Below are positions 1 through 39,306 of a stretch of DNA of 39,306 nt, piece after piece. The notes under the pieces are model-generated. The model was not told the DNA's origin, did no database searches, and worked only from the letters and a program-made list of their open reading frames with translations. How positions within the stretch are numbered: the first letter of the stretch is position 1; each line of letters opens with the position of its first letter. Both the position numbers and the translations under genes were made by a program. The stretch is taken from the IMG/VR virus record IMGVR_UViG_3300050138_000039, positions 1 to 39,306 of that record; one strand, given 5' to 3'. This DNA is from a virus.

Positions 1-200
1 GGTTTCTCACAGTAAAATCTGGCTCGGGTTTTGGTGGTGCTAAGGATGCAGAAACTTGGGCCATTATGCATCCCGGCCAAGAACTTGCACCTTCTTATTG
101 TGCAATGAATTTCCCTCTCGGTTCGAAGGTAACGTTTAAATATCGAGAGACAACCAATGACGGGCTTCCTAAGGAAGCAAGATACTACCGCAAGGCATAG
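1..200 (+). CDS. C-terminal end of an unidentified protein (5' partial)
   Basis: An open frame enters from the left edge (codons in frame from base 3) and ends at a TAG at 198-200, giving about 65 residues. The visible part is Gly/Ser-rich at first and then charged (ends ARYYRKA). I do not recognise the family. The next gene starts 9 nt after the stop, with GGAG overlapping the end of this one, so it belongs to the same rightward early operon. Confidence 0.6.
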   Translation, partial: FLTVKSGSGFGGAKDAETWAIMHPGQELAPSYCAMNFPLGSKVTFKYRETTNDGLPKEARYYRKA

Positions 201-209
201 GAGAATACC

Positions 210-503
210 ATGAAAACTTACGATCAATTGCGACGTTACTCACTTCAGATGGGATTAGAGATCGTACCGCGTCCACAAACGTTCGAATTGGAAAAGACGC
301 AACTATATCCTTCTGGAGTGCTCCAAGAGCTTGCTCACACGATCATGGAGCTTGAGAGCGACAAATGTATCTCAATGAATTATGAAGCATTGACCAATAG
401 TAACATCAGTACACTTCATGGGTATGTTAAGTCACATGGTCATGCACTACACTGTTACCGTAACGGAAACAAACGTGTGTTGTTCTCGGAGATACGAAAA
501 TGA
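210..503 (+). CDS. Hypothetical early protein, 97 aa
   Basis: The ATG at 210 follows a GGAGAATACC Shine-Dalgarno region. The stop overlaps the next ATG (ATGA, 500-503), so translation is coupled to the nuclease gene downstream. The protein is mixed alpha/beta with a basic C-terminal third (KSHGHALHCYRNGNKRVLF) that could bind nucleic acid, but no family is recognised. Confidence 0.6.
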   Translation: MKTYDQLRRYSLQMGLEIVPRPQTFELEKTQLYPSGVLQELAHTIMELESDKCISMNYEALTNSNISTLHGYVKSHGHALHCYRNGNKRVLFSEIRK

Positions 504-1690
504 GTAAGTACAAGACAGGTGAAATCGTCAAGGTGTACCCGCCGGTGGATGATTGTTTCCTACCGATGATGACGGGTGTTATCAAAGATTACGGTACACA
601 TTTGGTGCCGGGAAAACCCAATTACATGGTCCATGACATCAAGCGTCTGGACGATCCAAAGATGTTCACGATCACGGACGAATCTTGTTTGCGACGAGCG
701 TACACCCACATCAGCCCGTCTGCACTGTTCCTGTTCGAGAAGAATCCTCAAGAGATGTACATGAAGTACGTCGCGAGATACCGTGCTCCATCACTGCAAC
801 AGACACAACCAATGAGTATTGGGAGTTCGTTCGATGCGTACGTTAAAAGTTTCGTCATCAAGGCTCTCGCCAAAGGCGGTGAAGTTAATCCTCTCTACGA
901 GTTTGAGGCTTTGTTTAATGCCCAAGTTGAAAGTCACAACCGCGATTGGGGTCGGAAAGCGGGTCTATTTGCTTTCGAAGCATACAAGACATCCGGGGCG
1001 TTATCCGACATTTTCCTTGAGATTACTCAAGGGGACAAACATCCTCAGTTCGAATTCGAAGTTAAGGGACTAGTTAAGTCCGATGGCTATGAAGTGCCAT
1101 TGCTCGGTAAGCCTGATCTTTACTTCGTCAACAAGCACGGTGCTCAAATTGTTGGCGATTGGAAAGTGAACGGGTTCTGTGCGAAGACTCCTGTATCCCC
1201 TAAGGGTGGGTATACAATGGTCCGAGATGGTTGGGTCGGTAACAATACTAAGAGCCATCGTATCCCGCACAAAGATACACAGGTACAAACGATCAAGGGT
1301 ATTGAAGTCAATGTCGCCGCAACAATGGAAATGATTAACGCAGAATGGGCGACGCAACTATCTTGTTACGCTTGGCTCATGGGTGCTCCAGTAGGTTCAC
1401 CGTTCATCGCAGCCCTTGAACAATTGGCCTGTGGCGCGAGTAACAAGATTGATCAGCCAAATATTCGTGTTGCATCCTACCGAAACCTCGTGAGCAACAA
1501 GTTTCAGTTCGAAGTCTTCGCTCGCTTCAAGAAGTGTCACCAAGCATTAACGTCAGGACACTTCTTCACAGACGTATCCCGTATGGAATCAGACATGAAA
1601 TGTCTGGACTTGGAAAAGATGGCTCGCACGTTGCAGCCCACCGGGGATGCTGCTCAAGATTGGCTCAATAACGTGGATCGGGTGCGCTGA
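500..1690 (+). CDS. PD-(D/E)XK nuclease (RecB/Cas4-like exonuclease fold), 396 aa
   Basis: The protein carries the signature of RecB-family/Cas4-like nucleases: an SPSALFLFEKNP segment near residue 72 (the usual S-x-S-x-L...NP helix), GKPDLYF with D206, a core DWK at 220-222 giving the metal-binding D220 and catalytic K222, and an ATQLSCYAW motif with Q286 and Y290 (the QxxxY motif). The fold is well supported by this order of motifs. Phage relatives act in DNA recombination, end processing or degradation of host DNA; which of these applies is not shown by the sequence. There is no helicase domain. The start overlaps the preceding stop and its own TGA overlaps the next ATG (TGATG), so it sits in a tightly coupled operon. 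Alternative: a PDDEXK_1-type protein of unknown substrate. Confidence 0.75.
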   Translation: MSKYKTGEIVKVYPPVDDCFLPMMTGVIKDYGTHLVPGKPNYMVHDIKRLDDPKMFTITDESCLRRAYTHISPSALFLFEKNPQEMYMKYVARYRAPSLQQTQPMSIGSSFDAYVKSFVIKALAKGGEVNPLYEFEALFNAQVESHNRDWGRKAGLFAFEAYKTSGALSDIFLEITQGDKHPQFEFEVKGLVKSDGYEVPLLGKPDLYFVNKHGAQIVGDWKVNGFCAKTPVSPKGGYTMVRDGWVGNNTKSHRIPHKDTQVQTIKGIEVNVAATMEMINAEWATQLSCYAWLMGAPVGSPFIAALEQLACGASNKIDQPNIRVASYRNLVSNKFQFEVFARFKKCHQALTSGHFFTDVSRMESDMKCLDLEKMARTLQPTGDAAQDWLNNVDRVR

Positions 1691-1899
1691 TGCGAGAAGA
1701 CTACCGGGAAGCGATTGAGAAGATGTTTCCAAATGGTTTCCTTCTGATCTACCCAATAAATGATCAGAAGTCGGTAAGGATGGCGTACAAATTACCAGAT
1801 GAACAAACGTTGGCAGGATTGGAAATTTGGCATATAGTAAACGCAATCGAGGAAGCAGCAGAAAAGAAAAAGGAGGAGGACAAGAATGATAAAGGCTGA
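1690..1899 (+). CDS. Hypothetical protein, 69 aa
   Basis: The gene starts on the ATG that overlaps the nuclease stop codon and ends 13 nt inside the thyX start. The N-terminal half is hydrophobic/aromatic (GFLLIYPI) and the C-terminus is a highly charged Glu/Lys tail (EEAAEKKKEEDKN). The Lys-rich end is encoded by the same purine tract (AAGGAGGAGG) that supplies the ribosome binding site of thyX, so its composition may partly reflect that overlap. No family is recognised. Confidence 0.5.
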   Translation: MREDYREAIEKMFPNGFLLIYPINDQKSVRMAYKLPDEQTLAGLEIWHIVNAIEEAAEKKKEEDKNDKG

Positions 1900-2728
1900 G
1901 ATAGTCGCTGACAGTATCAGCGAAGCAGGAGCGCGCATTACAACGTTCTTGCTTGTCTACCCACGGTTCATCCATAGTGAGCTTATGACTCACCGTGCGT
2001 TTAGCCGCAATGCCGCCAGCAGTCGCGCCATCCCGTTCAAAAAGATGGTGAAGATGATCCAAGAGAACGTGGCAATGCCTATACATTGGGGCGCGGAACA
2101 GAAGGGAATGCAGTCAGGCGGTGAGGTTGAGAACAAACAAGGCGCTATCTTGAAATGGAATCGGGCCTGTAGATTGGCGATCTTATCAGCTAATCAATTA
2201 GCCAAACTCAACGTCCACAAGTCCATCTGTAATCGTTTGCTCGAACCATTCGCACACATGACCACGTTGGTCACGGCCACCGAATTGAACAATTTCTTCA
2301 ACCTTCGGGCACACAAAGATGCAATGCCCGAGTTTCAAGAATTGGCGTACCTGATGTTGGACTTGTACGTTCAGAACGAACCGCGCGTAAGAAAAGGTAA
2401 GCAATGGCATCTCCCTTACGCTAATAAGTATTTACCTGAGAATCTGCCTATCGAACTATTGCTCAAGATCAGCACCGCACGTGCGGCACGAACATCTTAT
2501 CTCACAATGGACGGTGAGATTGCGCACGAGAAGGATTACGAACTCCACGATCGTTTATCCTCATCGGGACATTGGAGTCCGTTCGAACACCCGGCTTTAC
2601 CTTTGGAAAATCCAAAAGAAATCTGTGGCAATTTCATCGGTTGGATGCCGTATCGCAAACAGTTCCCAAACGAGAACCAGTCCATCTTGAAGTCAATCCC
2701 AAGGTGTAAACAGAATGCAGCGAAATAA
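1886..2728 (+). CDS. thyX: FAD-dependent thymidylate synthase (ThyX), 280 aa
   Basis: ThyX makes dTMP from dUMP with methylene-tetrahydrofolate and reduced FAD. The protein has the ThyX motif in the form HRAFSRNAASSRA at residues 36-48 (canonical RHRxxSxNxxSxR), and the downstream active-site helix FFNLRAHKDAMPEFQELA (about residue 137 onward), where the Arg and the acidic/amide residues contact dUMP and flavin in characterised ThyX. The first Arg of the canonical motif is replaced by Thr (THR), a variant seen in some phage-type ThyX-like proteins. The start is chosen for the strong AAGGAGGAGG upstream. It overlaps both neighbours slightly. With the MazG-like gene at 7123 it forms the nucleotide-pool part of the early region. 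Confidence 0.85.
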   Translation: MIKAEIVADSISEAGARITTFLLVYPRFIHSELMTHRAFSRNAASSRAIPFKKMVKMIQENVAMPIHWGAEQKGMQSGGEVENKQGAILKWNRACRLAILSANQLAKLNVHKSICNRLLEPFAHMTTLVTATELNNFFNLRAHKDAMPEFQELAYLMLDLYVQNEPRVRKGKQWHLPYANKYLPENLPIELLLKISTARAARTSYLTMDGEIAHEKDYELHDRLSSSGHWSPFEHPALPLENPKEICGNFIGWMPYRKQFPNENQSILKSIPRCKQNAAK

Positions 2729-2909
2729 TGAAATATACAAGATCGCGAAGGACCATAAAGATAACTTCTCAAGGGTAATGTCCGTCGAGAAATGGGATAA
2801 ACGACCTCGAAAACAATGTCACTGTGGGACGGTGATAAGTAAATACAATACACGTAACTGGTGCCGGGCTTGTCAGAGAAAGGGCAAAGATAATGAGCCA
2901 AAAGAATGA
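2715..2909 (+). CDS. Small zinc-ribbon-like protein, 64 aa
   Basis: This short, basic protein has four cysteines spaced as CxC...CxxC (QCHCGT, then WCRACQRK), compatible with one structural zinc. The N-terminal half is helical and charged. It overlaps the end of thyX by 14 nt and the next gene by 17 nt. Function is unknown; a nucleic-acid-binding accessory role is only an inference from size and zinc-ribbon character. Confidence 0.5.
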   Translation: MQRNNEIYKIAKDHKDNFSRVMSVEKWDKRPRKQCHCGTVISKYNTRNWCRACQRKGKDNEPKE

Positions 2910-3420
2910 ATGGAATATCCGACCCGGCTTCTACGAACATTGGAAGAGCAAGGATATCTACGAAGTATTGTTCACAACCAAAGATTGCACAAATTGTCCT
3001 GACTGCGGCAATAGTGGAGTAAACGTAGTCTATCGTAATGTCAAGACACGTAAGATGTACACGCGGGACGCGGCTGAGTTCATGGAGAAATTGGAGCATA
3101 TTCCAAGGTTCAAACTTGTGAACGAACTTGATACACCATTGGCTTTGTTTGTCGAGACATTGCGAATGAATCGTATCGAGTATCTGCGAATGTGTATGGA
3201 GAATCCATTGTTCGTTCAGAACCGGGCGAATCAACCCTTCAAGTACATGCTTGGCGACAAGATCAGTTTCGCCAGTTGTATCCGACTGGTCAATACCAAA
3301 ACAGCCAACAACCTACTGACTTGGTTGAATAGTTGGGCACCAGAACCGACAACCAGCTACGAGAAGAAACGTCTGCGAGGCCAAGATGATGTTAATGATA
3401 GTGTTGACTCTTCATCTTAA
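2893..3420 (+). CDS. Hypothetical protein, 175 aa
   Basis: The gene is coupled to its predecessor by a 17-nt overlap. The protein has an N-terminal CTNCPDCG cluster (possible zinc site with few ligands), a mid-section rich in helix formers and a Ser/Asp-rich C-terminal tail (DDVNDSVDSSS). No family is recognised. A perfect 9-bp hairpin starts at the base directly after the TAA. Confidence 0.55.
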   Translation: MSQKNEWNIRPGFYEHWKSKDIYEVLFTTKDCTNCPDCGNSGVNVVYRNVKTRKMYTRDAAEFMEKLEHIPRFKLVNELDTPLALFVETLRMNRIEYLRMCMENPLFVQNRANQPFKYMLGDKISFASCIRLVNTKTANNLLTWLNSWAPEPTTSYEKKRLRGQDDVNDSVDSSS

Positions 3421-3574
3421 CTTCTGTTCTTGTGAACAGAAGCAGGATTGTGTAGATGAAGTGGCAGGTCGTAAACCATTAACAGGGCGAACATTTAATG
3501 GAGGGATGGAGCATACAGCGAACTTTCTGGACCTTGTGAAGTTAGTCTTAAACCGTAGGCACAAAGGGAGATAG
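3386..3574 (+). CDS. Possible small secreted or lipoprotein-like protein, 62 aa
   Basis: The ORF begins ATGATG inside the end of the previous gene, 7 nt after a GAGG, and fills the gap to the gene at 3578. Its N-terminus (MMLMIVLTLHLNFCSC) resembles a short signal sequence with cysteines near a possible lipobox, followed by a polar domain. Against it: a perfect hairpin (3421-3442) lies within it directly after the upstream stop, which suggests this could instead be untranslated leader. The call is tentative. Confidence 0.35.
   Translation: MMLMIVLTLHLNFCSCEQKQDCVDEVAGRKPLTGRTFNGGMEHTANFLDLVKLVLNRRHKGR
3421..3442 (+). other. Hairpin immediately after a stop codon
   Basis: CTTCTGTTC (3421-3429), loop TTGT, GAACAGAAG (3434-3442) form a perfect 9-bp stem beginning at the first base after the TAA of the 2893-3420 gene. 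No T-run follows, so it is not a standard terminator. It may be an mRNA 3'-end stabiliser or processing site between operon segments. Confidence 0.55.
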
Positions 3575-3577
3575 AAC

Positions 3578-4012
3578 ATGCCAGCGAAAAATTTCAACCA
3601 GATCGAGAACGAAGACTACCGCATCAACCCAACGCAATTGATTGTTCGGAAAGCGGTGATCCAGAACGGCACGAGCGCCGACGATATCTTCAACCGTCAC
3701 AATATCGAAGGTACTATTATCGAGACGTTGCCACATGCAATGCACGGTCTTGGCGGTAAGAAGCCGGTCGCTTGTTTCGTCTTCCGTATCGAAGCGGCAC
3801 AAATGACCACGGATGAAATCGCCAAGAAGGAAGCAGAACTCAAGGCGAAGAAAGTAGCACAGGATAAGGCAGACGCAGAGGCCGTGAAAACGTCCGTAGC
3901 GAGTGCACCACCGCCGCCTCCGCACATGCCATCCACTCAGGAACCGAAAGATCCTGATGCGGAAGCGAAGGGCACACCACGCACGCCGGGTACTCTGCCG
4001 ACCAAGAAGTAA
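3578..4012 (+). CDS. Hypothetical protein with Pro-rich tail, 144 aa
   Basis: The ATG at 3578 is preceded by GGGAGATAGAAC. Residues 1-75 look like a compact alpha/beta domain (GGKKPVACFVFRIE strand), about 75-110 form a Lys/Glu/Ala-rich helix likely to be coiled coil, and 110-144 are low-complexity with five consecutive prolines and PT/PG repeats. No family is recognised. A GTAA-tetraloop hairpin follows 8 nt after the stop. Confidence 0.6.
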   Translation: MPAKNFNQIENEDYRINPTQLIVRKAVIQNGTSADDIFNRHNIEGTIIETLPHAMHGLGGKKPVACFVFRIEAAQMTTDEIAKKEAELKAKKVAQDKADAEAVKTSVASAPPPPPHMPSTQEPKDPDAEAKGTPRTPGTLPTKK

Positions 4013-4019
4013 ACACGGG

Positions 4020-4039
4020 GGTGGCCCGTAAGGGCCACC
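4020..4039 (+). other. GNRA-tetraloop hairpin between early genes
   Basis: GGTGGCCC (4020-4027), loop GTAA, GGGCCACC (4032-4039) form a perfect 8-bp GC-rich stem capped by a GNRA-type tetraloop. No U-run follows. It lies 20 nt before the ATG of the next gene, so an mRNA-stabilising or attenuating role is more likely than termination. Confidence 0.6.
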
Positions 4040-4059
4040 ATATTCAATTGGAGATAGTC

Positions 4060-4278
4060 ATGGACATTGGAACAAAAGTCAGCGTTAAGTGGAAAGGTCT
4101 TGAGTTTACGGGCACTATCCAAGGTATTGTAATGGGTGCTTTCAGTGTATGTCCCGATGTGATGACACCTGAGATTGAAAAATTACGTACTGTAACATTT
4201 GATCCACCCGGTTGTATTGTGTTACATGCCACCTACATCAAGGAAATTACTAATGCTGATAAAGTTGACGAGCCATAA
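4060..4278 (+). CDS. Hypothetical protein, 72 aa
   Basis: The start at 4060 is preferred because TTGGAGATAGTC precedes it. A GTG 39 nt upstream would place the hairpin inside the coding region. The protein looks like a small beta-barrel (GTKVSVKWKGLEFTGTIQGI), a pattern typical of SH3-like folds, but no family is assigned. Confidence 0.55.
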   Translation: MDIGTKVSVKWKGLEFTGTIQGIVMGAFSVCPDVMTPEIEKLRTVTFDPPGCIVLHATYIKEITNADKVDEP

Positions 4279-4465
4279 TACACAGACACAAGAGGATGGG
4301 GATGGTGATTTAACTGTCAGTGTCCGACACATCATTTACTACAAGCGAGGTAAGGATGCGACGGTTGTTTACCTCCAGAGTACACAAGCACCGTTGGTTG
4401 TTCGAGAATTTCCCGGCACGATTGACAAGAGGATCAAACAATGCTTAGCCGCGAAGACAAAATGA
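4253..4465 (+). CDS. Hypothetical protein, 70 aa
   Basis: The start at 4253 follows AAGGAAATTACTA and overlaps the preceding gene by 26 nt. It ends 25 nt inside the next gene. The protein contains alternating hydrophobic strands (VRHIIYYKRGKDATVVYLQ). No family is recognised. Confidence 0.5.
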   Translation: MLIKLTSHNTQTQEDGDGDLTVSVRHIIYYKRGKDATVVYLQSTQAPLVVREFPGTIDKRIKQCLAAKTK

Positions 4466-4731
4466 TCGAGTCGATGAGACTGACTCTCATTAAATACGTA
4501 GAAGGATACACCGGTCGCGATCTCGCGCAACTTGAACTAAAGAAATTAGCCACATGGAAGAACGAACACAAGGTACGAAAGTTTAAGGCTGCGTTCAAAG
4601 GCCGCAGAGAATACGGCAATGCAACGCACCTGTTTGAGGGTCGAGCCTTGACCCTCAAGAGTGTCACCAAAATGTGTCAAGACATGATGGGCAGCAATTA
4701 CACTTGTTTTGTTGTCAAGGAGATATTATGA
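4441..4731 (+). CDS. Hypothetical basic protein, 96 aa
   Basis: The ATG follows GAGGATCAAACA. The sequence is predominantly helical and basic. A 9-bp inverted repeat (4634-4642/4650-4658) lies within the coding sequence. The final codons overlap the RNase H-like start as ATGA. No family is recognised. Confidence 0.5.
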   Translation: MLSREDKMIESMRLTLIKYVEGYTGRDLAQLELKKLATWKNEHKVRKFKAAFKGRREYGNATHLFEGRALTLKSVTKMCQDMMGSNYTCFVVKEIL

Positions 4732-5159
4732 GCGTTATCTGCATCGATGGCTCAGGAACATCCAAGGCCGATTACTCTGGCATTGCTGTTGTCACGGAGA
4801 AAACGTTTGTTGCGGTACGTCTCAAGAAACAAGGTTGTAATTCGGCTGAGATGGCAGCGTTTAACATGGCTGTTAGAATACATGAGTGCGGTAAACCATT
4901 GACCATTATCACGGACAGTAAGCACGTGATCGCACACCATGACACTTGGCATCAGGTCCATTGGTTCAAACGTTGCAGCAGTAGGCAAATGATATTGGCT
5001 GATCTTCTGTCCAAGTTCATTTGTCATGCCGGTGGTTTCAAATTGTCCGGCTTTTGGGTGCCGGAAGATATACCTCGCTACGAACAGGCGGTTATCCATT
5101 TCAGGAGAAAACTGAATGATCCGGTACGAACTGGAGTATCGCGTACCCAACAAAGGTGA
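4728..5159 (+). CDS. RNase H-fold protein (RNase HI-like), 143 aa
   Basis: The start at 4728 (ATGA overlap) gives an N-terminus on the first catalytic strand: ICIDGSG with D7, then SAEMAAFNMAV with E41, then TIITDSKHVI with D63. This D-E-D order and the DGSG/TDSK contexts match RNase HI-type enzymes, which cut RNA in RNA-DNA hybrids such as replication primers. A fourth acidic residue is uncertain (candidate Asp in ILADLLSK or in VPEDIPRYE). The length is near that of minimal RNase HI. In phages such genes are usually part of the replication set. An alternative is an RNase H-fold domain with a non-canonical role. Confidence 0.65.
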   Translation: MSVICIDGSGTSKADYSGIAVVTEKTFVAVRLKKQGCNSAEMAAFNMAVRIHECGKPLTIITDSKHVIAHHDTWHQVHWFKRCSSRQMILADLLSKFICHAGGFKLSGFWVPEDIPRYEQAVIHFRRKLNDPVRTGVSRTQQR

Positions 5160-5304
5160 TCACTGTTGGGATAAAGAGACCAGACAATTCTACGTTTGCA
5201 TCAAGCCCAAGGGTGTAGAACCAGTGCTTACCTACGTGGAGTTCGATGGTTGTAGTAAGATGGTGTTTGACATATTCAAATCTTTATTTAAGGGGAAGAA
5301 ATGA
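5116..5304 (+). CDS. Hypothetical protein, 62 aa
   Basis: The ATG at 5116 has a good GGAG 9 nt upstream (CAGGAGAAAACTGA) and overlaps the RNase H-like gene by 44 nt. The protein is beta-rich (YELEYRVP, FYVCIKPKG, LTYVEFDG) with a basic C-terminal helix (KSLFKGKK). No family is recognised. Confidence 0.5.
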   Translation: MIRYELEYRVPNKGDHCWDKETRQFYVCIKPKGVEPVLTYVEFDGCSKMVFDIFKSLFKGKK

Positions 5305-5546
5305 AACGTACATGGACACAAAGAACAAGTGGACCTGCGGAGATTTTCACGACAGAAAATCCCCTCGCAAGAATGGTGATAATCCACGTGACACTGAATC
5401 TCGATATCTATTATCACTGGACAATTAGGTACAAGAAGGTGCCGTACGTTTATCTCAAGAGTAGGAGAAAGTTCAAAACGTTCAAACAGGCAGAACGTAG
5501 TATGGTTCGGTTCATGAAGAAAGTCAATAATTGGTGTGGCCGATGA
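5301..5546 (+). CDS. Hypothetical basic protein, 81 aa
   Basis: The gene starts on an ATGA overlap with AGGGGAAGAA upstream. It is Arg/Lys- and aromatic-rich, with a basic C-terminal helix (RRKFKTFKQAERSMVRFMKK). Small basic early phage proteins often bind host proteins or nucleic acid, but nothing here identifies the role. Confidence 0.5.
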   Translation: MKRTWTQRTSGPAEIFTTENPLARMVIIHVTLNLDIYYHWTIRYKKVPYVYLKSRRKFKTFKQAERSMVRFMKKVNNWCGR

Positions 5547-5761
5547 ATAAACATAAGGTTGAACCGAGATATATTGACTCTTTGTTCAAGCCTTACAATG
5601 TAATGGCTGCCCTGTATCTTAAAGAGAAACAGAAGGCTCGGTCGCATCATTGCGTGGAATGCAGTAAGTACGGTGAAGGTGGTTGTGAGCGCTGTGAGCA
5701 CGATTTCATACAACAACCAGATCAAGGTGAGAAGTGTAGTGTCTGCAACTTAATGTGTTAG
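5543..5761 (+). CDS. Cys-rich zinc-binding-type protein, 72 aa
   Basis: The start is the ATG at 5543 in the ATGA overlap; a TTG 12 nt upstream is possible but less likely. The C-terminal half holds CVEC, CERC and CSVC pairs, enough ligands for one or two zinc sites of a treble-clef or rubredoxin-like knuckle. The N-terminal half is helical. Function is unknown. Confidence 0.55.
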   Translation: MNKHKVEPRYIDSLFKPYNVMAALYLKEKQKARSHHCVECSKYGEGGCERCEHDFIQQPDQGEKCSVCNLMC

Positions 5762-5770
5762 GAGCTTGTA

Positions 5771-6081
5771 ATGGGAATCATAAGCAAAGTAATCTTCAAG
5801 AAGGACGGTTACCGTTGTGTTATCAATAGTGAACATCCTTGCGCTATTAGTGATGATGTTACAAAAGGCATATTTGGGAGGTCGAGGAAGGTAAGGATGC
5901 AGAGGGACGTGTACGTTGGAGTCCTGTGCCACAACATCAGCTTTTGATTGTCGCCGAATTAGCAGCACGACAGATCGTTGAGTTGGAAGAACGTAATCTG
6001 AAATTACAGATTGAGTACAATAAGCTATCCAAGGAATGTTGTGAGGTACGGTTGGCCTTGAGAGATAAGGAGATAAGGTAA
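5771..6081 (+). pseudogene. Frameshifted small gene (two overlapping frames)
   Basis: The ATG at 5771 has TAGGAGCTTGTA upstream and opens a 58-aa frame ending at 5947. A second frame (-1 relative) is open from 5857 to a TAA at 6079-6081 and reads as a convincing coiled-coil C-terminus (IVELEERNLKLQIEY, then LRDKEIR) that abuts the next ATG exactly as the other operon genes do. Adding one A to the AAAA run at 5863-5866 joins them into a single protein of about 103 aa. No canonical X-XXY-YYZ slippery site lies in the shared open window, so a real mutation or a homopolymer assembly error is more likely than programmed frameshifting. The family is unknown. Confidence 0.5.
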
Positions 6082-6552
6082 ATGTCCTACTTCGTTTACA
6101 TTTCACATAGAGATCCTGTTGAAGCAATCCTCGCTGCAAGGCATTTGATGCAGTCAGGATACTTTCCGTTCGTTCCGTCCCTGAATAAACTAGTAGCCGG
6201 GAAGACGGACGAACAGTGGCAAAACTACTATAAGAATTGGATGTTCCGTTGCGATTGTGTTCTACTGACGGAAACATTCCGAACGCACGAGAAGCAGTGG
6301 GCGATGGAGATTAAGTTGCCTATCTGTAGCAGCGTTGAACAGGTCTTCCAATTGTTGCTCCCGCCCTTCGCGGAGTTGGGACGTAAGTTCGGTGAAGCGT
6401 GCGCCCTACATCTTGATAAGAAAGAGGATTGGCGCAAGTACAATAAGGAGGAAGCTCTCAAGCAATTCCACAATTTGTGTGGCCTTGGCGCCAAGCCACT
6501 TGAAATTGGCGTTTGTGCTCTTCAAGCGTGGGATAGGGAAACAAATGGTTAA
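6082..6552 (+). CDS. DUF4406/DUF1937-like (nucleoside 2-deoxyribosyltransferase-like) protein, 156 aa
   Basis: The N-terminal 90 residues follow the Rossmann-like pattern of this superfamily: a first strand YFVYISHRDP, helix EAILAARHLMQSGYFPFVPSL, a middle acidic/aromatic segment (DEQWQNYYKNWMFRCDCVLLT) and WAMEIKLPICSS, where the Glu corresponds to the conserved E-x-x-x-A/L of the family. Such phage proteins are predicted to act on nucleosides or nucleotides. The C-terminal 60 residues are helical and unassigned. It starts directly after the TAA of the frameshifted gene. Confidence 0.5.
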   Translation: MSYFVYISHRDPVEAILAARHLMQSGYFPFVPSLNKLVAGKTDEQWQNYYKNWMFRCDCVLLTETFRTHEKQWAMEIKLPICSSVEQVFQLLLPPFAELGRKFGEACALHLDKKEDWRKYNKEEALKQFHNLCGLGAKPLEIGVCALQAWDRETNG

Positions 6553-6561
6553 GGAGCCAAG

Positions 6562-6912
6562 ATGGAACAGCAAAAGATAGTAAGACATCAAGCGCCAAGG
6601 AATTTCGCCCGTTGTATCGGTAAGTTTGCTGTGCCGATTAGTTGGGTTTTCGTTCGGTCAGAACCAATGACGACGGAGAAATTTGTACTCAACAAAAGAT
6701 TGTTCAATAACATGATTGTTATCGAAGCGGATTTCAAGCCTTGGAATGATACTGTTGAGTACATAGCCATTGGACCCATGTTCAGTGAATTACCTGAAAG
6801 TGAACATTGTGTGCCCGAGTACGTTGTTGTCATCGATAAAGATGGACGTGCAATCTTCGACTATAAAAAGGGGGTAACATGTTCATCCAAGTCGTACCAA
6901 CCTCAGGAATGA
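6562..6912 (+). CDS. Hypothetical protein, 116 aa
   Basis: The ATG follows AAGGAGCCAAG. The protein is beta-rich with alternating hydrophobic strands (NMIVIEADF, VEYIAIGPMF, YVVVIDKDGRAIFDY), suggesting a small sandwich or barrel. No family is recognised. It overlaps the next gene by 34 nt. Confidence 0.55.
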   Translation: MEQQKIVRHQAPRNFARCIGKFAVPISWVFVRSEPMTTEKFVLNKRLFNNMIVIEADFKPWNDTVEYIAIGPMFSELPESEHCVPEYVVVIDKDGRAIFDYKKGVTCSSKSYQPQE

Positions 6913-7121
6913 CGAAAGATTCATTGGTCAATGTGAATCATGTCCAAAACGTTGATCTGATCTTTCAAGATGGACAGTGGCAAGTAATCATTGATCAGTA
7001 CAATGTTGCCACTTGCATTGCTGGACCGACCGAAAATGAAGAAGATGCGCGTCGTATCTTCGATCTCGTTAAACAACAGTTACGATCAAGCAATTTGCTA
7101 ATCGTACACAAGATAGGATAA
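6879..7121 (+). CDS. Hypothetical protein, 80 aa
   Basis: The ATG at 6879 is preceded by AAAGGGGGTAAC. The sequence (VNVNHVQNVDLIFQDGQWQVIIDQ) looks like a small beta-sheet followed by a helix (NEEDARRIFDLVKQQL). Many phages encode similar short proteins of unknown function near MazG genes. Confidence 0.5.
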   Translation: MFIQVVPTSGMTKDSLVNVNHVQNVDLIFQDGQWQVIIDQYNVATCIAGPTENEEDARRIFDLVKQQLRSSNLLIVHKIG

Positions 7122-7122
7122 A

Positions 7123-7659
7123 ATGATTAACCCCGATGAATATCAGAAAGATTGTGTCAAACTTGAGAACAAGGATTTTGAGACAATCAAAGCACGATTG
7201 TCCGAGACAGTGATCACGTATCTTTACATCCTGTTGAGGGATCAGGCACGACTATCCCGACAGATCGACGCGGCGAAGAAACATATCTTCTATGGTAAGC
7301 CCATGACTGTGGTGGACCCCGAACCGCTTGTGGGTGGTGAAATGTCATCCGGCGTTGAACAAGCGAAGTTCGAGCTTATCAACGATAATGCTGTGCGTAA
7401 GTTGCACAGTATCTTGGGTTTGTGTACTGAATCTGGTGAACTGGTCGAGATGCTCAACAAGCACATTTTCAATGGCCAGCAATCTGCGGCCCTTGATTGG
7501 ACGAAAGAATACGGGGATGTGGCTTGGTATCTGGCACAGGGTTCTGACACGATACCATCACCGCTCAGTGAAATAATGCGAATGAATATCGAGAAACTTC
7601 GCAAACGATATCCTGAACGCTTTGAAGAAACATTAGCACAAAAACATGATGGTAAATAA
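7123..7659 (+). CDS. MazG-like nucleotide pyrophosphohydrolase, 178 aa
   Basis: The C-terminal half carries the all-alpha NTP pyrophosphohydrolase signature: CTESGELVEM with E103 and E106, then KEYGDVAWYL with E129 and D132, giving the EXXE...EXXD metal-binding motif, and a family-like tail (MNIEKLRKRYPERF). Such enzymes hydrolyse NTPs or dNTPs to monophosphates; in phages they may purge altered nucleotides or lower alarmone levels. The N-terminal 80 residues are an additional helical segment that I cannot assign. It starts 1 nt after the preceding stop. Confidence 0.75.
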   Translation: MINPDEYQKDCVKLENKDFETIKARLSETVITYLYILLRDQARLSRQIDAAKKHIFYGKPMTVVDPEPLVGGEMSSGVEQAKFELINDNAVRKLHSILGLCTESGELVEMLNKHIFNGQQSAALDWTKEYGDVAWYLAQGSDTIPSPLSEIMRMNIEKLRKRYPERFEETLAQKHDGK

Positions 7660-7660
7660 A

Positions 7661-8137
7661 ATGAAACAGGTGATACTAACTGAGGGTGACATTACTGCCG
7701 TTGATGATAATCTTTTCGTCTTGATCAACGAACACAATTGGCGAAAGAATGGCAAAGGTTACGCTTATAAGATAAGGGAATACAAAGCACTTTTCTTACA
7801 CAATTTTGTGTTTGAACTGCTTTGTATACCTGTCCCTGATGGGTTTGAATTAGATCATTGGAATAGGGACAAACTGGATAATCAATTCGCCAATCTCAGG
7901 ATTGTTACAAATGCGCACAATCAATACAATCGTGGACTAAGAAAAGATAATTCATCTGGGTTTAGAGGAGTTTCTTGGTATGAAACAAAAAGTAAATGGC
8001 GGACACAAATTAAACACCGGGGCACAGTTTTACACCTAGGGTACTTTCAATCCTTGGAAGAAGCAATCGAAGCACGGTTGCGCGCTGAAAGTAGATTCGG
8101 TATCAAAGTCTACCAAGGAGGCAAAGATGGACACTAA
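7661..8137 (+). CDS. HNH homing endonuclease with AP2 DNA-binding domain, 158 aa
   Basis: The N-terminal domain has the HNH_3 pattern: H47 in LFLHNFVFE, the DHWNRD core with D65-H66, and NQFANLRIVT with N74/N78. The C-terminal domain (about 98-145) is a short AP2 domain (SGFRGVSWYETKSKWR...GYFQSLEEA). This HNH-AP2 architecture is typical of free-standing phage homing endonucleases. The ATG at 7661 is taken as start; an in-frame ATG at 7646 inside the MazG gene is possible. No intron is seen in a neighbouring gene, so it is a stand-alone mobile endonuclease inserted between early genes. Confidence 0.85.
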   Translation: MKQVILTEGDITAVDDNLFVLINEHNWRKNGKGYAYKIREYKALFLHNFVFELLCIPVPDGFELDHWNRDKLDNQFANLRIVTNAHNQYNRGLRKDNSSGFRGVSWYETKSKWRTQIKHRGTVLHLGYFQSLEEAIEARLRAESRFGIKVYQGGKDGH

Positions 8138-8264
8138 ATTGGAACAACGTGTCCATGATCTTGAAGTTGACGTCTTATCGTTAGTAGCACAGGTTCTTGG
8201 TGAGAAGGAACCTACATTTGTGTCCAAGGCTGTACTTAAATGGGTTGTGGAGGAATGGTCATGA
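8127..8264 (+). CDS. Small hypothetical protein, 45 aa
   Basis: The ATG at 8127 has AAGGAGGCAAAG directly upstream, and its stop forms an ATGA overlap with the next gene. It encodes MDTKLEQRVHDLEVDVLSLV..., a likely short amphipathic coiled coil with a hydrophobic C-terminal stretch. The strong SD and coupling support it despite the small size. Confidence 0.55.
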   Translation: MDTKLEQRVHDLEVDVLSLVAQVLGEKEPTFVSKAVLKWVVEEWS

Positions 8265-8920
8265 GACTTGGCAAAATGTTCAAGGGCAAACAGATTTACG
8301 ATTCAGATTATCCGTTGAAGATACATGTTAGGGCGGGAGATATCGAGACAGCGCGACGTAAAGATCCAGCCGCTTGTGCTCTTGCCCGTTGTGTCATCCG
8401 AGATAAGCATGTTATGTCAGCGAGGATTGGTGCTAAGTTTGCACTGATCGAGTATCAGAGTCATTACGAACGTTACAGTGTTGTACCAATTGCCAAGGCT
8501 ATCAGTGTCTTTGACAAACATGGTGTCTTCATCGCTGGTAAGGACAAGAACAAACGTCGTCGCACGTCGGGCCGTTCCGGTCGTGCTTTGATAAAGCAAC
8601 GACCTACCCGCAGTATCTATCGCACAGGAGAAATGATGAAATATCTGCTCGGAACTGCGTTATTGTTCATTGGGACAATTCTCCTTCTGGATTGTGTTGC
8701 CAATAAACAACGACACTTCAGAGACACAGCGAAGCTCGAAGAAGCAAATGTACTGATGAAGCAGCAACGTGATAACATGATGGCACGTATCCTTGAGGGT
8801 AAACAAGCCGAGGATAAGTATCGTAAGTGTATCGAGCTTCAACGTTCTCTCATTGATGATCAAAACGCCAAGCTGTTACGTTACTTAAAGTGTGAACTGG
8901 AGGACGGATCGCCGCGCTGA
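8261..8920 (+). CDS. Two-part protein: HI-G/Cys-Ala domain fused to a membrane/coiled-coil segment, 219 aa
   Basis: The first part (residues 1-90) resembles a recurrent small phage domain, LKIHVRAGDIETARRKDPAACALARCV, also present in the genes at 9167 and 9294 (V-x-x-x-H/D-I...C/A-x-x-C-P/A-x-A). It is followed by a very basic linker (KDKNKRRRTSGRSGR). From residue 126 the frame continues into MKYLLGTALLFIGTILLLDC, a transmembrane helix, and then a charged coiled coil. A good internal SD and ATG at 8636 suggest the second part is also, or mainly, made separately. The two segments would be odd as one protein (cytoplasmic domain plus membrane anchor in mid-chain). Confidence 0.55.
   Translation: MRLGKMFKGKQIYDSDYPLKIHVRAGDIETARRKDPAACALARCVIRDKHVMSARIGAKFALIEYQSHYERYSVVPIAKAISVFDKHGVFIAGKDKNKRRRTSGRSGRALIKQRPTRSIYRTGEMMKYLLGTALLFIGTILLLDCVANKQRHFRDTAKLEEANVLMKQQRDNMMARILEGKQAEDKYRKCIELQRSLIDDQNAKLLRYLKCELEDGSPR
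8636..8920 (+). CDS. Internal-start product: membrane-anchored coiled-coil protein, 94 aa
   Basis: ACAGGAGAAATG places AGGAG 5 nt before the in-frame ATG at 8636. The product would start with an N-terminal transmembrane helix (LLGTALLFIGTILLL) followed by a long charged helix, the layout of inner-membrane spanin subunits (i-spanins) and of other phage membrane coiled-coil proteins. No partner outer-membrane lipoprotein is recognised downstream, so the spanin reading is only one possibility. Confidence 0.45.
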   Translation: MKYLLGTALLFIGTILLLDCVANKQRHFRDTAKLEEANVLMKQQRDNMMARILEGKQAEDKYRKCIELQRSLIDDQNAKLLRYLKCELEDGSPR

Positions 8921-9183
8921 GCTTTGCCAAGAATATCACAATGCGTTGATCGTCGCCCTCAAGCACGTAGCACAACGTTGTGGCTATGCACTCGCCGTGC
9001 ACGGTAGTCTCAAACGAGATATTGATCTTATCGCCGCACCGTGGCGCGATACTTGTATCTCGGCTGAATCATTAGTACATTATCTTAGCGTGGGCGATTT
9101 ATCTCACCTATGAGGATGATGGTCCTTACCTAGACATTAGCGTCATGCCGAAGGGAGTGATTGAACATGTTGATGTCCATTAA
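8892..9183 (+). pseudogene. Frameshifted nucleotidyltransferase-like protein
   Basis: The first frame (GTG at 8892, stop 9113, 73 aa) contains YALAVHGSLKRDIDLIAAPW, the G-S...D-x-D core of a small phage nucleotidyltransferase-like family. Members I recall continue to a C-terminal yIDlSvmP motif. Here that motif (GPYLDISVMPKG) lies in the +1 frame and runs to a TAA at 9181-9183. Removing one base from the TTT at 9098-9100 or the GGG at 9091-9094 restores a continuous frame of about 96 aa. The usual segment between the two motifs also looks short. The start has no good SD. Confidence 0.55.
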
Positions 9184-9283
9184 AGTAACACAAGAGCACA
9201 TCGATAACGGCGTACAATCCAAGTGCAAGGAATGTCCGATTGCACGCGCCGTACGTCCTTTGATATCCCGTTCATTTATCTGA
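9167..9283 (+). CDS. Truncated duplicate of the downstream 9294 gene, 38 aa
   Basis: This frame encodes MLMSIKVTQEHIDNGVQSKC..., closely matching the N-terminus of the next gene (KLNIKVTQDHIDNGRQSMC) including the C-x-x-C-P-x-A motif, then stops after about 38 aa. The DNA is also visibly similar between the two. It has GGGAG 11 nt upstream. It looks like a tandem duplicate whose 3' two thirds was lost; whether it is still translated is unknown. Confidence 0.5.
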   Translation: MLMSIKVTQEHIDNGVQSKCKECPIARAVRPLISRSFI

Positions 9284-9293
9284 AGGAGGCAGC

Positions 9294-9584
9294 GTGAAAC
9301 TAAACATTAAGGTAACACAAGATCACATTGATAACGGTAGACAATCAATGTGTAACTTCTGTCCTGTCGCTTTAGCCATTGAGGAACGCTTAAAGGATGG
9401 TGTTACAGTATCCGTTAATTGCTTGGGTGTTGGCTTCAGTATATGTGGAGCACCACACACGCAGTTTCCATTACCGGATATTGCACGGGAATTCGTTCGT
9501 GAATTCGATTGCGCTGGTCGTCATTCTGTAATACCCATCCAGTTTGATTGTGACATCTCTGACGGTTTACTTAAGGAGGAATAA
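9294..9584 (+). CDS. Small phage protein of the V-x-x-x-HI-x-x-G / CxxCP family, 96 aa
   Basis: The gene begins with GTG, chosen because AAGGAGGCAGC stands directly upstream and the protein then starts with the conserved IKVTQDHIDNG. The motif CNFCPVALAIEERL follows. Short proteins with this opening are frequent in environmental phages, but I know of no assigned function. It is the intact member of a tandem pair with the truncated copy at 9167. Confidence 0.6.
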   Translation: MKLNIKVTQDHIDNGRQSMCNFCPVALAIEERLKDGVTVSVNCLGVGFSICGAPHTQFPLPDIAREFVREFDCAGRHSVIPIQFDCDISDGLLKEE

Positions 9585-9587
9585 TGA

Positions 9588-9797
9588 ATGTCCAACATTG
9601 TAGTTGAACCCAAGATCAATCGCGGCTCACCGTCGGTACGTTGCGCCAATGGTGGTTACTCTACCGTTAAACAAGTTGTCGCCTTTGTCAACGCCGGGAT
9701 GTCCGTCGAGGAGGTAGCCGAGGAATTACTACTCAATAAGTTAGTGGTCATGGAATGTATCGAGTACGTCAAGATGTACCCACAGGTGATGTTATGA
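9588..9797 (+). CDS. DUF433-like small helix-turn-helix protein, 69 aa
   Basis: The ATG follows AAGGAGGAATAATGA. The layout (NRGSPSVRCANGGYSTVKQVVAFVNAGMS, then VEEVAEELLLNKLVVMECIEYVK) resembles DUF433 proteins: a short strand, then helices in which the G-x-S-x-E-E motif forms the turn of an HTH-like fold. DUF433 proteins often act as antitoxin-like DNA binders; no toxin partner is visible here. It is the last gene of the rightward early operon. Confidence 0.45.
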   Translation: MSNIVVEPKINRGSPSVRCANGGYSTVKQVVAFVNAGMSVEEVAEELLLNKLVVMECIEYVKMYPQVML

Positions 9798-10201
9798 CCT
9801 TGTAGATTAGGGTATGTACCCTAATATGACATGTGTCTTTGAAAATAATGACACGTTTTGACGAACTTGAACCATGTCATTTTGACAACTCGATTATAAG
9901 GTGCCTCTCTTGTCTCGTGTTCATGCGCTTAGAGACTGCCCTATTTCAGTCGATTATAATATTGTTATAAGGTATTATAATGGCATTTACGGTGAGGCTC
10001 TACGGCGCTTTCGACCTTGTGACGGTCGTATTAAGTAGGGAATAGTTGTTTTCCTTACTCTTTTTAATATAACTTATATACCTATTTCGTTCTATACGAA
10101 GGGTACAGGAAAGTAGTAATAGCTAACTAATTTTAGGGTGATGGAGTCGTCAAAAGGATACAAGATTAGTAACATTAGGTATCATTTTAGGGTACACATC
10201 C
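9798..10201. other. 404-bp intergenic region with palindrome and repeated AT motifs
   Basis: No ORF with an SD was found. Contents: a perfect palindrome at 9806-9825, a tight group of GACA/TGTC words (9827-9895), repeats of CGATTATAA (about 9890 and 9951) and TTATAAGG, TTAGGGTG at 10133 and TTAGGGTA at 10187. A TTGACA at about 9883 lacks a -10 at normal spacing. This is probably the leader and control region of the 10202 gene; promoter positions cannot be fixed from sequence alone. Confidence 0.5.
9806..9825. promoter_or_regulatory. Perfect palindrome containing TTAGGGTA (candidate operator or terminator stem)
   Basis: ATTAGGGTA-TG-TACCCTAAT has 9-bp arms and a 2-bp centre, located 9 nt after the end of the early operon. 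With a 2-nt loop and no T-run it is more like a dimeric-protein operator than a terminator. The same half-site recurs at 10187, 13920, 14007 (inverted) and 14023. Confidence 0.5.
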
Positions 10202-10762
10202 ATGAAAAACATTGCTTTGACGTTAAATGAGGCTCTTGATTATACACTAACATTCGTGTGTCCGACGTGTGGATACATGTTGGATATAGTTAAGAATATC
10301 AATCAAAAGAAAGTTGTTGATTGTATTGAAGAACATGTAGATAAAATGGACCTACAATGTAAGAATTGTACTGGTGGATCATTGAATTATAGGTTTTGTT
10401 CATTAACATCACAATATTTCAAACTATCCATCAATGGGTTATGTTTTCGTGTTATGCAAGATGGACATTATTTGCGCGAAGCGTTCGAGAATCCATGTTC
10501 ATTGAATATTTGTAGCTGCGGGATTCGTGAAGATCAAAGTTTCATTATATTGGCATATAATCGCCTATATCCATTCGTGTGTGGAACTTGTAGCAAATTC
10601 TTTCTACATCACAACATGAATCAACGAAAAGATGTATCTTTTGGCTATATTCGTGGTATTCAAAGTAATATCTTTATTCATGATATGCAGGGTCAACACA
10701 TCGATTTGACTGTTTTATCTGATATTCGCCTAAAATCACTCAAAATTAACACACAACCATGA
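10202..10762 (+). CDS. Cys-rich zinc-ribbon-type protein, AT-rich, 186 aa
   Basis: The gene is flanked on both sides by long non-coding DNA and is more AT-rich than its neighbours. The protein has CPTC, CKNC, CSLNICSC and CGTC clusters, enough for at least two zinc sites. Hydrophobic and aromatic residues dominate between them. No SD is seen before the ATG (GGGTACACATCC), unlike almost every other gene here, so initiation may be leaderless or another start may be used. A weak inverted repeat (ACACAA/TTGTGT) covers the stop. No family is recognised. Confidence 0.55.
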   Translation: MKNIALTLNEALDYTLTFVCPTCGYMLDIVKNINQKKVVDCIEEHVDKMDLQCKNCTGGSLNYRFCSLTSQYFKLSINGLCFRVMQDGHYLREAFENPCSLNICSCGIREDQSFIILAYNRLYPFVCGTCSKFFLHHNMNQRKDVSFGYIRGIQSNIFIHDMQGQHIDLTVLSDIRLKSLKINTQP

Positions 10763-10792
10763 TTGTGTTCATAGAATATCACAACACATTTA

Positions 10793-10920
10793 TCCTAATG
10801 TCCTAATGTCCTAATGTCCTAATGTCCTAATGTCCTAATGTCCTAATGTCCTAATGTCCTAATGTCCTAATGTCCTAATGTCCTAATGTCCTAATGTCCT
10901 AATGTCCTAATGTCCTAATG
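10793..10920. repeat. 16 perfect tandem copies of the octamer TCCTAATG
   Basis: The 128 bp are exactly 16 uninterrupted 8-bp units with no variant unit. The frame of 8 makes all six reading frames stop within each 24 bp, so it is non-coding on both strands. It sits 30 nt after the 10202 gene. The 156 bp from 10921 to 11076 hold no ORF or other feature that I can see. Possible roles: iteron-type protein-binding array, slippage-variable spacer, or an RNA-binding array. Confidence 0.95.
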
Positions 10921-11076
10921 TGGAGAGGCCGTTAGATTCCTATCATTGTCAGTGTATCATGAGGGCAACCCAAAAATATGTGCCCAATCCAAATTATCTT
11001 GAAGGTCGTTTTGGCCGAGAAAAAATTTTACGTGCTAGATCTGGGATAGTTTATTTAAGATAAGATTCAACGAAAA

Positions 11077-11106
11077 ACGCCCTAACAGCCTAAGCTGTTA
11101 GGGCGT
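11077..11106 (-). terminator. Rho-independent terminator (leftward), distal of a tandem pair
   Basis: ACGCCCTAACAGC (11077-11089), loop CTAA, GCTGTTAGGGCGT (11094-11106) form a perfect 13-bp stem. Read leftward it is followed by TTTTTCG. It ends the leftward unit 11214-13615 as second stop. Confidence 0.85.
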
Positions 11107-11139
11107 CTAAAACAGGATACTACCTCCAGATACAAAAAT

Positions 11140-11166
11140 AGCCCGGATAGCTAAACTATCCGGGCT
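11140..11166 (-). terminator. Rho-independent terminator (leftward), proximal of a tandem pair
   Basis: AGCCCGGATAG (11140-11150), 5-nt loop, CTATCCGGGCT (11156-11166) form a perfect 11-bp stem. Read leftward it is followed by ATTTTTG. It lies 47 bp beyond the stop of the last leftward gene. Confidence 0.85.
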
Positions 11167-11213
11167 GAACTACGTATTCTCCTATTCCTTGATTCCGTGT
11201 TTGACCTTGGAAG

Positions 11214-11480
11214 TCATAGGATGTAATCCCTATAACTCATGGCCCGTAACATTACGGGCAGCGCCTTAACCTCCAGTAGCGTTTTCTGCATTCCCCAATC
11301 CGTGATATCGTTGTGGTAACGACTCCACGTATCAAGAACAATGACTTGATTGTCAATGGCAGTGTTGATCGCCTCATTCGCGGTGAAAACACACTCGTTT
11401 TCTACATCCATCGAGGATGTTCCCAAGAACACCTCTTTCTTCCGTTGGATGTATTCTGCCAATACTTCAGCGTTTGTCAC
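11214..11480 (-). CDS. Hypothetical protein, 88 aa (last leftward gene)
   Basis: The gene starts with GTG (complement of 11478-11480) with AAAAGGAGGTGTGTC upstream on the minus strand. The protein is an acidic, mostly helical polypeptide (AEVLAEYIQRKKEVF, ANEAINTAIDNQVIVLDTW). No family is recognised. Unlike the four genes upstream in this unit it has no private inverted repeat; instead two terminators follow it. Confidence 0.6.
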   Translation of the reverse strand: MTNAEVLAEYIQRKKEVFLGTSSMDVENECVFTANEAINTAIDNQVIVLDTWSRYHNDITDWGMQKTLLEVKALPVMLRAMSYRDYIL

Positions 11481-11502
11481 GACACACCTCCTTTTAAGAG
11501 TT

Positions 11503-11842
11503 AAGAGCCTTAGAACATTGCGCCTTCGAGTGTTTACGTTGGTATTCGTTTATTCCGTTCATATTCCTCTTCAGCTAAGATCACATCCAGAATAATCTCC
11601 GGTTCGTGACCGTAACAACATTCCACAGTGCATTCCACAGTGCATTCCACACTGTGATTTTCCTTCAACCAACGATCAAAATTCGTACGACTGAACTTAT
11701 TCTTAAATTCAAACGTCGCCATTAAGCGTTGAACCTCACCTACTATCATGCTAGTGAGTTTCGCGCCTATGTCCGACATTTTCAAGAGTATGTCATTATT
11801 CATCACGCCTCCGATTCTGAGGCGCAATGTTCTAAGGCTCTT
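11503..11842. repeat. Gene-bracketing inverted repeat A (23 bp, perfect)
   Basis: The arms are 11503-11525 and 11820-11842 (core GAGCCTTAGAACATTGCGCC and its exact complement), 23/23 matching. They enclose the leftward 11534-11803 gene: 16 nt (with its SD) separate the upstream arm from the ATG and 8 nt separate the stop from the downstream arm. A 13-nt piece of the arm (11506-11518) recurs at 15231-15243. Confidence 0.95.
11534..11803 (-). CDS. Hypothetical protein with Val-Glu-Cys-Thr repeat, 89 aa
   Basis: The start at 11803 is chosen because GGAGGCGTG directly precedes it on the minus strand; a frame extension to 11827 would run through the SD and the repeat arm. The protein is helical with a basic middle (FKNKFSRTNFDRWLKENH) and a VECTVECTVECC stretch encoded by three copies of a 12-bp repeat, then an acidic tail (DVILAEEEYERNK). 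The Cys doublets might bind metal. The whole gene lies inside inverted repeat A. Confidence 0.6.
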   Translation of the reverse strand: MNNDILLKMSDIGAKLTSMIVGEVQRLMATFEFKNKFSRTNFDRWLKENHSVECTVECTVECCYGHEPEIILDVILAEEEYERNKRIPT

Positions 11843-11847
11843 GGTTT

Positions 11848-12145
11848 GATAGGGTCAAGGTTGAAGCACCGTATTCAAGGGTTATTGTTTGAAGACACGA
11901 GCGTAATTATCTTTGTATTCCTGTTCATGATCGTCATCCTTGTATGCCGGACGAAGATACATGCTATGTCCATTCATCGAACCCGCCAGTAGAGCACTTT
12001 GCCACAATCGAACAGCAACATCCTTGTGGTAAGCAGAACTTGATAGGCGTATGTATTTACCATTCTCTTTTGTAAAAAGAGAATATGTCCGTTTATTCGC
12101 CATCTTATCCTCCTATTCCTACGGTGCTTTAATCTTGACCCTATT
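11848..12145. repeat. Gene-bracketing inverted repeat B (26 bp, 2-3 mismatches)
   Basis: The arms are 11848-11873 (GATAGGGTCAAGGTTGAAGC...) and 12120-12145. They match with two C/T differences plus one at the edge. They enclose the 11882-12103 gene with the same geometry as repeat A: 16 nt between the upstream arm and the ATG, 8 nt between the stop and the downstream arm. The left arm begins 5 nt from the right arm of repeat A, and the right arm ends 1 nt from the left arm of repeat C. Confidence 0.9.
11882..12103 (-). CDS. Hypothetical protein, 73 aa
   Basis: The minus-strand ATG at 12103 follows AATAGGAGGATAAG. The protein opens with ANKRTYSLFTKENGKYIRLSSSAYHKDVAVRLWQSALL, a small strand-strand-helix arrangement, and ends in a charged tail. 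No family is recognised. It is enclosed by inverted repeat B. Confidence 0.6.
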   Translation of the reverse strand: MANKRTYSLFTKENGKYIRLSSSAYHKDVAVRLWQSALLAGSMNGHSMYLRPAYKDDDHEQEYKDNYARVFKQ

Positions 12146-12146
12146 C

Positions 12147-13451
12147 AATCGAGAATCCCTAAGTTGTGCCCGTGTTCCGGGCACGACGTATTCACAACTA
12201 CTTCTTGGCAGACGGAAAAACCGGCTTTCCATCCACGAACAGGCCGGAGGCTACCAGCAGTTCGTTGCATTCCGCCTTGATCGCATCCAGTGCGGCGATA
12301 TTCGCGGGCGCTGTCTTGCCGTCGGCGAGCGCCTGAAGAACGTACCGAACAAGATAGTTCGGCGCATTCTTGCCTAACGCCGTGACGCCCGTAGCGTTCA
12401 GAGGCTTCGTGGGTTGAGGCTTCGCCTGACTCGGATCATCGAAGTACGCCTTAATGTCCGATTCCTTCGTGGGCTTTTCCGCGTCCGTTTCCATCCCTTT
12501 GACCAGATCGTTCAATGTCTTGCGGTCAAGCGACGTACCGTATTCCTGCCCCACGTCGATCTCACGGCCATTCTCGGTGCGGAAGCCGGCTTCCGTGATG
12601 CGTTTCACGATTCCGAGTTCAGGAAACCGTGCATTCAACAGGAGGATGGGCCATACTTTCTGCGCCCGTCCGACCATGTTGTTATCACCACCGGAAACCA
12701 GACGCGTGATGTCGCTGAACGTGGCGAGCCGGTTCGTCGCTTCGAAGAACGCATTCGCGCCTTTGATAATCGACGGCCAGTGATTCGTCACGTCATTGAG
12801 CAACGCATCCTTCATGTAGTTTTCGTCCATGCAATCCTTGATCCGTTCCGCCTCTGTCTTGTATTCCATGATGTAACATGGCAGAGTCGCGATCGGTTCG
12901 ATTCCGATTGCCATTGCATAGGCGATAGCCATATCGAGACAGCCACCGCGCTGGTAAGCGTAGATCGCTTCGTACGTTGGAGCAACGATCTTGCCTTTTG
13001 ACATCCAGCGCAATTCGAAAGCCTCACGCGTCTGAGCGTCAGATACTTTCGTCACTTTGCCCTTATCTTTGAAGGGTGTTTCCGGGTGAACGCCTTGGAG
13101 CGCGTCCCACAATGACGTGAGATACTCCACGGCTTTCGCCTGTCCCTCTTTCGACAAGGCGACGATCTTGATCGGCATTCCCGGATTCCATCCTTCGTTC
13201 GCCAGTGTGACCGCGATATTCCGGCGGAAATCCGGTGAGTCGATCTTTGCATCATGTCTGGCGTAGTTATTCCACGGCAACCAGATCACGTTGCTGACCG
13301 CTTCGAAAACTAACTTCAGTGCTTTACCCATGTTCGTATTCTCCCTAAGTGTAACCGTGTTTGTTTGCATCAGGATAGTATGTGGCAAAAACCACATTTA
13401 AACTATCACGATTGCGAATTGCACACGGACACAACTTAGGGATTCTCGATT
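12147..13451. repeat. Gene-bracketing inverted repeat C (29 bp, 1 mismatch)
   Basis: The arms are 12147-12175 (AATCGAGAATCCCTAAGTTG...) and 13423-13451, identical to each other's complement except one C/T. They enclose the 12198-13331 gene and its 91-nt leader. The arms are 1.25 kb apart. The left arm also overlaps a local hairpin (GTGCCCG/CGGGCAC, 12166-12184) just after the stop of the gene. Confidence 0.95.
12198..13331 (-). CDS. Large leftward protein, possible ParB-like domain, 377 aa
   Basis: The start at 13331 follows AGGGAGAATACGAAC on the minus strand. Weak similarity to ParB/Spo0J-type domains can be seen: FRRNIAVTLANEGWNPGMPIKIVALS near residues 36-61, YEAIYAYQRGGCLDMAIAYA (compare the G-x-R-R...A box), and EAERIKDCMDENYMKDALL (compare the EN-x-x-R/K box), but the match is not firm. 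The C-terminal third is Pro/Lys/Ala-rich with a low-complexity stretch. Codons end in G or C far more often than in its neighbours, like the capsid gene, which may mean high expression or separate origin. It is enclosed by inverted repeat C. Confidence 0.6.
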   Translation of the reverse strand: MGKALKLVFEAVSNVIWLPWNNYARHDAKIDSPDFRRNIAVTLANEGWNPGMPIKIVALSKEGQAKAVEYLTSLWDALQGVHPETPFKDKGKVTKVSDAQTREAFELRWMSKGKIVAPTYEAIYAYQRGGCLDMAIAYAMAIGIEPIATLPCYIMEYKTEAERIKDCMDENYMKDALLNDVTNHWPSIIKGANAFFEATNRLATFSDITRLVSGGDNNMVGRAQKVWPILLLNARFPELGIVKRITEAGFRTENGREIDVGQEYGTSLDRKTLNDLVKGMETDAEKPTKESDIKAYFDDPSQAKPQPTKPLNATGVTALGKNAPNYLVRYVLQALADGKTAPANIAALDAIKAECNELLVASGLFVDGKPVFPSAKK

Positions 13452-13452
13452 C

Positions 13453-13664
13453 CACAATGTGCGGGCTTTTGACCCGTTGTATCACGGCTAGGGTTTGTAT
13501 TCGCGATTCCTCAAAAATGAGAGGACGTTTAGAAAATGAAAAACGGCGAAGCCATGCAAAGTAACGACATTCCACAAATAAACCAACAAATTGCATCATT
13601 CGTTTCATGGTCCATTGTATTCTCCGATTCTGTGATACAAAGGACCAAAAACCCGCACATTGTG
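13453..13664. repeat. Gene-bracketing inverted repeat D (35 bp, 5 mismatches)
   Basis: The arms are 13453-13487 (CACAATGTGCGGGCTTTTG...) and 13630-13664, matching at 30 of 35 positions, most differences being transitions. The left arm starts 1 nt after the right arm of repeat C. They enclose a 28-codon leftward frame with a good SD. Confidence 0.85.
13529..13615 (-). CDS. Candidate 28-aa membrane peptide inside inverted repeat D
   Basis: On the minus strand AATCGGAGAATACA precedes an ATG at 13615; the same GGAGAATAC context precedes the 13331 gene. The frame encodes MDHETNDAICWFICGMSLLC and a further hydrophobic end (MASPFFIF), a possible transmembrane peptide. The position, with the upstream arm of repeat D 14 nt from the ATG, copies the layout of the other bracketed genes, which is the main support. 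It is very short, so it remains a candidate. Confidence 0.4.
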   Translation of the reverse strand: MDHETNDAICWFICGMSLLCMASPFFIF

Positions 13665-14196
13665 CTCTTCTATTCGATTAAGACAAAATATCGTTTCTTT
13701 GTGTCCGCTATCTGGCGCAATTGCGTTACTCAGCGAACTCCGAAACATTCAGACCATAGCTAGTTTTTTTTGTATTTCTAGCTAGTCCGTTTTGTCCTTG
13801 TTTGTTTCTTTCATAATACGCAAAGTACAACGTATTTAACATTGTGCATTATTGTAACCATATACACTGTAAGGAATTAAAAGATTTTACGATTTTTAGA
13901 ACGTCGAAACGTTGCACTATTAGGGTATTGTTAAGTTCACAATGTTCTTCCCTTATATAGCGTCCGATACGTACCATAATACAGTTTAATACAATTTCTT
14001 ATAACCTACCCTAATTTAGGTTTTAGGGTAAAATGACGCCATAGGGCTAAAACGGTCTAGACCCTACCTGGACTCAGAATTTTAAAAATAACGCAATAGC
14101 GTCGTTTTGCACTATGCGCACGCACCCCACCTAAAAGTATCCTAATAGTGCAACGAAAATAAATAAAAAGAAAATTGAAAATAGACGCTAATAAAC
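13616..14196. other. 580-bp AT-rich non-coding region between divergent units
   Basis: No ORF with an SD is convincing on either strand. It contains the upstream arm of repeat D, a CGCAATTGCG palindrome (13716-13725), a TAGCTAG followed by eight T (about 13758), three TTGCACTAT/ATAGTGCAA words, TTAGGGTA at 13920 and 14023 with its inverse at 14007, and ACGCAATAGCGT near 14090. It should hold the promoters of the leftward unit and operators, but no clear -35/-10 pair for leftward transcription was found. Confidence 0.5.
13910..14155. repeat. Inverted repeat E (18 bp, 1 mismatch) with no clear gene inside
   Basis: The arms CGTTGCACTATTAGGGTA (13910-13927) and 14138-14155 match at 17 of 18 positions with a 210-bp interior. 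The interior holds TTAGGGTA sites (14007-14030 as an 8-bp hairpin) but no SD-supported ORF. A 22-codon GTG frame leftward from about 14125 is the only candidate and is weak. Confidence 0.75.
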
Positions 14197-14225
14197 TTGA
14201 CGCAATATCGTCTAAATGGTAGGAT
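14197..14225 (+). promoter_or_regulatory. Sigma70-type promoter for the 14230-15023 unit
   Basis: TTGACG (14197-14202), a 17-bp spacer and TAGGAT (14220-14225) make a good -35/-10 pair directed at the two genes that follow. The spacer contains GACGCAATATCGTC (14199-14212), a near-palindrome similar to ACGCAATAGCGTC about 110 bp upstream, so the promoter may be controlled by a repressor bound there. Transcription would start at about 14232, near the first ATG. Confidence 0.55.
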
Positions 14226-14229
14226 ACTA

Positions 14230-14361
14230 ATGGTATCGGAGAAATGGAAAATGGAAACAACGGTTAAAACGGCGCAAGAAATGGAAGAAATTTTGTGGTT
14301 AGAATTGTTTCTAACTGCGCACATTGCAACGGCACAAAACACGGAGGAGATCGTAGCATGA
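14230..14361 (+). CDS. Small hypothetical protein, 36-43 aa
   Basis: The frame runs to a TGA that overlaps the next ATG (ATGA). Starts at 14230 (AGGATACTA upstream) or 14251 (CGGAGAAATGGAAA upstream) are both possible; the predicted transcription start near 14232 favours 14251, giving 36 aa (METTVKTAQEMEEILWLELF...). The product is one acidic amphipathic helix. It may serve as a leader peptide coupling translation to the next gene. Confidence 0.5.
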   Translation: MVSEKWKMETTVKTAQEMEEILWLELFLTAHIATAQNTEEIVA

Positions 14362-15023
14362 AAATTTTGTCAATTGGTGAAATGAGAATCAACGCAATTA
14401 ACGCTCGCTATGCGAGTATCGACCGGACGCATAGGTGCGATACGGTCCATATACAGGCCATAGAGGAGCCGAGAGAACTAGCCACACGCTCGCTACGTGA
14501 TTGTATTGTAGAGTCACGTAACGTGAGAATCGGTATGCGAAGCATGAAACTGAAAAGCACGAAATCTGCCCTAGAAATCATCATGGGAAAACAATCGGCG
14601 GCTAGTCTGAAAATGGCAAAATATTTGTTAAAAATCTTAGAAATTGAGGCTAAAATCACTCGCATTGAATCGACGCGAGTAGACCTATCGGCGTTGAGGG
14701 GAATCGAGTTTTTGACAGCATGTCGCGCGCATAGAGCACGTATCGGACACGTCAAACGTTTGCGCGAGTCACTCACCGAGGCAATTATTTTACGTGAGGG
14801 TTACGGGCTTGACGCGACGCGATTGCAAAATGAATTAACCGAGTATTGTGCTACGCATGGCGTCAAAAATGCAATGGTACGTGTCGGTAAGGGACGGCGC
14901 AATAAGGTACAAAATCGTGCAGTAAGGCAGTGGCAAGAGCAAAGAATTAGTCTCTTGTCAATGGCCGAAATTGCGGAATATAAACACGCGCTAGAATTGA
15001 AGGGACTAGCCGCTAACATATAA
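14358..15023 (+). CDS. Hypothetical basic helical protein, 221 aa
   Basis: The start at 14358 is supported by GGAGGAGATCGTAGC and by the ATGA overlap. The protein is strongly basic and almost all helical, with repeated Arg-Ile/Ala patterns (RSMKLKSTKSALEIIMGKQSAA, RAHRARIGHVKRLRESLTEA) and a very basic stretch VGKGRRNKVQNRAVRQWQEQR near residue 180. A nucleic-acid-binding role is plausible. Codons such as CGC/GAC-G and many TA words differ from the flanking operons. It has its own promoter and terminator, so it is an independent unit next to the candidate origin. Confidence 0.6.
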   Translation: MKILSIGEMRINAINARYASIDRTHRCDTVHIQAIEEPRELATRSLRDCIVESRNVRIGMRSMKLKSTKSALEIIMGKQSAASLKMAKYLLKILEIEAKITRIESTRVDLSALRGIEFLTACRAHRARIGHVKRLRESLTEAIILREGYGLDATRLQNELTEYCATHGVKNAMVRVGKGRRNKVQNRAVRQWQEQRISLLSMAEIAEYKHALELKGLAANI

Positions 15024-15034
15024 GAACATATAAC

Positions 15035-15060
15035 ACGTAGCATAGTTGCCTATGCTACGT
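15035..15060 (+). terminator. Rho-independent terminator after the 14358-15023 gene
   Basis: ACGTAGCATAG (15035-15045), loop TTGC, CTATGCTACGT (15050-15060) form a perfect 11-bp stem, followed on the plus strand by TTATTTAT. It ends the two-gene unit. Confidence 0.75.
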
Positions 15061-15465
15061 TTATTTATACCCTGTTACACCTAGAAATAGGGGTATACCC
15101 CGGAGGGTCAAATCCTAGTTCATAGGGGAATTTCTTGAAAGTTGGGGCGGCGCTGCATCGAGGTCGATCTCCGGAATTTTTATTTTAGGCTTAAATCTAA
15201 CAGCCTTTCCACAACAATATAAGATACAACAGCCTTAGAACATATGGATAAACCCTATTTCTATAAGTTCCCCATATTCTAACACGCTTATCCACAAATA
15301 AACCCACTTTCCAAGAAACTAAAATCGCAAGATAAAAATTCTGGAAAATTTATTCTAGGTCGTTACATTATCACTAATTTATATCTTTTAAAATTTTTAT
15401 CACTCCATTTGACGAATCTCAAAAACCACCTTATTATATTTTGTGGACCAGGGAGATGTACCCAC
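15061..15465. other. AT-rich intergenic region with DnaA box; candidate replication origin and late-operon leader
   Basis: No gene is seen. Features: palindrome GGGGTATACCCC (15090-15101), a perfect DnaA box TTATCCACA (15288-15296), an 8/9 match reversed at 15243-15251 (TATGGATAA), a 7/9 match at 15205-15213 (CTTTCCACA), two copies of AACAGCCTT (about 15199 and 15229), an imperfect inverted repeat of CCGGAATTTTTAT (about 15172) with ATAAAAATTCTGG (about 15332), and an AT-rich tract up to 15410 that could be an unwinding element. Because it precedes the terminase operon it must also contain, or receive, the late promoter, which I could not place. Confidence 0.5.
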
Positions 15466-16095
15466 ATGCCAGAAACTATCCCACCCCCAATAAACGTCGG
15501 TGATGCTGGTGAACTCCCTGTGGAGTTGACTAAGCCGGAGTTTGTCGAGGATGATAGTCCAAGACGTTGCCAACATTCTCGCCGAGTTAATCAGTGCAAA
15601 TTTGGCTCAGTACAGGGTCAAGAGTTCTGTGCATATCATATCGCACTCCATAACCCGCAATATCGCAAGCAAAATCGGTTGAAGAAATATCGGCTCGTAC
15701 AACATTACGCACGAATTGACGAACTCTGTACGAACCCTGAGATAAAGAACCTTAACGAAGAAATTGGTATCTTAAACCTTCTGCTTGAAACATTGCTTAA
15801 TGAATGTCACACTCCGTGGGATTTCCAGATAAACCATACCCGCATCGAATCGCTAGTCGAAAAGATCAGTAAAACGATGATATTATCTCACAAGTTGCAG
15901 ACATTGACGGGACAAATGTTGGATCGCCAGACACTGGCTACTTTCGTCGATGAAGTAATTAAAGCCATCAGTGATGAAATTCAAGATGCTGAAACACTCA
16001 AACGACTTGGTGATAAGATTGGTACCGCGGTTGAGAAGGCACAGACTACTTCTGCCGCAGCGGCCTTTAGCAAAGATAAACGAAACGGAGACTAA
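15466..16095 (+). CDS. Terminase small subunit-like protein, 209 aa
   Basis: The start at 15466 follows AGGGAGATGTACCCAC; an upstream TTG frame extension is unsupported. The N-terminal part carries C-x-H-x(5)-C...FCAYH (RRCQHSRRVNQCKF, then EFCAYHI), a zinc-finger-like motif seen in environmental-phage proteins upstream of large terminases. The C-terminal 120 residues form helices (LNEEIGILNLLLETLL, LVEKISKTMILSHKLQTLTGQ) typical of small-terminase oligomerisation segments. The role is DNA recognition for packaging. The identity rests on motif pattern and position before the large subunit. Confidence 0.6.
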   Translation: MPETIPPPINVGDAGELPVELTKPEFVEDDSPRRCQHSRRVNQCKFGSVQGQEFCAYHIALHNPQYRKQNRLKKYRLVQHYARIDELCTNPEIKNLNEEIGILNLLLETLLNECHTPWDFQINHTRIESLVEKISKTMILSHKLQTLTGQMLDRQTLATFVDEVIKAISDEIQDAETLKRLGDKIGTAVEKAQTTSAAAAFSKDKRNGD

Positions 16096-16099
16096 CAAT

Positions 16100-16255
16100 A
16101 TGAAAAATATCGTTGCGTTAATTTGTCTTCTGTCATTGTGTGGCTGTTTCGGCCATCACAGCAAGTGTGAAAGCGGACACTGCACCACCAAATGCGTGAA
16201 CGGAACATGCAAACGCGTTTGTGTCCCGGTGGAGTATGAGAAGGAAACGAAATGA
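16100..16255 (+). CDS. Small Cys-rich lipoprotein, 51 aa
   Basis: The ATG at 16100 follows CGGAGACTAACA. The N-terminus KNIVALICLLSLCGC is a lipoprotein signal peptide with a lipobox-like L-C-G-C. The mature part is only about 35 aa with six cysteines (CESGHCTTKCVNGTCKRVC), suggesting disulfide bonds in the periplasm. Its place between the two terminase genes is unusual. Small phage lipoproteins are known in superinfection exclusion and lysis, but no family is recognised. Confidence 0.6.
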   Translation: MKNIVALICLLSLCGCFGHHSKCESGHCTTKCVNGTCKRVCVPVEYEKETK

Positions 16256-16313
16256 AAATCAAATGGATGATCTGGAACAGTTTGCTTACCTCAAAGAAAT
16301 AAAAGGATATAAA

Positions 16314-16523
16314 ATGGAAATTATCTTCGTTTGCCGCTCGGTTGCTTCGAACACTTATCCTACGATGAACAGCGTGAACGCAAGCAAGAAAACGAGCTAC
16401 TCCGCAAGTCTCGAAATCGCAAAAGGCCAGAACATGACGGGTACGCTTTATATCACGTCGGACGAACAGATCTTCCAGTTGGATCAGAAATACACGTTAT
16501 GCGTGGATGATACTGATGACTAA
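16314..16523 (+). CDS. Hypothetical protein, 69 aa
   Basis: The start at 16314 is preferred because AAAAGGATATAAA precedes it; longer frames upstream lack an SD. The protein is beta-rich (EIIFVCRSVA, KTSYSASLEIAKGQ, GTLYITSDEQIFQL), compatible with a small beta-sandwich. It overlaps the large terminase start. No family is recognised. Confidence 0.5.
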   Translation: MEIIFVCRSVASNTYPTMNSVNASKKTSYSASLEIAKGQNMTGTLYITSDEQIFQLDQKYTLCVDDTDD

Positions 16524-18165
16524 TAATGTTCTACAAGAGATGCGTGAGAGATTCAAAACGGGACTGAATCGTCGAGCGATTCAGTCTTGCTCTGTCTGGG
16601 CAGAAACATACCGAGTGATGGGAAAACCATTTCCGGGAAATTATTCGTTCAAGTATCATCCTTGGACGCGTGAAATGCACGATAGTACCGCGGAATTCAA
16701 TGTTGGCATGAAGGCTGCTCAGATGGGGTTCACTGAGACAGTGCTCAATGTTTGCTTCTATTCAATTGACATTTTGAGTGAGGATGTATTGTATGTGCTT
16801 CCCAACGCTAAGCCTGACGCAGCTAATTTTTCTGCTTCACGATTTGATGCCGCACTGGAATTATCTGATCATCTTCGATTATTGTTCAGTGACGTTCAAA
16901 ACGTTGGACATAAGCGTGCTGGTTCTGCTAACATGTTTATACGTGGTAGTGGTGCTCGTACTGGACTCAAATCGATTTCAACGCCAGTTGTAATCCTTGA
17001 CGAACTCGAAGAAATGGTGCAGGAAAATATCCCGTTGGCGTTTGAACGTGCCAGCGGGCAATTGGAAGCTGATCGCCGAACGTGGATGATTAGTACCCCA
17101 CGCGTACATAAGGGCGGCATCCATAAGTATTTCCTGCAAAGTACACAAGATCATTTCTTCTTCAAATGTCCATGTTGTTCAAGACAAACCGAATTGCTTT
17201 ATCCTGATTGTCTAACCATTATCGGAGAAAGCGAAGATGATCCACGTATCCAAGAATCCTACTACATGTGCAAAGAATGCAATGGTGCGCTTAACCACTC
17301 CACTAAGTTTGAGTGGCTACAAAGTGGTGTTTGGGTTCCTAGTTATTTTGGCCGCAGTCTGCGTGGTTGGCAAATTCCTCAGATGTACAGCACGACGCTC
17401 AGCCCTGTAGCCTTAGCTAAAACGCACTTTAAAGCCCTACGAGACCCCGCACAAGAAACTGAATTGTGGAACTCGAAGATGGGCCTACCCCATGAAGTCA
17501 AGGGTGCGCGCGTCACTGACGGTGAAATCGCTGATTGTTTGCACGAATACAAACTAAAAACCAGTTCTGATATGCCGTTCGTAACGATGGGTGTGGACGT
17601 AGGAACCCTACTTCATATCGTCATTACGGGATGGAATATTGGTGTCAACGCGAACGAGGATGTGAATGCCGCGTCAATATCTCGTGTACTTTGGACGGGA
17701 ACAAGAGAAAAATTCGAAGATTTAGATTTTTTGATGCAACAGTTTCAGATCCGTTGTTGTGTTATCGACGCGAACCCTGAGCGTCGCATGGCAATGAACT
17801 TTGCTTCAAGACATCCCGGACGTGTTTGGCTTTGCTTCTATGGTCGTGATATTAAAGGCCGTGTGATTAACCAGAACGAAGAAGCAAGCACTATCACTGT
17901 TGATAGAACATCATGGTTGGACGCTTCGTTGGGACGTTTCCGCAATAACAGCACTATCCTACCGATGGACCTGACTGAAGATTGGAAGGAACAGATCAAA
18001 GCTCAGGTTCGTGTCTATAGACTTGATCGTGACGGTAACAGCGTCGCAGGATACGAATCAACAGGTGATGATCATTTTGGTCATGCTTGGAACTATAACG
18101 AAATCGCACTACCGATTGGTTACGCCGTCGGTGAAAATCAAAACATAACGCGCAAGGTGGTTTGA
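16507..18165 (+). CDS. terL: Terminase large subunit (GpA-like), 552 aa
   Basis: This is the packaging motor ATPase-nuclease. A variant Walker A, KAAQMGFTE, lies at residues 69-77; Walker B VVILDELEE at 161-169; a zinc knuckle CPCC...CKEC at 221-258, as in lambda GpA-type terminases; and an RNase H-fold nuclease domain begins with MGVDVG (D364), with VIDANPE and DDHFGHAWN contributing the further acidic residues. The length is near the family norm. The start is 16507 or 16516 (MTNNVL); neither has a strong SD, consistent with translational coupling to the preceding gene. It is followed directly by the portal gene. Confidence 0.9.
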   Translation: MILMTNNVLQEMRERFKTGLNRRAIQSCSVWAETYRVMGKPFPGNYSFKYHPWTREMHDSTAEFNVGMKAAQMGFTETVLNVCFYSIDILSEDVLYVLPNAKPDAANFSASRFDAALELSDHLRLLFSDVQNVGHKRAGSANMFIRGSGARTGLKSISTPVVILDELEEMVQENIPLAFERASGQLEADRRTWMISTPRVHKGGIHKYFLQSTQDHFFFKCPCCSRQTELLYPDCLTIIGESEDDPRIQESYYMCKECNGALNHSTKFEWLQSGVWVPSYFGRSLRGWQIPQMYSTTLSPVALAKTHFKALRDPAQETELWNSKMGLPHEVKGARVTDGEIADCLHEYKLKTSSDMPFVTMGVDVGTLLHIVITGWNIGVNANEDVNAASISRVLWTGTREKFEDLDFLMQQFQIRCCVIDANPERRMAMNFASRHPGRVWLCFYGRDIKGRVINQNEEASTITVDRTSWLDASLGRFRNNSTILPMDLTEDWKEQIKAQVRVYRLDRDGNSVAGYESTGDDHFGHAWNYNEIALPIGYAVGENQNITRKVV

Positions 18166-18167
18166 TC

Positions 18168-20186
18168 ATGGTTGTTGCGAACAAACTAATTAAAACTCCT
18201 ATGAATTGCTGTGGCGTGCTGCCCGGCAATTTAACCGTTTTGCAGTATCCAAATGACCCTTCCACAACGGCACAACAGGCTGCTGATGATATCAAACCGT
18301 TCACTAGCACACAGTCCAAATGGAAAAACAGTGCGAAACGTGTCATTGATTACCGACACCCTGACTATAACGCTATGCAACGTTCTTGGACTATCTATCG
18401 GGATGCTTGGATAGGTGGTCAGGATTTTACGGACAAGTACATGCAAATCTTCAGCAAGCGTGAAGACCCAATGGATTTGGCACAACGAAAGAAATATTCC
18501 TATTGTCCTGCCATTTCCAAAGGCGCTGTTATCACCATTAAGAATGCTATCTTTCAACGTATGCCTGAGGTTCTCCGCAAGGATGGAACTGCTACATATG
18601 TGACAGCATGTAATGGTGATAAGTGGGGCGTTGATAAACTTGGCAGTTCAATGAACAAGTTTGTTGGCAAAGAAGTAATGCCTGAAATGCTCGCGATGGG
18701 CCGTGTCGGTGTTTACATCGATCGCCCTGATCTTCCCGAGAATTTCACAATGTTGGATACATTGAACAAACGACCTTACGTCTATGTTTTCCGGTGTGAA
18801 GATATTCTGGCGTGGGTTCCTGACGAATCTTCGGAACCAAATGAATTTTCAGTGCTTTTGTTGTGTGAAAACTATCTTTCAACCGACGCGATGACTGGAT
18901 TACCTCTCGTCTGGCAGAAAAGATATCGTTTTCTTAAGACTATCAAAGATGGAAATGGTAAGAACTCACACATTGAAGTAACATTTTTCAATGCACAAGG
19001 CAAACAGATTGACCGTCAGGGCAATGAAACAGAAACAAAAACATACGAACTGAAAATTCCTGTAATCCCGTTCGTGATGTTTGAGTTATCTGAATCATTG
19101 CTCACAGACGTTGCCGCATACCAAATTTCTCTACTAAATCTTGCTTCAAGCGACATTTCTTACGCTTTAAAATCAAATTTCCCGTTTTATACTGAGCAAT
19201 ACAACCCGAAAAGTGAGCCGGGACCATACAAAACGGCGCTTATTCCTGAAAATAAGCTGAATAAAGACTCCGCAATCGTCAATCAGATACGAAAATCTAT
19301 CAAGGATGACGAGGCGAAGGAAGAAATTCAGGTCGGAACTTCGAGTGGACGAAGATATACAATTGGCACTGAAAGACCCGGTTTTATTGCTCCACCAACA
19401 GACCCATTGTTGGCGTCAATGAAGAAACAAGAGCAGCTTAAGGCCGAAATTCAGCAGATTTTGTCACTTTGGCTCTCAAATGTCACCGCCGGCAGTGTAG
19501 ATATCACGTCACAAGACCTAAATCAAGGCTTGGAGAGTGGTTTACACAATATCGGGATGGAACTTGAACATGGCGAACGTCGCGTTGCTGCGATCTGGAG
19601 CATGTACGAGGGTGCTGAGAAGACAGTTACTGTCTCTTATCCTCAAAATTACTCTGCTAAATCAGATGCAGATCGACGCAAAGAAGCGAAAGAACTCGGC
19701 GAAACACGTTCAGATATCCCGAGCATAACCTTTCAAAAGGAAGTATCCAAGCAGGAAGCTACAATTCTGTTGCAAGGCAAGATAGATTCAGCCAAATTGA
19801 CAACAATCCTCAAAGAAATTGATGATGCGAAGACAATGACCTGTAGTTCTGAAGAAATTGCCAGTGATTACGAACTTGGTCTTGTTGGTGGTGATCTTGC
19901 TTCACAAGCAAGAGGTTATCCTGAGGGTGAGTTTGAACAAGCCAAAGCAGATCACGCAGAACGACTCGCGCGCATTCAAGCTGCACAAGCGACTATTGTA
20001 CCGGGTGCAAGTTTGAAAAATGCCGGTTCACGTGGCGTACCTGATGCATCAGTTGATCCTAATCTCGATGCCAAGACGGAAAAGAAAGCATCAACAACAA
20101 AAGATAAAGGTGTACCTGACCCTGCAACACAACGTGGCGAAGGTGGTAGCGGTAACGGTAAAGACCCACAACCACAGGTGCCTTGA
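18168..20186 (+). CDS. Portal protein (DUF4055-type), 672 aa
   Basis: The portal forms the dodecameric DNA channel at one capsid vertex. The protein matches the DUF4055 pattern: YRHPDYNAMQRSWTIYRDAWIGG early, AISKGAVITIKNAIFQRMPEVLRKDG, FVGKEVMPEMLAMGRVGVYIDRP, a crown/clip region, and a long helical C-terminus. The last 60 residues are low-complexity (KKASTTKDKG, GEGGSGNGKDPQPQVP). The ATG at 18168 is chosen; TTG at 18162 is possible. Its position between large terminase and connector is canonical. Confidence 0.85.
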   Translation: MVVANKLIKTPMNCCGVLPGNLTVLQYPNDPSTTAQQAADDIKPFTSTQSKWKNSAKRVIDYRHPDYNAMQRSWTIYRDAWIGGQDFTDKYMQIFSKREDPMDLAQRKKYSYCPAISKGAVITIKNAIFQRMPEVLRKDGTATYVTACNGDKWGVDKLGSSMNKFVGKEVMPEMLAMGRVGVYIDRPDLPENFTMLDTLNKRPYVYVFRCEDILAWVPDESSEPNEFSVLLLCENYLSTDAMTGLPLVWQKRYRFLKTIKDGNGKNSHIEVTFFNAQGKQIDRQGNETETKTYELKIPVIPFVMFELSESLLTDVAAYQISLLNLASSDISYALKSNFPFYTEQYNPKSEPGPYKTALIPENKLNKDSAIVNQIRKSIKDDEAKEEIQVGTSSGRRYTIGTERPGFIAPPTDPLLASMKKQEQLKAEIQQILSLWLSNVTAGSVDITSQDLNQGLESGLHNIGMELEHGERRVAAIWSMYEGAEKTVTVSYPQNYSAKSDADRRKEAKELGETRSDIPSITFQKEVSKQEATILLQGKIDSAKLTTILKEIDDAKTMTCSSEEIASDYELGLVGGDLASQARGYPEGEFEQAKADHAERLARIQAAQATIVPGASLKNAGSRGVPDASVDPNLDAKTEKKASTTKDKGVPDPATQRGEGGSGNGKDPQPQVP

Positions 20187-20671
20187 TGATAGCAAAAACA
20201 TCTTACATTGTCATCGCAGATGCAACCGTCTATTTCGCCGGTAGATTGAATACCGACGCATGGGATAATGCCACTTCAACCGACCAGAATAAAGCTCTCA
20301 TTCAGGCTACTACTGATATAGATAAATTATCCTATATCGGACACAAGATCAATTACCAAGCAGAACATGAATTTCCTCGTGAATTTGAAGACCCGATCGT
20401 TGATGATACACCTTACGATACAGATATGGTTCCTTTCGGTATTAAATATGCCGTTTGTGAACAAGCATTAGCTCTTTTGGATGGTTTTGATGTGACTCAA
20501 GAAATTGACGGACTTTCGCTCGTAGGTCAAGCCTACGCATCCGTCAAGGCAGACTTTGATAGAGACACAGTACCGATGCACTTGAAGTGTGGATTATGTG
20601 CGCAGGCTTGGCAATTTATCCTACCCTTTATCCGTGACAATCGAGCTTTGGCTTTATCAAGGATAGGTTAG
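20186..20671 (+). CDS. Head-tail connector (Ad1-type adaptor), 161 aa
   Basis: The start overlaps the portal stop (TGATG). The sequence has the adaptor pattern ADATVYFAGRLNTDAWDNA...KALIQATTDIDKLSYIG...EFPRE, then VPFGIKYAVCEQALALL, similar to the HK97 gp6/SPP1 gp15 family that attaches to the portal. It lies directly after the portal, as expected. Confidence 0.7.
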   Translation: MIAKTSYIVIADATVYFAGRLNTDAWDNATSTDQNKALIQATTDIDKLSYIGHKINYQAEHEFPREFEDPIVDDTPYDTDMVPFGIKYAVCEQALALLDGFDVTQEIDGLSLVGQAYASVKADFDRDTVPMHLKCGLCAQAWQFILPFIRDNRALALSRIG

Positions 20672-20707
20672 TAACACTACTCGCTATTAGCGAGGAAAGG
20701 TTGTAAA

Positions 20708-21532
20708 ATGAAACATACGCTCATGGTTCTTGCACTGGCTCGGCTGCTCAGCACACCAAGTCAGGTGACATACGGTCCCGAAGAAGATGCGGCAGCAGCC
20801 AAGGCGGCTGAAGAAGCATCTGCCAAGAAAGCCGCCGATGATGCAGCGGCAGCGAAAGCAAAGGCCGGGAAGACTTATACTCAGGATGAGTTCGACAAAC
20901 TCTCCGCCGCACAACGGCATAGCTACAAGAAAGAGATGGAAAAGACGGCGAGTGAATTGACAAAACTCGCTGAAGATAAACGCTTGACGCAGGAAGAACG
21001 AGATGCGTACGCAAAGCGTGTCGAGGAAGTTGAATCCCAATACAAAACGGAAAAGCAGTTGGCTGAAGAAAAAGCTAAAAAGTCGGAAACCGAGTACAAG
21101 AAAAAGCTCGAAACGACTGAGAAGGAACGTGACACATACAAGATAAAGTACAGTGATACTTTGATCGACGTAGAGTTGACTCAGGAAGCTGCCGCAGCCG
21201 ATGAGGTAATTCCGGGTCAACTCAAGAAGTTACTACGTCCTGATACAATCATTGTTGATGAAATCGTGGACGGTAAGGCTACGGGGAAACAGCTTATCAA
21301 GATTAACTTCGACGACGTTGATGCCGAAGGTAAACCCACCAAGCTTGTTCTTCCGGTGAAGGACGCTGTAAAGCGTATGAAGGAAACACCACAACGGTTC
21401 GGCAACTTGTTCAAAGGTGTCGGAGCGTCGGGGGTTGGTGCCGGAAACGGCAAGGGTGGCGGTGGCAATTCAGGCGCAATGCCGACAGATACGGCGGCCT
21501 ATATTGCTCAACGCAAAGCAAACAAATCTTAA
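20708..21532 (+). CDS. Scaffolding protein, 274 aa
   Basis: This is an Ala/Lys/Glu-rich, largely coiled-coil protein (residues 20-150, e.g. EEDAAAAKAAEEASAKKAADD) followed by a small mixed domain (LKKLLRPDTIIVDEIVDGK) and a Gly-rich tail, typical of capsid scaffolds. It lies directly before the capsid gene. GAGGAAAGG serves as SD and overlaps a short palindrome CTCGCTATTAGCGAG (20680-20694) that could limit initiation. Confidence 0.75.
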   Translation: MKHTLMVLALARLLSTPSQVTYGPEEDAAAAKAAEEASAKKAADDAAAAKAKAGKTYTQDEFDKLSAAQRHSYKKEMEKTASELTKLAEDKRLTQEERDAYAKRVEEVESQYKTEKQLAEEKAKKSETEYKKKLETTEKERDTYKIKYSDTLIDVELTQEAAAADEVIPGQLKKLLRPDTIIVDEIVDGKATGKQLIKINFDDVDAEGKPTKLVLPVKDAVKRMKETPQRFGNLFKGVGASGVGAGNGKGGGGNSGAMPTDTAAYIAQRKANKS

Positions 21533-21555
21533 ATCTGATACTAGGAGAATAAAGC

Positions 21556-23001
21556 ATGACGAGCCAAAAGCTCTATCTTTTGCCGAAGGAAACACCCGCA
21601 GCCTTCGTGAACACGATCGACGCGTGGGTACCGGCGTATTGGGCCAACGAATCGATCAGCATTCTGGTTGAAAATCTCCAGATGGCGGCGCTGGTCTATC
21701 GCGATTTCGAAAATATTATCGCTGATAGTGGCGACACGGTGAATACGCGCAAGCCCGGCGAATTCATCGCCAAGAACAAGACCAACAACAGCAACATCGG
21801 TTTGCAGGATGCAACTGCAACGAACATCCCGATCGTGCTGAATCAGCACATTTACGTCTCGTTCCTCATCCGAGATCGTGAACAGTCGCGCGCGTTCGCG
21901 GACTTGATCAATGAGTATCTGAAGCCTGCAATGATTGCCATTGCTCGCCGAATTGACCGTATGTTGCTCGGTCAGGCGCCTCGTTTCCTTCGTGCCGATG
22001 CTAAGACTGCGGGCCAACTGGGAGTTGATGCGACGGTTCCGACGATGCTGGCTTGTCGTCGCAATCTGAACAACAACAAATGCCCACTGGAAAACCGAAA
22101 TCTTATCATTTCCTCGAAAGACGAAGCTGCGCTTCTGGCATTGGATACGTTCATCAATGCTGCGAAGGTCGGTGACGATGGCACTGCACTGCGTGAAGCG
22201 TCGCTCGGCCGTCGTCTCGGCTTCGACGTTTACATGTGCCAGAACACCTGCTCTGTAACCGGAACGTCGGATACTATGTCGGGTGCCATCAATGCCGGTC
22301 TGATCGCTAAGGGTACGACTGTCCTCACAGTAAACGGTTTCACTGGTGCAGTCACGGTTGGCTCATGGTTGACGGTTGCTGGTGATATGATTCCGCAGCG
22401 CATCACGGCGCACACGGAAACTACGGGTAACACCACCAGCATCACGATCACTCCGGGCTTGGCAAGTGCGGTTGTTACGACTGCTGTCGTGACTGTGTAC
22501 ACACCGGGTGCAGTGAATCAGAACGGTACCGTATCCGACCCCGACGGTAACGTGATCCAGGCTACGACTGGCTATGCGGCCGGTTGGGAAATGCCGATCA
22601 CCTACAACACCTTCACGAATGATCCGCAGGTCGGTCAGTTCGTGCAGTTCGTTGCCGGTGGTGATATGTACGTGGTCGTATCGATCGATACGGTCAACAA
22701 GTTGATGCAGTTGGATCGTCCGCTGGTTCTCGCGATTGCCCACGCTCAGGCCATCTTCCTCGGCCCGAACGGTACATACAATCTCGGCTTCCACGAACAG
22801 GCCATTGCGTTGGTTACGCGCCCGATGGCGTTGCCTCGCGAAGGCACTGGCGCGATCGGCGCTGTGGCAAACTGGGCAAACCTGTCCGTCCGCGTCGTGT
22901 GGGCGTACGATTACAAGAAACAGGGCATGGCCGTGACGGTTGACGTGCTCTGCGGCGTGGCCATCCTTGAACCACTCAAGGGTGAGGTCATGTTGGGCTA
23001 A
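21556..23001 (+). CDS. Major capsid protein (P22 coat-like HK97 fold), 481 aa
   Basis: The N-terminus (NTIDAWVPAYWANESISILVENLQMAALVYRDFEN...GDTVNTRKPGEF) and the C-terminal segment (VRVVWAYDYKKQGMAVTVDVLCGVAILEP) match P22 gp5-type coat proteins. Between about residues 250 and 335 lies a Thr/Val/Gly-rich beta stretch (TVLTVNGFTGAVTVG, TSITITPGLASAVVT) that looks like an inserted domain in the position of the P22 I-domain. Codons are GC-rich at the third position, as expected for the most abundant protein. A strong hairpin follows the stop. Confidence 0.85.
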   Translation: MTSQKLYLLPKETPAAFVNTIDAWVPAYWANESISILVENLQMAALVYRDFENIIADSGDTVNTRKPGEFIAKNKTNNSNIGLQDATATNIPIVLNQHIYVSFLIRDREQSRAFADLINEYLKPAMIAIARRIDRMLLGQAPRFLRADAKTAGQLGVDATVPTMLACRRNLNNNKCPLENRNLIISSKDEAALLALDTFINAAKVGDDGTALREASLGRRLGFDVYMCQNTCSVTGTSDTMSGAINAGLIAKGTTVLTVNGFTGAVTVGSWLTVAGDMIPQRITAHTETTGNTTSITITPGLASAVVTTAVVTVYTPGAVNQNGTVSDPDGNVIQATTGYAAGWEMPITYNTFTNDPQVGQFVQFVAGGDMYVVVSIDTVNKLMQLDRPLVLAIAHAQAIFLGPNGTYNLGFHEQAIALVTRPMALPREGTGAIGAVANWANLSVRVVWAYDYKKQGMAVTVDVLCGVAILEPLKGEVMLG

Positions 23002-23011
23002 ATCCAACACC

Positions 23012-23042
23012 GCCCTATCAGGGATCGTATCCCTGATAGGGC
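23012..23042 (+). terminator. Strong hairpin after the capsid gene, without U-run
   Basis: GCCCTATCAGGGAT (23012-23025), loop CGT, ATCCCTGATAGGGC (23029-23042) form a perfect 14-bp stem. It is followed not by a T-run but by AAGGAGG, the SD of the next gene 15 nt further on. It is more likely an mRNA 3'-end stabiliser or partial attenuator that sets capsid expression apart from downstream genes. Confidence 0.65.
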
Positions 23043-23056
23043 AAGGAGGATTTAAC

Positions 23057-23482
23057 ATGGGTGATGCTTCTGATAGTGGCGAGAGAGGAAAAACCAGAGT
23101 TGAAAGGATGATTGAGAAAACACATATTTCAGTAAGAACTGCTGTCATCATTGTGTTGGTCGCAGTCATTCCTTTGACGCTTTTTCTCAATAGTCTATCT
23201 TCGCGACAACAGGCGACAGATACGAAGATAGAAAGTAATTCAACCCAATTGAATGTTAAATTGGACGAGAATTACAAACAGGTCGCGGAGAGGATGGAAA
23301 CTAACTCCAAACAAGTTGCAGATAGAATGGAATCCAATTCTAAAGAGTTCGCCAGTAAGATGGATTCCTTGATTGCTGTAATGGGCGAACGCAAGATACG
23401 TCGTGATGAACAAGTCACAGCAGTGGAGAAGAAACTCGAAGACCACGAAGTTCGTATTCGTATAATCGAAAAAACGCATTGA
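23057..23482 (+). CDS. Membrane-anchored coiled-coil protein, 141 aa
   Basis: The ATG at 23057 follows AAGGAGGATTTAAC. After a charged N-terminus comes one transmembrane helix (TAVIIVLVAVIPLTLFLNSL, about residues 28-47). The rest is a long coiled coil with repeated units (KQVAERMETNSKQVADRMESNSKEF). A membrane protein between capsid and neck genes is unusual; similar architecture occurs in holin/spanin-like and phage-receptor-shielding proteins. Function is not assigned. Confidence 0.6.
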   Translation: MGDASDSGERGKTRVERMIEKTHISVRTAVIIVLVAVIPLTLFLNSLSSRQQATDTKIESNSTQLNVKLDENYKQVAERMETNSKQVADRMESNSKEFASKMDSLIAVMGERKIRRDEQVTAVEKKLEDHEVRIRIIEKTH

Positions 23483-23493
23483 GGATTTCTGAA

Positions 23494-23796
23494 ATGGATA
23501 GACACACTAAAGAAATCCTTGAAACCCTAAGAAGATTGGAGCATAAAATGGATGCACTGAACCAGAAGATCGCTGATCTGACGACCAGCGTTACGAACCT
23601 TGAAGCACGCGTTGCCGCGCATGAAGCACAGGATGCGGCTACGATTACGTCACTGAACGCCACGATTGCAACGTTGCAGGCCAGCACGCCGGACGTAGCC
23701 GGTGCTGTTGCCAGCCTGACCGCGTTGCAGGCAAGCATCGACGCGTTCGATGTACCGCCGGTTGCTCCTGCGGCACATGCTGCTCCGACGGCGTAG
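23494..23796 (+). CDS. Coiled-coil protein with Ala/Pro-rich tail, 100 aa
   Basis: The ATG at 23494 follows TGAGGATTTCTGAA. The first two thirds are a heptad-patterned helix (LETLRRLEHKMDALNQKIADLTTSVTNLEARV), the tail is VPPVAPAAHAAPTA. The gene becomes GC-rich after its first 60 bases. It may be a trimeric or dimeric virion accessory (capsid-associated fibre or neck whisker), inferred only from composition and position. Confidence 0.5.
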   Translation: MDRHTKEILETLRRLEHKMDALNQKIADLTTSVTNLEARVAAHEAQDAATITSLNATIATLQASTPDVAGAVASLTALQASIDAFDVPPVAPAAHAAPTA

Positions 23797-23843
23797 GTCT
23801 GACTAAATATCACTCCATTTAAACAAGAAAGGAAGTGATCCAA

Positions 23844-24035
23844 ATGGCAGCCAATGATAAGATCCAGCGATCAGGCGGTACGAACCAACCGGGCGGTCCT
23901 ACGAGTCCCGGTGGCGCTGGCAAAGTTGCAAACGCGCCGGCGAAGGTGAGCACGAAGGGCGTTCCTTCGATGCCACCGCCGCCGACTGGAAACACGGCAC
24001 GTTCCGCCGGTAAGTTCACCGGGTTCGGAGAATAA
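23844..24035 (+). CDS. Low-complexity Gly/Pro-rich small protein, 63 aa
   Basis: The ATG at 23844 follows AAAGGAAGTGATCCAA; a GTG 9 nt upstream is less likely. The protein is disordered in character (GGTNQPGGPTSPGGAGK, SMPPPPTGN) with a short C-terminal GKFTGFGE. It is probably a virion accessory, but the role is unknown. Its stop abuts the next ATG. Confidence 0.5.
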   Translation: MAANDKIQRSGGTNQPGGPTSPGGAGKVANAPAKVSTKGVPSMPPPPTGNTARSAGKFTGFGE

Positions 24036-24524
24036 ATGAGTAACCTTCGTGCTAACAGTTTCATTAAGAAAGTTCTTTATCAGCTTAAAAAGCTGAACGG
24101 ACAAACCGTTGATCTTTATCTTCGTGGAACTGTTAGCACGAACTACTCAACCGGCCAGATAACGTATCCAGAAACACTCTGGAGTATGCGCAAGATACCG
24201 ATGCTGCCCATTGAGGCAGCGCGTCAGTTGGTGCAGAATCCACCTTTCGCTACAGCAGGACGACAGTTCGAGTACGGCACATTCTTTGTGACCGGAACAT
24301 CGATGCTAATTGTGGATCAAAAGAGTCTACCCCTTAACTACGTTGTCAATCAAACGGACTCTTTCGTGATTGATCACCGTAGATATACTATTAAGAGTGC
24401 GCAAGAATTTCAACAGTTACAGGCTGTTCTTTTCGTGATTGAAGAATTAAAAGGACAACCTGTGGATGAAATCTTTACTGTTCAACAAAGCATTGCGTTC
24501 ACACAAACGGTGGTACAAAGCTAA
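24036..24524 (+). CDS. Neck protein (head closure-like), 162 aa
   Basis: The start lies directly after the preceding stop, with CGGAGAATAA upstream. Length, beta-rich character (EYGTFFVTGTSMLIVDQ, DSFVIDHRRYTIKSAQEF) and position between connector/capsid and tail genes fit a head-tail joining (stopper or Hc1-type) protein. The assignment is mostly by synteny. Confidence 0.5.
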   Translation: MSNLRANSFIKKVLYQLKKLNGQTVDLYLRGTVSTNYSTGQITYPETLWSMRKIPMLPIEAARQLVQNPPFATAGRQFEYGTFFVTGTSMLIVDQKSLPLNYVVNQTDSFVIDHRRYTIKSAQEFQQLQAVLFVIEELKGQPVDEIFTVQQSIAFTQTVVQS

Positions 24525-24997
24525 TGGACCCAAACTGGTCACGTTGGATAAAAGCCTCGATTGCGCAGCATTTTAGTGATGCTTTTGCCCCATCCGGGTT
24601 AAAAATGTACCTTGAAGGGACACCAAGAGATACAGATTTAACCAAAGATTTTGTTGAAGTACGGTTGAACGGCCCAACATGGCGCGCAGGTTCACAGAAC
24701 GAATGGATTTGTGATCCTATCACAATAAACGTTTTTGTTCAATCAAAAGAAGACCAAGAAGATGCATACCGTCTTGATAAGAACATCGGCCTTGTCTCGG
24801 CGGCATTTACGACTACCATACCTATCCTAAAGTTGGGAACAGGTGTTGGGGATGACCAGTCCGTAATTACTTGCCTTAATCTTAATTCACAAGGCAAGGA
24901 TACATTAAGAGTCATACAGTTCGGCCAAGTAACACCAAGCACACAATTGTTGCGTGCCGCTGTTGAAGGTGATTATTTCGGCAATTTTTACGGCTAA
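24524..24997 (+). CDS. Neck/tail terminator-like protein, 157 aa
   Basis: The gene starts at an overlap with the preceding TAA. The sequence FVEVRLNGPTWRAGSQNEWICDPITINVFVQSK, then DAYRLDKNIGLVSAAF, gives a strand-loop-strand then helix pattern like tail-completion (Tc1-type) proteins that cap the tail tube. Synteny (directly before the tail tube gene) supports it. Alternative: another neck subunit. Confidence 0.5.
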   Translation: MDPNWSRWIKASIAQHFSDAFAPSGLKMYLEGTPRDTDLTKDFVEVRLNGPTWRAGSQNEWICDPITINVFVQSKEDQEDAYRLDKNIGLVSAAFTTTIPILKLGTGVGDDQSVITCLNLNSQGKDTLRVIQFGQVTPSTQLLRAAVEGDYFGNFYG

Positions 24998-25007
24998 GGA
25001 GGACTGG

Positions 25008-25553
25008 ATGCTGAAACTCATCCCGACTGCGATGCTGGCGTTTATGGCGCAGTTTGATTTGAAAAATGCAACGATCAAATTCGTCGACGGCACCGCTGTA
25101 ACACCGAAGACCCTTACCATTAAGATCGGTATGGGAACACTGTCGTACACTGAACACATGAAACGTGAATACACGCTGGACCGAGGCAAGCTCTCCACGG
25201 TTCGAAACGGCGATGATACTCCGATGGACGTTGCCCTTGATTTCATCTGGGAATTCTTGAAGGGTAGTACAACCGTTGTTGTGACGCCGGAAGATGTGTT
25301 GCGTCAGCGTCTCGGTGCGGCTTCTTGGGTATCGACAGACGTTGATACTTGCGCACCGTTCTCGATTGATGTCCAAATCTTCTATGCGCCCTGCGTTACG
25401 AAGATGTTGGAAGACATTTATCTTCCCGACTTCCGCTTCGAACAATTGTCCTACGACGCGAAGGCTGGTATGATCAAATGTACGGGTCGTTGCAATGCAA
25501 TTCAAGCTGTGGTTGCGAGACGTACTTACACTGTGGCGATTGTTTCGCCGTAG
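25008..25553 (+). CDS. Major tail (tube) protein, 181 aa
   Basis: The ATG at 25008 follows AAGGAGGACTGG. The protein opens with hydrophobic residues, then DLKNATIKFVDGTAVTPKTLTIKIG...LSYTEHMKREYTLDRGKLSTVRNGDDTPMDVALDFIWEFL, the layout of siphophage/myophage tail tube proteins, where the -GxxxxVRxGDDxPMxV- region is common. GC-rich codons suggest high expression. A strong terminator-type hairpin follows. Lack of a sheath gene nearby points to a siphovirus-like tail. Confidence 0.65.
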   Translation: MLKLIPTAMLAFMAQFDLKNATIKFVDGTAVTPKTLTIKIGMGTLSYTEHMKREYTLDRGKLSTVRNGDDTPMDVALDFIWEFLKGSTTVVVTPEDVLRQRLGAASWVSTDVDTCAPFSIDVQIFYAPCVTKMLEDIYLPDFRFEQLSYDAKAGMIKCTGRCNAIQAVVARRTYTVAIVSP

Positions 25554-25564
25554 TGATTGTTCTG

Positions 25565-25593
25565 ACCCTTCGGGAGTTAAACTCCCGAAGGGT
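25565..25593 (+). terminator. Terminator-type hairpin after the tail tube gene
   Basis: ACCCTTCGGGAGT (25565-25577), loop TAA, ACTCCCGAAGGGT (25581-25593) form a perfect 13-bp stem followed by ACATTTTAT. The U-run is weak, so it may only partly terminate, reducing expression of chaperone genes relative to the tube. Confidence 0.75.
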
Positions 25594-25618
25594 ACATTTT
25601 ATCCTAAGGAGACTGTAA

Positions 25619-26128
25619 GTGAAGATCAAAAATAAGATACCGCCGTTGTTGGTCGAAATAGTTGTTCTTCCACGCGAAGGTGAAGACATGGTATTCAAAG
25701 CACGCGGCGTATTAAATCCCGACTATGAAGAGTTCGAGAAATTGTGTCCAGCGCCGGTCCCTCCGTGGATAACACTGAAGGACGATCCTCAACCAAGAGC
25801 AGATATAACTGACCCTGAATATCTCGCAGCACAAAAGGAACACAGCGCAAATCGCTTCTATTTTATGTGTTTGAAATCTCTCTCAGCGACAGAAGATCTT
25901 GAATGGGAAACAGTCAAGATAAATGATCCGAAGACATGGAAACTTATCGATAAGGAATTGAAATCTGTTCTTACATCCGCGGAGTATGTTCGCGTTGTAC
26001 GTGCCGTTCACATTGCAAACGGCCTTGATGATACAAAGATTGAGGCAGCGAAAACGCGTTTTTTCAATATGGCACGACAGAAACAAGAGAAGTCGTCCTT
26101 GCCCCAAACAGGACAACCGAATACTTGA
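25619..26128 (+). CDS. Tail assembly chaperone (G-type, zero-frame product), 169 aa
   Basis: The gene starts with GTG after AAGGAGACTGTAA. It has the pattern of phage tail chaperones: ARGVLNPDYEEFEKLCPAPVPP...DPEYLAAQ...SLSATEDLEWETVK...TWKLIDKELKSVLTSAEYVRVVRAVHIANGLDD. Such proteins coat and solubilise the tape measure during tail assembly. Position directly upstream of the tape measure fits. Near the end a slippery site allows a -1 extension (see the G-T product). Confidence 0.75.
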   Translation: MKIKNKIPPLLVEIVVLPREGEDMVFKARGVLNPDYEEFEKLCPAPVPPWITLKDDPQPRADITDPEYLAAQKEHSANRFYFMCLKSLSATEDLEWETVKINDPKTWKLIDKELKSVLTSAEYVRVVRAVHIANGLDDTKIEAAKTRFFNMARQKQEKSSLPQTGQPNT

Positions 26129-26280
26129 TCTGGCGTGCGTGTGAGAGATTTAGTATTATCCCACCAAATGTTTGTGTAAATTGGGATGATAATGATACGG
26201 ATACACAAGCCATGCTTCTTGCGTACGAGGTAGGAAGACAAAAAGAAGAAATGGACCTATTATGTTCAAGGTTAGGTTAA
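25619..26280 (+). CDS. Tail assembly chaperone G-T fusion made by -1 frameshift, about 220 aa
   Basis: After slippage at 26059-26065 the product continues in the -1 frame with TTEYLIWRACERFSIIPPNV...TDTQAMLLAYEVGRQKEEMD to a TAA at 26278-26280. This C-terminal part has the form usual for the T domain of gpGT (short helical segment with W...F...PP, ending in a Y..gRq.EEm helix). The T part has no SD or start of its own. The next gene starts inside the T frame at 26262. Mechanism: a fraction of ribosomes slip, giving a minor GT protein that recruits tail tube subunits. Confidence 0.7.
26059..26065 (+). promoter_or_regulatory. -1 ribosomal frameshift slippery site TTTTTTC
   Basis: T-TTT-TTC in the zero frame (CGT TTT TTC) is a canonical X-XXY-YYZ heptamer. 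The -1 frame is open from 26044 and runs on to 26280. Its placement about 20 codons before the zero-frame stop is typical of tail chaperone G/GT overlaps. Confidence 0.75.
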
Positions 26281-26756
26281 AGATACCTCGGTACACAATA
26301 GAAAAAGAAAAATACATGGCTGCACTTAAAGCCAAACTTGAAGTACAAGTTAGACAAGCGGCGCGAGATTTTGTTAAAGCAGCCATTGAAAATATCCCTG
26401 TTGATACTGGTCAAGCACGAGGAACATTTCTTCCATTAGCTCGTGCTTTGAACATCAGTATACCTATCGATGGAAATGGTGTCAAAGGGAAGAACCAAAC
26501 CACAGGTGCAAGTGAACAAAACAAACTTATCTTTAAGTTTGAAACAACCAAGACTTTAGTAAAATTTGAAGTAGATGTACAATTGTTCTACTTTTGGGTT
26601 AATGATATATTCGGACATCCTTCAGGAGCACACCCGCCTTGGGAAAGTATCGAGGAGGGTTTCAAAGCGTTCATGAAGTATATCCATACAACTGCGGGGA
26701 CTCGGTTCCCAAAGTTAAAGGATTACCTGAAAGTAGACATTAAGGAGTTTGGTTGA
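26262..26756 (+). CDS. Minor tail/completion protein (HK97 gp10-like), 164 aa
   Basis: The N-terminal helix RQAARDFVKAAIENIPVDTGQARGTFLPLARAL is the pattern of HK97-gp10/tail-completion proteins (helix then P-V-x-T-G-x-A/L-R-x-S/T). The remainder has beta strands (KLIFKFETTKTLVKFEVDVQ). It overlaps the frameshift product by 19 nt and the tape measure start by 1 nt. Location after the chaperone rather than before the tail tube is atypical but seen in some phages. Confidence 0.5.
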   Translation: MFKVRLKIPRYTIEKEKYMAALKAKLEVQVRQAARDFVKAAIENIPVDTGQARGTFLPLARALNISIPIDGNGVKGKNQTTGASEQNKLIFKFETTKTLVKFEVDVQLFYFWVNDIFGHPSGAHPPWESIEEGFKAFMKYIHTTAGTRFPKLKDYLKVDIKEFG

Positions 26757-29700
26757 TGAGCGACCAGAAAGAAAACGTCGAATTTGTTTTTGATGCTAAT
26801 GATGCAGAGAGAACTATTGAGTCTCTGTATCAGGCTTTCTATCAGCTCAATGAAGGCATGACATTGCTGGAAGATCCATCATATCGGATTGGTGCATCAG
26901 GAAAATTGCTCGAAGCAACATTTAAAGCACAAACAGATGAAGGTAAGAAGCTCACTATCACGATGGCGCAGTTGACGGAAGGTGCGTTAAAGTACAGTGA
27001 CGCAATGCAACGTTTTATCAGTGTAAACACAGGTAAAGTAATCAGTGGTAGCTTCGCTGGTGTTATGGGTATCACAGGTGTTTCTGGTGGTGCTGACCCT
27101 GCTACTGTTGAAGCAGATGCTTCAAAACTTCAAGCATCCATTGAACGCCGCGATCTTGAACTGAACAAACTTGCTGGTCAACGTATCGCGTCTATCCAAG
27201 CACGTGATCTTGAGATGAATCAGCTTGCAGGACAGGAATTTGCTTCTGCTGAAGCTGCGGCCGCTAAAAAATTAGCGATCATGGAGAAGTATGATCTTGA
27301 ACTGAACAAACTTGCTGGTCAAGAAATCGCTATTACTCAACGTCGCGATCTTGAGATGAATCAGCTTGAGGGTGTTCGTATCGCGCAGATGCAACAACGT
27401 GATATGGAGATGAATCGTATCTATGGTCAGGAATTTACTGCTCAAGAGGCAGCCGCAGCCAAACAAATTGCGATCGAACAGAAACGCGATTTGGATATGA
27501 ATCGTATTGCAGGGCAAGAGATTGCCAACATGCAACGGCGCGATCTTGAGATGAACAGAATACATGGCCAACAGTTTGCTGCAAGTCAAGGTCCAGATTT
27601 TATGGACAATATGTTGTCCACCGCTGGCGGGATGATTTCCGCGCAGATATTCATGTCGGTAACAGGCGCTTTAACGGATAGCATTAAACAGGCGCAACAG
27701 TTTGAAATTGAAATCGCGCGTATTCAAGATATTTCAAGTGGAGCAGCAAAAACCACCAAACAATGGTCAGATGAACTTGTAAATTTAAGTAACACATTCG
27801 GTAAGGATATTAAAGAAGTATCTGATGGTACGTACGAAGCATTGGCCTCACACGCTGTTGATGCTACACAAGCACCAGCGTTCATGGAAAGTGCTGGCAA
27901 ATTCTCAACAGTCACTGGTGCATCTACTAGTGATGCTGTCAAACTGTTAACAGATACAATGAATGCCTACAACATCAAGGCAGGTGAATCAGAACAAGTT
28001 AGTGCTGATTTCTTTGCTATGATACAAAAAGGCAATATCAACGTTAATGAATTAGCGGCCGGTTTCGGTAACGTGCAAGCGTTAGCGGCTAAGCTCGGCA
28101 TTGGTTTCAAAGAAACGAATTCTGTAATCGCTGCGATGACTTCAGAAGGTGTAAATACATCAATTGCTATTAAACTGCTCGGCAATTTGATGAATTTGAC
28201 TTTGAAGCCAAGCAAGCAAATGGCAGATGTATTCAAGGACCTCGGTGCATCTTCGTTCGAGAATTTGATCCAAATACGTGGTTTCGCTGGCGCGTTGGGC
28301 GCTCTTAACGATGTTGCCGAAAAGAAGGGTCTGACAGAACTCACCACACAGTTAGGCAGCTGGCGTACAGCCCAAGGTGTTTCACTGTTGACCGGGGATG
28401 GGTTCACTAAATTCAAAAATGACATGGGTGAGATGTCTGGCTCTGTAGCAGAATTTGGCGCCAAGTTTGCAAACATCATGTCAACACCCGGTAAACAGAT
28501 TGAGGTTGAATCCCAAAAAATTAAAAACTATTTCATGGTTGAAATAGGTGAGACTATCATTAAGACTGTTGCTAGTGCAAGTGTCGCAATGGGTGGTTTC
28601 ACTAACGTAATGGCAGAGATTGTACCCATTCTTGAAGCGGCCGCGATTGGATTGACTACCTATAAAATTGCAATGCTGGCGAGTACAATTTCTGTTGAAG
28701 GTATGACTGCTTCTGTTCTTGCTTTAGATAGTGCTCTACTCTTATCCCCGCTAGGTTGGGCAATTGCTGGGGCCGCTGTGGCAGGGTTTGTTGCTTATGA
28801 AATCTTATCCTACAAAACAGACGAAGAAAAGTTTCAGGAACTCCAAGGTAAAAAAATAAAGTCATTGGATGATATGTATGAAAAACAAAAAGAAACTATA
28901 CACAAGCAGTCTGAGATCGCAAAAGAAAACATGGATGCGCAGGCACAGCAATTGTATGAGATGGGATCAGAAACACGTCAGGTCTATGATAACGTTGCAC
29001 AAAAAGTTAAGAGTTCAATGTCCGGAATTAACGAATCCTTAAGCTCAAGTTTCGCTGAACATATTGAATTGATGAAAAATAGTATTAAAGGTTTGGAAGA
29101 AACAATTAAGAATTCAATGTCTATTATCAAAGAAGATGCACACATAATTGCAGATTTGAATGCATCTGAAGATAAACGTGCATTTAATAATTCAATTGAA
29201 GGTCTGACTGGCCCGAAGCGGGATAAGGCTATCGTTGCACACGGTAAGGATATTGAAGCACAAGGTCTATCTGATCTTTCTGCTTCGGCACAAACGACAG
29301 ATATTGAACAACAAAATGAATTGCGCCGTAAAGGGTTGGATGAAATCAAAGAAGCACGTAGTCTATTTGCTGAAGCACAAAAGGACGTACATGAAGCAGG
29401 TAAAGATGAAGTTAAACAGAAACAAGAAGTTCTAAAAATTGAACAAGAAATTGCCAAGTTAGAAGAATCACACAGGTACGCACAACAAAGAGAGGATCAA
29501 CAGGATTTAGAAAACGCACAAAGAGAAGCTGAAAATCTTCGAAAATTAGAAAACACACACAATAAAATCAGCAAGAAGGGTATCAGCAATAATGCTTATG
29601 GTAAGGCATCCAATGCTTACGGCATTCAAGAATTAAACATGGATGATAAACGTATTCGGGAAAATAACGCGGAAGGACACAATGATACTGATTATGCGCG

Positions 29701-31042
29701 TAAACACAAAGAATTAGAAGATAAATTAGTTGAAGCACAGAATAAGACCAGTATTGATACACAAATACACGCATTGGATATTGAGAAAGAGATGCTTGGA
29801 CTGAAAGAAAAGGAACTTGATGTTCTAAAACAGAATGATAAAATTTACGCTGATCGAGCGGAAAAAGCCAAGAAAGATTTAGAAGAACAGAAAAAAGCCT
29901 TGGATGAAGTCAAGAAGCTCAGCAGTGAGATCATTAAATTTAATGTTGACAAGGGTGACGGCAAAGCAAAAACATTTGCAGATTACCAAAGCGACCAGAA
30001 GAAACTGACAGATCTTGAACAAAAATTAAATGAAGCAGAAAGTAAAGCAGGTGGTTCAATTTCACTCGGTGACCATCTCTCTATTGATGCCAAGATTGAA
30101 GAAAAGAAACATGATCTTAAAACAATGGGTGATGCATTGTTTGGGGCAGATGCAGCAAATGCTTTGGATCAAAGCGTCAAGAAAAATATAGAAGGTCTAC
30201 ACCAACTTAGAGATGGGTTGGCGCAATCTTTGGATACTGTCTCAAAGAAAGGTACAGATGCGGTTAAGGATATCTTGGATAGACTTGAAATTTTGAATCA
30301 AAAGACTGTATCAAGTTACGGTGTATTTGATTTCGATAAAATTAAAAATCACAATGATATCCTTGATGCACAAAAGGCACTGAAAGCAGCACAAACACCA
30401 GATCAACAACAAGCAGTTTTGGATACAAAAATCGCTCCGCTGTCAAAGACGTTACTCAACACCAAGTACGACGATAACACAAATGTCAACGCTGGAAGGA
30501 TGCAAGCGGATATTTTAGATTTCACGAAGAACTCGTCCCAATATGAGATCACAATTAAAAAGATTGCAGAGTTAGATGCGAAATTCCCACAGGCAGTTGC
30601 AAAGGTATCTGATGTATTGTTAAAAGCTACAGACGTTGCATTAGAAGAATGTGACGTGTTGTCAAATAAAGTAAAAGCGGCATCTGATGTGGCTGCTGCC
30701 TTTAGACTGTCCAACATGACAGGTGCCGATTGGATACAAGGACCACCGAAGCCAGACGGTTACGCACAGGGTGGCTCTCCATACGGTCGTGATAGTATTC
30801 ATGCGATGCTTGGACCCGATGAGACGGTCATGAACTCCGCTGCCTCGATGCGGTTCAGAAGCCAACTCCACAGCATGAATATGGGTATGGCACCGAGATT
30901 CGCACAAGGTGGTTCAGTTACAAACGTCGGTGATCTTTCCGTTAATGTGCAAGGAACAGGTAATACTGAAACTGATGCAAGACAGATTGGACATGCACTG
31001 TACCGTCTAATTAAACGCGGTCAACTTGTCGGACTAGGATAG
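26756..31042 (+). CDS. Tail tape measure protein (TP901 family), 1428 aa
   Basis: This protein sets tail length and helps DNA entry. Residues about 132-279 hold seven tandem repeats of RDLEMN-x-x-x-GQ units; about 310-580 is a TP901 core (IEIARIQDISSGAAKTTKQW, LTDTMNAYNIKAGESEQVS, GIGFKETNSVIAAMT); about 620-690 contains hydrophobic stretches (LLLSPLGWAIAGAAVAGFVAYEIL) that may insert in the membrane; 690-1330 is long charged coiled coil; the C-terminus has the familiar DSIHAMLGPDETVMN and RFAQGGSV motifs. The length predicts a tail near 200 nm at about 1.5 angstrom per residue. The start ATG overlaps the preceding TGA. Confidence 0.9.
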   Translation: MSDQKENVEFVFDANDAERTIESLYQAFYQLNEGMTLLEDPSYRIGASGKLLEATFKAQTDEGKKLTITMAQLTEGALKYSDAMQRFISVNTGKVISGSFAGVMGITGVSGGADPATVEADASKLQASIERRDLELNKLAGQRIASIQARDLEMNQLAGQEFASAEAAAAKKLAIMEKYDLELNKLAGQEIAITQRRDLEMNQLEGVRIAQMQQRDMEMNRIYGQEFTAQEAAAAKQIAIEQKRDLDMNRIAGQEIANMQRRDLEMNRIHGQQFAASQGPDFMDNMLSTAGGMISAQIFMSVTGALTDSIKQAQQFEIEIARIQDISSGAAKTTKQWSDELVNLSNTFGKDIKEVSDGTYEALASHAVDATQAPAFMESAGKFSTVTGASTSDAVKLLTDTMNAYNIKAGESEQVSADFFAMIQKGNINVNELAAGFGNVQALAAKLGIGFKETNSVIAAMTSEGVNTSIAIKLLGNLMNLTLKPSKQMADVFKDLGASSFENLIQIRGFAGALGALNDVAEKKGLTELTTQLGSWRTAQGVSLLTGDGFTKFKNDMGEMSGSVAEFGAKFANIMSTPGKQIEVESQKIKNYFMVEIGETIIKTVASASVAMGGFTNVMAEIVPILEAAAIGLTTYKIAMLASTISVEGMTASVLALDSALLLSPLGWAIAGAAVAGFVAYEILSYKTDEEKFQELQGKKIKSLDDMYEKQKETIHKQSEIAKENMDAQAQQLYEMGSETRQVYDNVAQKVKSSMSGINESLSSSFAEHIELMKNSIKGLEETIKNSMSIIKEDAHIIADLNASEDKRAFNNSIEGLTGPKRDKAIVAHGKDIEAQGLSDLSASAQTTDIEQQNELRRKGLDEIKEARSLFAEAQKDVHEAGKDEVKQKQEVLKIEQEIAKLEESHRYAQQREDQQDLENAQREAENLRKLENTHNKISKKGISNNAYGKASNAYGIQELNMDDKRIRENNAEGHNDTDYARKHKELEDKLVEAQNKTSIDTQIHALDIEKEMLGLKEKELDVLKQNDKIYADRAEKAKKDLEEQKKALDEVKKLSSEIIKFNVDKGDGKAKTFADYQSDQKKLTDLEQKLNEAESKAGGSISLGDHLSIDAKIEEKKHDLKTMGDALFGADAANALDQSVKKNIEGLHQLRDGLAQSLDTVSKKGTDAVKDILDRLEILNQKTVSSYGVFDFDKIKNHNDILDAQKALKAAQTPDQQQAVLDTKIAPLSKTLLNTKYDDNTNVNAGRMQADILDFTKNSSQYEITIKKIAELDAKFPQAVAKVSDVLLKATDVALEECDVLSNKVKAASDVAAAFRLSNMTGADWIQGPPKPDGYAQGGSPYGRDSIHAMLGPDETVMNSAASMRFRSQLHSMNMGMAPRFAQGGSVTNVGDLSVNVQGTGNTETDARQIGHALYRLIKRGQLVGLG
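27146..27591 (+). repeat. Seven-unit repeat inside the tape measure gene
   Basis: Two unit types alternate as short-long-short-short-long-short-short: a 17-18-residue unit (RDLEMN-x-x-x-GQ-x-I-A-x-x-Q) and a 29-residue unit that adds an EAAAAKK/Q-IAI insertion. DNA similarity among units is visible (e.g. GATCTTGAGATGAATCAGCT twice). Expansion or loss of units would be a way to alter tail length. Confidence 0.85.
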
Positions 31043-31050
31043 GGGATACA

Positions 31051-31536
31051 ATGTTTAAACTTCGTGGTCATTTCAGTATCCAACACTTCCGAAAAGGCAA
31101 ATTGTTGGATACTTACGAGATCGACAATGGTATCGTAACAGTTGGCTTCAACAAACTGTTGGATATTATGTTCAATGCTGCCATACAGATTAATATGTGG
31201 TACATGGGTTTGATCGATAACGTTGGTTTTACCGGACTAGCGACAACAGATATAATGGGTGCGCACGCTGGTTGGACCGAACTAATAACCTATACGCAAG
31301 CAAATCGGCCCGCACTGAATACCGGCACACTTGCCTCCGCCCAAACACTCGTCGCTAGTTCGGTTACTATCTTCACAATCAATTCAACACAAAACGTCAA
31401 AGGTGTTTTCATTGTCAATGATAATACCAAGGCTGGAACCGCAGGACTGCTGTGGTGTACGGCGCTTCTGGATAGTGTCAAACCTGTTGCGAACGGTGAT
31501 AGCTTCAAGATATTGTACACACTTTCAGTTGCCTAA
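31051..31536 (+). CDS. Tail protein (distal tail/fibre-associated), 161 aa
   Basis: The protein (EIDNGIVTVGFNKLLDIMFN...WYMGLIDNVGFTGLATTDIMGAHAGWTE...YTQANRPAL) matches a common short structural protein found beside tail fibres in environmental phages (NGIVxVGxNxLLD...GLI...F...A..DT...H.GW.E). It is beta-rich towards the end. The start follows TAGGGGATACA. Role: virion, probably tail tip; precise function unknown. Confidence 0.55.
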   Translation: MFKLRGHFSIQHFRKGKLLDTYEIDNGIVTVGFNKLLDIMFNAAIQINMWYMGLIDNVGFTGLATTDIMGAHAGWTELITYTQANRPALNTGTLASAQTLVASSVTIFTINSTQNVKGVFIVNDNTKAGTAGLLWCTALLDSVKPVANGDSFKILYTLSVA

Positions 31537-31545
31537 GGAGTAACA

Positions 31546-32130
31546 ATGCCTACGTCATTCCCGACAACTGTGTGGACACTTAATCCACAGGATGAAACCA
31601 ACGATGGCGCATCGGATAATACCGTTGCGCAAGCTCATGATTATAACCTTGCGGCCCAAGAAATTGGTGCACTGGAAACTGAGCTTGGTGTATCTGCGGT
31701 TGTTGGTGGTACGTTGCGTGGTACGGCGGCTAGTCTTCTCGCGCGTTTGGCTATCTCGTTGAACGCGGACGGTTCATACAAAGCAGCCATCGTTCAGTTG
31801 AATACAGGTTCCGTACAAGCAATTACGTCCACGCAAAATACCGCACTTATCTCAGATGTGGATTCGAGCGGAACACCTGTAGCTAATGGTGGTACATTGC
31901 CAGCCGCAGTCGCTGGTTTGTACTATTTCGCGATTGTCAGCGGCTCAGGAATCGGGATGCGAATTACTGCAACAAACGGTGCTAAGATAAGAATGGGCGG
32001 CCGATTAGGTGCATTAAATGGTTATATCGAAAGTACCGACGCAGGTGCAAACGTGATGCTTGTAGCGGTGAGTGCAACTCTTTGGGTAGCCATTGGACCA
32101 AACGGCATTTGGAACCTTGACGGAGCATAA
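31546..32130 (+). CDS. Tail tip/fibre protein, 194 aa
   Basis: The ATG follows AAGGAGTAACA. The N-terminal segment HDYNLAAQEIGALETELG is the hub-attachment motif frequent at the start of phage fibre proteins. The C-terminal half is a beta-rich Gly/Thr/Ala domain (YYFAIVSGSGIGMRITATNGAKIRMGG). It probably forms a base for the large fibre encoded next. Confidence 0.5.
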   Translation: MPTSFPTTVWTLNPQDETNDGASDNTVAQAHDYNLAAQEIGALETELGVSAVVGGTLRGTAASLLARLAISLNADGSYKAAIVQLNTGSVQAITSTQNTALISDVDSSGTPVANGGTLPAAVAGLYYFAIVSGSGIGMRITATNGAKIRMGGRLGALNGYIESTDAGANVMLVAVSATLWVAIGPNGIWNLDGA

Positions 32131-32131
32131 A

Positions 32132-35062
32132 ATGAAGAACCTGTTCTGGTACACACTATGTGTCATAGCCTTCGGTTTGATTGGTAGCACGCAAGGTGCT
32201 ACCGTCAGCGTCAACTCACCACAACCAGCTAACACTGTGCTTGCTGGTCCAACTAGCGGTGGAAATGATTTTCCATCATTTCGTGCTATGGTGGCCGCTG
32301 ACTTCACTGCGGGTGTTATCAATAGTGCAGCCATCGGTTCAGGTGCTGTTGTTCTGACCAGTAAGGTGACAGGTATTCTACCAATCGCAAACGGCGGTAC
32401 TAATGGTTCAACCAAACAAGCTGGCTTTGATAATTTATCCCCGACGGCAGCCAAAGGTGACATTGCTGTCTTCAATGGTACAAACAATGTGGCTTTGAAT
32501 GTTGGCACAAATAATTTTGTTCTGGTTGCTGACAGTACACAAGCAACTGGTTTGAAATGGGCTGCTGCTGGTACAGGCGCTGCGTTCTCAGGATTAACGG
32601 GTGGTACAAATACTGCGGCTGCAATGCTTATTGGAACTGGTGCATCCTTTGGTCCAACCGGGTCAGGCACCGTAACAGCCAATCAATATGTAGGTACAGG
32701 ATCAACCAGCAATGCGGTTGATCTTCAAACCGCTGAAGTAGCAGGTGTCCTTACAAACAATAAAGGTGGTACTGGTTCAGATACTTCTGCGACAGGTGGC
32801 GCGCACAACTTTGTTTTCCAGACCTCCGTCGGTGGTGCATTTACTGTTGCTGCACCTGTTGAGGCTGATCTTCCAGCTACAACTGCATTCACTGACGTGG
32901 CTAACATTTTCTCTACAGTCCAAACGTATCAGAACTATGTGTCTACACAGTCTGCAACTCCTACAATCCTAAGTGCTGATGCTGTTGGCTACGATCCGGG
33001 AACAGTATCTTATTCGCGCATTAGCTCCAATGCTTCGTGGAATATCCGAGGTATTATCAATGGTGTCAATGGTCGTCGTCTGACAATGATAAACGTTGGG
33101 TCTTCACCGATTATCTTAACACATGAAGACGCAGCAGCAACAGCAGCCAATCGTTTACATACACCAACTGGAGCGTCGATGACGCTTTCTGTTGATTATG
33201 GTGTCAACTTAGTTTACGATAGCACAGACAGTCGTTGGAGGATTGTTGATATCTTCCAAGCCGCTGGTGGCACAGGACTCACAGTGCCGACAGGTACTTC
33301 AGGTGGTGTTCCTTATTACGCTGGTACCGGTACGATTGCATCGTCTGGCCTATTAGCTGCTAATCAACTTATCATGGGTGGTGGCGCTGGTTTGACTCCT
33401 GCATCGATTGGTTCATCCGGTACAAGTACACAAGTTCTTCACGGTAATGCCGGTGGTGCTCCGACGTTTGGTCAGATCGTTAATGCTGATATCACAACCA
33501 ATACGATCGACATGTCAGCCAAGATGACTGGTATGATGCAAGCTGCACAGATGCCAGCGTTGACTGGTGATGTAACTAACACCGCTGGTTCTCTTGCTAC
33601 TACAATTGGTGCTGGCGCTGTAACTGCTACCAAGATGGTTAATAGTGGAGTCTTCACTGGTGACGCTACAACGACGTTCCCGGCTATTACTATCTCGGCC
33701 GCTGCAATCACTGCTGCTAAGATGGTGAACGGTGGTGTCTTCACTGGTGATGTTACCACTACATTCCCGGCTATCACAATCGGTACTGGTGCAATCACTA
33801 CGGGTAAGATAGCAGCTAATGCAGTTGACATGGCCACGAAGATGACTGGAACTATGTTGGCAGGACAGTTTCCTGCGTTGACTGGTGACGTAACAACTTC
33901 GGCTGGTTCACTAGCTACTTCGATTGCAGCATCAGCAGTGACAACTGCCAAGATAGCAGCCAATGCTGTGGATATGGCTACTAAGATGACTGGAACAATG
34001 CAAGCTGCACAAATGCCCGCATTAACCGGTGATGTAACTAACACTGCTGGTTCTCTTGCTACTACGATTGCCAACACTGCTGTCACAGCTGCTAAGATGG
34101 TTAATAGCGGTGTGTTCACTGGTGATGCAACTACCACGTTTCCCTCCATTGTAATAGGTACGGGTGCAATTACTACATCCAAGATTGGTGCAGCCGCAGT
34201 CGATCTTACTACCAAAGTAACAGGCGTACTCCCGATTGCAAACGGTGGTAGCGGTCAAGGAACTGCCGGTGCAGCTTATAATGCTTTAGCACCATCAACC
34301 GCTAAGGGTGGACTATCCGTTGGTAGCGGTACATCAACATGGGCCAATCTTCCGGTTGGTGCAGACAATAGTGTGCTCACAGCGGACTCCACACAAACGA
34401 ATGGTGTCAAATGGGGTACGGCTGGTGGTGCTACAGTTATTGCCCCGCTGGTTATCTCAGGTGGTTCAGTAGCTGCTGGTACAGCTATTGCTGCAACGAC
34501 TTCAGATGTTAATGCTGACTTCTTGATGGGAGCATCAGCAACAACGAAAACAGTTCTCAAGTTACAAACCAAACCAACAAACACCGCTGTTGCGTTTGAA
34601 ATCCAAAAGTCTGATGGTACAATCCAGTATCAATTAGATAACACAACGAACTCACGTAATGATATTACCGAGAAAGTTCAAACAGCTAATCAGTCAAACA
34701 TCCAAATGCAATCAATTAGTGAGAACGTTACGATTGCTGCTGCTGCGACTTCAACTTCGGCAACGAACTTGCTCCCGGCTAATGCTTTCATCGTTGCAGT
34801 GACGTTCAGAGTTACAACTGTTATCCCGACTGCTTCAACATTCTCGATTGGGATATCCGGACAATCAACACTATTCGGTTCTGGCATCTCAACTGTGAAC
34901 GGTACAACACAGTCTTCAATGAAACAGACTATCCCATTGAACCCGTTCACAAATGCGACTGCTTCACAAGTATTGATCACACCGAATGCAACACCCGCTG
35001 GTGCTACTGGAACACTCCGAGTGACTGTTTGGTACTTCACTTGTCAGGAGCCACAAAACTAA
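32132..35062 (+). CDS. Large repetitive tail fibre-like protein with N-terminal signal peptide, 976 aa
   Basis: The ATG at 32132 follows CGGAGCATAAA. The first 23 residues, KNLFWYTLCVIAFGLIGSTQG followed by A, look like a classical Sec signal peptide. The body is a fibre with many GG and Thr/Ala-rich turns, TKVTGILPIANGG motifs at both ends of the repeat region, and repeated GDVTNTAGSLATTI units between about residues 465 and 690. The C-terminal 150 residues form a likely beta-sandwich (IAAAATSTSATNLLPANAFIVAVTFRV). It probably trimerises and binds a host surface. The signal sequence is unexpected for a virion fibre. Confidence 0.7.
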   Translation: MKNLFWYTLCVIAFGLIGSTQGATVSVNSPQPANTVLAGPTSGGNDFPSFRAMVAADFTAGVINSAAIGSGAVVLTSKVTGILPIANGGTNGSTKQAGFDNLSPTAAKGDIAVFNGTNNVALNVGTNNFVLVADSTQATGLKWAAAGTGAAFSGLTGGTNTAAAMLIGTGASFGPTGSGTVTANQYVGTGSTSNAVDLQTAEVAGVLTNNKGGTGSDTSATGGAHNFVFQTSVGGAFTVAAPVEADLPATTAFTDVANIFSTVQTYQNYVSTQSATPTILSADAVGYDPGTVSYSRISSNASWNIRGIINGVNGRRLTMINVGSSPIILTHEDAAATAANRLHTPTGASMTLSVDYGVNLVYDSTDSRWRIVDIFQAAGGTGLTVPTGTSGGVPYYAGTGTIASSGLLAANQLIMGGGAGLTPASIGSSGTSTQVLHGNAGGAPTFGQIVNADITTNTIDMSAKMTGMMQAAQMPALTGDVTNTAGSLATTIGAGAVTATKMVNSGVFTGDATTTFPAITISAAAITAAKMVNGGVFTGDVTTTFPAITIGTGAITTGKIAANAVDMATKMTGTMLAGQFPALTGDVTTSAGSLATSIAASAVTTAKIAANAVDMATKMTGTMQAAQMPALTGDVTNTAGSLATTIANTAVTAAKMVNSGVFTGDATTTFPSIVIGTGAITTSKIGAAAVDLTTKVTGVLPIANGGSGQGTAGAAYNALAPSTAKGGLSVGSGTSTWANLPVGADNSVLTADSTQTNGVKWGTAGGATVIAPLVISGGSVAAGTAIAATTSDVNADFLMGASATTKTVLKLQTKPTNTAVAFEIQKSDGTIQYQLDNTTNSRNDITEKVQTANQSNIQMQSISENVTIAAAATSTSATNLLPANAFIVAVTFRVTTVIPTASTFSIGISGQSTLFGSGISTVNGTTQSSMKQTIPLNPFTNATASQVLITPNATPAGATGTLRVTVWYFTCQEPQN
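33530..34210 (+). repeat. Degenerate tandem repeats in the large fibre gene
   Basis: About 45-60-residue modules recur with the sequence A-L-T-G-D-V-T-N-T-A-G-S-L-A-T-T-I, then A-A-K-M-V-N-S-G-V-F-T-G-D-A-T-T-T-F. DNA copies are nearly identical between about 33541-33660 and 34003-34130. This resembles the repeat shaft of many trimeric fibres. Confidence 0.8.
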
Positions 35063-36624
35063 TGAAAAAGCTATTTCCTTACATCCTTGGATTCAGTTTC
35101 TTCTTCCTCCTTGGTATTGGAGGAAGAAGTGCTGTTGATTATATTCGTTGCCAACAATACATGGATATTGTTGGCTCTGCTGCACCTGCTGTTTCAGCGT
35201 CAGGCGAAGCACGTCTCTACGTTGATTCTACAACCAAATCTCTAGCGTACTCTGTGAACGGTAATTCTTACGTTACACTTGCTGCTACTACACCGCCACA
35301 GAAACAGAATTATATCATCAATGGCGATGGTGCCTTGGCGTTGAGATATGGTGTTGACGGTGATTCTGGTGCTGGTGGTGACGTGCTTGCTAATTCATTT
35401 GGTGTTGTAACCGGCACAGATCAATATTTATGTGATCGCTGGAAGGTTGGAACAAATGGATCTGGTGGTATCATTGGTTGCGTTTGTAATCCCTACAATG
35501 GGTTCCAAATGAATAGTAAACAACTCACATCAAATATCGCTACAATCGGGATAATCGGGACAACTTTAGGTTTTGCAAATGAAAACTACATTGTTTCTTG
35601 TGCTCCAGCGGACGCTGTTTTTGATGGGACACGAGCAATTGTTGGAGCAACAGGTTCTTCGTCTACCGTTACGTATGGTCAAACAAATGCTAATATTGGT
35701 TTCACAACAACGGGTGGTACATTAAGGGAATTAAATTTAATTTCAAATACCTATATGGGCTATCATCAAGTATCTGGTAGCGCAAAGATAATGATTTATC
35801 AACCTATTGAAGGAGACATGACACAACAATTACGAGGTAAACAAGTTATTGTTCAATTCAAAGCTAAAGGGATTGCAATACTTAATGCTGCTATTATTGA
35901 GTCTTCAAATAATATCACTAATGGAACTGGTGTTATTGGACAAGTCAAATGGCCGAATCCTTTAGTTAATACTTGGGGTGGTGCTGGTACAGACCCCACA
36001 TTTAATACAGGAACAAACGCTTTCAATTTCAGTTATATCACACCTAGTTTAGTTTCAAACGGTTCGATTGTACGATCATGTGCTCAACAAACATTGAGTA
36101 ATGATTGGGCACAATATTATTTCGTCACAACTCTACCAACTGATTATTCACAGTTAGGTTTGGTTTTCTGGTCAGACACAATTGTTTCTGGTTTTAACAT
36201 GTTGGCACTAACTGAAATTGGGATGTTTGACAGCGTTGAACTTCAACCTTATGTTCCACGGTTCCCACAGATTGAGAAATCACTTTGTCAAAGATATTGT
36301 TATTCTATGTATTCAACTGCGTCGTCTTCAGCAGTTTTTGCTATGGGTCGTTGTGTTTCTACTAATACCGTTCAAATATTAGTTAATTTCCCTGTTTACA
36401 TGCGTGACAACCCAAATCTGTCTATAGCTAATATATCAAGTTTGAGAGGCCAAGATCAAGGAGGTGTTAGTGCTGTACCTTCTTCAATTACAATGGGAAA
36501 TAATGGAAACAATACGGCTTTCCTTTCTGTTAATCAAGCAGGAGCAACGTGGACAACATTGGGTTCAGGTTTACTTTATGACGCTGGTAACACAGGACGT
36601 TTAGTCTTCGACGCCGATTACTAA
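35062..36624 (+). CDS. Fibre-like paralogue 1 with N-terminal hydrophobic anchor, 520 aa
   Basis: The ATG overlaps the TAA of the previous gene. The N-terminus (KKLFPYILGFSFFFLLGIGG) is a signal-anchor-type helix. It is followed by the paralogue signature YMDIVGSAAPAVSASGEARLYVDST and by NYIINGDGALALRYG...QYLCDRWKV, a carbohydrate-binding-type beta fold seen in phage fibres (N-x-I-x-N-G-x-F/A...DRW). The C-terminal box VELQPYVPRFPQIEKSLCQRY is shared with its neighbours. The probable role is receptor binding or surface decoration, but the anchor needs explaining. Confidence 0.6.
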   Translation: MKKLFPYILGFSFFFLLGIGGRSAVDYIRCQQYMDIVGSAAPAVSASGEARLYVDSTTKSLAYSVNGNSYVTLAATTPPQKQNYIINGDGALALRYGVDGDSGAGGDVLANSFGVVTGTDQYLCDRWKVGTNGSGGIIGCVCNPYNGFQMNSKQLTSNIATIGIIGTTLGFANENYIVSCAPADAVFDGTRAIVGATGSSSTVTYGQTNANIGFTTTGGTLRELNLISNTYMGYHQVSGSAKIMIYQPIEGDMTQQLRGKQVIVQFKAKGIAILNAAIIESSNNITNGTGVIGQVKWPNPLVNTWGGAGTDPTFNTGTNAFNFSYITPSLVSNGSIVRSCAQQTLSNDWAQYYFVTTLPTDYSQLGLVFWSDTIVSGFNMLALTEIGMFDSVELQPYVPRFPQIEKSLCQRYCYSMYSTASSSAVFAMGRCVSTNTVQILVNFPVYMRDNPNLSIANISSLRGQDQGGVSAVPSSITMGNNGNNTAFLSVNQAGATWTTLGSGLLYDAGNTGRLVFDADY

Positions 36625-36633
36625 GGAGTAAAG

Positions 36634-38187
36634 ATGAAAAAGTCATTGAAATATTTCTTCTTTGGTGTCGCCGTTACATTCCTACTTGGATTGGGCGGTC
36701 TTGCCACATTCGATTATATCCGTGTCGCTAATTATATTGATATCACATCAAGTACGTTACCCGCTGTCGCACCGTCTGGTACAGCACGTATCTACGTTGA
36801 TTCGGTATCAGGTACACCACTTGTTTCAGCGAATCAAGCTAATTATGTGCCAATGCTGGCGCAACCTAAGTCCAATTATATCATGAACCCGGACGGTCAG
36901 ATATCACAAAGGATTTCAAGAACGGGTTCTCTCCAACACGCAACCGACACATACGGATTTGACCGTTGGAAACTTTGTAATAGTACGGGCGGAAATTGTA
37001 TTAGTCAACCATCAGACTCATATCTAAATCGAATCAACACTAAAGTGTTGTCTAGCAATTCTGTTCAATTAGGTATTGATTGTCCCACAGCAACTATAAC
37101 AGGAGAACACGTTACAGTCGCCTGTAAACCAGCAGATGCAACTATGGATGGTGTTATTGTAGCAAATGCAAATAGCGTTTCTAGTTTCTTCAACTATCCT
37201 ATTACACATTCGAACATAACTTTCCAAGCAAGCGGTGGTTCCCTGAAAGAGCAGGGATTAGTTGGCAATTCATACATGACGTTTTATAATAATAGTGGTT
37301 CATCTGGTAAGATGCTTGCAATCCAAGTTCTTGATGCTTTTCAAATCCAGAACTTAAGAAGTAGAACTGCAACAATACAATTCAAACTTAAAGGAACATC
37401 CGGCATAGGTAATGTGCATTGTTCTTTAATACAGTGGGCAACATCTGCTACCTCGGTAGGTCAAGAAAATGCAACGTGGGCAAATCCATTCGTAGCTACT
37501 TGGGGCGCAAGTGGTACGGAACCAGTCTATACAGCGACAGGTTCGTATAATTATTCAAATATTACAGCAATCAATTCATTCACAAACTATACTGGTTCAA
37601 TTGTGAATAGCGTTTATTCAGCTCCTGCTGGTGCGGATTGGACACAGTTCGGGTTCACAACAGTTCTACCATATGATTATAACCAAATTGCGATTGCTTT
37701 CTGGACAGATAGTGTTGTAACTTCTGGTAATTTCTTTTCTATCACTGAATTGGGCATGTATGATGCACAAGAGATCCAACCTTACAGTGTTAGACCTTAT
37801 CAACAAGAATTGACATTGTGTCAGAGATATTATTGGAGTTTCTTTGGTGGTACAACTAATGGTCAAGGTAGTATTGCTCTTCTTGGAGCTGGTGCGACTA
37901 CATCTACAAGCGAATCAGAAACATTGATACAATTCCCTGTAACAATGCGGACAACACCTGTATTTTCGTATACCGGAACAAATGGACACTTGGCGTTTAC
38001 AACCGTTTTTATAGGTATGCCAGCAACAAGTACGCCAGCAATAAGAAGTGCTGGCTTAAACAGTCCAACAGCTATGATGATTAGCGTTTCTGGGGCTGTT
38101 TCATTTTCCGGATCACAATTGCCGGGATGGTTAGAATGGACTTCCAGTACAACAGCTGATCAACTTCAATTCAACGCCGATTACTAA
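36634..38187 (+). CDS. Fibre-like paralogue 2 with N-terminal hydrophobic anchor, 517 aa
   Basis: The ATG follows AAGGAGTAAAG. It has the same layout as its neighbour: N-terminal anchor (YFFFGVAVTFLLGLGG), YIDITSSTLPAVAPSGTARIYVDS, NYIMNPDGQISQR...YGFDRWKLC and a C-terminal QPYSVRPYQQELTLCQRYYW box. Both end with a WT...L.FNADY motif. The central domains differ, as expected if each recognises a different target. Confidence 0.6.
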   Translation: MKKSLKYFFFGVAVTFLLGLGGLATFDYIRVANYIDITSSTLPAVAPSGTARIYVDSVSGTPLVSANQANYVPMLAQPKSNYIMNPDGQISQRISRTGSLQHATDTYGFDRWKLCNSTGGNCISQPSDSYLNRINTKVLSSNSVQLGIDCPTATITGEHVTVACKPADATMDGVIVANANSVSSFFNYPITHSNITFQASGGSLKEQGLVGNSYMTFYNNSGSSGKMLAIQVLDAFQIQNLRSRTATIQFKLKGTSGIGNVHCSLIQWATSATSVGQENATWANPFVATWGASGTEPVYTATGSYNYSNITAINSFTNYTGSIVNSVYSAPAGADWTQFGFTTVLPYDYNQIAIAFWTDSVVTSGNFFSITELGMYDAQEIQPYSVRPYQQELTLCQRYYWSFFGGTTNGQGSIALLGAGATTSTSESETLIQFPVTMRTTPVFSYTGTNGHLAFTTVFIGMPATSTPAIRSAGLNSPTAMMISVSGAVSFSGSQLPGWLEWTSSTTADQLQFNADY

Positions 38188-38198
38188 AGGAGCAATAA

Positions 38199-39306
38199 AT
38201 GAAAAAGTTAATACCGTACCTTTTATTGCTTTCCGTCTGCCTGCTCGGCGCTGCCGGTAAAGCATACTTCGATAATATCTACCTGAATTCTTACGCGGAT
38301 TTTGGTACACCATCAACGACTCCTGCTACATCAGCAGCAGGAACTTCACGTGTCTATTATGATAGTACAATCAATGGACTTAAAGTATCAAGTAATGCGG
38401 GTGCGACACCTGTTCCATTGATGAACGGTCGTAATAAGATTATCAACGGTAACTTCAACGTTTGGCAACGTGGAACAGGATTAACTGGTGTAGCTACTAG
38501 CGCGTCAACTTATCTTGCAGATCGTTGGCAATTACAAAATGCTATGACTGGAACTGTCAATGAAAGCCAAACAACTAATATCACAGGAGTAAATGGTGCA
38601 TATAATGCTGTACTTATTCAACCTAATGCAACTAGCACTGTTGTAACTGGTTCGTATTTACTGTACGGTCAAATTATCGAAGGTTACAATCTAATACCGT
38701 TAAATAATCAAGTCTGTACTCTAAGTTTTTGGGCTAAAGGAACTGCGGGAACTTATGGTATATCGTTTCGAGATTCTGGTGGTGGTGGTGGTGGTAGTTA
38801 TGTTCTTGATTGGGTTGTACCAGACACAAACATGCATCAATATGTTTATACATTCACACACAGTAATGCAGTTGGAACTTGGGTTTATACAAGTGGTGCA
38901 GGAATAAATGTTAGTTTCAATTTCATTGTTGGTGCTACATATCAACAAACGACAGGATCATGGCAAGCCGCAAATAAACTTGGTTCTAGTGCAGTGACAA
39001 ATACCTTTTGTAATTCAACATCCAACTCAATGATCATTTCTCAAGTTCAACTTGAGGCTGGACCAACAGCTACACAATTTGAACAATTGGACTTTCAAAC
39101 CGAATTAGCGAGGTGTCAGCGGTATTATGAGTCTTCTTTATTTGGTAGTACGAATGGCGGTGGAACGGGGGGTTTTGCACTGCCCGTCCCTAATTCGTTA
39201 ACCGTAGCAGAGTCAATTGTCGTGTTTAAGGTGACGAAGCGGGCGACTCCAACAATAGTTTTCTACGATAATATAGGAGCCTCTGGTAAAGTCTCGCAGC
39301 CCGGTC
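38199..39306 (+). CDS. Fibre-like paralogue 3 with N-terminal hydrophobic anchor (3' partial), 369 codons seen
   Basis: The ATG at 38199 follows AAAGGAGCAATAA. The frame stays open to the window end. It repeats the scheme: anchor KKLIPYLLLLSVCLLGAAGK, then STTPATSAAGTSRVYYDST, KIINGNFNVWQRGTG...YLADRWQL and QLEAGPTATQFEQLDFQTELA followed by RCQRYY. The last motif is the classic end of phage CBM-type tail proteins. The C-terminus lies outside the window. Confidence 0.65.
   Translation, partial: MKKLIPYLLLLSVCLLGAAGKAYFDNIYLNSYADFGTPSTTPATSAAGTSRVYYDSTINGLKVSSNAGATPVPLMNGRNKIINGNFNVWQRGTGLTGVATSASTYLADRWQLQNAMTGTVNESQTTNITGVNGAYNAVLIQPNATSTVVTGSYLLYGQIIEGYNLIPLNNQVCTLSFWAKGTAGTYGISFRDSGGGGGGSYVLDWVVPDTNMHQYVYTFTHSNAVGTWVYTSGAGINVSFNFIVGATYQQTTGSWQAANKLGSSAVTNTFCNSTSNSMIISQVQLEAGPTATQFEQLDFQTELARCQRYYESSLFGSTNGGGTGGFALPVPNSLTVAESIVVFKVTKRATPTIVFYDNIGASGKVSQPG

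Follow-up and report, generated by a model that had tools for sequence, protein, structure and literature searches.

Our analysis of an uncultured phage contig of 39.3 kb (39,306 nucleotides, hereafter the window) and of its relatives reveals chains of genes that are each enclosed by their own pair of complementary arms. In many cassettes the mRNA 5' arm is complementary not only to the 3' arm but also to the ribosome site of the same gene, a feature absent from the preliminary description of this DNA. As the 5' arm is complementary to both, the 3' arm is a look-alike of the ribosome site. With a probability that we put slightly above one half (about 0.52), each cassette would be a natural cis-acting toehold switch permitting translation only once the 3' end of its gene exists; what we infer from folding predictions are its two states (OFF and ON), the exchange of strands and the purpose that it would serve.

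The putative bracketed operon of the window

In the window, whose GpA-type terminase lies at 16507, genes A to D are located upstream of this terminase, are read leftward and each have a private inverted repeat of 23-33 bp (Table 1). These are the only inverted repeats of the whole window that score at least 18 within 2.5 kb, and five first-order Markov shuffles gave none, which bears out what the preliminary description had claimed for the four genes. The same holds for the mutual unrelatedness of the arm sequences of A, B, C and D, as judged by arm comparison, for the geometry common to A and B (16 nt from arm to start, 8 nt from stop to arm) and for the abutment of neighbouring repeats without nesting (A and B 3 nt apart, C and D 1 nt apart, the fully extended B overlapping C by 2 nt). 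Chance is excluded for all four arm pairs, B included, which lacks only the added complementarity to the ribosome site. Since an unbracketed fifth ORF and terminator hairpins are found downstream of A, A to D look like part of one leftward operon. A promoter scan gave nothing above chance, and Rfam 15 returned no match in the window at gathering score.

Table 1. Features of the leftward operon (window positions)
Feature	Position	Strand	Remarks
Terminator-like hairpin (intrinsic), presumed end of the leftward operon	11140..11166	-	a further hairpin (11081-11108) seen by eye
Last leftward ORF, 88 aa	11214..11480	-	GTG start, strong ribosome site, no bracket
Cassette A, mRNA 3' arm	11503..11525	-	23/23 Watson-Crick (WC) with 5' arm; resembles A ribosome site (AGGCGCAATG vs AGGCGTGATG)
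Gene A, 89 aa	11534..11803	-	stop 8 nt from 3' arm; start 16 nt past 5' arm
A ribosome site and start codon (GAGGCGTGATG)	11801..11811	-	leader-only fold: paired with 11819-11829
Cassette A, mRNA 5' arm	11820..11842	-	partners: 3' arm (23/23), or ribosome site via its own 3' half
Cassette B, mRNA 3' arm	11846..11873	-	arm pair: 26 WC, 2 A-C, 1 bulge
Gene B, 73 aa	11882..12103	-	16/8 geometry like A; exception: 5' arm not complementary to own ribosome site
Cassette B, mRNA 5' arm	12120..12148	-	
Cassette C, mRNA 3' arm	12147..12175	-	arm pair: 28 WC, 1 G-U
Gene C, 377 aa	12198..13331	-	
C leader segment with ribosome site (ACACGG...CTTAGGGAG)	13341..13360	-	complementary to C 5' arm
Cassette C, mRNA 5' arm	13423..13451	-	
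Cassette D, mRNA 3' arm	13453..13485	-	arm pair: 29 WC, 3 G-U, 1 mismatch
Gene D, hydrophobic peptide, 28 aa	13529..13615	-	
D start-codon segment (ATACAATGGACC)	13609..13620	-	leader-only fold: paired with D 5' arm
Cassette D, mRNA 5' arm	13632..13664	-	

A protein family search found no convincing match for genes A, B, C and D. Gene C is distantly related to a bracketed 399-aa gene of the relative L080 (tblastn E about 1e-8), several relatives carry ParB-like genes at its place, and no close relative of it was found among viral contigs. As the AlphaFold model of gene C is unusable (mean pLDDT 41), its kinship to ParB is suggested by weak sequence links only. Most bracketed genes encode 39-486 aa, several of them being ParB-like, and 28-aa peptides occur as well (gene D and others).

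Other repeats and genes of the window deserve mention. Upstream of the operon, a fifth inverted repeat (13910-13936 / 14129-14155; 27 nt, 85%) encloses no convincing ORF and is possibly a control or origin region. Outside the operon, CAACAGCCTTAGAACAT at 15227-15243 has an exact 11-nt match to part of a cassette A arm (CCTTAGAACAT) and could base-pair in trans with an arm of A. A tandem array of sixteen perfect TCCTAATG copies (10793-10921) separates the rightward gene block from the terminators of the leftward operon, and a ThyX-type thymidylate synthase (Pfam Thy1, E 1e-15) is encoded at 1886-2728.

A cassette design common to a group of uncultured viruses

The cassettes belong to a widespread group of uncultured bacterial viruses and are not a local oddity. 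Relatives were collected via the terminase, and the curated set comprises 31 cassettes, window included; gene D, the L028 gene (located on L130) and L193a were added by hand from inverted-repeat lists, and L069, L070, L049, L103 and L141, together with some scan hits, were excluded by hand for satellite- or palindrome-like repeats. Strong inverted repeats number 32 over all relatives versus 1 in shuffles, and many enclose exactly one ORF. In L002 (TerL 46% identical), for instance, a 26-nt inverted repeat surrounds a 373-aa leftward gene whose distance from the terminase is about that seen in the window. When 2975 predicted genes were scanned for complementarity of at least 14 between the 110 nt upstream and the 110 nt downstream, 37 of the 831 genes opposite in direction to the terminase (on the loci's minus strand) were enclosed versus 4 of the 2144 others; random pairing within genomes gave 6 and 9, respectively, in the same scan. 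Comparison genomes (lambda, SPO1, Vibrio phage SHOU24 and a 260-kb portion of a Planctomycetota MAG) yielded 2/454 genes, one of them by eye a terminator-like palindrome. A chance origin is rejected by the window shuffles, the shuffles of the relatives and the random gene pairing.

In the TerL tree, where L182 and L211 are the same contig, cassettes are scattered through one large clade, and none is found in a twelve-member sister clade with the Planctomycetota MAG locus. L028, whose cassette is on the other strand, falls outside both clades when the tree is midpoint-rooted. Absence of a cassette is often uninformative since many contigs are truncated upstream of the terminase; at the other ends of truncated contigs, only two further bracketed genes were detected (L225 840-1844 and L237 556-1578). 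Planctomycetota are no more than a possible host: the MAG (L094) is the nearest cellular match but stands in the sister clade in which no cassette was found. Named phages have no DNA in common with the region, their best TerL identity being about 25%.

The geometry is largely shared. Arms measure 14-37 nt (median 27) and at least 21 nt in 28 of the 31 cassettes, so that the unit is surrounded by a near-perfect stem of at least about 20 bp, as expected of an RNase III stalk. The start lies 10-28 nt past the 5' arm, with gene C of the window as single exception (91 nt, within a 120-nt leader that has its own hairpin). In 19/31 cassettes, 2-13 nt separate the stop from the 3' arm, with 6-8 nt as the commonest spacing; larger, mostly ParB-like genes have 7-58 nt there, and gene D has 43 nt. 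Consecutive cassettes are mostly 0-5 nt apart in the window, L196, L211, L219 and L027 (exceptions, 12 nt and 219 nt), and this common spacing identifies the chain of abutting cassettes as a shared design. Some arms in L219 and the window overlap by 2-11 nt, and nested or overlapping arms are present in L080, L219 and L045. At 3251-4106 and 3853-4079 of L045, inverted repeats are nested with abutting 5' arms, the inner one being without a clear gene. Within a genome the arms are unrelated, bar two neighbours in L219 (5680-6197), where adjacent cassettes of 68 and 81 aa have nearly identical arms, the sole such case; the 68-aa ORF resembles an N-terminal piece of ParB. The preliminary description would have been contradicted by relatives with diverged, unpaired arms or with arms at random positions; instead, the arms of relatives differ in sequence but still pair and occupy comparable places around the ORF.

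Two further motifs were also seen among the relatives. Many dispersed palindromes TTGATTTACTAAATCAA, which may be operator sites, occur in L102, L103, L105 and L112 (G008 and G010), and leftward genes of L002 (4740-5640) have in common a repeated leader with the palindrome GGTTCAGCGAACC followed by an AAGGAG site.

Pairing of the arms at the RNA level

Complementarity between the 5' arm and its own ribosome site is seen in A (CATTGCGCCTC/GAGGCGTGATG, leader reading), in C (CCCTAAG/CTTAGGG), in D across the start codon (GGTCC..TTGTAT/ATACAA.TGGACC) and in L002 (CCTTTGC/GCAAAGG); L040 has a 5' arm-ribosome site stem of about 20 bp, and the stem of L045b spans SD and ATG. Over the set, pairing of the own 5' arm with the own ribosome site reaches -13.0 kcal/mol compared with -9.6 kcal/mol for permuted combinations (z -6.9; 0/20,000 permutations), and the effect persists without the window (z -5.7) and is little changed without the hand-added cassettes too. 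Its maximum coincides with the ribosome site, and it declines on entering the coding region (z -7.0, -3.6, -1.3 and -0.1), being absent from about +20 on bar one scan interval; this residual downstream signal probably results from an interval that touches the 3' arm of the shortest genes. Individually, 14/31 cassettes are significant, i.e. beat 95% of shuffled arms. No clear switch is apparent in B, the only window cassette without a ribosome-site complement, nor in L194-83aa, L157, L179, L211-486aa, several L219 genes and L207-28aa, so that pairing between the two arms is more widespread than the switch. Since B and several relatives are bracketed without this complement, the helix must have a use of its own, such as insulation, a closed loop or RNase III processing.

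Folding predictions give these alternative pairings opposite effects on the ribosome site. The cost of opening positions -15 to +4 is predicted at 4.3 kcal/mol without the 5' arm and at 10.9 kcal/mol with it, and occlusion by the own 5' arm exceeds that by foreign 5' arms (10.9 vs 6.8 kcal/mol, z 10.7). Addition of the own 3' arm lowers the predicted cost to 5.6 kcal/mol versus 10.6 kcal/mol with a shuffled 3' arm (p 3e-8), and in complete natural cassettes (n=22) it falls from 10.8 to 5.3 kcal/mol. Arm:arm pairing plus the remaining leader beats the leader fold in stability in 31/31 cassettes, and the predicted relief is at most 1 kcal/mol in 6/31; these minimum free energy values take no account of RNase III, for which so long a helix could be a target, of ribosomes or of the kinetics of cotranscriptional folding.

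Evidence that the arms act as RNA comes from their imperfections. On the mRNA-sense strand, non-Watson-Crick arm positions comprise 41 G-U versus 11 A-C and 16 other mismatches (p 1.8e-5). Because DNA-level selection or neutral drift should give as many G-U as A-C, strand-biased mutation aside, this excess points to selection at the RNA level; a strand-biased C-to-T mutation pressure could add to it. In the single homologous pair that informs on compensatory changes (L193c/L196c, ParB-like, 61% protein identity), the alignable arms display five two-sided compensatory, four one-sided consistent and no breaking changes. Arms of L193a/L196a (47%) and of ParB-like genes overall have widely diverged yet still pair, and L192/L193 give no covariation because they are identical over the region. 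Both the G-U excess and the compensatory changes uphold the earlier proposal that each coding region would form the loop of a long private RNA stem, with an effect at the RNA level.

We propose the following sequence of events for the candidate switch. On leaving the RNA polymerase, the 5' arm would fold onto the nearby downstream start codon and ribosome-binding site, thereby blocking access for ribosomes. Once transcription reaches the 3' arm, this ribosome-site-like segment, complementary to the whole 5' arm, would capture it via its free part, and the two arms would form a helix of roughly 27 bp, releasing the ribosome site. In the resulting closed loop, the start codon would mostly follow the helix after 10-28 nt, and the stop codon would often precede it by 6-8 nt. 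Since each cistron would supply the trigger with its own 3' end, translation would wait for the transcription of the gene to finish, and each cistron of a polycistronic message would be translated only after its own 3' end, independently of its neighbours.

Alternative explanations and related RNA systems

Among other explanations, the private stems may be RNase III processing stalks that are cut to turn a polycistronic transcript into monocistronic messages. Most arms (23-37 nt) are long enough, abutting stems would separate messages cleanly, the covariation acts at the RNA level, and the 5'-3' pairing of icaR mRNA is an RNase III substrate (PMC3868564). We nevertheless consider processing as the explanation rather unlikely, for it predicts neither that the 5' arm is complementary to the gene's own ribosome site nor that the arm lies about 16-18 nt before the start, and would bring little gain to a bracketed gene without bracketed neighbours, such as that of L002. 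Alternatively, the helix could join stop and start in a closed-loop message for reinitiation on the same gene, with nuclease-shielded ends and the ribosome-site hairpin as a secondary matter. The clustering of distances (stop to helix, 6-8 nt; helix to start, 13-25 nt) fits this proposal. These distances roughly match what a ribosome covers on termination and on initiation, so that the helix could persist during translation. However, the stop-arm gap widens to 7-58 nt in the larger, mostly ParB-like genes, and a closed loop does not by itself predict that the 5' arm matches the ribosome site; it thus appears quite unlikely as the whole explanation.

The preliminary description had also suggested that end pairing silences the message once its 3' arm is made. 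According to the folding, this probably has the wrong sign, since the 5' arm alone hides the ribosome site, whose release by the 3' arm is what the predictions show. A hok/aapA-like fold-back, in which the end-paired full-length message is inert until trimming or an antisense RNA activates it, uses the same types of parts, an SD-sequestering 5' hairpin and 5'-3' pairing (PMC6733600), and gene D does encode a small hydrophobic peptide. Besides the opposite effect predicted by folding for the pairing, the majority of bracketed genes do not resemble toxins, reaching 486 aa and including several ParB-like ones, and no Rfam family was matched, which makes a fold-back improbable. One gene per unit, tandem units and inverted ends would also suit cassettes at the DNA level, which the preliminary description had raised, or mobile units (integron-like, with cruciforms or with terminal inverted repeats). 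We reject them as scarcely credible because arm sequences differ from unit to unit with almost none in common, the excess of G-U over A-C is confined to the mRNA-sense strand, and the positions of the arms are tied to those of the start and stop codons.

Toehold switches rank among the mainstays of RNA engineering. Their original design is reportedly that of Green et al. 2014. As in the putative phage switch, synthetic versions (e.g. PMC7063572) place a 5' segment on the ribosome site and start, which a complementary trigger displaces to open translation. They are engineered and normally triggered in trans, whereas the putative phage switch would respond to the 3' end of its own cistron, gene by gene in a natural operon. 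In pre-rRNA, long RNase III stems also bracket a transcribed unit inside a polycistronic RNA, but they enclose rRNA rather than ORFs and show no ribosome-site complementarity. The hok/sok family combines short end pairing with toxin genes and antisense RNA. Its members (tac, fbi; PMC6733600) resemble the cassettes in that mRNA ends pair and alternative folds decide on translation, with the opposite sign. Similar in parts are the aapA/IsoA type I toxin mRNAs of Helicobacter, with transient 5' hairpins that hide the SD during transcription and long-distance end pairing into an inert form that 3' trimming activates (PMC6733600). Their paired full-length form is inert, whereas pairing in the phage cassettes is predicted to activate, and no toxin-antitoxin organisation is seen for most genes. 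In icaR mRNA of Staphylococcus aureus, the 3' UTR pairs with the SD, represses translation and recruits RNase III (PMC3868564), which resembles the cassettes by the effect of 3' UTR-5' UTR pairing on translation and by a duplex that RNase III can cut. It differs in that repression comes from direct binding of the SD by a 7-nt 3' motif, without a private 27-bp bracket or a 5' anti-SD competitor. In a limited search of the open-access literature, we found no description of such operons or of a natural cis-acting toehold switch.

More tentatively, a whole phage lineage may have equipped many cistrons with sequence-unrelated toehold switches triggered by their own 3' end, translation being deliberately uncoupled from transcription and messages checked for completeness, with stacked helices forming a closed-loop chain sized to ribosome footprints. 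If the proposed switch is real, it would raise the question of why a phage would forbid translation before a gene is fully transcribed, and would supply an activating counterpart to the repressing 5'-3' pairings of hok, aapA and icaR. It would also show how evolution makes orthogonal switches without sequence conservation, and provide dozens of natural designs.
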